Source: Actinomycetes bacterium
Lineage (GTDB): Bacteria > Actinomycetota > Acidimicrobiia > Acidimicrobiales > Poriferisodalaceae
Assembly (NCBI GenBank): GCA_024228575.1
Contig: JAAETH010000115.1
Location: forward strand, 1 to 36,374
Reading direction: 5' to 3'
DNA length: 36,374 bases
In this document: positions 1-36,374 of the stretch, piece by piece
How the letters are laid out: each line of letters begins with the position of its first letter
Position numbering within the stretch: position 1 is the first letter of the stretch
Position numbers and translations under genes: made by a program
Notes under the pieces: model-generated
The model's database searches: none
Told to the model about the DNA's origin: nothing
The model's input: only the letters and a program-made list of their open reading frames with translations

Positions 1-273
1 GACATCGATGGCCGGTTCGACGAGCGTGCGCCTTTCGGCGGGAGCCACCAGTTCTGCCAGCGCAACGAAGTCCTCGCCGTTCAGCGACTCGATGACCTTT
101 TCTGCAACCTCTTCGGGAGACGCCCCACCGTCGGATCTCGACCCAGCCCTGCTGACGATGAATACCGCGCCCGCGACCAGAACGGTCGCCATGACAGCCG
201 AGGCTGCCCACACGATCCACCTGCTCGAGCCACGATCGATGGCCACCGTCTCGCCTACGTCAAACTCGTTCAT
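1..273 (-). CDS. Membrane-anchored protein of unknown function (3' part cut by window edge)
   Basis: I do not recognise the family. The reading frame opens at ATG 273 and stays open for 91 codons to the window edge, so only the N-terminal part is present. It starts MNEFDVGETVAIDRG, has one hydrophobic segment at about residues 20-41 (IVWAASAVMATVLVAGAVFI), then a polar stretch and an amphipathic helical region (SPEEVAEKVIESLNGEDF). That layout suggests a short cytoplasmic N-terminus, one membrane anchor and an outside domain. A Shine-Dalgarno-like GAAGGA lies 5 nt before the ATG, which supports the start. It is transcribed divergently from the ABC importer operon. The segment after the anchor looks like the start of a small alpha-beta domain of the NTF2/DUF4878 kind, but too little is visible to name it. 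Confidence 0.7.
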   Translation of the reverse strand, partial: MNEFDVGETVAIDRGSSRWIVWAASAVMATVLVAGAVFIVSRAGSRSDGGASPEEVAEKVIESLNGEDFVALAELVAPAERRTLVEPAIDV

Positions 274-435
274 ATCCGTCCTTCGGTCGACCGCACCAAG
301 AATAAACGCCATTCGATGGTTGTCGGTTCCCTCGACCGTCATCGTGATCACGCCTCGGATCCGAGGAAACGCCGGCGATCGCTCGTCGACGATCCTCTCG
401 CTGCGGCGTTCGTTCCTCGGTGTCCTCAGCCGAGG

Positions 436-467
436 TTGGACATGACACCACGATAGTGAGATACCCT
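436..467 (+). promoter_or_regulatory. Weak candidate promoter for the ABC importer operon
   Basis: TTGGAC at 436-441 is followed 18 nt later by GATACC (460-465), overlapping TACCCT (462-467), which fits the actinobacterial TANNNT -10 pattern. Initiation here would start the transcript almost exactly at ATG 474. Matches to consensus are only partial. The rest of the 274-505 divergent gap shows nothing clearer. Confidence 0.25.
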
Positions 468-473
468 GTCCCG

Positions 474-530
474 ATGGCATTGTTGGCGCGCGTGGTCCGG
501 AGCTTTTGGCAGTCGCGAGACACGCGGTGA
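474..530 (+). CDS. Possible 18-residue leader peptide
   Basis: An ATG at 474 opens an 18-codon frame, MALLARVVRSFWQSRDTR, ending at TGA 528-530. Its stop overlaps GTG 527 as GTGA, and that GTG is in frame with the ABC ATPase. The layout would fit a leader peptide translationally coupled to the transporter. There is no ribosome site before the ATG, so it would need a leaderless transcript from the weak promoter just upstream. It may equally be a chance frame. Confidence 0.22.
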   Translation: MALLARVVRSFWQSRDTR

Positions 531-1519
531 ATCCAGACGAAGTTGTGCTCGAGGTCGACGACCTCCGTACCGAGTTCTTCACACACGACGGAACGGTCCA
601 TGCCGTCAACGGCGTGAGCTTCAGCCTCAGACCCGGCGAGTTCCTCGGCGTCGTCGGCGAGAGCGGATCGGGCAAGAGCGTCACGATGATGTCGCTGTTG
701 AAGCTCATCCCAATGCCCCCCGGCGAGATCGTGTCCGGTACAGCGATGTTCGACGACATCGACCTACTCGCGACCGACGACACAACACTGCGCTCCGTGC
801 GCGGGGGCAAGATCGGCTTCATCTTCCAGGATCCGATGACATCGCTCAACCCGGTGCTGACCGTCGGATACCAGATCGCCGAGTCGGTGCGGCTCCACAC
901 CGAAGCCGGCAAGAAGGAGGCACTCGACAGAGCCGAGGAGCTCCTCACCCTGGTCGGCCTTCCCGATGCCAGAGACCGCCTCAAGTCATACCCACACGAG
1001 CTGTCGGGCGGCATGCGCCAGCGAGTCATGATCGCCATCGCTTTGGCATGTTCACCTCGCGTCATCATCGCCGACGAACCCACCACGGCTCTCGACGTCA
1101 CGGTGCAAGCCCAGATCATCGAAATCATGCGCGGGCTACGTGAACGCTTCAATACCGCAGTGATCTGGATCACCCACGACCTGGGCGTGATCGCGGGCCT
1201 CGCCGACCGAGTCCTGGTCATGTACGGCGGCCAAATCGTCGAGGAAGCGCACGTCGACGAGCTGTACAGCCAACCGACACATCCCTATACCCAGGGCCTG
1301 TTGCAGTCGTTGCCACGCCTCGACCAGCAAGGTCAGGAACTCACAAGCATTCCGGGGCAACCGCCGAGCTTGTTCGAACCCCCATCGGGGTGCTCGTTTG
1401 CACCGAGGTGTCCCCACGTGTTCAACAGGTGTCTCGAAGAGAACCCCTCACTCGTCGAGGTCGGTGCCCGACACCGAGTCGCCTGCTGGTGGGACACAGT
1501 CGAGGGGAAGGCCCGCTAA
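527..1519 (+). CDS. Peptide/nickel-type ABC importer ATP-binding protein (OppD/DppD-like)
   Basis: Cytoplasmic ATPase that powers uptake of oligopeptides or a related solute. From GTG 527 (330 aa) it shows Walker A GESGSGKS (about residues 44-51), Q-loop FIFQDP (98-103), signature LSGGM (159-163), Walker B VIIADEP (179-185) and the H-loop His near 217. It ends with the oligopeptide-transporter C-terminal domain, including the Cys pattern CSFAPRCPHVFNRC plus a later Cys, as in OppD/DppD proteins where these can hold an Fe-S cluster. The start is uncertain: TTG 506 adds seven residues and has GGAG 3 nt upstream, while GTG 527 overlaps the stop of a short upstream frame. It is the first gene of a five-gene importer operon, and its stop overlaps the next start. 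The substrate cannot be read from sequence. Confidence 0.93.
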   Translation: MNPDEVVLEVDDLRTEFFTHDGTVHAVNGVSFSLRPGEFLGVVGESGSGKSVTMMSLLKLIPMPPGEIVSGTAMFDDIDLLATDDTTLRSVRGGKIGFIFQDPMTSLNPVLTVGYQIAESVRLHTEAGKKEALDRAEELLTLVGLPDARDRLKSYPHELSGGMRQRVMIAIALACSPRVIIADEPTTALDVTVQAQIIEIMRGLRERFNTAVIWITHDLGVIAGLADRVLVMYGGQIVEEAHVDELYSQPTHPYTQGLLQSLPRLDQQGQELTSIPGQPPSLFEPPSGCSFAPRCPHVFNRCLEENPSLVEVGARHRVACWWDTVEGKAR

Positions 1520-2550
1520 TGACAGACACCACCACCGAGGTCGTTGCCACGCGTGCGGCACACGAGGAACCGCTGGTATCGGTCCGCGACCTCACAAAAC
1601 ACTTCCCCATCATGAAGGGCTTGCTTCGCCGCCAGGTCGGTGCGGTTCGCGCCGTCGACGGAGTGTCGTTCGACATCTACCGAGGTGAGACGCTCGGTCT
1701 TGTCGGCGAGAGTGGTTCTGGCAAGTCCACCACCGGTCGAGCACTCCTCGAGCTCGACAGCCCCACCAGCGGCAGCGTCAAGTTCGACGGACTCGAACTC
1801 ACCACCATGTCGAACAGCCAGGTTCGTTCGCTGCGCCCTCGCATGCAGATGGTGTTCCAGAACCCCCACGCGTCGCTGAACCCACGCATGACCGTCGCGT
1901 CCATCGTTGGCGAACCACTCTCCGAACACAAGGCGGTCACCAACTCCTCCGAGCGCGGCGACCGCATCAACGAGCTGCTCACCATGGTCGGGCTCCGACC
2001 CGCACACGCCAACCGCTATCCCCACGAGTTCTCGGGAGGCCAGCGTCAGCGAATCGGCATTGCGCGCGCCATAGCACTGAGCCCCGACTTCATCGTGTGC
2101 GACGAGCCCATCGCGGCGCTCGATGTGTCCATTCAGGCCCAGGTGGTCAATCTTCTCGAACGTCTCCAGAACCAGCTGTCGCTGGCGTACCTGTTCATCT
2201 CCCACGACATGAGCATGGTTCGCCACATCGCCGACCGGGTGGCGGTCATGTACCTGGGCCGCATCGTCGAACTGGCACCGGTCGATGTCTTGTACGAACA
2301 GCCCACACACCCCTACACGCGGGCGCTGCACTCGGCTGTTCCGGTCCCCGATCCCAAGCTCGAAGCCAGCCGCGGCCGAGTTATCTTGGAGGGTGACATC
2401 CCAAGCCCGGCCCATCCGCCGCCGGGTTGTCCGTTCCACACTCGTTGCCCCGTCGCCCGCGCCAACTGCGCCCATGACGTACCCGAGTGGCGCGAGTTGA
2501 AGCCCGGTCACTGGGTCGCGTGCCATTTCGCCGACGAATCCGGGTGGTGA
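1519..2550 (+). CDS. Peptide/nickel-type ABC importer ATP-binding protein (OppF/DppF-like)
   Basis: Second ATPase of the importer, expected to pair with the upstream OppD-like subunit on the cytoplasmic face. The 343-residue protein has Walker A GESGSGKS (63-70), Q-loop MVFQNP (111-116), signature FSGGQ (171-175), Walker B FIVCDEP (191-197) and switch His 229. The C-terminal oligopeptide-transporter domain ends with a Cys-rich stretch (PPGCPFHTRCPVARANC). The start at ATG 1519 overlaps the previous stop (TAATG) and has GGGGAAGG upstream, so the two ATPases are translationally coupled. An in-frame extension upstream to 1390 lies inside oppD-like coding sequence and is not used here. Length and motif set are normal for the family. 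Confidence 0.94.
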   Translation: MTDTTTEVVATRAAHEEPLVSVRDLTKHFPIMKGLLRRQVGAVRAVDGVSFDIYRGETLGLVGESGSGKSTTGRALLELDSPTSGSVKFDGLELTTMSNSQVRSLRPRMQMVFQNPHASLNPRMTVASIVGEPLSEHKAVTNSSERGDRINELLTMVGLRPAHANRYPHEFSGGQRQRIGIARAIALSPDFIVCDEPIAALDVSIQAQVVNLLERLQNQLSLAYLFISHDMSMVRHIADRVAVMYLGRIVELAPVDVLYEQPTHPYTRALHSAVPVPDPKLEASRGRVILEGDIPSPAHPPPGCPFHTRCPVARANCAHDVPEWRELKPGHWVACHFADESGW

Positions 2551-2613
2551 GTGGGCCGCGAACCAGTTTGGTGAGCACCACACCGCTCGAAGCAATAACA
2601 TATGCAGAACCGC

Positions 2614-2629
2614 CTGACCACATGGTCAG
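2614..2629. promoter_or_regulatory. Perfect inverted repeat upstream of the binding-protein gene (possible operator)
   Basis: CTGACCACATGGTCAG is two 7-nt arms with a 2-nt centre, just before the ribosome site (GGAGGG, 2633-2638) of the substrate-binding-protein gene. Size and symmetry fit a dimeric repressor site. The 97-nt gap also holds an A/T-rich patch (AATAACATAT) that could be a -10 region. No regulator gene adjoins it, so binding is inference. Confidence 0.4.
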
Positions 2630-2647
2630 ACTGGAGGGAGAAAACAA

Positions 2648-4483
2648 ATGAAACTCACGAAACTGCTGGCGCTGCTCTTAGCGCTAGCCATGGCAGCCGC
2701 AGCGTGTGGCGATTCGTCAGATTCCTCTGACGACACCACCGCTCCGACTACTGAGGCAGATACGACCGACGACACCTCGGATGCCACCGACGATGACGCC
2801 GACACCACCACCACAACCGCAGCCGAGGCGCCCGAGGGCACCACGGCCGGTGAAGGTGGTCAGCTCACCATGTTGCAGTGGCAGGCACCCTCGCAGGCCA
2901 ACGCATATCTGTCGACAGGCACCAAGGACCTTCTCGCCGGTTCGCTCGTACTCGAGCCACTCGCCGAGGTAGCTCCTGACGGTTCGCTGGTTCCGGCGCT
3001 CGCCACCGAGATCCCATCTGCGGGCAACGGCGGCATCTCCGACGACCTCACGACCGTCACCTGGAAGATTCAAGAAGGCATCGTCTGGGCCGATGGTTCG
3101 CCGCTCACGTCCGCAGACGTGGTCTTCACGTGGCAGTACTGCACCGACGAGCTGACCGGCTGTTCGTCATCTGGCTTCGTCGGCGTCGTCGATGTCGCAG
3201 CCGACGACGAACTCACCGTCACCATCACCTTCGATGGTCCCAAGCCATACCCCTTCGAGGTATTCGTCGGATACACATCGCCGATCATCCAGCAGGCACA
3301 GTTCGCCGATTGTGTCGGTGAAGCCGCCGCAGGTTGCTCGGCTCAGAACCTCGCTCCCATTGGCACCGGCCCGTACACGATCACCGACTTCCGTCCAGAA
3401 GACGTGGTCACCTACGAGCTCAACCCCAACTACCGCAAGGCCGCTGAGGGCAAGCCCTACTTCGGCACCGTGGTCATCCAGGGTGGTGGCGAAGCCGAGG
3501 CTGCTGCACGTTCGGTTCTCGAAATCGGCGAAGCAGACTATGCCTGGAACCTCCAGGTTGCGCCCGAAATCCTCCAGCCGATGGAGGCAGCAGGCAACGG
3601 TCGAGTGGTCACCTCGTTCACAGCGAACGTGGAGCACATCAACCTCAACCAGACCAGCCTTTCCAGCGATCCGCCATCTGACTACAACGAGGGAACCAAC
3701 CCCAGCGAGTTCTTCTTCGAGAACCCGCAGCTGCACCGTGCGCTGTCGTTGGCCATCAACCGCGACGAGCTGGTCGAGGTTGGCTACGGCCCCACCGGAT
3801 CGCCCACATGCAACATGTGGCCGGTCGGTTCGCAGGCCAGCACCAACAACGACTGGTGCCTGACCCAGGACATCGCCGAGGCCAACCGCATCCTCGACGA
3901 GGATCTTGGCTACATGGACACCGATGGTGATGGAGTGCGCGAACTTCCCGACGGCACACCGCTCGAGTGGGACTACGTCACCTCCACCAACGCTGTTCGT
4001 CAGTCCAACCAGGCTCTCGTCGAGACCTACTGGGCCGAGATTGGTGTCAAGGCCAACATGAAGAACGAAGATGCAGGCATCTTCTTCGATGGCACGAGCC
4101 CAACCAGCATCTGGAGCTTCCCCTGGGACGTCGAGATGTTCACCAACGGGTCCGGCACCTCTGATGCAACCAGCTACCTCAAGGGTTGGATCACCGAGCA
4201 GATCCCCGAGTCGTCGAACAACTACTCGGGCGACAACATGCCTCGCCAGGCCAACGCCGAGTTCGATGCAATCATCGCCGAGCTGTCGACCACGCCACTC
4301 GACGATCCGGGCCTCGACGCCTTGGTCATCGCGGCCAACGACATCCTGGTGAACGGTGCCGTCATCCCGCTGATCCACCGTGGCAACGTCTCGGGCATCT
4401 CGCTCGACATCGAGGGCTACGGCGATCCCAACGGCTGGGACAGCGAGTACTGGAACGTTGAAGACTGGTTCCGGGCCGAGTGA
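2648..4483 (+). CDS. ABC importer substrate-binding lipoprotein (SBP family 5)
   Basis: Extracytoplasmic receptor that captures the solute and delivers it to the two downstream permeases. The 611-residue precursor has a lipoprotein signal peptide with lipobox AAAC, Cys 20 being the expected lipidated residue. An Asp/Thr-rich low-complexity linker follows to about residue 70 (a probable cell-wall spacer), then a long family-5 solute-binding domain. Family traits visible are LEPLAEVAPDGSLVPALATE near the start, the DGSPLTSADVVFTW motif and GTGPYTITDF. The start has GGAGGG 9 nt upstream. The gene sits between ATPases and permeases, bounded by a palindrome upstream and a strong hairpin downstream, which suggests separate expression control. 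The ligand could be peptides, nickel or sugars; peptides are the commonest for the family, but this is not proven. Confidence 0.94.
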   Translation: MKLTKLLALLLALAMAAAACGDSSDSSDDTTAPTTEADTTDDTSDATDDDADTTTTTAAEAPEGTTAGEGGQLTMLQWQAPSQANAYLSTGTKDLLAGSLVLEPLAEVAPDGSLVPALATEIPSAGNGGISDDLTTVTWKIQEGIVWADGSPLTSADVVFTWQYCTDELTGCSSSGFVGVVDVAADDELTVTITFDGPKPYPFEVFVGYTSPIIQQAQFADCVGEAAAGCSAQNLAPIGTGPYTITDFRPEDVVTYELNPNYRKAAEGKPYFGTVVIQGGGEAEAAARSVLEIGEADYAWNLQVAPEILQPMEAAGNGRVVTSFTANVEHINLNQTSLSSDPPSDYNEGTNPSEFFFENPQLHRALSLAINRDELVEVGYGPTGSPTCNMWPVGSQASTNNDWCLTQDIAEANRILDEDLGYMDTDGDGVRELPDGTPLEWDYVTSTNAVRQSNQALVETYWAEIGVKANMKNEDAGIFFDGTSPTSIWSFPWDVEMFTNGSGTSDATSYLKGWITEQIPESSNNYSGDNMPRQANAEFDAIIAELSTTPLDDPGLDALVIAANDILVNGAVIPLIHRGNVSGISLDIEGYGDPNGWDSEYWNVEDWFRAE

Positions 4484-4523
4484 TCGACCCGCTCATCCGT
4501 GAGCACAGCATCTGAGTAATGCG

Positions 4524-4557
4524 GCTGTGGCTCCGGGGTTCGCCTCGGAGCCACAGC
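4524..4557 (+). terminator. Long UUCG-capped hairpin between binding-protein and permease genes
   Basis: Twelve perfect pairs (GCTGTGGCTCCG with CGGAGCCACAGC) continue inward with G-T, G-C and G-C pairs to a TTCG tetraloop, giving a 15-pair stem. It lies 40 nt after the binding-protein stop. No T-run follows, so it may be a partial terminator or an mRNA 3' stabiliser rather than a full stop. Either would give more binding protein than permease. Confidence 0.65.
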
Positions 4558-4632
4558 TCACTCTGGGCTCAGATTTGAAACACAACCCGACATCGTCGGA
4601 TACCGAACTACCCTCACGCACAGGGGAGCACC

Positions 4633-5652
4633 ATGGGGCGCTACGTCATCCGACGGACGCTGTTTGCGATACCAACGCTGCTGGCAATCAGCTTCATCAT
4701 CTTCATGATCCTCGATCTGGCACCTGGCGACCCCACCAGCAATCTGCCTCTCACCATTCCCGCCGAGCAGCGCGAACGAATCCGTGAGAACCTCGGCCTC
4801 GACGACCCACCGATCCAGAAGTGGATGGCGTGGAACGAGTTGATGTTCATCAACGAACCGCTCGAGCTTCTCAACGACGCCACCGGCATCTGTGTCGGCG
4901 AGTGCGAGGACCGGGACCGCATCATCTCGTGGTCGTCGAGTTCACCGGCCATGGACACGATCTGGCAGCGTCTGCCACAGACGCTCTGGGTGCTCGGTCT
5001 GGCGTTCCTCATCGGCACCATGCTGGCCATCCCCATCGGCATATATTCGGCCTACAAGCAATACTCGGCCTTCGACAACATAGGCACCGTTGTAACCATG
5101 ATCGGGTTCTCGGTGCCCACATTCTTCACCGGCCTACTAGCCATCGTGTTCTTCAGCGTCAAGTTGGGCTGGTTCCCGTCGTTCTACGACTCCACCCACG
5201 ACACCAGTTTCACCAGCTGGAGCAGCATCTGGTTCCAGATGAAACAGCTCATCATGCCGGTCACGGTGCTGACCTTGTTCAACACCGCCGCTCTCAGCCG
5301 CTACGCCAGAGCATCGGTGCTCGACAATCTCAATGCAGACTTCGTACGCACAGCACGGGCCAAGGGCGTGGGCGAGCGGGGCGTTGTGCTGATCCACGTG
5401 ATGCGCAACAGCCTCATCCCAGTGGTCACGCTCATCACGTTGTCCATTCCCGCCATCTTCTCGGGTGCCATCATCACCGAGCAGATCTTTCGCATCAACG
5501 GCCTCGGAGCATTGCTGATCAGCGCCATCAACGGCAGCGACGTACCGATGACCCAGACGCTGACGTTCATGTTTGCGGTGCTCATCGTCCTGTTCAATCT
5601 CGTCAACGACGTACTCATCGGCTTCCTCGACCCACGGATTCGTTATGACTGA
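4633..5652 (+). CDS. Peptide/nickel-type ABC importer permease (DppB/OppB-like)
   Basis: First membrane subunit of the importer, 339 residues. It has an N-terminal transmembrane helix (about 9-29) and the family start motif DLAPGDP. A long outside loop (about 32-115) carries two Cys (87 and 91). At least five more helices follow from about 118 to 330. The EAA-type coupling loop that contacts the ATPases is seen as FVRTARAKGVGER (about 237-249). The end FLDPRIRYD is typical of DppB proteins. ATG 4633 is preceded by GGGGAG. The gene follows a strong hairpin 75 nt upstream, and its end overlaps the next permease by 8 nt, so the permeases are coupled. The loop is longer than in many homologues, with a possible disulfide. 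Confidence 0.95.
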   Translation: MGRYVIRRTLFAIPTLLAISFIIFMILDLAPGDPTSNLPLTIPAEQRERIRENLGLDDPPIQKWMAWNELMFINEPLELLNDATGICVGECEDRDRIISWSSSSPAMDTIWQRLPQTLWVLGLAFLIGTMLAIPIGIYSAYKQYSAFDNIGTVVTMIGFSVPTFFTGLLAIVFFSVKLGWFPSFYDSTHDTSFTSWSSIWFQMKQLIMPVTVLTLFNTAALSRYARASVLDNLNADFVRTARAKGVGERGVVLIHVMRNSLIPVVTLITLSIPAIFSGAIITEQIFRINGLGALLISAINGSDVPMTQTLTFMFAVLIVLFNLVNDVLIGFLDPRIRYD

Positions 5653-6601
5653 TGTCCTCGAACCCCCGCCCAGCGACATGGATCAGGCTCTCCTCGACCT
5701 AGAGGACAGCACGCTCGGCACACATCGATCGCTTCGCGCCGATGTGTGGCGCCAATTCAAGCGTCACAAGGGAGCGATGCTCGGGCTGATCATCCTGTCC
5801 ATCGTCATCCTCAGCGCCATACTCGGCCCGTTCCTGTGGAGCATCGACCCATTCGCCGTCGACGTCCCCGGGCGTAACCAGGGTGCATCGTGGGACCATC
5901 CCATGGGTACCGACCAGGTGGGACGCGACGTGTTCGCCCGTGTGCTCGCAGGCGGCAGAGTGTCGCTGGCGGTGGGTTTCCTGGCCATGTTGGTCGGATT
6001 GTTCATCGGCACACTCGTGGGTGTGCTCGCCGGCTTCTTCCGCCTCATCGACGGCCCGCTGATGCGCTTCACCGACCTGTTCCTGGCGCTGCCGCTGCTG
6101 CCCCTCCTGCTGGTTGTGGTCATCTACTTCCGAGATCCCCTTATCGATCGTTTCGGCCAGAACACGGGCATCTTCATGCTCATCGTCCTCGTCATCGGCG
6201 CCACCAGCTGGATGCAGACGGCGCGCATCGTGCGAAGTGATGTGTTGGCCGTGAAAGAAGAAGAGTTCGTGCTGGCGGCCCGATCCATCGGGACACGTCC
6301 ACGCAGGCTGATCACCCGTCACATCCTGCCCAACGTCTTGAGCCCCGTCATCGTGGCTGCGTCGCTGGGTGTGGCAAACGCAATCCTCACCGAATCGGCC
6401 CTGTCATTCCTCGGGCTCGGTTTCCCCGAGAAGTTCCCCACGTGGGGTCGTCTGTTGTACGACGGCAAGGAATACCTGGCCATCAACGCCTCGCGCGTCA
6501 TCTGGCCTGGAATCATGTTGTCGCTCACCATGATGAGCGTGAACTTCATCGGCGATGGTCTCCGCGACGCACTCGATCCCAAGCTCCGCAGCAAGGGTTA
6601 A
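5645..6601 (+). CDS. Peptide/nickel-type ABC importer permease (DppC/OppC-like)
   Basis: Second membrane subunit, 318 residues from ATG 5645, which lies inside the end of the DppB-like gene (ATGACTGA overlap). The N-terminal cytoplasmic stretch and QFKRHKGAMLGL lead into helix 1 (about 44-66). The DppC hallmark HPMGTDQVGRDVFARVLAGG spans about 85-104. Further helices lie between about 105 and 300. The coupling loop is EFVLAARSIGTRPRRL (about 207-222). The final stretch FIGDGLRDALDPKLR is the usual family ending. It is the last gene of the importer operon and faces tpiA tail-to-tail. An upstream in-frame extension to 5573 lies within the previous gene and is discounted. Confidence 0.95.
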   Translation: MTDVLEPPPSDMDQALLDLEDSTLGTHRSLRADVWRQFKRHKGAMLGLIILSIVILSAILGPFLWSIDPFAVDVPGRNQGASWDHPMGTDQVGRDVFARVLAGGRVSLAVGFLAMLVGLFIGTLVGVLAGFFRLIDGPLMRFTDLFLALPLLPLLLVVVIYFRDPLIDRFGQNTGIFMLIVLVIGATSWMQTARIVRSDVLAVKEEEFVLAARSIGTRPRRLITRHILPNVLSPVIVAASLGVANAILTESALSFLGLGFPEKFPTWGRLLYDGKEYLAINASRVIWPGIMLSLTMMSVNFIGDGLRDALDPKLRSKG

Positions 6602-6614
6602 CCGGCTTCGCCGG
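6602..6614. terminator. Small hairpin between convergent importer and tpiA
   Basis: CCGGC-TTC-GCCGG forms a 5-pair stem directly after the dppC-like stop, 60 nt from the tpiA stop. It lacks a T-run, so it is only a weak terminator candidate. The rest of the 73-nt gap shows nothing. Confidence 0.3.
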
Positions 6615-6674
6615 CCAGGACACCCCTCACCTTCGCAGACTCGGGCGAAACACAGAGCAACCGCCCTGCGCTGA

Positions 6675-7445
6675 CTAGCTGCGGTCGAACTGAACGATGC
6701 GGCCGAAACCGACCGCATCGAGTGCCGCACCTCCCACCAGGGCTCCATCGATGTCTGGTTTGGAGAGTAGCTCGTTGGCGTTGGTGGGCTTCACAGAACC
6801 GCCGTACTGGATACGAACACCGTCGCCGGCACCCTTCTTCATGTCGTCGACCACCCGACGCACGTGGGCACACATCTCCTGTGCATCGTCGGCGCTGGCT
6901 GTCACGCCGGTGCCGATGGCCCAGATCGGCTCGTAGGCCACAACAAGGCCGCCGAGCTGTTCTGCGGACAGTCCGGCGAGGCTTCCTCTCAGCTGGGCTT
7001 CGATGACAGCCTCGTGTTCGTTGATGTCGCGTTGCTCGATCGTCTCACCACAACACACGATGGGGGTCATCTCGTGCTTCAGGACCGCCTTGGCCTTCTT
7101 GTTCACGATCTCGTCGGTCTCTCCGAAGATCTGGCGACGTTCGCTGTGACCCACGATCACATAACCGACGTTCAGCTTGGCCAACATCTCGGGGGCCACC
7201 TCACCGGTGAACGCACCCTTCTCCTCGAAGTGCACGTTCTGAGCACCCACACCAAACTTCAAGCGATCGGCATCGATGACGGTCTGCACCGACCGGATGT
7301 CGGTGAACGGCGGATGAACCGACACCTCGACGGCCTCGAAGTCGTGATCGACCAATTCGTAGCTCAGCTTCTGAACCAGCTGGATGGCCTCAAAATGGTT
7401 GAGGTGCATCTTCCAGTTGCCGCTGACGAGCATTCTGCGGGACAT
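6675..7445 (-). CDS. tpiA: Triosephosphate isomerase
   Basis: Interconverts dihydroxyacetone phosphate and glyceraldehyde 3-phosphate in glycolysis and gluconeogenesis. The 256-residue protein keeps all catalytic features: Asn10 and Lys12 (GNWKMH), His100 (VGHSERR), general base Glu172 in AYEPIWAIGTG, and the phosphate-binding loops IQYGGSVKP (212-220) and ALVGGAAL (235-242). The start is ATG 7445, with GAGGAG 5 nt upstream; an in-frame extension to 7475 is less likely. It is the third gene of a gap-pgk-tpiA set but lies 132 nt after pgk. That gap holds a 29-nt direct repeat, so it may have its own control. Length and motifs are normal. Confidence 0.97.
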   Translation of the reverse strand: MSRRMLVSGNWKMHLNHFEAIQLVQKLSYELVDHDFEAVEVSVHPPFTDIRSVQTVIDADRLKFGVGAQNVHFEEKGAFTGEVAPEMLAKLNVGYVIVGHSERRQIFGETDEIVNKKAKAVLKHEMTPIVCCGETIEQRDINEHEAVIEAQLRGSLAGLSAEQLGGLVVAYEPIWAIGTGVTASADDAQEMCAHVRRVVDDMKKGAGDGVRIQYGGSVKPTNANELLSKPDIDGALVGGAALDAVGFGRIVQFDRS

Positions 7446-7478
7446 GTGGACTCCTCTGTTGCGTTCCCCGGCCACGCA

Positions 7479-7507
7479 GGCCGTCTTGGGAACTTGACGT
7501 TGTGACT
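7479..7507. repeat. 29-nt direct repeat, copy nearer tpiA
   Basis: Identical over 29 nt to 7545-7573, with a 66-nt period. It lies in the pgk-tpiA gap, 33 nt upstream of the tpiA start. The copies begin GGCCGTCTTGGG and end GACGTTGTGACT. The 37 nt between them are not repeated. Confidence 0.9.
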
Positions 7508-7544
7508 CTACGCCGCAGAGCGATTCGGCCGGATCTTCGGCGAG

Positions 7545-7573
7545 GGCCGTCTTGGGAACTTGACGTTGTGACT
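7545..7573. repeat. 29-nt direct repeat, copy nearer pgk
   Basis: Second exact copy, ending 4 nt from the pgk stop codon. The two copies bracket most of the pgk-tpiA gap, which points to a local duplication or a paired regulatory element. Confidence 0.9.
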
Positions 7574-7577
7574 GCGG

Positions 7578-8705
7578 TTAGTTGTTGGGGGCGTTTCGGA
7601 GGGCAACGAGTCCGGGAAGATCGCCGTTCTCGAGTAGTTCGAGACTGGCACCACCTCCGGTGGACACATGATCGACCTCTGCCGCGAGCCCGAACTCGGC
7701 AATCGCCGCTGCGCTGTCGCCTCCGCCCACAACGGTGAATGCCCTGGTATCGGCCATCGCCTGGGCGACCGCCCGGGTGCCACCCGCGAACCGGGGGTCC
7801 TCGAACATGCCCATCGGACCGTTCCAGAACACCATACGAGCATCCATGACCGCATCGCCGAACTCGGCGGCCGAACCCGGTCCGATGTCGTAGCCGGTCC
7901 AGCCATCGGGCAACCGTTGACCCATTTGACGCACGTCGGAGCCATCGGGACCCAGAGCCGTGACATCGCTGGGCAACAGGATCGGAGCGTCGGAGTCGAG
8001 CAATGCCCGAGCCACCTCGACCTGGTCGTCCTCACAGAGTGAATTGCCGACGGGATACCCCATCGCCTTGAAGAAGGTGAAACACATGGCACCGCCGACG
8101 ATCAGTTGATCGACGATGCCAGACAGCGCCGAGATGACCCCGATCTTGTCGCTGACCTTTGCCCCACCCAGCACGGCCACAAACGGCCGCTTCGGCTTCG
8201 ACCTCATGGCACCGAGGATGTCGACCTCTTTCTCGAGGAGCCGACCGGCAGCACTGGGCATGGTCTGGGGTGGACCGACGATAGAAGCGTGCGCCCTGTG
8301 GGATGCGCCGAACGCGTCATTGACGTAGCCGTCGAAACCAACGGCCAACTCGGCAACAAATGACGGATCGTTTGTTGTCTCGCCCGGGTTGAACCGGAGG
8401 TTCTCGAGCAGGTCGACACCCGGTGCGAGCTCGGCGAGCCTCGACCGCACCAGGTCCATCGAATAGGCGGGGTTGGGCTCACCCTTTGGACGGCCCAGAT
8501 GGGACGCCGCCACAACGATGGCGCCCCTCTCCTGGAGCCACTCGAGGGTTGGCAATGCCGCCCTGATCCGCAGATCGTCACTGATGACACCGTCGCGCAA
8601 AGGTACGTTGAAATCGGTTCTTACCAGGATGTGTTTCCCGGCGAGGTCGCCGCCGAGGGCCTCGAGCAGATCCTCTAGCCGCGGGACGTCGAAGTTGTCT
8701 GACAT
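7578..8705 (-). CDS. pgk: Phosphoglycerate kinase
   Basis: Makes ATP and 3-phosphoglycerate from 1,3-bisphosphoglycerate in lower glycolysis. The 375-residue protein shows the substrate loops RTDFNVPL (29-36) and SHLGRPKG (68-75). It also has LLENLRFNPGE (99-109), the hinge and nucleotide motif LGGAKVSDK (179-187), WNGPMGMFE (294-302), GGGDSAAA (327-334) and STGGGASLELL (348-358). It is somewhat shorter than the usual 390-400 residues, but every conserved motif is present. ATG 8705 lies 4 nt after the gap stop, so the two genes are tightly coupled. It is the second gene of gap-pgk-tpiA; downstream the transcript enters the repeat-bearing gap before tpiA. Confidence 0.97.
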   Translation of the reverse strand: MSDNFDVPRLEDLLEALGGDLAGKHILVRTDFNVPLRDGVISDDLRIRAALPTLEWLQERGAIVVAASHLGRPKGEPNPAYSMDLVRSRLAELAPGVDLLENLRFNPGETTNDPSFVAELAVGFDGYVNDAFGASHRAHASIVGPPQTMPSAAGRLLEKEVDILGAMRSKPKRPFVAVLGGAKVSDKIGVISALSGIVDQLIVGGAMCFTFFKAMGYPVGNSLCEDDQVEVARALLDSDAPILLPSDVTALGPDGSDVRQMGQRLPDGWTGYDIGPGSAAEFGDAVMDARMVFWNGPMGMFEDPRFAGGTRAVAQAMADTRAFTVVGGGDSAAAIAEFGLAAEVDHVSTGGGASLELLENGDLPGLVALRNAPNN

Positions 8706-8709
8706 CGTC

Positions 8710-9711
8710 CTAGGACGCGGTGTGCATCACGAGGTCGACGAGACGGTTCGAGTAGCCCCACTCGTTGTCGTACCAGCCGCAGACCTTGACCAGGCTGCCC
8801 ATGGCCATGGTCATGCCAGCGTCGATGGTGACGCTCCACGGAGTCCCGACGATGTCGGAGCTGACCAGAGGATCCTCGCTGTACAGAAGCACAGAGGCCA
8901 GCGGGCCCTCGACAGATGCAGCAGCGTAGGCGGCGTTGATCTCTTCAGCGGTCGCCTCGGTCTTGAGGACGGCGGTGAAATCGGTGATCGAGCCGACGGG
9001 AATCGGCACACGTAGGGACGTACCGTCGAGCTTGCCCTGCATCGCCTGAAGCACCAGGCCCGTGGCACGCGCGGCGCCGGTCGATGTCGGGATGATGTTG
9101 ATGGCTGCGGCGCGAGCACGGCGAAGGTCGCTGTGTGGACCGTCGACGATCGACTGGTCGCCCGTGTAGGCGTGGATTGTGGTCATGAGGCCCTTTTCGA
9201 CGCCGAACGCTTCGTCGAGCACCTGGACCATGGGGACAAAACAGTTGGTGGTACAGCTGGCGTTCGAGATGACCTTGTGCTCGGAAGCATCGAAGTCGGT
9301 GTGGTTGACGCCGTAGACGATGGTGGCATCGGCGCCCGATGCGGGAGCCGAGACGATAACGAGCGGAGCGCCGGCCTCGACGTGCATAGCCGCCTTATCG
9401 CGGGCGGTGAAGATGCCTGTCGATTCGATGACGACATCGACGCCGAGATCGCCCCACGGCAGGTCCGCAGGGTTGCGCTCGGACAAGACCTTCAGCACGT
9501 CGCCGTCGACCGAGATTCCGTCTTCGGTGGCGATGATTTCGGACTCGAGATTTGGCATCACCGAGTCGCACTTGAGGAGGTGGGCCATGGTGGCCTTGTC
9601 GCCAAGGTCGTTCACGGCGACGAAGTCGATGTCGGCGCCCTGGGCCTTCGCTGCGCGAAAGAAGTTGCGCCCGATGCGGCCAAAGCCATTGATGCCAACG
9701 CGTACGGTCAT
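8710..9711 (-). CDS. gap: Glyceraldehyde-3-phosphate dehydrogenase, type I
   Basis: Oxidises and phosphorylates glyceraldehyde 3-phosphate, making NADH. The 333-residue protein has the Rossmann motif GINGFGRIGRN (6-16), the catalytic Cys153 in SNASCTTNC, the activating His180 in TTIHAYTGDQ, and the end WYDNEWGYSNRLVDLV. The Asp of VAVNDLGD fits NAD preference. ATG 9711 has CGGAG 7 nt upstream and begins 1 nt after the rapZ stop, so the ribosome site lies within rapZ. In most actinobacteria yvcK and whiA separate these genes; here they are missing. The 4-nt gap to pgk implies one transcript. Confidence 0.97.
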   Translation of the reverse strand: MTVRVGINGFGRIGRNFFRAAKAQGADIDFVAVNDLGDKATMAHLLKCDSVMPNLESEIIATEDGISVDGDVLKVLSERNPADLPWGDLGVDVVIESTGIFTARDKAAMHVEAGAPLVIVSAPASGADATIVYGVNHTDFDASEHKVISNASCTTNCFVPMVQVLDEAFGVEKGLMTTIHAYTGDQSIVDGPHSDLRRARAAAINIIPTSTGAARATGLVLQAMQGKLDGTSLRVPIPVGSITDFTAVLKTEATAEEINAAYAAASVEGPLASVLLYSEDPLVSSDIVGTPWSVTIDAGMTMAMGSLVKVCGWYDNEWGYSNRLVDLVMHTAS

Positions 9712-9712
9712 T

Positions 9713-10651
9713 TCAATCTCCGGTGGTTTGTGTTGTAGATGGAGAACTCGTGGAACCGCGAGCGACGTCGCGGTGTTGCACACCCAGACGGTAGCCCCTG
9801 ATGCGCAGTCTGCGGGCCACTTCTTCTGCGAGCGCCACGCTGCGATGACGACCGCCCGTGCAGCCCATCGCGATGGTCAGATAACTCTTCCCCTCGCGGA
9901 TGTAGGCAGGCACCAACAGATCGAGTAACTGATCCAGCCGTCTGAGGAACTCGCGTGTGGTCGGCTGCCCCAGTACATAGTCGCTGACCGGACGATCGAG
10001 ACCGGTGAGGGGACGAAGCTCTTCCACCCAATGGGGGTTCGGGAGGAAGCGGCAGTCGAGAACCAGGTCGACGTCGCGGGGCAGCCCGTGTTTGTAGCCA
10101 AACGACGTGATGGTCGTCTTCATCAGCTGGTCGGTGGACGAATCGCCGAAGTATTCGACGATGCGTTTCCTGAGGTCGTGCACGTTCAGCTCGGTCGTGC
10201 TGATGACGAGGTCGGCCTCTCCCCTCACACCCTCGAGCATCTCGATCTCGCGCTCGATTGCGACGGTCAGGCTCTCGCCCTCGCGAACCTGGGGATGCCG
10301 ACGACGGGTGTCCTCGTAGCGTCGCACCAACACCTCGACGCTGGCCTCGAGATACAGAACCCTGACCCGTGCACCCATCTGACGGAGCTCGCCGAGGGCG
10401 TCCAGTACCTCGTTGGCGTCGTGGGTGGTGCCCACGACCATGGCCGTTCGGGGCGAAGCACCACCCGGTCCGGCCAGCTCGGCAACCTTCGGGATCAGCG
10501 ATGGTGGCAGGTTGTCGACCACGAACCAGCCGAGATCCTCGAGTGTGTTTGCGGCCTGAGAACGTCCGGCGCCACTGAGACCGGTGACGATCAGGAACTC
10601 GGTCGAGGTCGCTTCACCATGGGTTGTGCCGATTGAAGTCACGGTCCCCAT
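9713..10651 (-). CDS. rapZ: RapZ-family nucleotide-binding protein (YvcJ/RapZ)
   Basis: RapZ-family proteins bind nucleotides. In E. coli RapZ is an RNA-binding adaptor controlling GlmS; the actinobacterial role is less clear. The 312-residue protein has Walker A GLSGAGRS (24-31, Arg at the usual Lys, as in many actinobacterial members), DLGWFVVDNLPP (39-50), the C-terminal DCRFLPNPHWVEELRPLTG (199-217) and GCTGGRHRSVALAEEV (263-278). The second nucleotide motif, usually Asp-Val-Arg at about the position of VVGTTHDAN (72-80), is not recognisable. The start ATG 10651 overlaps the methyltransferase end by 13 nt, and its stop is 1 nt before gap. It lies in the usual uvrC-rapZ-gap order but lacks yvcK and whiA beside it. 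Confidence 0.93.
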   Translation of the reverse strand: MGTVTSIGTTHGEATSTEFLIVTGLSGAGRSQAANTLEDLGWFVVDNLPPSLIPKVAELAGPGGASPRTAMVVGTTHDANEVLDALGELRQMGARVRVLYLEASVEVLVRRYEDTRRRHPQVREGESLTVAIEREIEMLEGVRGEADLVISTTELNVHDLRKRIVEYFGDSSTDQLMKTTITSFGYKHGLPRDVDLVLDCRFLPNPHWVEELRPLTGLDRPVSDYVLGQPTTREFLRRLDQLLDLLVPAYIREGKSYLTIAMGCTGGRHRSVALAEEVARRLRIRGYRLGVQHRDVARGSTSSPSTTQTTGD

Positions 10652-11376
10652 TTCACCGCATCGAGCACCAGCAGTCGAGGAATTGTCGCCGCGGCCTCGT
10701 AGGCGGCCGCCCTGGCCAGGAAACCGGGGGGCGGAGCGGGTTCGATCATGCCGGCGACAAGCAGTCCATTCTCGGCCATCGCATTGACATATCGGCTGAC
10801 CGGCCGGTGAATGAACGGGATGAAAACACCCTGCTGCACCTCCTCGATGGTCTCGTCCTCGATGAGGTAGTCGCCGACGCGCCAATACTGCTCCGGCGGA
10901 TCGATCATCTGATCATCGATCCAGCCACTGTTCGGGGTCTGAAGCAAGGGGTGATTCAACATGAAGACGAAGCGGCCCCCGACCTCGAGCACACGGGCCA
11001 CCTCGGCGATGGCGGCGTCGACGTCGCTGATGTGTTCGAACACCAGGCAGGCAAGGACACCGTCGAAGCTCTCATCACAAAATGGCAGCGCCGCGGCCGC
11101 GTTGCGCACGATGTGAGGGCCACCTCCGCGTTCTGCGGCGACCCTGATCTGCTCCCATGTGATGTCGGTCGCCACAACCTCACTGCCCTGGGAAGCAGCC
11201 AGCCTGGCCAGCTGGCCCTCCCCCGCCCCAACGTCGAGCACTCGTCTTGTGCCCTTCAGAAGCTCGGCAGCGATCGGGACGATCTGTTCGACGTATTCGG
11301 GGTCGGCGCCATCGGTGAACCCGTCCTGCCACCAGGCGGCATTCTTCTCCCAGAGGTCAGGATCGTCCACGTTCAT
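10639..11376 (-). CDS. SAM-dependent methyltransferase (class I), substrate unknown
   Basis: A 245-residue class I methyltransferase. Motif I VLDVGAGEG lies at 46-54, with an acidic residue at the end of strand 2 (VVATDI, 68-73), the mid-domain DESFDGVLACLVFEHI (101-116) and EVARVLEVGGRFVFMLNHP. The part after motif I (SGWIDDQMIDPPEQYWRVGDY) is typical of UbiE/Methyltransf_11-like enzymes with unassigned small-molecule substrates. ATG 11376 is chosen because the family alignment begins there; ATGs at 11409 and 11415 are possible, and none has a clear ribosome site. The 3' end overlaps rapZ by 13 nt, so it is co-transcribed with rapZ-gap-pgk. It faces the protease gene across a 152-nt divergent gap. 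Confidence 0.85.
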   Translation of the reverse strand: MNVDDPDLWEKNAAWWQDGFTDGADPEYVEQIVPIAAELLKGTRRVLDVGAGEGQLARLAASQGSEVVATDITWEQIRVAAERGGGPHIVRNAAAALPFCDESFDGVLACLVFEHISDVDAAIAEVARVLEVGGRFVFMLNHPLLQTPNSGWIDDQMIDPPEQYWRVGDYLIEDETIEEVQQGVFIPFIHRPVSRYVNAMAENGLLVAGMIEPAPPPGFLARAAAYEAAATIPRLLVLDAVKWGP

Positions 11377-11528
11377 GCTCGCAGCGTACGTCCGATCTCG
11401 CCAGGCCATGGTCATCGCGAATCGGTGTCGCGTCGACCTCGATCCCCACGGCACGTTCCGGCCTTCGACCGTTTCACCACTCCCGTGAACTACGCTCAGT
11501 AGCGAAACCCCCACGATGAAGGATGGCC

Positions 11529-13175
11529 ATGCGACGACATGTCCTCACGATCGGTCTGGCTCTGGCGCTGATCACAACCGGATGCGGCGGTGGCAGCGAC
11601 GAGTCAGCCGACGACACCACCACCACCACGACAGCGGCGGCGGCTCAGACGTCGACAACCGCAGTCGCAGACGCAGACGCAGACGATACCTCGACCACCA
11701 CAACCTCCGAAACACCCGGCGGGCTCATCGACATCTCCGAGATCCGCAACTCGGTGGTCCAGATCCAGGCTCAGGGCACGTTCGAGTTCTTCGAGGGAAC
11801 AGCACGAAACGTCCCCAGCACCGGCAGCGGCTTTGTCATCAGCGAGGACGGGTTGGTGGTGACAAACAACCACGTAGTACAGGGTGCTGCGACCCTGGCC
11901 GTCAGCTTTCCCGATGGCGACGTTCCTCTCAACGCGAGGCTCCTCGGAGTCAGCGAGTGTTCCGACCTTGCGGTCATCCAGCTCGTCGGCGACGGCTTCA
12001 CACCACTCACGTTTCGCACAGACCCCGTCCTGGCAGGGGTCGAGGTGTTCTCGGCCGGATTCCCGGCGTCCGACGAAATCGACTTCGACAACCTCGACTT
12101 CACGTTGACCAAGGGCATCGTCGCCTCGACCCAAGCCAATGGCGAAACAAACTGGGCATCGGTCGACGGCGTCATCCAGCACGACGCCAGAATCCTCGGC
12201 GGCAACTCGGGTGGACCCCTCGTCGACGAGGATGGCCGGATCATCGGAATCAACTACGCGGGCAACGACCAGTTCGACACCAACTATGCAATCGCCGCCG
12301 CCGAGGCCAAGGGCATCATCGACCAGCTCGCCGCCGGCAACGACATCGATTCCATCGGCATCAACGGTGAGGCGGTCGCGTTCGACGGCGGGTTCACCGG
12401 CGTCTGGGTCCGCAGCATCGCAAGCGGGTCACCGGCCGATCGGGCCGGCATCGAACCCGGGGATCTTCTGCTCGAGCTCGAGAGTCTCGTGCTCGCCACC
12501 GACGGCACGATGGCCGACTACTGTGACATCCTTCGCACCCACGGAACCGAGGCCACGCTCGACGTCACCGTCTACCGCCCGACGCTCGATCTCGTCCTGG
12601 AGGGCCAGCTGAACGGTGAACCCATCATCGTTCCGCTCATCACCGAAACGGTCATCGACGAGAGCACGGCTGAAGGCGGCGATGTCACTGCGACGGGTGG
12701 CGACGGCGCTCCCCTGCCCAGCTATTCGTACACAACCGTGAGCGACGCCTCGGGCCTGATCACGGTGTCTGTTCCCGCCGGATGGGCCGTCGATGGCAGC
12801 GAGAACCCGAACTTCGGCCCCAGCGTCTGGGCGTCGCCCGACCTCCAGGGATTCGTCGACACGTGGAATGTGCCGGGCATCGTGGTCGAGTCTGCACCGA
12901 ACCGACCCGCCTCCGACATCCCAATACTGCTAGAAGAGCGTTCGACCTTCGGCAATTCGTGTGACGACCTGGGACAGGAAGACTACGACGACGGGTTGTA
13001 TGTCGGTGTTCTCCAGATCTATGGCAACTGTGGTGGCACCGACACGTTCTACGTGATCCTCGCCGCCGCGCCGATCGACGCCGACTACCTGGTCAGGGTC
13101 GAGATCCAGGCGGTCGACACTCGCGATCTCGAAGCCGGCGACGAAGCACTCGACACCTTCATCGCCAACAACTGA
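11529..13175 (+). CDS. Secreted HtrA-like serine protease lipoprotein with PDZ domain
   Basis: Extracytoplasmic trypsin-like protease, 548 residues. The signal peptide ends in a lipobox (LITTGC, Cys19). A Thr/Ala/Asp-rich linker (20-65) leads to the S1C protease domain with His115 (VTNNHVVQG), Asp146 (CSDLAVIQL) and Ser227 (GGNSGGPL). A PDZ domain spans about 283-360 (SGSPADRAGIEPGDLLLEL). The last 165 residues form a separate domain (SGLITVSVPAGWAVDG onwards, with two Cys) of unknown role, reminiscent of the PsbP/LpqN-like fold. ATG 11529 is chosen over 11523 because GAAGGA then lies 5 nt upstream. Likely role is cell-envelope protein quality control. It stands alone; a small hairpin follows. 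Confidence 0.92.
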   Translation: MRRHVLTIGLALALITTGCGGGSDESADDTTTTTTAAAAQTSTTAVADADADDTSTTTTSETPGGLIDISEIRNSVVQIQAQGTFEFFEGTARNVPSTGSGFVISEDGLVVTNNHVVQGAATLAVSFPDGDVPLNARLLGVSECSDLAVIQLVGDGFTPLTFRTDPVLAGVEVFSAGFPASDEIDFDNLDFTLTKGIVASTQANGETNWASVDGVIQHDARILGGNSGGPLVDEDGRIIGINYAGNDQFDTNYAIAAAEAKGIIDQLAAGNDIDSIGINGEAVAFDGGFTGVWVRSIASGSPADRAGIEPGDLLLELESLVLATDGTMADYCDILRTHGTEATLDVTVYRPTLDLVLEGQLNGEPIIVPLITETVIDESTAEGGDVTATGGDGAPLPSYSYTTVSDASGLITVSVPAGWAVDGSENPNFGPSVWASPDLQGFVDTWNVPGIVVESAPNRPASDIPILLEERSTFGNSCDDLGQEDYDDGLYVGVLQIYGNCGGTDTFYVILAAAPIDADYLVRVEIQAVDTRDLEAGDEALDTFIANN

Positions 13176-13195
13176 CCCGTTCTGTCTCCAATACC

Positions 13196-13211
13196 GGTCG
13201 CCGCCGCGACC
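13196..13211 (+). terminator. Small GC hairpin after the protease gene
   Basis: GGTCGC-CGCC-GCGACC makes a perfect 6-pair stem with a 4-nt loop, 20 nt after the protease stop. There is no T-run. It is a plausible terminator of a kind common in high-GC actinobacteria. Confidence 0.4.
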
Positions 13212-13240
13212 ACAAACACGCCCAGAACCTCCCGCCGGGT

Positions 13241-13269
13241 TTGGTGTCCCACCCCAGTGCTGAAATATG
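13241..13269 (+). promoter_or_regulatory. Candidate promoter placing the start of RNA at the start codon
   Basis: TTGGTG (13241-13246), a 17-nt spacer and AATATG (13264-13269) lie 4 nt before ATG 13274. Transcription would begin at or near the ATG, giving a leaderless mRNA, which fits the lack of any ribosome site. The -10 match is moderate. Confidence 0.3.
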
Positions 13270-13273
13270 CCGT

Positions 13274-14233
13274 ATGGCATCTAATGGGAGCGAACTAGCA
13301 CTACAGATCCCTAAACAGGCCGCTATGCAGATAGCGGCGAGACAACACGGGGTGATCGCGTCGTACCAGCTCCGGTCGACCGGGACCAGGTCGGCGATCC
13401 GGCACGAGCTCGACGGGACCGGCCGATGGGACCAACTCGAGACGGGCCTCTACATGGCTCGAGCGTCACCGGCCTCTCCCAAGGCCAACCTGATGGCGGC
13501 TGTTCTGAGCAGTGGTCCGGGTGCGGCAGCAGCACGATCCTCGGCCGCGGCGCTCTGGACGCTGCCGGGCTTCGAAATCGAGCCCGCTCATGTCGTGAGG
13601 CCCAAATCGACCAACTCGACGACGAGACGGGGGTCGTATTCAAGACACGAGTCACGTCGCCTTCCGGGCGACGACATAACCGTCGTCGACGGTATCCCGA
13701 CGACCGCACCTCCCCGAACCCTGATCGATCTCGGCGAGCGTATGTTTGCCGGCCGTCTCGAACGGCTGCTCGATAGGGCGTGGTCGCTTGGCCTCGTCAG
13801 CCATCAGAGCGTTCTCGAATGCTGCGATCGTCTGGGCGGGCGGGGCAGGCCGGCCGTGCCAATCCTTCGCAAGCTGGTCGAAGACCGTGGATCGAAGTTC
13901 GTGCCACCGGCTTCGAACCTCGAGTCTCGACTCAACCAGCTCCTCAAAGGAGCCGGCCTGGGAGTGGTTCGCAGACAGGTTGCCGTCGGGGGCGTCACCT
14001 GGCTCGGTCGCGTCGACTTCCTCCACCCCTGTGGTCTCGTCATCGAGGTTCAGTCCGAGGGTTTTCACGCGTCACTGAGCGACGTCAAGGCCGACGAAGC
14101 ACGATTCGCAGCGATGCGCGACGCCGGTTTCGACGTCGTCGCCGTCTGGGATCGCGAGATCTGGCATCAGCCCGAACGAGCACTCGACTCCATCAGGCTG
14201 GCCCTCAATCGTCGACGCTCGACCCGGGCGTAG
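13274..14233 (+). CDS. AbiEi-like / DUF559-type protein (predicted nuclease fold)
   Basis: A 319-residue protein of a family expanded in actinobacteria. The N-terminal part (AARQHGVIASYQLRSTG, 21-37) is the winged-helix-like region of AbiEi-type antitoxin proteins. The C-terminal part is DUF559/Vsr-like: Asp248 in GRVDFLHP, Glu258 in VIEVQSEGFH and a basic C-terminus, resembling a PD-(D/E)xK core with Gln260 where many nucleases carry Lys. It is therefore either a weak nuclease or a DNA-binding relic. No AbiEii-type toxin gene adjoins it, so a toxin-antitoxin role is not supported. TTG 13241 would add 11 residues, but that codon doubles as a -35-like box. It is convergent with uvrC, 44 nt away. 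Confidence 0.8.
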   Translation: MASNGSELALQIPKQAAMQIAARQHGVIASYQLRSTGTRSAIRHELDGTGRWDQLETGLYMARASPASPKANLMAAVLSSGPGAAAARSSAAALWTLPGFEIEPAHVVRPKSTNSTTRRGSYSRHESRRLPGDDITVVDGIPTTAPPRTLIDLGERMFAGRLERLLDRAWSLGLVSHQSVLECCDRLGGRGRPAVPILRKLVEDRGSKFVPPASNLESRLNQLLKGAGLGVVRRQVAVGGVTWLGRVDFLHPCGLVIEVQSEGFHASLSDVKADEARFAAMRDAGFDVVAVWDREIWHQPERALDSIRLALNRRRSTRA

Positions 14234-14277
14234 CGGGGGTTGCCCTAGCGACCGTTTTCGGAGACAGAACCGTGGTG

Positions 14278-16146
14278 TCAGCGGGAGGGAGTTGGCGAGT
14301 GGACCTTGTCGTGGATCGCTTGGCCGACCGCGTCTGGTAACCAGGACAACTCGAGCAAGGTGTCCAGTGTTGCAGCCTTGACCTTGCCAACGCCGCCGAG
14401 TTCCTTGATCAGACGTTTGCGTCGGGTCTCGCCCAGCCCGGGGATGTCGTCGAGGATCGATTTCGTCATCCTCTTGCCTCGAAGCTGACGGTGATAGGAG
14501 ATGGCGAACCGGTGGCTCTCGTCGCGCAACCGCTGAAGCAGGTACAGAGCCTCGGACTGGCGAGGGATCACGACAGGGTCGCTTCGACCGGGAACAAAGA
14601 CCTCCTCGAACTGTTTGGCCAGCGAGGCGACCGGTATCGAAGCACCCAGACCGAGTTCGTCGAGGACCTTCATGGCCGACGAGAGTTGCCCCTTCCCCCC
14701 GTCGACGAGGAGCAATTGAGGCGGATAGGCGAACTTGCCCTGTTCGTGGGCCGGTTTCTCGCGCTCGACGAGGTAGTTGGTCAGGCGACGGCTGAGGACC
14801 TCCTCCATGGCGGCGAAATCGTCGTTGCCGTCGACGGTCTGGATCTTGAACCGGCGGTACTCGCGTTTGGCCGGGATGCCGTCTTCGAACACAACCATCG
14901 AGCCGACGTAGTCGGTGCCCTGTAGATGGCTCATGTCGTAGCACTCGATTCGAAGAGGTGCCTCCGGCAACAACAGGTGCTCCTGCAACTCGTTGAGCGC
15001 CTTGGCCCGAGTGTTGTGATCACTCGCCCTCTTCAGCCTGTGCCGCTTGAAGCTCTCGTTGGCGTTGTGGGTGACGGTCTCATGGAGGGACCTCTTGTCG
15101 CCTCGCTGTGGAATCCGAACCTCTACCCTCGATCCGCGCTGGAACGCAAGCCACTCCTCGTAGACGCCGACCGACTCGGGCAGGTCGGGCACGAACACGG
15201 CCTTTGGCATGCCGAGCGGGTTGTCGTCGTGATAGAGGCGCTCGAGAATGACCGCGACCAGTTCGGCCCGATCGAGGTCCTCGACCTTGTCGACCACCAG
15301 CCCTCGACGACCCGCAACCCGACCACGCCGCACGAAGAAGACTTGCACGGCGGCCTCGAGTTCGTCGTCGGCGATGCCGATGACGTCGAAGTCTTCGTTC
15401 TTGGTCCCGGCGATCTGCTGTTTCTCGATCGCCTTGCGAACCGACGTCAACCGGTCTCGATAACGCGCGGCCAGTTCGAACTCGAGAGCGTCGGAGGCAG
15501 CCTGCATCGAGGCTTCGAGTTCGACGACTATCTCGTCGGTGTCGCCTTCGAGGAACCGGATGAGCTCGCGAACCATCCGGTCGTACTCATCCTGCGACAC
15601 TTCGCCAACACACGGTCCTGCACATTTCTCGATGTGGAACAGCAGGCACGGACGCTCCGACCGCTGATGGCGCTCCAACTTGTTGTCGCTGCACGTACGA
15701 ATCGGGAACGTGCGCAGCAATAGATCGAGCGTTTCGCGGATCGCGTAGGCATGACCGAACGGGCCGAAGTAGCGATTGCCGCGTTTGCGTCTGCCGCGCA
15801 TGACCATCGCCCTCGGGAAGTCATCGATGAGGGTCACGGCGAGGAACGGGTAACTCTTGTCATCGCGCAAACGAACGTTGAAACGGGGCTGATGTTGCTG
15901 GATGAGCGAGTACTCGAGCATCAGGGCATCGACTTCGGTATCGACCTCGATCCAATCGACACTGTCGGCCGTCGCAACCATCTGGGCGGTGCGCGTTGCA
16001 AGGTTGCGCGGGTCCTGGAAGTAGCTGTTCAGCCTGTTGCGAAGGCTCTTGGCCTTGCCCACGTAAATGATGCGACCACCGACGTCCTTGAATTGATAGC
16101 TGCCTGGAGAGTCGGGAATGGTTCCTGGTTCTGGTCGCAGCGCCAC
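14278..16146 (-). CDS. uvrC: Excinuclease ABC subunit C
   Basis: Makes both incisions around a lesion in nucleotide excision repair, with UvrB bound to DNA. The 622-residue protein has the GIY-YIG nuclease domain at its start (GSYQFKDVGGRIIYVGKAKS, 15-34; Arg36 after it). The central Cys-rich part is CLLFHIEKCAGPCVG, and the UVR/UvrB-binding helix lies near 200-245. The RNase H-like domain includes CYDMSHLQG and LLVDGGKGQL, and the C-terminal helix-hairpin-helix region is SILDDIPGLGETRRKRLI. GTG 16146 is the start, and GIY-YIG alignment needs nothing further upstream. It lies divergent from the efflux-operon lipoprotein, 65 nt away, and is separated from its usual partner rapZ by the protease/DUF559 block. 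Confidence 0.96.
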   Translation of the reverse strand: MALRPEPGTIPDSPGSYQFKDVGGRIIYVGKAKSLRNRLNSYFQDPRNLATRTAQMVATADSVDWIEVDTEVDALMLEYSLIQQHQPRFNVRLRDDKSYPFLAVTLIDDFPRAMVMRGRRKRGNRYFGPFGHAYAIRETLDLLLRTFPIRTCSDNKLERHQRSERPCLLFHIEKCAGPCVGEVSQDEYDRMVRELIRFLEGDTDEIVVELEASMQAASDALEFELAARYRDRLTSVRKAIEKQQIAGTKNEDFDVIGIADDELEAAVQVFFVRRGRVAGRRGLVVDKVEDLDRAELVAVILERLYHDDNPLGMPKAVFVPDLPESVGVYEEWLAFQRGSRVEVRIPQRGDKRSLHETVTHNANESFKRHRLKRASDHNTRAKALNELQEHLLLPEAPLRIECYDMSHLQGTDYVGSMVVFEDGIPAKREYRRFKIQTVDGNDDFAAMEEVLSRRLTNYLVEREKPAHEQGKFAYPPQLLLVDGGKGQLSSAMKVLDELGLGASIPVASLAKQFEEVFVPGRSDPVVIPRQSEALYLLQRLRDESHRFAISYHRQLRGKRMTKSILDDIPGLGETRRKRLIKELGGVGKVKAATLDTLLELSWLPDAVGQAIHDKVHSPTPSR

Positions 16147-16174
16147 GGCGATGAGCCTAGGCGGTCGAGATTCT

Positions 16175-16204
16175 CAGACAATGCTCATGTCGGAGCTCCA
16201 TACT
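16175..16204 (+). promoter_or_regulatory. Candidate promoter of the efflux operon
   Basis: CAGACA (16175-16180), an 18-nt spacer and CATACT (16199-16204) lie 7 nt before ATG 16212. The transcript would start at about the ATG. No ribosome site sits at normal distance: the nearest GGAG is 16 nt away. This suggests a leaderless message. Confidence 0.35.
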
Positions 16205-16211
16205 TCACTTC

Positions 16212-16898
16212 ATGCCAAGTCCTGTTTCAACTCGCATCGCAGCCACTCTGCTGTCATTGGTCTTGCTGGTGGCCGCGTGCAGTGGCAGTTCCTCTGACGA
16301 CGCCGACGACGCTGGCGGCGAGATTCGCACGCTCGATTCAAACGTCACAGAAGTAGCCACCGGTGCCGGGGACCTCACCACGGAGGATGCCTCGAACGAG
16401 GCACCAGACGAGGAGCGCACGATCGAGGACGCCCAGCTCGAGTTCGCGGTTTGTATTCGCGAGAGTGGCTACCCCGAGTGGCCCGACCCCGATCCGAACG
16501 CCGAAGGCGGAGCATTCCGAGGACAGGACCTCGAGGCGCTCGGAATCGACTTCGACGACCAGGAGTTCAGGGAAGCTCTCGACTCGTGCCGCAGCGTGTT
16601 CGAAGGTGTGGCCGGTGGGCGCGAAGACCTCGATCCAGAGCAACAAGCCGAGCGGGAGGACCAGGCTCTGGCGTTGTTCGCCTGCATCCGTCAGAACCCG
16701 GGTTGGGAAGACATCCCCGATCCGGACTTCTCGAGCCAAGGCGGAGGGGGGCTCCGCGAGCTGTTCATCAATGGAGACCTCGACGTCGACGAGTTCAGGA
16801 CCCTCGCCCAGGAATGCCAGACCGAGCTGGGCATCGAGGGCGGCGGCTTCGGTGGCGGCCGCGGACCGGGTCGATCACGTCCCGCGTCCGGCGGTTGA
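16212..16898 (+). CDS. Lipoprotein with two Cys-PDPD repeats, first gene of efflux operon
   Basis: A 228-residue surface lipoprotein: signal peptide, lipobox VAAC (Cys23), then a Thr/Asp/Glu-rich linker to about 70. Two related segments follow. Repeat 1 (about 76-130) has FAVCIRESG, then PDPDP, then Cys126. Repeat 2 (about 153-207) has FACIRQNPG, then PDPDF, then Cys202. Each holds two Cys that could pair. The end is Gly/Arg-rich. Lipoproteins with this FAxCxR-PDP pattern occur beside MacB-type ABC efflux genes in actinobacteria, as here; their exact job is not established. It could scavenge the exported compound or scaffold the adaptor. The next gene begins within 9 nt. Confidence 0.8.
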   Translation: MPSPVSTRIAATLLSLVLLVAACSGSSSDDADDAGGEIRTLDSNVTEVATGAGDLTTEDASNEAPDEERTIEDAQLEFAVCIRESGYPEWPDPDPNAEGGAFRGQDLEALGIDFDDQEFREALDSCRSVFEGVAGGREDLDPEQQAEREDQALALFACIRQNPGWEDIPDPDFSSQGGGGLRELFINGDLDVDEFRTLAQECQTELGIEGGGFGGGRGPGRSRPASGG

Positions 16899-16903
16899 CG
16901 ACG

Positions 16904-17965
16904 GTGAGTAGGACAACCCTTGTTCTGGGAGCGATAGCCACCGTCGCGCTCGTCGCAATCGCGCTGGCCGTCGTGTCACACCAGGACGATGAAGTCGGCG
17001 AGTCTGAGTCGACGGCAACCACCGAACCCCAGAACCTCAACCTCGCGGTCGTGGCACAGAAAGACTTCGTAGAGACGACCGAGATCGAAGGCACCCTCGG
17101 GTTTGGCAGCCCTTCGGCGCTCCCAAATCGAGCTTCTGGCACCGTGACCTGGCTCCCCGACCCGGGCACAATCGTCAATTTCGGCGACATCCTCTATTCG
17201 GTGAACGACGTTCCCGTCGTATACGTGCCGGGACAAATCCCCGCCTACAGGTCCATGGACACAAAGGCCGAAGGCACAGACGTTCTCCAGCTTGAACAGT
17301 GGCTCGACGACCAGGGGTTCATGGAACCACTGGCAGCAACCGTCGATGGTGACTACACCAGCTACACGGGTCTCGCTGTCGAGGATTGGTATGAGGCGGT
17401 GTACGAAAGAACCGGCCTGGACACAATCGCAGACGGACACGTCGTGTTCGGCACCGAGCCCTTCAGGATCAGTTCGGTGTCGACAACGCTGGGCAGCACG
17501 ATCAACGGAGGATCGGCGCTCAGCTCGACCTCACAAACCCGTCTCGTCTCGGTCCAGCTCGACCCCGCGCTGTCGGGCATCATCGCCGAGGGCGATTCGG
17601 TGATCGTCGAGCTGCCCGACGAGTCCGAGGTCGAAGCGACGGTGACACTGGTCGCCGACGTGGTCACGACCCAGGGAGAAGGCCAGCAGTCGCAGTCGTG
17701 GATCGACGTCGAGTTGACCCTTGCTGGCTCCGGTTCGGCCTTCGACGAGAGCCCTGTCACGGTACGGGTCGAAGAGGCCATCGAGCTCGACGCCGTGGTC
17801 GTGCCCATTCCCGCCCTGCTGGCCCTCGCCGAGGGCGGATACGCCGTCGAGATCGTGCGCGACGGGGAGATCGTGCTGGTCGGAGTCCAGATCGGTGGCT
17901 TCCTTTTGAACGAGGCATCGGTGAGCGGTGATCTACGGCCCGGCGAACAGGTGATCATTCCGTGA
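16904..17965 (+). CDS. Efflux adaptor (membrane-fusion-like) with peptidoglycan-binding-like domain
   Basis: A 353-residue membrane-anchored extracytoplasmic protein. One N-terminal transmembrane helix (about 5-24) is followed by an acidic linker and the adaptor-type segment VVAQKDFVETTEIEGTLGFG. A peptidoglycan-binding-like helical domain lies at about 120-185 (GTDVLQLEQWLDDQGF). A beta-barrel/HlyD-like C-terminal region holds SGIIAEGDSVIVELPDE and DLRPGEQVIIP. Such proteins link MacB-type transporters to the cell wall in Gram-positive actinobacteria. GTG 16904 is taken as the start; TTG 16895, overlapping the previous stop, would add three residues. The end overlaps the ATPase start (GTGA), so translation is coupled. 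The substrate is unknown. Confidence 0.85.
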   Translation: MSRTTLVLGAIATVALVAIALAVVSHQDDEVGESESTATTEPQNLNLAVVAQKDFVETTEIEGTLGFGSPSALPNRASGTVTWLPDPGTIVNFGDILYSVNDVPVVYVPGQIPAYRSMDTKAEGTDVLQLEQWLDDQGFMEPLAATVDGDYTSYTGLAVEDWYEAVYERTGLDTIADGHVVFGTEPFRISSVSTTLGSTINGGSALSSTSQTRLVSVQLDPALSGIIAEGDSVIVELPDESEVEATVTLVADVVTTQGEGQQSQSWIDVELTLAGSGSAFDESPVTVRVEEAIELDAVVVPIPALLALAEGGYAVEIVRDGEIVLVGVQIGGFLLNEASVSGDLRPGEQVIIP

Positions 17966-18666
17966 ACGACTCCCGGGTGACCCCGGTCCTTCGTTTGGAC
18001 GGTGTCGAGAAGTCCTACCCCGGATCTCCACCCGTTCACGCTCTGGCCGGAGTCGATCTGGAGATTCGCACCGGCGAACTGGTCGCCATCGTGGGACCGT
18101 CGGGATCTGGCAAGAGCACGATGCTGAACATGATGGGCGCCCTCGACCGGCCGACTGCCGGTTCGGTATGGGTCGAGGGACGGAATCTGAGCACACTGTC
18201 GGACCGTCGGGTATCGAGCCTGCGCGGTCGACGGATCGGATTTGTGTTCCAGCAATTCCATCTGATCGGTGGCATCAGCTGTGTCGACAATGTGGCCACC
18301 GGCCTGCTCTACCAGGGTGTCCTGGGTCGCGGCCGCAAGGCGGCTGCCATCGAGATGCTCGAACGTGTCGGGCTGGGGCATCGATTGTCGAACAAACCAA
18401 ACCAGTTGTCGGGTGGTGAACGCCAGCGCGTCGCCATCGCAAGGGCTCTGCTGGGCGACCCCGCCATCGTGTTGGCAGACGAGCCGACAGGCAATCTCGA
18501 CTCGAGAACGTCCACCGAGATCATCGATCTGATGCACGAGCTGCACGAACAGGGGTCGACCATCGTCGTCATCACCCACGACCGCGAGCTGGCAGCCTCG
18601 ATGCCGCGTACGGTCGCCCTGCTCGACGGCAGAGTCGAGCACGACTCTGCGCTCGCAACGCGATGA
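17962..18666 (+). CDS. ABC efflux ATP-binding protein (MacB/LolD-like)
   Basis: Cytoplasmic ATPase of the efflux system, 234 residues. It has Walker A GPSGSGKS (45-52), FVFQQFHL at the Q-loop, the signature LSGGERQRV, Walker B IVLADEPTGNLD, and the switch His in VVITHDREL. LADEPTGNLD and FQQFHL are typical of the MacB/LolD/FtsE branch, which works with FtsX-type permeases. GTG 17962 overlaps the adaptor stop and its own stop overlaps the permease start (ATGA), so the three genes are coupled. Substrates of this branch include antibiotics, peptides and lipoproteins; none can be picked from sequence. Confidence 0.95.
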   Translation: MNDSRVTPVLRLDGVEKSYPGSPPVHALAGVDLEIRTGELVAIVGPSGSGKSTMLNMMGALDRPTAGSVWVEGRNLSTLSDRRVSSLRGRRIGFVFQQFHLIGGISCVDNVATGLLYQGVLGRGRKAAAIEMLERVGLGHRLSNKPNQLSGGERQRVAIARALLGDPAIVLADEPTGNLDSRTSTEIIDLMHELHEQGSTIVVITHDRELAASMPRTVALLDGRVEHDSALATR

Positions 18667-19874
18667 CCGCCACCCGAATCGCGCGTCGCGAACTGTCGCG
18701 CCTTCGCCCCCTCGATGTCTTGCGTGTCGGCAGCCTCGGCTTGAGGGCACGAAGGGTCAGAACCATTCTCACCGCTGTCGGAATTGCCATCGGAATCTCG
18801 GCCATGGTCGCCGTTCTGGGCATCACCGCGTCCGAGGACGCCCAAGTCCAGGCTGAATTGGACGCACTGGGACCCAACCTCCTGGAAGTGATCGAAGGTG
18901 ATTCCATCACCGGAGACGACATCCTCTTCCCGGTTGAAGCCGCGGGCATGATCGAGCGGATAGGCCCGATCAGATTCGCGGCCCAGGTGGCACCCGTTCC
19001 AGCAAGCGTCAGGCGCACGGAGTTCATTCCGACCGGACAAACCGGTGGCATCGCGGTGCTCGCTGCCGACACAGACCTACTGGCACCGGTCGGCGCCACG
19101 ATCAGCGAGGGTACGTTTCTCAACGACTCCTCGACAGCACTCCCCCACGTCGTGCTCGGTTCGGTTGCCGCCGACCGCCTCGGGGTCCGCTCGCTCGACA
19201 ACCGTCCGGTCGTCTTCTTGACCGACACCTACTTCGATGTTGTCGGCATCCTCGACCCGATCGCTCTGGCGCCCGATCTCGACCGTTCGGCTTTCATCGG
19301 CGCGACGATCGCCGCCGAACTGTTCGACGCCGACCTCTCCCCGACCAGTATCTATGTGGAAGCGGCCGACGGTCGTGTCGACGACATCAGGCCCCTCATC
19401 GGACCGACGATCCGACCTCACGCCCCAGACGAGGTTGTGGTCACCCGGCCCTCCGACGCCATCGAGGCCAGAGAGGTCACGAGCGACAGTTTCCGCAGCC
19501 TCCTTCTGGGGCTCGGAGCGGTCGCCTTGCTGGTCGGCGGAGTCGGCATCGCGAACGTGATGGTCATCTCCGTGCTGGAACGTCAGGGCGAGATCGGCGT
19601 TCGTCGGGCGCTTGGTGCGACGCGTCGCCACATCCGCCTCCAGTTCGTCGTCGAAGCCGCATTGTTGTCGCTGCTCGGCGGACTCGCCGGCGTCGCACTC
19701 GGCGCCGGCATCACCGTCGCATACGCAAACCGTGAACAATCCGTGGTCGCGATTCCCATCGAGGCGTTGGCACTTGGCGTCGGGGCAGCTCTTGGGATCG
19801 GCGCACTCGCAGGCCTCTATCCCGCGGCACGCGCCGCACGCCTCGATCCCGCCGAGGCAGTCCGTCCGAACTGA
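18663..19874 (+). CDS. ABC efflux permease (MacB/FtsX family)
   Basis: Membrane partner of the upstream ATPase, 403 residues with MacB topology. A cytoplasmic start contains LGLRARRVRTILTAVGIAIG, and helix 1 lies at about 34-56. A large outside domain spans about 60-275. A three-helix FtsX block at the C-terminus has the hallmark LERQGEIGVRRALGATRRHI between helices 2 and 3. It ends LYPAARAARLDPAEAVRPN, typical for the family. ATG 18663 overlaps the ATPase stop. With the adaptor and lipoprotein it makes a complete mechanotransmission-type exporter. It is the last efflux gene; the AlkD-like gene follows after 69 nt with its own candidate -10 box. Confidence 0.94.
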   Translation: MTATRIARRELSRLRPLDVLRVGSLGLRARRVRTILTAVGIAIGISAMVAVLGITASEDAQVQAELDALGPNLLEVIEGDSITGDDILFPVEAAGMIERIGPIRFAAQVAPVPASVRRTEFIPTGQTGGIAVLAADTDLLAPVGATISEGTFLNDSSTALPHVVLGSVAADRLGVRSLDNRPVVFLTDTYFDVVGILDPIALAPDLDRSAFIGATIAAELFDADLSPTSIYVEAADGRVDDIRPLIGPTIRPHAPDEVVVTRPSDAIEAREVTSDSFRSLLLGLGAVALLVGGVGIANVMVISVLERQGEIGVRRALGATRRHIRLQFVVEAALLSLLGGLAGVALGAGITVAYANREQSVVAIPIEALALGVGAALGIGALAGLYPAARAARLDPAEAVRPN

Positions 19875-19931
19875 ACCGTTCGGCAGCACCCGGTCGTGGT
19901 GGGTGTGTCGCCGGAGGGGAAGGACTCACGC

Positions 19932-19937
19932 CATACT
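19932..19937 (+). promoter_or_regulatory. -10-like box 6 nt before the AlkD-like start
   Basis: CATACT is followed by CGGACC and ATG 19944, almost the same layout as before the lipoprotein at 16212. No good -35 is visible. A purine-rich GGAGGGGAAGG lies about 21 nt upstream of the ATG, too far for a normal ribosome site. Confidence 0.27.
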
Positions 19938-19943
19938 CGGACC

Positions 19944-20630
19944 ATGACTCCAACCGTGTCATCTCTGCGAGAGTCCCTCGAGGCTGTGGCCGACTCGTCC
20001 ATCGCTCCCGAGATGGAGCGCTACATGCGCAACCGCGCTCCCTATCTCGGGATCAAGACCCCTGTGCGCCGCAAGACGGCTGGCCCATGGATCAAGAGTA
20101 TCCTCGCCGACCCGGGTGCGGTCCGGCCACTGATCGACGAGTTGTGGGATCAACCCGAACGCGAGTTCCAATACGTCGGCCAGGACCTGCTGGCCAAGGC
20201 CGAGAAACACCTCGACGAGAGCGACCTTCCCTGGCTTGTTTCTCTGGTGAACACGAAGAGCTGGTGGGACACGGTCGACGCCTTGGCGGCGATCATCGGA
20301 GGGGTCGCCCTCGACCGGCCTCCGATGTGGGAGACGATCGACACCTGGGCGAACAGCACGGGCAAGGTCGGGGACGACGAGCCTGCGATGTGGCTGGCCC
20401 GTTGCGCAATCCTGCAGCAGCTGCGCTACAAGGAACGCACCGAAGAGGCCGTGTTGTTCGACAGGTGTTTGCGCAGGGTGCAGGACAAGGAGTTCTTCAT
20501 ACGCAAAGCGATCGGCTGGTCGCTACGCCAGTACGCCAGGACCTCGCCCGAATCGGTCAGAGTCTTCGTTGCCGCGAACCGCCACGAGATGTCGCCACTG
20601 TCGATTCGCGAGGCGACCAAACACCTGTAG
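19944..20630 (+). CDS. DNA alkylation repair protein (AlkD-like HEAT-repeat glycosylase)
   Basis: A 228-residue all-helical protein of the DNA_alkylation family, which removes bulky or cationic alkylated bases such as 3-methyladenine. Family marks are YLGIKTPVRRK (34-44), REFQYVGQDLL (73-83), SWWDTVDAL (106-114), CAILQQLRYKERT (154-166) and FFIRKAIGWSLRQY (184-197). Trp108, Asp112 and Trp192 fall where Bacillus cereus AlkD has its catalytic and aromatic residues (Trp109, Asp113, Trp187). The start could extend to 19896, but ATG 19944 matches the family beginning. It lies on the plus strand after the efflux permease and is convergent with uvrA, placing a base-repair enzyme next to the excision-repair genes. 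Confidence 0.9.
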   Translation: MTPTVSSLRESLEAVADSSIAPEMERYMRNRAPYLGIKTPVRRKTAGPWIKSILADPGAVRPLIDELWDQPEREFQYVGQDLLAKAEKHLDESDLPWLVSLVNTKSWWDTVDALAAIIGGVALDRPPMWETIDTWANSTGKVGDDEPAMWLARCAILQQLRYKERTEEAVLFDRCLRRVQDKEFFIRKAIGWSLRQYARTSPESVRVFVAANRHEMSPLSIREATKHL

Positions 20631-20644
20631 AGAACCGCTGACTC

Positions 20645-20694
20645 GCCCGTGCAGCGTCAGCCCAATCGCCAGCCACGATGCCCTCCGCACGGGC
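20645..20694. terminator. Inverted repeat between convergent alkD-like gene and uvrA
   Basis: GCCCGTGC (20645-20652) and GCACGGGC (20687-20694) are perfect 8-nt arms with a 34-nt loop. They sit within the 80-nt gap and would serve both strands. The long loop makes it a weak candidate for a shared terminator. Confidence 0.3.
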
Positions 20695-20710
20695 CGCATG
20701 GCAGGCCTCG

Positions 20711-23560
20711 CTACGGGGCAGCTCCGCGCTCGAGCAGTGGCCGCAGGTACCTGCCGGTGTGGCTGTCGGGAGTGGCCGCCACGTCTTCTGGAGTGCCTTC
20801 GGCAACGACCATTCCCCCACCTGACCCACCCTCGGGACCGAGATCGACGATCCAGTCGGCCGTCTTGATGACGTCGAGGTTGTGTTCGATGACGATGACC
20901 GTATTGCCCTGTTCGACGAGGCGGGTGAGCACAGTGAGCAACTTGGCGATGTCTTCGAAGTGCAGGCCGGTGGTCGGTTCGTCGAGGATGTAGACGGTGT
21001 GCCCGGTCGATCTCTTCGACAACTCGCTGGCGAGTTTCACCCGTTGGGCCTCACCACCGGAAAGTGTCGGCGCCGGCTGGCCGAGCCGAACATACCCGAG
21101 ACCGACATCGACGAGTGTCTGCATGTGTCGCGAGATGACCGGCTGGGCGGCGAAGAACTCGAGCGCCTCCTCGCACGGCATGTTCAGGACCTCGGAGATC
21201 GTCTTGCCCTTGTATCGAATCTCGAGGGTTTCGCGGTTGTAGCGGGCTCCCTTGCAGACCTCACACGGCACGTAGACATCGGGCAGGAAGTGCATCTCGA
21301 TCTTGATGGTCCCATCGCCGGCGCAGGCCTCGCAGCGGCCACCCTTGACGTTGAACGAAAAACGGCCGGGCAGATAACCTCGAACGCGAGCCTCCTGAGT
21401 CTTCGCGAACAGCTTGCGAATATGGTCGAAGACACCGGTGTAGGTGGCGGCGTTCGACCTGGGCGTTCGCCCGATGGGCGACTGGTCGATATCGATGATC
21501 TTGTCGACGTAGGCGAGGCCGTCGACCGTCTTGTGGAGACCGGGGACCTCCTTGCTGCGGTAGATCTTCTGCATCAGGGCCTTGTGCAGGATCTCGTTGA
21601 CGAGGGTGCTCTTGCCCGAACCCGACACACCGGTGACCGACACGAACAACCCCACGGGAAACTCGACGTCGATGTTGGCGAGGTTGTTCTCTCTGGCACC
21701 ACGAACCGTCAGGCGTTCGAGGGTTGGTGTGCGCCGCTGCTGAGGAACGGGAATCGATTTCTTGCCGGACAAGTACTTGCCGGTGATCGAGCCGCGCCGC
21801 TTGAGCAGCCCCTTGACCGGTCCCGAGTAGATGATGTCGCCGCCGTGTTCGCCCGCACCTGGACCGATGTCGACGACCCAGTCAGATGCAAGAATGGTGT
21901 CTTCGTCGTGCTCGACGACAAGAACCGTGTTGCCGAGATCGCGCAGGTGGACGAGTGTGTCGATGAGCCGCTTGTTGTCTCGTTGGTGCAAGCCGATGGA
22001 CGGTTCGTCGAGCACGTAGAGAACACCCTCGAGGCCAGATCCGATCTGCGACGCCAGCCTGATTCGCTGAGCTTCGCCACCGGCGAGTGTTGCGGCCGAC
22101 CGGTTCAGCGTCAGATAGTCGAGGCCGACATCGAGCAGGAAATTGAGCCTCGCGCCGATCTCTTTCAGGATCGGCCCGGCGATGATCATCTGACGTTCGT
22201 TGAGATCGAGGCTGGCAACCGCCTTCGCCACCTCGCCGATCGACATCGAAGAGAGGTCGTCGATGTTGCGTCCGCCGACTCGAACCGCAAGCGACACCTC
22301 GTTGAGGCGGGCACCGTTGCACGTGGGGCACGGCACCTCGCGCATGTAGCCCTCGATGCGGTCGCGGCTCCAGTCGCTTTCGGTGTCGGAATGGCGCCGC
22401 TGCAGGAACGGAATGACACCCTCGTAGGCGGTGCTGTAGCTGCGCTGGCGGCCATAGCGGTTCTTGTAGCGCACCGTCAGCTTGGTATCGCCGGGTGCGC
22501 CGTGGAGGAGCATCTCGTGTTGTTTGGGCGTCAGCGAGGACCAGGGTTCCGCCGGGTCGATGTCGTACTCGGCGCAGACAGCGCCGAGCAGCCGGTCGAA
22601 ATACTTGCTGGACGAACCGGCCCACGGCGAGATTGCGCCCTGCCCGACCCCGAGGTCGGGATTGGGCACGATCAACTCGGGGTCGACCTCAAAACGTGTG
22701 CCGAGGCCGTCGCAGGCACCACAAGCGCCGTAGGGCGAGTTGAATGAGAAATTGCGCGGCGCCAGCTCGTCGAACGATCGTCCGGTCGACGGCGAGTAGA
22801 GATGTTGGCTGAACTCGAGAACCTCCGGATCGCCCTCGCGCGGAACCACCTCGATCCAGGCGTGCCCTTCGGCGAGTCCCAGGGCGGCCTCGAGTGACTC
22901 GGTGAGCCGCTGCTCGACCCCTTCGCGGAGAACGAGACGGTCGACGATGACCTCGATCGAGTGGTTGAAATAGCGATCGAGGCGGATTTCTTCGCCACCG
23001 ATCTCGTGAACCTCTCCGTCGATCTTGGCCCTGGCGTAGCCCTGGGTGGCGAGATCCTGGAGGAGTGTGTGGTATTCGCCCTTGCGATGGCGCACGACGG
23101 GTGCCAGCACCTGGAACCTGGTGCCATCGTCGAGGGCCAGGATGCGGTCGACGATCTGTTGGGTCGTCTGGCGCTTGACGATTTCGCCGGTATCGGGGTC
23201 GTGCTGGACGCCGATACGGGCGAACAGCAAGCGCATGTAGTCCCAGATTTCGGTGATGGTGCCCACCGTCGACCGCGGGTTGCGGCTCGCTGTCTTCTGG
23301 TCGATCGAGATGGCCGGCGACAAACCCTCGAGAAAATCGACGTCGGGTTTGTCCATCTGGCCAAGGAATTGGCGCGCGTACGCCGACAGCGACTCGACAT
23401 ACCTCCGCTGGCCCTCGGCGTAGATCGTGTCGAACGCGAGCGAACTCTTGCCGCTTCCGGACAACCCTGTGAAGGTGATGAGCCGGTCGCGCGGCAACTC
23501 GAGGTCTACGTTCTTGAGATTGTGTTCGCGCGCCCCGCGAATTACGAGCTTGTCACCCAC
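20711..23560 (-). CDS. uvrA: Excinuclease ABC subunit A
   Basis: Damage-sensing ATPase that scans DNA with UvrB in nucleotide excision repair. The 949-residue protein has the usual two ABC halves. The first Walker [10 protein letters not shown] is at 32-40 and the second, GVSGSGKST, near 640. The signature [12 protein letters not shown] is in half one and [12 protein letters not shown] in half two. Zinc-module Cys pairs are visible as CGACDGLG and CPTCNGARL in half one and CEACAGDG with CEVCKGARY in half two. The final segment [23 protein letters not shown] is typical. GTG 23560 is the start, with the family sequence [15 protein letters not shown] immediately after. An RDD gene ends 74 nt upstream on the same strand. 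Confidence 0.97.
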
Positions 23561-23633
23561 GGCGGCTCACTCTAGCCAAGGGGTGGGACATTCAGTCCCG
23601 GTGAACCGATCGGCGTCGACAAGCCGGGCTCGG

Positions 23634-23706
23634 ATCAGGCGCGGACCACCAGTGTCGAGCAGATCTTGTCGTGGAACGTCTGGTTCTTGTCGTCCCAGAG
23701 CGGCCA
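23634..23706. repeat. 73-nt duplicated segment, 3' end of RDD gene 1
   Basis: Matches 24123-24195 at 72 of 73 positions (one difference at 23656/24145). It covers the stop codon and the last 24 codons of each RDD gene. The offset between copies is 489 nt. Confidence 0.9.
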
Positions 23707-24090
23707 GAGATACCCGAGATAACACGGAAGGCTCGACAAGAACGTGGCGAAGAAACGTCCGGTGGCAAGCCCGTAGCCAACCGGGGCCGGGCTCGCGTCT
23801 CTCACGACCTTCACACCAGCCGCCATCTTGCCGACGGTCTGGCCCGTGCTTCCGATCATGAGGACGTGGTAGGCGACAACTCCCAGAATCCAGATCAGGT
23901 ACAGACCGGCGATGGCGCTGCTGTTGGACTGAAAGGCCACCGCCGCCACCCAGAGAGGAACCGACACGATGAGGTAGTCGAGAAACCACGCTCCAACCCG
24001 GCGCCACCAGCCCGAAAGGTGGTAGGTCGGCTGGGGCGAATCGAATACCGGACCGCCGAAGCTGGGCGGTGGTGGTGGCAGATCTGTCAC
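23635..24090 (-). CDS. RDD-family membrane protein, downstream paralogue
   Basis: A 151-residue integral membrane protein. A Pro-rich cytoplasmic start (MTDLPPPPPSFGG) leads to the RDD motif region (WWRRVGAWFLDYLIV), two more hydrophobic stretches and the conserved cytoplasmic segment STGQTVGKMAAGVKVV. It ends with a DDKNQTFHDKICSTLVVR tail that marks the family. The function of RDD proteins is mostly unknown; some act in ion tolerance or transport. GTG 24090 has GGGGGA upstream. It is a tandem duplicate of the next gene on the same strand, 33 nt away. Both ends are almost identical at DNA level while the middle has diverged. Confidence 0.9.
   Translation of the reverse strand: MTDLPPPPPSFGGPVFDSPQPTYHLSGWWRRVGAWFLDYLIVSVPLWVAAVAFQSNSSAIAGLYLIWILGVVAYHVLMIGSTGQTVGKMAAGVKVVRDASPAPVGYGLATGRFFATFLSSLPCYLGYLWPLWDDKNQTFHDKICSTLVVRA
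24002..24048. repeat. 47-nt duplicated segment, 5' part of RDD gene 1
   Basis: Identical over 47 nt to 24491-24537 (same 489-nt offset). It encodes the PVFDSPQPTYHLSGWWRR region of both proteins. Confidence 0.88.
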
Positions 24091-24122
24091 CTCACATCCC
24101 CCAACTCCGCTCCCGGTCGCTC

Positions 24123-24195
24123 ATCAGGCGCGGACCACCAGTGTGGAGCAGATCTTGTCGTGGAACGTCTGGTTCTTGTCGTCCCAGAGCGGCCA
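24123..24195. repeat. 73-nt duplicated segment, 3' end of RDD gene 2
   Basis: Partner of 23634-23706, with one mismatch. Confidence 0.9.
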
Positions 24196-24579
24196 CAAGT
24201 AGCCGAGGAAACACGGAATTGCAGACAGGAAACCCGCAAAATATCGCCCGGCTGCCAGGCCGTAGCCGACCGGCGCAGGGCTGCCATCGCGAACCACGAT
24301 GATGCCGGTGGCCATCTTGCCGACCGTCTGCCCCCGACTGCCGATCATCAAGATCGAGTAGAGCGCCACGATGGCGATGTTGAGCAAATCGGACAACGCG
24401 TCGCCGGCGATACCTCCGCCCATGGAACTCAAGACGATTCCGCTCGGAATCCCGACGATTATGCCGTCGAGAACCACAGCTCCGAAGCGACGCCACCAGC
24501 CCGAAAGGTGGTAGGTCGGCTGGGGCGAATCGAATACTGGACCACCATAAGCTGGTGGCGGTGGTGGCAGATCTGTCAT
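24124..24579 (-). CDS. RDD-family membrane protein, upstream paralogue
   Basis: A 151-residue paralogue of the adjacent RDD protein with the same length and layout: Pro-rich start, WWRRFGAVVLDGIIV, the GSRGQTVGKMATGIIVV segment and the same DDKNQTFHDKICSTLVVR end. The middle part (GIPSGIVLSSMGGGIAGDALSDLLNIAIVALYS) differs almost fully from its twin, so the two may sense or carry different things, or form a heteromer. ATG 24579 has GGGAG upstream; the in-frame extension to 24609 is not needed. The gene lies 157 nt after uvrB with a hairpin between, so it may start a small RDD-RDD-uvrA unit. Confidence 0.9.
   Translation of the reverse strand: MTDLPPPPPAYGGPVFDSPQPTYHLSGWWRRFGAVVLDGIIVGIPSGIVLSSMGGGIAGDALSDLLNIAIVALYSILMIGSRGQTVGKMATGIIVVRDGSPAPVGYGLAAGRYFAGFLSAIPCFLGYLWPLWDDKNQTFHDKICSTLVVRA
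24491..24537. repeat. 47-nt duplicated segment, 5' part of RDD gene 2
   Basis: Exact partner of 24002-24048. Confidence 0.88.
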
Positions 24580-24701
24580 GGGTCTCCCGACGTCAGGTTC
24601 GCCAAACAATAGTGCGCGCGACCAGGCCGCGAGTCGTTTGTTGTTTGGGGTTCCCTGAAGGATGAGGGCCGCTCAGTCGGGGCTGCCCTTCCACCGATCT
24701 T

Positions 24702-24718
24702 GCGGCTCGGCGAGCCGC
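24702..24718 (-). terminator. Hairpin after uvrB
   Basis: Seven perfect GC-rich pairs (GCGGCTC with GAGCCGC) around a GGC loop, 17 nt past the uvrB stop. No T-run follows on the minus strand. It fits a high-GC terminator separating uvrB from the RDD-uvrA genes. The rest of the 24580-24735 gap shows nothing else. Confidence 0.45.
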
Positions 24719-24735
24719 CGGGATTGGTACACGGC

Positions 24736-26901
24736 TCAGCTGGCGTCGCGCAATTCTCGTTTGAGGTCCTTGATCTCGTCGCGGAGCCTGGCCGCGTACT
24801 CGAAGCGCAGATCGGCCGCCGCATCGGCCATTTCGGCTTCGAGGGTTTGGATGAGTCTCGCCAGCTCGTCGGTGGGCAACTCGGCCAGATCTCGTTTGGC
24901 CCTGTCGGCTCTGCTGGTGGACAGGGCCTCCGGTACGGGTGCCCCCTGATCTGGGCCCCGCAGCACCGCCAGGATGTCGCTGACCGCCTTGCGGACCGTT
25001 TGTGGCTCGATGCCGTGCTCGATGTTGTAGGCCTGCTGAAGGCCACGTCGGCGGTTGGTTTCGGAGATGGCCCGCTGCATCGAGTTCGTGACCCGATCGG
25101 CATACATGACCACCTGGCCGTCGACGTTTCGGGCCGCTCGACCGATCATCTGGATGAGCGACGTCTCGGACCGCAGGAAACCCTCCTTGTCGGCATCGAG
25201 AATGGCCACGAGTGAGACCTCTGGCAAATCGAGGCCCTCGCGGAGCAGGTTGATGCCGACGAGCACGTCGAACTCGCCGAGCCGGAGGTCTCGGAGGATT
25301 TCGATGCGTTCGATCGTGTCGATCTCGCTGTGCAGATAACGCACCCGCACGCCGAGCTCGAGCAGGTAGTCGGTGAGATCCTCGGCCATCTTCTTGGTGA
25401 GGGTCGTGACGAGGATGCGAGCGCCCGAAACGACACGTTCGTTGATCTGCTCGATCAGATCGTCGATCTGGCCCTTTGTGGGTTTGACGATGACCTCGGG
25501 ATCGACGAGACCGGTCGGGCGCACGATCTGCTCGACCACCCGTTCGCTGATCTGTAGCTCATAGTCGCTCGGCGTCGCCGACAAGAACACACATTGGTTG
25601 ATGCGATCGAGCACCTCTTCGAAACGAAGCGGCCGGTTGTCGCGCGCAGACGGCAACCGGAACCCGTGGCCGACGAGAGTGTCCTTCCTGGACCGGTCGC
25701 CGGCGAACTGACCGTGCAGCTGGGGAACCGCCACGTGGCTCTCGTCGATGACCAGCAGGAAATCGTCGGGGAAGAAGTCGAGCAGGGTGAACGGAGGTTC
25801 GTCGAACACGCGCCCGTCGAGATGCATCGAGTAGTTCTCGATGCCATTGCAGTAGCCGACCTCTTGCATCATCTCGAGGTCGTACTCGGTGCGCATACGC
25901 AAGCGCTGGGCCTCCAGCAGCTGGCCCTCGGCTTCGAAGTGTTGAAGGCGGTCGCGTAGCTCGACCTCGATACCGGCGACGGCAGAGGCCAAGATGTCGT
26001 CTGACGTCGAGTAGTGGGTGGCCGGAAACACGGTCAGCTCGGTGAGCTCGCCGAGCCTCTCGCCCGTGAGGGTGTCGACCTTGGTGATGCGCTCGATGTC
26101 GTCACCGAACAACTCGACCCTGACCGCGAACTCCTCGTAGGCGGGATGAAGCTCGATGGTGTCGCCCCGAACGCGGAACTTGCCCCGGATCAGGTTCATG
26201 TCGTTTCGTTCGTACTGCATGTCGACGAGCTGACGCAGGATCTCGCGCTGATCCATCTGGGCACCGAGGCGTAGGTAGAGCATGTTGCGGCGATACTGGT
26301 CCGGAGAACCGAGGCCGTAGATAGCCGAGACGGACGCGACCACGATGACATCGCGCCGTGTGAGCAAGGCGGCCGTGGCCGAATGCCGCAACCTGTCGAT
26401 CTCGTCGTTGACCGAGGAGTCCTTCTCGATGTAGGTGTCGCTCGAAGGCATGTAGGCCTCGGGCTGGTAGTAGTCGTAGTAGCTGACGAAGTACTCGACC
26501 CGGTTCTCGGGAAAGAACTCCTTGTACTCATTCGCGAGCTGTGCGGCCAGGGACTTGTTGGGCGCCAGGACAAGCGTTGGCCGCTGGACCTGCTCGATGG
26601 CCCACGCCACCGTTGCGCTCTTGCCCGACCCGGTGATGCCCAACAGCGTCTGGAAACGTTCACCGGCCTCGACACCCTCTGCCAGGGAGGCAATCGCCTT
26701 GGGTTGATCGCCGGCGGGGTCGAAATCGGAGACGACCCTGAACGGCGGCGAATGCCCGTCCTCGCCCAGGAGAGGTGCCTCGTTCGGCTCGAACCCGGTT
26801 GCACTGGAGCCCGACGGACCCCGCGAGCCATCCCCGGAACTCTTGCCCGCATCGGCATCCGAGGGGTTATTTGCTGCGACATCGACCACGCTCAACAGCA
26901 T
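24736..26901 (-). CDS. uvrB: Excinuclease ABC subunit B
   Basis: Helicase-like damage verifier loaded by UvrA, which then recruits UvrC. The 721-residue protein has a poorly conserved, Ser/Gly/Asp-rich first 52 residues before the family start [17 protein letters not shown]. Walker A GITGSGKS lies at 88-95, followed by the beta-hairpin [17 protein letters not shown] and the helicase motif DESH. The [11 protein letters not shown] region, motif VI IGRAARN and a C-terminal UVR helix pair ([18 protein letters not shown]) complete it. ATG 26901 is taken as the start but has no ribosome site, and GTG 26919 is an alternative, so the extra N-terminus may be longer or shorter. No clear SOS box is seen upstream. 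Confidence 0.96.
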
Positions 26902-26935
26902 ATTGAGGGGGTGAGACACTCCTCGCACACATGTC

Positions 26936-26969
26936 GATCGGCCTATTCCGGCAAACAAATCGGCCGATC
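26936..26969. promoter_or_regulatory. Inverted repeat in uvrB / acidic-protein divergent gap (1)
   Basis: GATCGGCC (26936-26943) and GGCCGATC (26962-26969) are perfect 8-nt arms with an 18-nt centre, 35 nt before the uvrB start. This could be an operator or an RNA hairpin in the uvrB leader. Confidence 0.35.
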
Positions 26970-26979
26970 TTGGCATCTA

Positions 26980-27028
26980 TGGGATGACCTGGCCCAAAGT
27001 TCTGGATATCCTCCCGCCTGTCATCCCA
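26980..27028. promoter_or_regulatory. Inverted repeat in uvrB / acidic-protein divergent gap (2)
   Basis: TGGGATGAC (26980-26988) and GTCATCCCA (27020-27028) are perfect 9-nt arms with a 31-nt centre, 39 nt before the acidic-protein start. It is the second perfect inverted repeat in a 165-nt gap. Confidence 0.35.
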
Positions 27029-27066
27029 ACTGATCGACAAACTCGACGCCCCAGGAAACGACTCAA

Positions 27067-27588
27067 ATGGCCGACGACATCGACCCCGCAGAAGCCGAAC
27101 CAGACAACGACGCCGACCTCGAAGGCGAGGACGAGCTCGAAGGCGATCTCGACATCGAAGACGATCTCGGTGACGAGGTCGCCGACGACGACGATGGCGA
27201 AGACGCCGCCGACGAGGACGCCGACGCCGACGGCGACGGCGATGGCAAGCCAGCGCGCCCGGGCGAAGACGACGACGACGACGACGAGGACGAGGACGAT
27301 GTCGAGGCCGACCTCGATGCGATCCTGAAGGAACGCCTCGCCGAAGAAGACGACGACGAGGAAGAGGACGACGAAGAGGAAGTTGTCGTCACGACCAAGT
27401 CGAAGTCGAAAGCGAAGAAGCCGGCGACCAACGACGACGAACCCGAGGGTCGCGCCGACGACGAACACATCTGCAATCTGTGTTTCCTGCTCGTCCGCGA
27501 AAGCCAGCTGGGCCCAAAGGGCGCACGCAGCTGTCCCAGTGGAGAACTCGAGTCCGACTGCCCGGCCATCACCTATTTCGACGGCTGA
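27067..27588 (+). CDS. Extremely acidic protein with C-terminal four-Cys (zinc-ribbon-like) motif
   Basis: A 173-residue protein. Most of residues 1-107 are Asp and Glu with Ala and Gly, broken by a short helix (VEADLDAILKERLAEE, 79-94). A basic patch (TKSKSKAKKP, 110-119) follows, then a compact end with CNLC (136-139), Cys156 and Cys165, spaced like a zinc ribbon. The layout resembles the actinobacterial DUF4193 family: acidic arm, LDAILKERL-type helix, then a CxxCFLV-like start of the metal site. The fit is partial, and function is unknown for that family as well. The acidic arm could mimic nucleic acid or bind basic proteins. ATG 27067 has AGGAA 9 nt upstream. It is a lone plus-strand gene between uvrB and the coaE fusion. 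Confidence 0.8.
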   Translation: MADDIDPAEAEPDNDADLEGEDELEGDLDIEDDLGDEVADDDDGEDAADEDADADGDGDGKPARPGEDDDDDDEDEDDVEADLDAILKERLAEEDDDEEEDDEEEVVVTTKSKSKAKKPATNDDEPEGRADDEHICNLCFLLVRESQLGPKGARSCPSGELESDCPAITYFDG

Positions 27589-27601
27589 TCCTCGCTGCCG
27601 C

Positions 27602-30010
27602 CTAGGCGCGCCCAGCCGCTTTCAGGGCGGCGTCGAGCTGAGACTCGACGATCGACAGACCTCCATGCCAGAAGTCGGGGTCGGTCAGATCACATCCGAC
27701 CTTGGCCCCGAGATCCTCGGGTGGCAGCGAACCGCCGGCCGAGAGTAGGCCCAGATAGTCCTCGACGAAGTCTGGACCCTCGATCTCGTACTGGTGGTAC
27801 ACCGACAGGGCCAACAGCTGCCCGTACGCATAGGCGTATACGTAGCCGGGGGTCGCGATGAAATGGGGCACATAACTCCACCAGTCCCGATATCCCTCCG
27901 AGATCGTGACCGAGTCGCCCAACATGTCTGCCTGGGTCTCGACCCAAAGTTCGCCAAATCGCTCCACGGACAGCTCGCCGACCTCGCGACGCTCGTCGTG
28001 AGCTGCGTCCTCGAAGCGATTCATCGCCGTCTGGCGGAATACGGTGGCGATCGAACCTTCGATGTTCTCAGCCAGCAACGCGAGCCGCTCAGCAGGGTCT
28101 GTGGTGTGTTCGAGCACCCGATTGAACGTAACCGTCTCGCCGAACACCGAGGCCGTCTCAGCGAGCGTGAGCGGTGTCTGGAAGTGGAACAGCCCTTGCG
28201 GGCGGCTCAGGTAGGCGTGACAACCGTGGCCGAGTTCGTGAGCGAGCGTCATGACGTCGCGCGACTTGCCAGTCCAGTTCAAGAAGACGTACGGATGGTG
28301 CGACGGCACTGCATAGGAACAGAACGCACCCGGCCGTTTCGATGGGCGTACGGGGCCGTCGATCCACTTCTCGTCGACAAATCGGCGAGCCACATCGGCC
28401 AGCTTCGGCGAGAACGAGTCATAGGCGTCGATCACCAACTCGGTGGCCTCTCTCCATCCGACCTCGCTCTCGGCCTCGGCCACGGACGCCATGCGGTCGT
28501 AGTCGTGTAGTTCGATGCCGAGCATCTCGGCCTTCGCTCCATACCAACGATGAGGAATGTCGTACCGAGAGACCACGGCGTCGATGAGCGCCTGAACGGA
28601 TTCGTCGGTCGCTTCGTTCGATAGGTTGCGGCTCGACACCCACGACGGATAGCTGCGAAGGCGATCATCGGTGGACTTGTCGGCGAGCAGGGTGTTGTAG
28701 ATGAACGCCCGTGTCGACAGTGTCGGCTGCAGGCCCTCGTTGACTCTCTGAGCCACACCTCTGCGCACCTCGGGGTCCGGCGAGGCCAGCTGAGCCAGAG
28801 CCTCGGCGAGGCTGACACGGCCCCCGGAATCGTCGCCCTCGGACTCCGCCGGTGCCGTCTCCACGGTGATCTCGGACGAGAGCTGGCTGAACAACCGCGA
28901 CCAGGCGCTGGAACCGGTGACCGACTTCTCGGTCAGAACAGCTTCCTCGGACTCGGAGAGAAGGTGATCCCGGTAGCGCCTGGACGAGCGCAGGTAATGA
29001 GCACAGAACTCGAGGTCGGGGTCCGACAACAAGCTCTCGGCGACGTCATCGTCGAGGGCCGCCCACTCGAGTTCGACGAACAACAGTTGGGTGGACAGGC
29101 GGGCGGCTCGTTCCTGCACCGCCTGGAACAACGCACCATCGCCGGTATCGACCGAGAACCTCAACTGGGCGTAGGACCCAGCCCGATAGATGGCTTCCTC
29201 GATCGTTTCGATCTCGCGCATCAGCTCGACGAGTCGATCCGATGCGATCGACGAGAGCTGCCCCTTGAACCTCTGAACCCGGCCGACCGCCGTTTCGGCC
29301 TCATCGAGCCACGCGTCGACCGAAGCGTCTACCGACAACCCATCGCGAACGACAAGATCGTCGATCATCCACGCAACATCGGCGGCCGTCAGGTCGCGTT
29401 CGTCGCGCATCGATTCCATCCATTGCCAGGCAGCCTCGATCTGGCCTGCGAGGTTGTCGAGACTTCCACCGTTGTCGATGACGAAGTCGGCCATCTCGAG
29501 GCGATCCTCGCGTGTGGCCTGGTTTGCGATTCGTGCCCTGGCATCGGCCTCGTCGAAACCGCGATCCGAGACGAGACGTTCGACGGCAATGTCGACCGGG
29601 CAGTCGACAACCAGCACGGCAGCCATGTCGTGTTTGGACTTGCCGTCCTTGGTGCGCCCTTCGGCCAGCAGTGGAACGTCGAGAATGACGATGTCGCCCG
29701 ACCCTGCGGACTCGACACGATCGCGCATGGCCTTGCCGACCATCGGGTGAACGATGCCGTTCAACGCCTCCAGCTGGTCGCTGTCGTTGAAGACGATCTC
29801 TGCGATGGCAGCACGATCCAGCCGACCGTCGGTGTCGACGATCGAGTCGCCGAAATGCTCGACCATGGCGGTGTGGACGGTACCGCCTGGTTCCTGCAAG
29901 GAGCGGGTGATGGCGTCGGCGTCGACAATGTCAGCGCCGCGCTCTGCGAGCGCGGCGCTGACAGTCGATTTGCCGCTGCCGATACCGCCCGTGAGGCCGA
30001 TGACCGGCAT
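27602..30010 (-). CDS. coaE: Dephospho-CoA kinase fused to M3-family oligoendopeptidase F
   Basis: One uninterrupted 802-codon frame joins two enzymes. Residues 1-195 are dephospho-CoA kinase, the last step of CoA synthesis: P-loop GGIGSGKS (8-15), DADAITR (30-36), the lid near 150-170 (GFDEADARARIANQ) and FVIDNGG. Residues 201-802 form a full M3 oligoendopeptidase: helical N-part, then GAFCSYAVPSHHPYVFLN and zinc site HELGH (591-595) with third ligand Glu618 in LAETASVFGE. The end is GYVYAYAYGQLLALSVY and a C-terminal helix. There is no stop between the parts. An internal ATG at 29410 (Met201) has GGATGGA just upstream, so separate peptidase synthesis is possible, but the kinase cannot end alone. 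ATG 30010 lies 6 nt after the rpsA stop, the usual rpsA-coaE order. Confidence 0.92.
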   Translation of the reverse strand: MPVIGLTGGIGSGKSTVSAALAERGADIVDADAITRSLQEPGGTVHTAMVEHFGDSIVDTDGRLDRAAIAEIVFNDSDQLEALNGIVHPMVGKAMRDRVESAGSGDIVILDVPLLAEGRTKDGKSKHDMAAVLVVDCPVDIAVERLVSDRGFDEADARARIANQATREDRLEMADFVIDNGGSLDNLAGQIEAAWQWMESMRDERDLTAADVAWMIDDLVVRDGLSVDASVDAWLDEAETAVGRVQRFKGQLSSIASDRLVELMREIETIEEAIYRAGSYAQLRFSVDTGDGALFQAVQERAARLSTQLLFVELEWAALDDDVAESLLSDPDLEFCAHYLRSSRRYRDHLLSESEEAVLTEKSVTGSSAWSRLFSQLSSEITVETAPAESEGDDSGGRVSLAEALAQLASPDPEVRRGVAQRVNEGLQPTLSTRAFIYNTLLADKSTDDRLRSYPSWVSSRNLSNEATDESVQALIDAVVSRYDIPHRWYGAKAEMLGIELHDYDRMASVAEAESEVGWREATELVIDAYDSFSPKLADVARRFVDEKWIDGPVRPSKRPGAFCSYAVPSHHPYVFLNWTGKSRDVMTLAHELGHGCHAYLSRPQGLFHFQTPLTLAETASVFGETVTFNRVLEHTTDPAERLALLAENIEGSIATVFRQTAMNRFEDAAHDERREVGELSVERFGELWVETQADMLGDSVTISEGYRDWWSYVPHFIATPGYVYAYAYGQLLALSVYHQYEIEGPDFVEDYLGLLSAGGSLPPEDLGAKVGCDLTDPDFWHGGLSIVESQLDAALKAAGRA

Positions 30011-30016
30011 GGGTTG

Positions 30017-31480
30017 TCAGTCCTCGGCGGGCTGATCGTCGGCCGGGGCCTCTTCAGCTGCCTCGACCGCTGGCTCATCGTCGAGCACACCGGCCGGGTC
30101 GTCGCCGGCACCATACTCCGATACTGCTTGACGGTAGGCCTCTTCGCCATACTGCTCGTAGTACTCGCGCCAGGCCTGGCGGGCTTCTTCGGTGTAGTCG
30201 ACGACGCCCTCTTCGTTGGTGGTGAGGGTGTCATCGCCGATGTAGTTGCCGTCGGCGTCGTACTTGTCCTCGCCGAATGCGTCCTGGTACTCGGCAGCGA
30301 CGACACCACCCTCGGCAGCCTGCTTGATCGAAAGGCTGATGCGGCGACGCTGGAGGTCGAGATCGATGATCTTGACCCAGAGCTCTTCGCCAGGTGTGAC
30401 GACCTGTTCGGGAAGATCGACGTGGTGGGCAGACATCTCCGAGATGTGCACCAGACCCTCGATACCTTCGCCGACCTGGACGAACGAACCGAACGGAACC
30501 AGCTTGGTGACCCGGCCGTAGACCAGCTCGCCGACGCGGTGCCCAGAAGCGAACTCCTGCCACGGATCCTGTTGGGTCGCCTTGAGCGAAAGGCTGATGC
30601 GTTCACGTTCGCGATCGACCTCGAGAACCTCGACCTGCACCTCGTCGCCGACGGCGACAACAGAACCGGGGTGGTCGACATGTTTCCACGACAGCTCGGA
30701 CACGTGGATGAGTCCGTCCATTCCGCCGAGGTCGACAAATGCGCCGAAGCTGACGACGGACGAAACAACGCCGGGGCGGCGTTCCCCCGGCTTGAGGTTG
30801 TCGAGGAACTCCTCGCGCTGTTCCTTCTGGGTCTCCTCGAGCCAGGCGCGGCGGGACAGGACCACGTTGTTGCGGTTCTTGTCGAGCTCGATGATCTTGG
30901 CCTCGAGGTCCATACCGACGTAGGGCTGGAGATCGCGTACGCGGCGCAGCTCGACCAACGATGCGGGCAGGAAGCCGCGGAGGCCGATATCGACGATGAG
31001 ACCACCCTTGACAACCTCGATGACCGGGCCCTTGACGACGCCGTCGGCTTCCTTGACCTCTTCGATCTTGCCCCAGGCACGCTCGTACTGAGCACGCTTC
31101 TTGGAGAGGACCAGGCGACCCTCGGTGTCTTCCTTCTGGAGGACGAGCGCTTCGATCGCGTCGCCGATCGCTACGACCTCGGCTGGGTTGACGTCGTTGC
31201 GGATACTCAACTCTCGTGAGGGGATAACACCTTCGGACTTGAAACCGATGTCGAGCAGGACTTCGTCCCGGTCGACCTTGACGACGGTGCCGTTGACGAT
31301 GTCACCGTCCTCGAACTCAACGATCGTGCCGTCGATTGCGTCCTCGAAAGACATGCCGTCGAGGTCATCCTCGACGATGGTGCGCGGGATGTAGTCGCCA
31401 GCGTCGGTGAAGGTACCGAACTCGTCTGACATGTCGTTCGACGAGAGGGTGGCGGCGGTGGAATTGGTGGTATCGGACAA
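30017..31480 (-). CDS. rpsA: 30S ribosomal protein S1
   Basis: Binds mRNA and helps the small subunit start translation. The 487-residue protein has four S1 domains (about 59-129, 147-213, 232-302 and 317-389), with the most typical in third place (VVSFGAFVDLGGMDGLIHVSELSW). An acidic tail follows (390-487, ending AADDQPAED-like), unlike the longer enterobacterial six-domain protein but usual for actinobacteria. TTG 31480 gives the longest frame with coding-like third positions; ATG 31432 (MSDEFGTFTD) is a real alternative, and neither has a clear ribosome site. It is followed 6 nt later by the coaE fusion and is divergent from the DUF3048 gene. Confidence 0.95.
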   Translation of the reverse strand: MSDTTNSTAATLSSNDMSDEFGTFTDAGDYIPRTIVEDDLDGMSFEDAIDGTIVEFEDGDIVNGTVVKVDRDEVLLDIGFKSEGVIPSRELSIRNDVNPAEVVAIGDAIEALVLQKEDTEGRLVLSKKRAQYERAWGKIEEVKEADGVVKGPVIEVVKGGLIVDIGLRGFLPASLVELRRVRDLQPYVGMDLEAKIIELDKNRNNVVLSRRAWLEETQKEQREEFLDNLKPGERRPGVVSSVVSFGAFVDLGGMDGLIHVSELSWKHVDHPGSVVAVGDEVQVEVLEVDRERERISLSLKATQQDPWQEFASGHRVGELVYGRVTKLVPFGSFVQVGEGIEGLVHISEMSAHHVDLPEQVVTPGEELWVKIIDLDLQRRRISLSIKQAAEGGVVAAEYQDAFGEDKYDADGNYIGDDTLTTNEEGVVDYTEEARQAWREYYEQYGEEAYRQAVSEYGAGDDPAGVLDDEPAVEAAEEAPADDQPAED

Positions 31481-31624
31481 GGTGAGCTACTCGATTGGAT
31501 GGTAGGGACAGAGCTGTCGGCAGACCGGAGACTGCGCGACTACTCGAGCGCGCTATACGCCGCACACAGGCTACACGCGTGAAGAGGCGATTGTGTGAGA
31601 CCAGGTGCCGTACTCTCTTCACCG

Positions 31625-33358
31625 ATGACAAAACTGTACTCCTCTCTACTCGTCTGCGCTCTCACCGCGATCTCGTTCGCCACAACACCAGCCGAGACGG
31701 CGAGCGCTGCCGACCCTGCGACCGACTTCAATGCCGACGTTCACGCGTTCGGGGTGCCGTTCTACGGCGACACCGCCGAGATCGAGCCGGTCAAGCGCAT
31801 CACGACCATGGCCGCCACCCCCGATGGTGGCGGCTACTGGTTGGCCGCATCCGACGGAGGCATCTTCGCGTTCGGCAACGCACCGTTCCTCGGATCACTC
31901 GGCGACCTGACCCTCAGAGAACCAATCGTCGGCATGGCCGCCCACCCTTCGGGCAACGGCTACTGGCTGGTCGCATCCGACGGAGGTGTGTTCGCGTTCG
32001 GCAACGCACCGTTCCTCGGGTCACTCGGCGACCTGATTCTCGACAAACCAATCGTCGGCATGGCCGCCCACCCTTCGGGCGACGGCTACTGGCTGGTCGC
32101 ATCCGACGGAGGTGTGTTCGCGTTCGGCGCCTCGAGGTTCCTCGGGTCGATGGGCGGAATTCCCTTGAACAAGCCGGTCGTCGGAATGGCTCCGAGCCCC
32201 GAGGGCGACGGCTACTGGCTGGTCGCATCCGATGGAGGCATCTTCGCGTTCAACACCCCGTTCCTCGGAAGCACCGGCGCCCTCACACTCGACCAGCCTG
32301 TCGTCGACATGGCGGCAACATCGTCTGGAGGCGGCTACTGGATGGCCGCAGCCGATGGCGGCTTGTTCGCTTTTGGCGATGCCGGTTTCTTCGGCTCAGC
32401 CGCTACACAAACCCGAGGTGAACCCGTCGTGGGCATGGAGGCCGCGCCGGACGGCAGCGGCTACTGGATGGTCAGGGCAGCGGGACCACATTGGCCGTTG
32501 ACGGGTCTGCCGACAGACGTTGTGAACCCCCGACCCGCTCTTGCCATCAAGATCGACAACCACTCGGGGGCTCGTGGTCAGTGGGGTCTCGCCCAGGCCG
32601 ATGTCGTCTTCGAGGAGCAGGTCGAAGGAGGGCTGACAAGGTTCATCGCCGTGTTCCACAGCAATGACGCCAACCCCGTTGGGCCGATCCGCTCGGCTCG
32701 CGAGTCCGACCTCCAGATCCTGCCGATGTTCGGCGACAGCCTTCTGGCGTTCTCGGGCGGCAACAGCTTCGTGCGGTCGATCGTGACCGATTCCCCATAC
32801 GTTCAGGGAATCTGGCCAGACGCCGAATACGGGGGCGCCTACTACCGAACCTACCGGCGGTCGGACCCACACAATCTGCTGGCCCAGACTTCGAGTTTCT
32901 GGTCGTTCGCCGAACCCGGCCGCACATTGCCGAACCAGATCTTCGAGTACCGCGAACAGGTACCGGTCGATCCCCTCGGCAACGACACCACCACCATCTC
33001 GCTCGATTTCGGCGTCCAGACGGCCTCATGGCATTGGGAGGCAGGTCGCTACGTCAGATCGCACAGCGCCTATGCCCACCTCGACGCTGACCTCGCACGG
33101 GTCGACGCCAGCAACGTGATCGTGCTCGAGACGCCATACACGAACAGTCCCTCAACGGGATCTCCGGTGGTCAACGCACTCGGGTCTGGTCGAGGCATCG
33201 CGATGATCGACGGTCGAAACGTCGAGGTCACGTGGTCGAGGCCTTCGCTCACCGAACCCTTCACACTGACCCGACAGGACAACGGTGCGGCGGTGCTGCT
33301 GACACCTGGAAGGACCTGGGTAGAGCTGGTCCCCGCCGGCAACACCCCGTTCGTGTGA
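31625..33358 (+). CDS. Secreted protein: 42-residue repeats fused to DUF3048 (YerB-like) domain
   Basis: A 577-residue exported protein. A signal peptide (1-28, cut near ASA-AD) precedes five full and one partial copies of a 42-residue unit (about 58-285) with core GYWLVASDGGVFAFG and FLGSLG, likely blades of a beta-propeller. The DUF3048 domain follows (about 290-577): LTGLP, ALAIKIDNHSGARGQWGLAQ, VGPIRSARESD and a C-terminal half ending VELVPAGNTPFV. DUF3048 proteins such as YerB are surface proteins of unknown activity; the repeat unit is common in exported Acidimicrobiia proteins. ATG 31625 is chosen for the signal peptide; TACTCT 8 nt before it may be a -10 box. The gene is 7 nt from the following methyltransferase. 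Confidence 0.9.
   Translation: MTKLYSSLLVCALTAISFATTPAETASAADPATDFNADVHAFGVPFYGDTAEIEPVKRITTMAATPDGGGYWLAASDGGIFAFGNAPFLGSLGDLTLREPIVGMAAHPSGNGYWLVASDGGVFAFGNAPFLGSLGDLILDKPIVGMAAHPSGDGYWLVASDGGVFAFGASRFLGSMGGIPLNKPVVGMAPSPEGDGYWLVASDGGIFAFNTPFLGSTGALTLDQPVVDMAATSSGGGYWMAAADGGLFAFGDAGFFGSAATQTRGEPVVGMEAAPDGSGYWMVRAAGPHWPLTGLPTDVVNPRPALAIKIDNHSGARGQWGLAQADVVFEEQVEGGLTRFIAVFHSNDANPVGPIRSARESDLQILPMFGDSLLAFSGGNSFVRSIVTDSPYVQGIWPDAEYGGAYYRTYRRSDPHNLLAQTSSFWSFAEPGRTLPNQIFEYREQVPVDPLGNDTTTISLDFGVQTASWHWEAGRYVRSHSAYAHLDADLARVDASNVIVLETPYTNSPSTGSPVVNALGSGRGIAMIDGRNVEVTWSRPSLTEPFTLTRQDNGAAVLLTPGRTWVELVPAGNTPFV
31796..32479 (+). repeat. 126-nt coding tandem repeats in the DUF3048 gene
   Basis: Five full units and one partial unit of about 126 nt encode the 42-residue repeats. 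Units 2 and 3 are closest, sharing long identical DNA runs over the SDGGVFAFG part, which suggests recent unit duplication or conversion. Units 5 and 6 are the most diverged. Confidence 0.85.
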
Positions 33359-33365
33359 GGTCGGT

Positions 33366-34115
33366 GTGAGCGGAGCCCATTGGTTCGAACCGTTGGCCGA
33401 TCACCTCGGCCCGACCTACCTGCGCTACGCGTTCACCAAGGGAACCAAACGCGAGGTCGCGTTCCTCGTCGACGTGCTCGGGCTCGCGCCGGGGATGAGG
33501 GTTCTCGATGTCGGGTGCGGACCGGGTCGCCACGCACACGCCCTGGCCGAGTCCGGAATTGAGGTCGTCGGCATCGATATCAGCGAACGATTCGTCGAGC
33601 TGGCCAACGACGCGGCACCTCATGGCGCCACGTTCATTCGCCTCGATGCACGCGACATGCCCTTCGATGAAGAGTTCGATGCGGCCTACACCATGTGCCA
33701 GGGAGCGTTCGGGCTCCAGGCAGGCCCTGCTACGTCGGGGGACCGGGGCGGCCTGGCCGGCGATCGATCGGTGCTGACCGCGATGGCGCAGGCGGTTCGC
33801 CCCGGCGGGAAAGTTGGAGTTGCCGCATTCTCCGCGTACTTCCAGGTACGGCATCTCGAGGACGGAACCGGGGGTACGTTCGACGCGGCGACCGGGGTGC
33901 ATCACGAGGTGACCGTCGTACACGATCCCGACGGCACCGGCCGCGAAGTCGACCTCTGGACCACGTGTTTCACTCCACGAGAGCTGATCCTGCTCGCCGA
34001 GTCGATCAGCCTCGAACCGACAGACATCTGGTCTGTGTGTTCGGGCTCACACTACGAGCGCCGCCACCCCACCCTCGACGAGCCCGAGTTCTTCATGGTC
34101 TCCATCCGGCCGTAG
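33366..34115 (+). CDS. SAM-dependent methyltransferase (class I), substrate unknown
   Basis: A 249-residue methyltransferase. Motif I VLDVGCGPG lies at 46-54, acidic Asp71 in VVGIDIS binds the ribose of SAM, LDARDMPFDEEFDAAYTM follows, and VRPGGKVGVAAF is the post-motif strand. The N-terminus (HWFEPLADHLGPTYLRYAF) and the long insert (GLQAGPATSGDRGGLAGD) resemble Methyltransf_11/25-type enzymes acting on small molecules. The start is GTG 33366, 7 nt past the DUF3048 stop with GAGG upstream, so the pair is probably one operon. It is convergent with polA, 11 nt away. Nothing links it to a specific pathway. Confidence 0.88.
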   Translation: MSGAHWFEPLADHLGPTYLRYAFTKGTKREVAFLVDVLGLAPGMRVLDVGCGPGRHAHALAESGIEVVGIDISERFVELANDAAPHGATFIRLDARDMPFDEEFDAAYTMCQGAFGLQAGPATSGDRGGLAGDRSVLTAMAQAVRPGGKVGVAAFSAYFQVRHLEDGTGGTFDAATGVHHEVTVVHDPDGTGREVDLWTTCFTPRELILLAESISLEPTDIWSVCSGSHYERRHPTLDEPEFFMVSIRP

Positions 34116-34126
34116 ACCCGAAGGAC

Positions 34127-36374
34127 TCACGACTTCGCGTCGGCCCAGGTATCACCGACCGACACGTTCACCTCCAGGGGCACCCGCAACGACGCTGCGT
34201 CGCGCATGGTGGCGACCGTCAGATCGGTGGCCTCTTCGAGCTCGGCAGCCGGAACCTCGAGGATCACCTCGTCGTGAACCTGCAACACGATGCGTGCCGA
34301 CAGGCCCGCCTCTGCGATCGCGTCGTCGAGCCTGACCAGAGCGATCTTGAAGATGTCTGCAGCCAGACCCTGGATCGGGGCATTCATCGCCTGACGCTCG
34401 GCCGCACCGCGCACCTGACGATTCGGCGAGTTCAGCTCGGGGATGAGTCGCCGACGCCCGAACTCGGTCTCGGTGTAGCCACGATCGCGGGCCTCCGACA
34501 CCACCCTGTCCATGAACGACCTGACGTTGGGGAACGCAGCGAAGTAGGCCTCGAGAATCTCGACCGCTTCTGCCCTGTCGATGCCAAGCCGTTGAGCGAG
34601 ACCATAGGCCTCCATGCCGTAGGCGAGCCCGTAGCTGATCATCTTGGCCTTCGATCGCTGCTCGATGGTGACCACATCTGGCTCGACGCTGAACACCGAC
34701 GACGCGGTGGCGGTGTGGATGTCCTGCCCTGACTCGAATGATCCGATGAGGCCTGGATCCTCGGCCAGGTGAGCGATGACCCGCAGCTCGATCTGGTTGT
34801 AGTCGGCGACCAGCAACTTGAGCCCGGCGCTGGGAACGAACGCCCTGCGGAACTCTCGTCCCTGCTCGGTGCGGACCGGGATGTTGTGCAGGTTTGGGTC
34901 TTCCGAAGACAGCCGACCCGTCCGGGCCACCGTCTGATTGAACGTTGCGTGGATTCGATCGTCGCCACCGACGACGTCGAGCAGGCCCTGTCCGTATGTG
35001 CTGCGTAGCTTCTCGACCTCGCGATAGTCGAGCAGGTGGGCGACGATCGGATGCTGATCGCGGATCTTCTCGAGCGAGGCGGCGTCGGTCGAGTATCCGG
35101 TCTTCGTCTTCTTCTGAGGGGTCAGTTCGAGTTCCTCGAACAGCACTTCGCGTAGCTGCTTCGTCGAGTTGACGTTGAACTCGTGTCCGGCTTCCTCGAT
35201 GATGGCCACCTGTAAGCGGTCACACTCGGACACGAGGTAGTCGCGCAGACGGGTCAGCTCGGCCACGTCGACACCGATGCCCAGTTCCTCCATCTTGGCC
35301 AGCACCCGCACGAGTGGGCGCTCGAGCTCGTCGTAGAGATCGCGCAGGCCGCGCTGTTTCATGATGTCGGAGAGCACCGGGGCGAGACGGTCGACGGCCA
35401 GAGCCCGCCGCGCCGCGTCGAGAGCCGGGTCGCCCGCTTCGTCGCCGAACGAGAGCTGGCCCGACGGGGCAGAGTCGTCGCCGGCCAGTTCCATCTGGGC
35501 GTAGCGAAGGAGCAGATCGGCCAGCCCATATCGTGAGTCGGCAGGGTCGATGAGGTAGGCGGCCAGCTCTGTGTCGACGTCGAGACGGGTGACGTCGATG
35601 CCATACCGCGTCCGCAGGATGCGCATCAGCGGCTTGATGTGGTGAGCGTTGAGGGGGACTCCCCCGTCGCCCATCAGTGCGCCGAGAGCCTCTACCACCG
35701 TGGCGTCGGCGAGGAGATCTGTGTCGATGAAGGAACACTCGGCGTCTTCGGGGGCGCTCACCAGGGCAATTCCCGACAACTCGCCCGAAGGGCCGTCGAC
35801 CCAGAGAGCCTCGATGGCAACGGGTTCCCTTCGGGTTCGCAACCGACCCAGAAGTGCCACTGCCGTCGCTGCGTCGTCGACCCTCGTCATCTCGGCTTCG
35901 AGGACACCCTCACCCGCCGAAACGTCGGGAAGTCGACCGTCGAGAACGGTGTTCAGGCGCTCGTAGAGGCTGCGGAACTCGAGGAACTCGAACAGTCGCT
36001 GGATCTCGTCGACATCGACCTCGTCCCAGCGCACCGTGGTCGGGTCTATCTCGAGGGGAGTATCGCGACGCAGGACCATCGCCTCGACGTTCAGCCGGGC
36101 TCGGTCCTCGTTCTCGGCGAGATTCTGGCTGAGCTTCGGCGTCTGATCTGCGACGTGCTCGAAGATGCCGTCGAGCCCGCCGTACTTGTTGATGAGCTTC
36201 GCCGCCGTCTTCTCGCCGACGCCGGGCACGCCTGGCAGGTTGTCCGAGTTGTCCCCCCTCAGCGCTGCGTACTGCGGGTACAGAGTGGGGTGGACACCCG
36301 TGCGTTCCTCGATGCCCGCCTCGTCGTAGAAGGCATAGTCGGAAACGCCCCGCTTGTTGTACAGGACCTTGATA
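34127..36374 (-). CDS. polA: DNA polymerase I (5' end cut by window edge)
   Basis: Fills gaps after excision repair and removes RNA primers. The frame runs without a break to the window edge, giving the last 748 residues; the start lies outside. The visible 5' part is the end of the 5'-nuclease domain (YAALRGDNSDNLPGVPGVGE with its helix-hairpin-helix). The exonuclease-like middle (near 35.8 kb) reads VAIEALWVDG where proofreading enzymes have Asp-x-Glu, so proofreading is probably absent. The polymerase domain has motif A DYNQIELRV, motif B RSKAKMISYGLAYG and motif C QVHDEV. It ends in WADAKS. Tyr at 34631-34633 stands at the E. coli Phe762 position, normal for actinobacterial Pol I. The neighbour rpsA is its usual partner, here separated by the DUF3048 block. 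Confidence 0.96.
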   Translation of the reverse strand, partial: IKVLYNKRGVSDYAFYDEAGIEERTGVHPTLYPQYAALRGDNSDNLPGVPGVGEKTAAKLINKYGGLDGIFEHVADQTPKLSQNLAENEDRARLNVEAMVLRRDTPLEIDPTTVRWDEVDVDEIQRLFEFLEFRSLYERLNTVLDGRLPDVSAGEGVLEAEMTRVDDAATAVALLGRLRTRREPVAIEALWVDGPSGELSGIALVSAPEDAECSFIDTDLLADATVVEALGALMGDGGVPLNAHHIKPLMRILRTRYGIDVTRLDVDTELAAYLIDPADSRYGLADLLLRYAQMELAGDDSAPSGQLSFGDEAGDPALDAARRALAVDRLAPVLSDIMKQRGLRDLYDELERPLVRVLAKMEELGIGVDVAELTRLRDYLVSECDRLQVAIIEEAGHEFNVNSTKQLREVLFEELELTPQKKTKTGYSTDAASLEKIRDQHPIVAHLLDYREVEKLRSTYGQGLLDVVGGDDRIHATFNQTVARTGRLSSEDPNLHNIPVRTEQGREFRRAFVPSAGLKLLVADYNQIELRVIAHLAEDPGLIGSFESGQDIHTATASSVFSVEPDVVTIEQRSKAKMISYGLAYGMEAYGLAQRLGIDRAEAVEILEAYFAAFPNVRSFMDRVVSEARDRGYTETEFGRRRLIPELNSPNRQVRGAAERQAMNAPIQGLAADIFKIALVRLDDAIAEAGLSARIVLQVHDEVILEVPAAELEEATDLTVATMRDAASLRVPLEVNVSVGDTWADAKS

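Follow-up and report, generated by a model that had tools for sequence, protein, structure and literature searches.

The dephospho-CoA kinase of animals is joined to the enzyme that precedes it in the same pathway. This bifunctional CoA synthase (PPAT-DPCK; PDB 2f6r) resembles the protein that we describe here in that the kinase sits within a larger fused protein, whereas the partner of our CoaE has no known link to CoA. The mycobacterial CoaE-UPF0157/GrpB proteins (Rv1631; PDB 6n39 from M. paratuberculosis) offer a second likeness, an N-terminal CoaE with another domain fused behind it, and M. tuberculosis CoaE (Rv1631) depends on this second domain to fold (PMC2765170). However, the mycobacterial partner is a UPF0157/GrpB domain of about 211 residues, whilst ours, an M3 zinc peptidase, has about 600; the NCBIfam profile for the CoaE-UPF0157 type (NF002879) stays below its cut-off of 215 bits at 197.8, matching over 3-191 of its 395 positions, i.e. 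the CoaE part only, and a Pfam search of the fused protein gave no match to a GrpB domain. On the peptidase side, the stand-alone M3B oligoendopeptidases of the Acidimicrobiia, relatives of 2qr4 and 3ce2, have the same fold and zinc site, but are encoded by separate genes unlinked to coaE. Our search for literature on the two enzymes together found nothing relevant. Fusions to the C-terminus of CoaE are thus already known as such, but the coaE-peptidase architecture is apparently undescribed, and adds a new partner to the few on record.

A dephospho-CoA kinase and an M3 oligoendopeptidase in one reading frame

The window, i.e. the whole stretch of 36,374 nucleotides that was analysed, comes from the genome of an uncultured actinobacterium of the family Poriferisodalaceae (order Acidimicrobiales), hereafter G000. 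Its relevant features are:

27602-30010, minus strand: fused coaE-pepF gene, 802 aa (list of open reading frames; Pfam and NCBIfam profiles)
29435-30004, minus strand: CoaE domain, residues 3-192, P-loop GGIGSGKST at 8-16 (profiles; Foldseek to 4i1u and other CoaE structures)
29396-29419, minus strand: junction, residues 198-205 (MESMRDER), stop-free (DNA reading, alignment, model)
29408-29410, minus strand: possible internal ATG start, codon 201, with GGATGGA at 29415-29421 as a weak upstream site (predicted pairing to the 16S tail)
27605-29395, minus strand: M3 oligoendopeptidase domain, residues 206-802, zinc site H591/E592/H595 and E618 (profiles, alignment; Z 30-32 to 2qr4 and 3ce2)
30017-31480, minus strand: rpsA, directly upstream of coaE-pepF, conserved context (profile, synteny)
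24736-26976, minus strand: uvrB, downstream anchor of the conserved context (synteny)

The fused gene is a single frame of 802 codons that starts with ATG and runs from CoaE into the M3 oligoendopeptidase with no stop codon between them. The N-terminal part matches both the Pfam CoaE family (PF01121; 183 bits at residues 3-184, cut-off 27) and the NCBIfam dephospho-CoA kinase profile (TIGR00152; 152 bits, cut-off 65.6), and holds three conserved CoaE motifs: the P-loop, DAD at 30-32 and DNGG at 179-182. Behind it, residues 235-794 match M3 oligoendopeptidases, with Peptidase_M3_N at residues 315-381 (63 bits) and Peptidase_M3 (PF01432) at 408-782 (131 bits, cut-off 27), and a zinc site formed by HELGH at 591-595 with E618, of which H591, E592, H595 and E618 are nearly invariant in an alignment of 27 sequences. 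Since each half matches a large family over its full length, chance can be dismissed. The profiles and the DNA reading thus bear out what an earlier note on this DNA had claimed, namely a complete CoaE and a complete M3 peptidase in one stop-free frame, with Glu618 as the third zinc ligand.

The naming of the C-terminal part requires some care. The score for the NCBIfam profile of M3 family oligoendopeptidases (TIGR02290) falls narrowly below the cut-off, at 544 against 561.7 bits, as does that of an unfused orthologue from the same family of bacteria (G005; 537 bits), such that this peptidase subgroup sits just outside TIGR02290. The PepF equivalog (TIGR00181) reaches only 270 of the required 490.6 bits. 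Since the one cut-off is missed and the other narrowly so, the right name is M3 oligoendopeptidase, and not PepF in NCBI's strict sense.

In an AlphaFold model of the fused protein (27 sequences, in which two rows read through a TGA and serve as guides; mean pLDDT 82.8), both domains are predicted as complete folds. The CoaE part ends in a helix at 184-200, followed by little regular structure to around residue 226, and then by the peptidase; no long helix intervenes from the end of CoaE until 227. Foldseek assigned one part of the model to CoaE structures such as 4i1u, and the other to the M3 peptidases 3ce2 and 2qr4, which VIA-align superposed on it with Z 31.9 (569 residues, rmsd 4.3) and Z 30.1 (514 residues, rmsd 3.7), respectively.

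The junction is open in two genera

Eight codons (ATG GAA TCG ATG CGC GAC GAA CGC) separate Trp197, the last conserved residue of CoaE, from Asp206, the first conserved residue of the peptidase. This region reads ...AAWQWMESMRDERDLTAADVAW..., and the codon-position bias in G+C is unbroken across it. A second genome of the family, from another genus (G003; contig C445), has a frame that is likewise open across its junction, ...WTWMTNLGSTQNEVSMTADANDPDLTASAVAWDL..., with a linker of about 20 codons between the conserved ends as against 8 in G000. Its contig stops ~90 codons into the peptidase, and another contig starts with the remaining peptidase, followed by uvrB and uvrA; the G003 locus is therefore intact apart from the contig break, with the junction, though not the fused gene from end to end, assembled. 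With this second open junction, we reject a chance or missed stop, and the concern raised in the earlier note, that this assembly alone might be fused, falls away.

Absent, adjacent and fused peptidases at the coaE locus

The gene order polA-rpsA-coaE-(pepF)-uvrB-uvrA is conserved, and the peptidase is found in the coaE region of five genomes of the family (G000, G001, G002, G003 and G005), fused in the two already described. In G001 (DRKF01000041.1, isolate HyVt-434) and G005 (JABABU010000001.1), the peptidase gene is the immediate neighbour of coaE and shares its strand and frame, but a TGA separates the two; in G002 (JALSTE010000052.1), coaE ends in a TGA near the end of its contig and the peptidase lies on another. 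Overall, at least four genomes of four genera have the two genes adjacent. The only other genome of the G000 genus that was compared (G004; 77% complete) lacks the locus. In a further 33 genomes of the family, from six other genera, the query finds matches to its CoaE part only, and the two of these that we examined (G014 and G022) read polA-rpsA-coaE-uvrB-uvrA without the peptidase.

The peptidase itself is common in the order. A search of 397 genomes of the order returned orthologues that are mostly 57-67% identical to it over nearly the whole length, yet none of ~105 other orthologues from the order and neighbouring groups has coaE within flanks of up to 1.5-3 kb. A general association between coaE and M3 peptidases is thus ruled out within the searched set, the peptidase being unlinked to coaE elsewhere. 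In a tree of 52 peptidase sequences, the five from the family form one group (support 99/97), within which the fused G000 and G003 peptidases are sisters (99/82) on branches of 0.47 and 0.52, i.e. about 1 substitution per site apart, with the G005 peptidase next to the fused pair.

A coaE-uvrB fusion in a different genus

A comparable case comes from two congeneric species that share the order of G000 but belong to a different lineage. In G144 (L174:2714-5428), coaE and uvrB, its usual downstream neighbour, share one frame of about 904 codons, and the congener G320 (L185), 95% identical, shares the fusion. As in G000, the coaE stop has been lost into the downstream neighbour, although both the partner and the lineage differ. 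In G411, coaE and uvrB keep a common frame but are parted by one stop, and in G381 one coaE-uvrB match holds a single stop inside. G144 was among ten long CoaE frames in the matches listed by our class and phylum searches; eight others (G056, G785, G838, G841, G047, G999, G891 and G850) were rejected as fusions, being merely extended upstream of a CoaE of 197-206 codons, and the tenth (G734) is a frame of 307 codons. No other CoaE-peptidase frame appeared among the matches listed in the phylum search, which are the best ones.

Together, the peptidase fusion, the UvrB fusion and the mycobacterial CoaE-UPF0157 protein (PMC2765170) suggest that the C-terminus of CoaE tolerates passengers, and that the loss of a stop between tightly packed genes on the same strand may be enough to supply one. 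Indeed, the pairings of the kinase with a peptidase and with UvrB have no functional logic in common; both simply join coaE to the next gene.

Origin of the fusion

We consider a true gene fusion in two steps, with a probability of around 75%, to be the best account of this locus. An M3 oligoendopeptidase gene of a kind common in the order would have entered the polA-rpsA-coaE-uvrB-uvrA cluster immediately after coaE, in an ancestor shared by a few genera, and the coaE stop codon would later have been lost in the lineage leading to the G000 and G003 genera, merging two genes that already shared strand and frame. This order of events is argued by the unfused neighbours in G001 and G005, by the genomes of the family with coaE only, and by the orthologues that lie away from coaE. 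Given that in a different genus of the order coaE has joined uvrB, the gene that follows it there, the loss of a stop into whatever gene comes next is the simplest cause. The gene merger downstream of rpsA-coaE that the earlier note had put forward is therefore supported, both by relatives in which the genes are still separate and by a sister genus that shares the fusion. A single fusion event probably preceded the split of the two fused genera, judging from the tree, but the linkers differ in length, and there may instead have been two separate stop losses.

Most likely, the kinase at the N-terminus of the product would make CoA and the zinc peptidase at its C-terminus would trim oligopeptides in the cytosol, the two enzymes folding independently on either side of a short linker and being made in equal amounts. 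We infer that both domains are active, that they are produced as a single chain and that their fusion serves no special function. The series of peptidase-absent, adjacent but separate, and fused loci, together with coaE-uvrB, makes a clear natural record of a housekeeping gene gaining a C-terminal passenger. It also carries a warning: a 'Rosetta stone' reading of such fusions could wrongly connect peptide turnover, or DNA repair, with CoA synthesis.

A possible internal start for the peptidase

Could the one gene yield two products, the full-length fusion and a peptidase started separately at the ATG at 29410 or 29419? The earlier note had proposed the former ATG, and its elements are in place: there are in-frame ATGs at codons 198 and 201, the GGATGGA stretch lies upstream, and G003 retains a Met where pepF probably used to start. 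The site itself proved weak. For the upstream region, pairing to the 16S tail is predicted at -5.5 kcal/mol, which falls within the background of the window, where 10% of 15-mers reach -6.4 or lower; the equivalent start in G003, at -2.5, lies about the background median, whereas the unfused pepF genes of G001 and G002 have strong sites (-9.5). This trend fits the loss of an independent start after fusion. The comparison is not decisive, as the unfused pepF of G005 has a value of -5.2, and such strength can therefore suffice. On balance, we think a second product unlikely.

Possible functional coupling of the two enzymes

Another idea is that the supply of CoA and the turnover of peptides are coupled through the joining of kinase and peptidase, perhaps because binding of dephospho-CoA or ATP alters peptidase activity, or because one domain aids the folding of the other. 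The fused frame has, after all, persisted over the long divergence between two genera, the adjacency has been kept across four, and the C-terminal domain of M. tuberculosis CoaE is a required partner (PMC2765170). On the other hand, the peptidase is not associated with coaE outside this group, relatives with a stop between the genes manage without fusion, UvrB takes the place of the peptidase in another genus, and our literature search found no link between the two enzymes.

A further point against coupling is that G000 encodes a second, stand-alone CoaE (C82:8005-8622; L002:1432-2049) of 205 aa, ~40% identical to the fused one and well above the TIGR00152 cut-off (124.6 against 65.6 bits), and therefore the fused copy need not be the sole source of CoA. 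Two CoaE genes are found in most genomes of the family, and one in most other genomes of the order. The tethering of peptide turnover to CoA supply that the earlier note had suggested thus gains no support, and we regard such coupling as very unlikely. Persistence of the fused frame means that it is tolerated, and is not proof that it is useful; that selection has kept the fusion for mutual regulation or stabilisation of CoaE and the peptidase, with CoA synthesis physically coupled to oligopeptide turnover, is in our judgement highly improbable.

Least credible of all is a base error in the metagenome assembly that erased a stop between two normal genes: a stop could arise by any of three single-base changes in the 8 junction codons, unfused relatives exist and the G000 genome is a draft of 960 contigs, but frame and codon bias run on through the junction, and the open junctions of two independent assemblies, from two genera, make such an error extremely unlikely.

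Genes around the fusion

Several neighbours merit a brief description. In genomes with the peptidase at this locus, the gene for a small and very acidic protein (27067-27588 in the window) separates it from uvrB; the protein has no Pfam match and a cysteine-containing C-terminal end that is conserved in relatives. On the other side, a DUF3048 protein whose N-terminal part carries an array of GGYWLVASDGGIFAFG-type repeats (31595-33358) adjoins rpsA on the opposite strand. Two tandem RDD-family membrane proteins (23635-24090 and 24124-24609) are encoded between uvrA and uvrB; G003 also has two copies, and G005 has one match.
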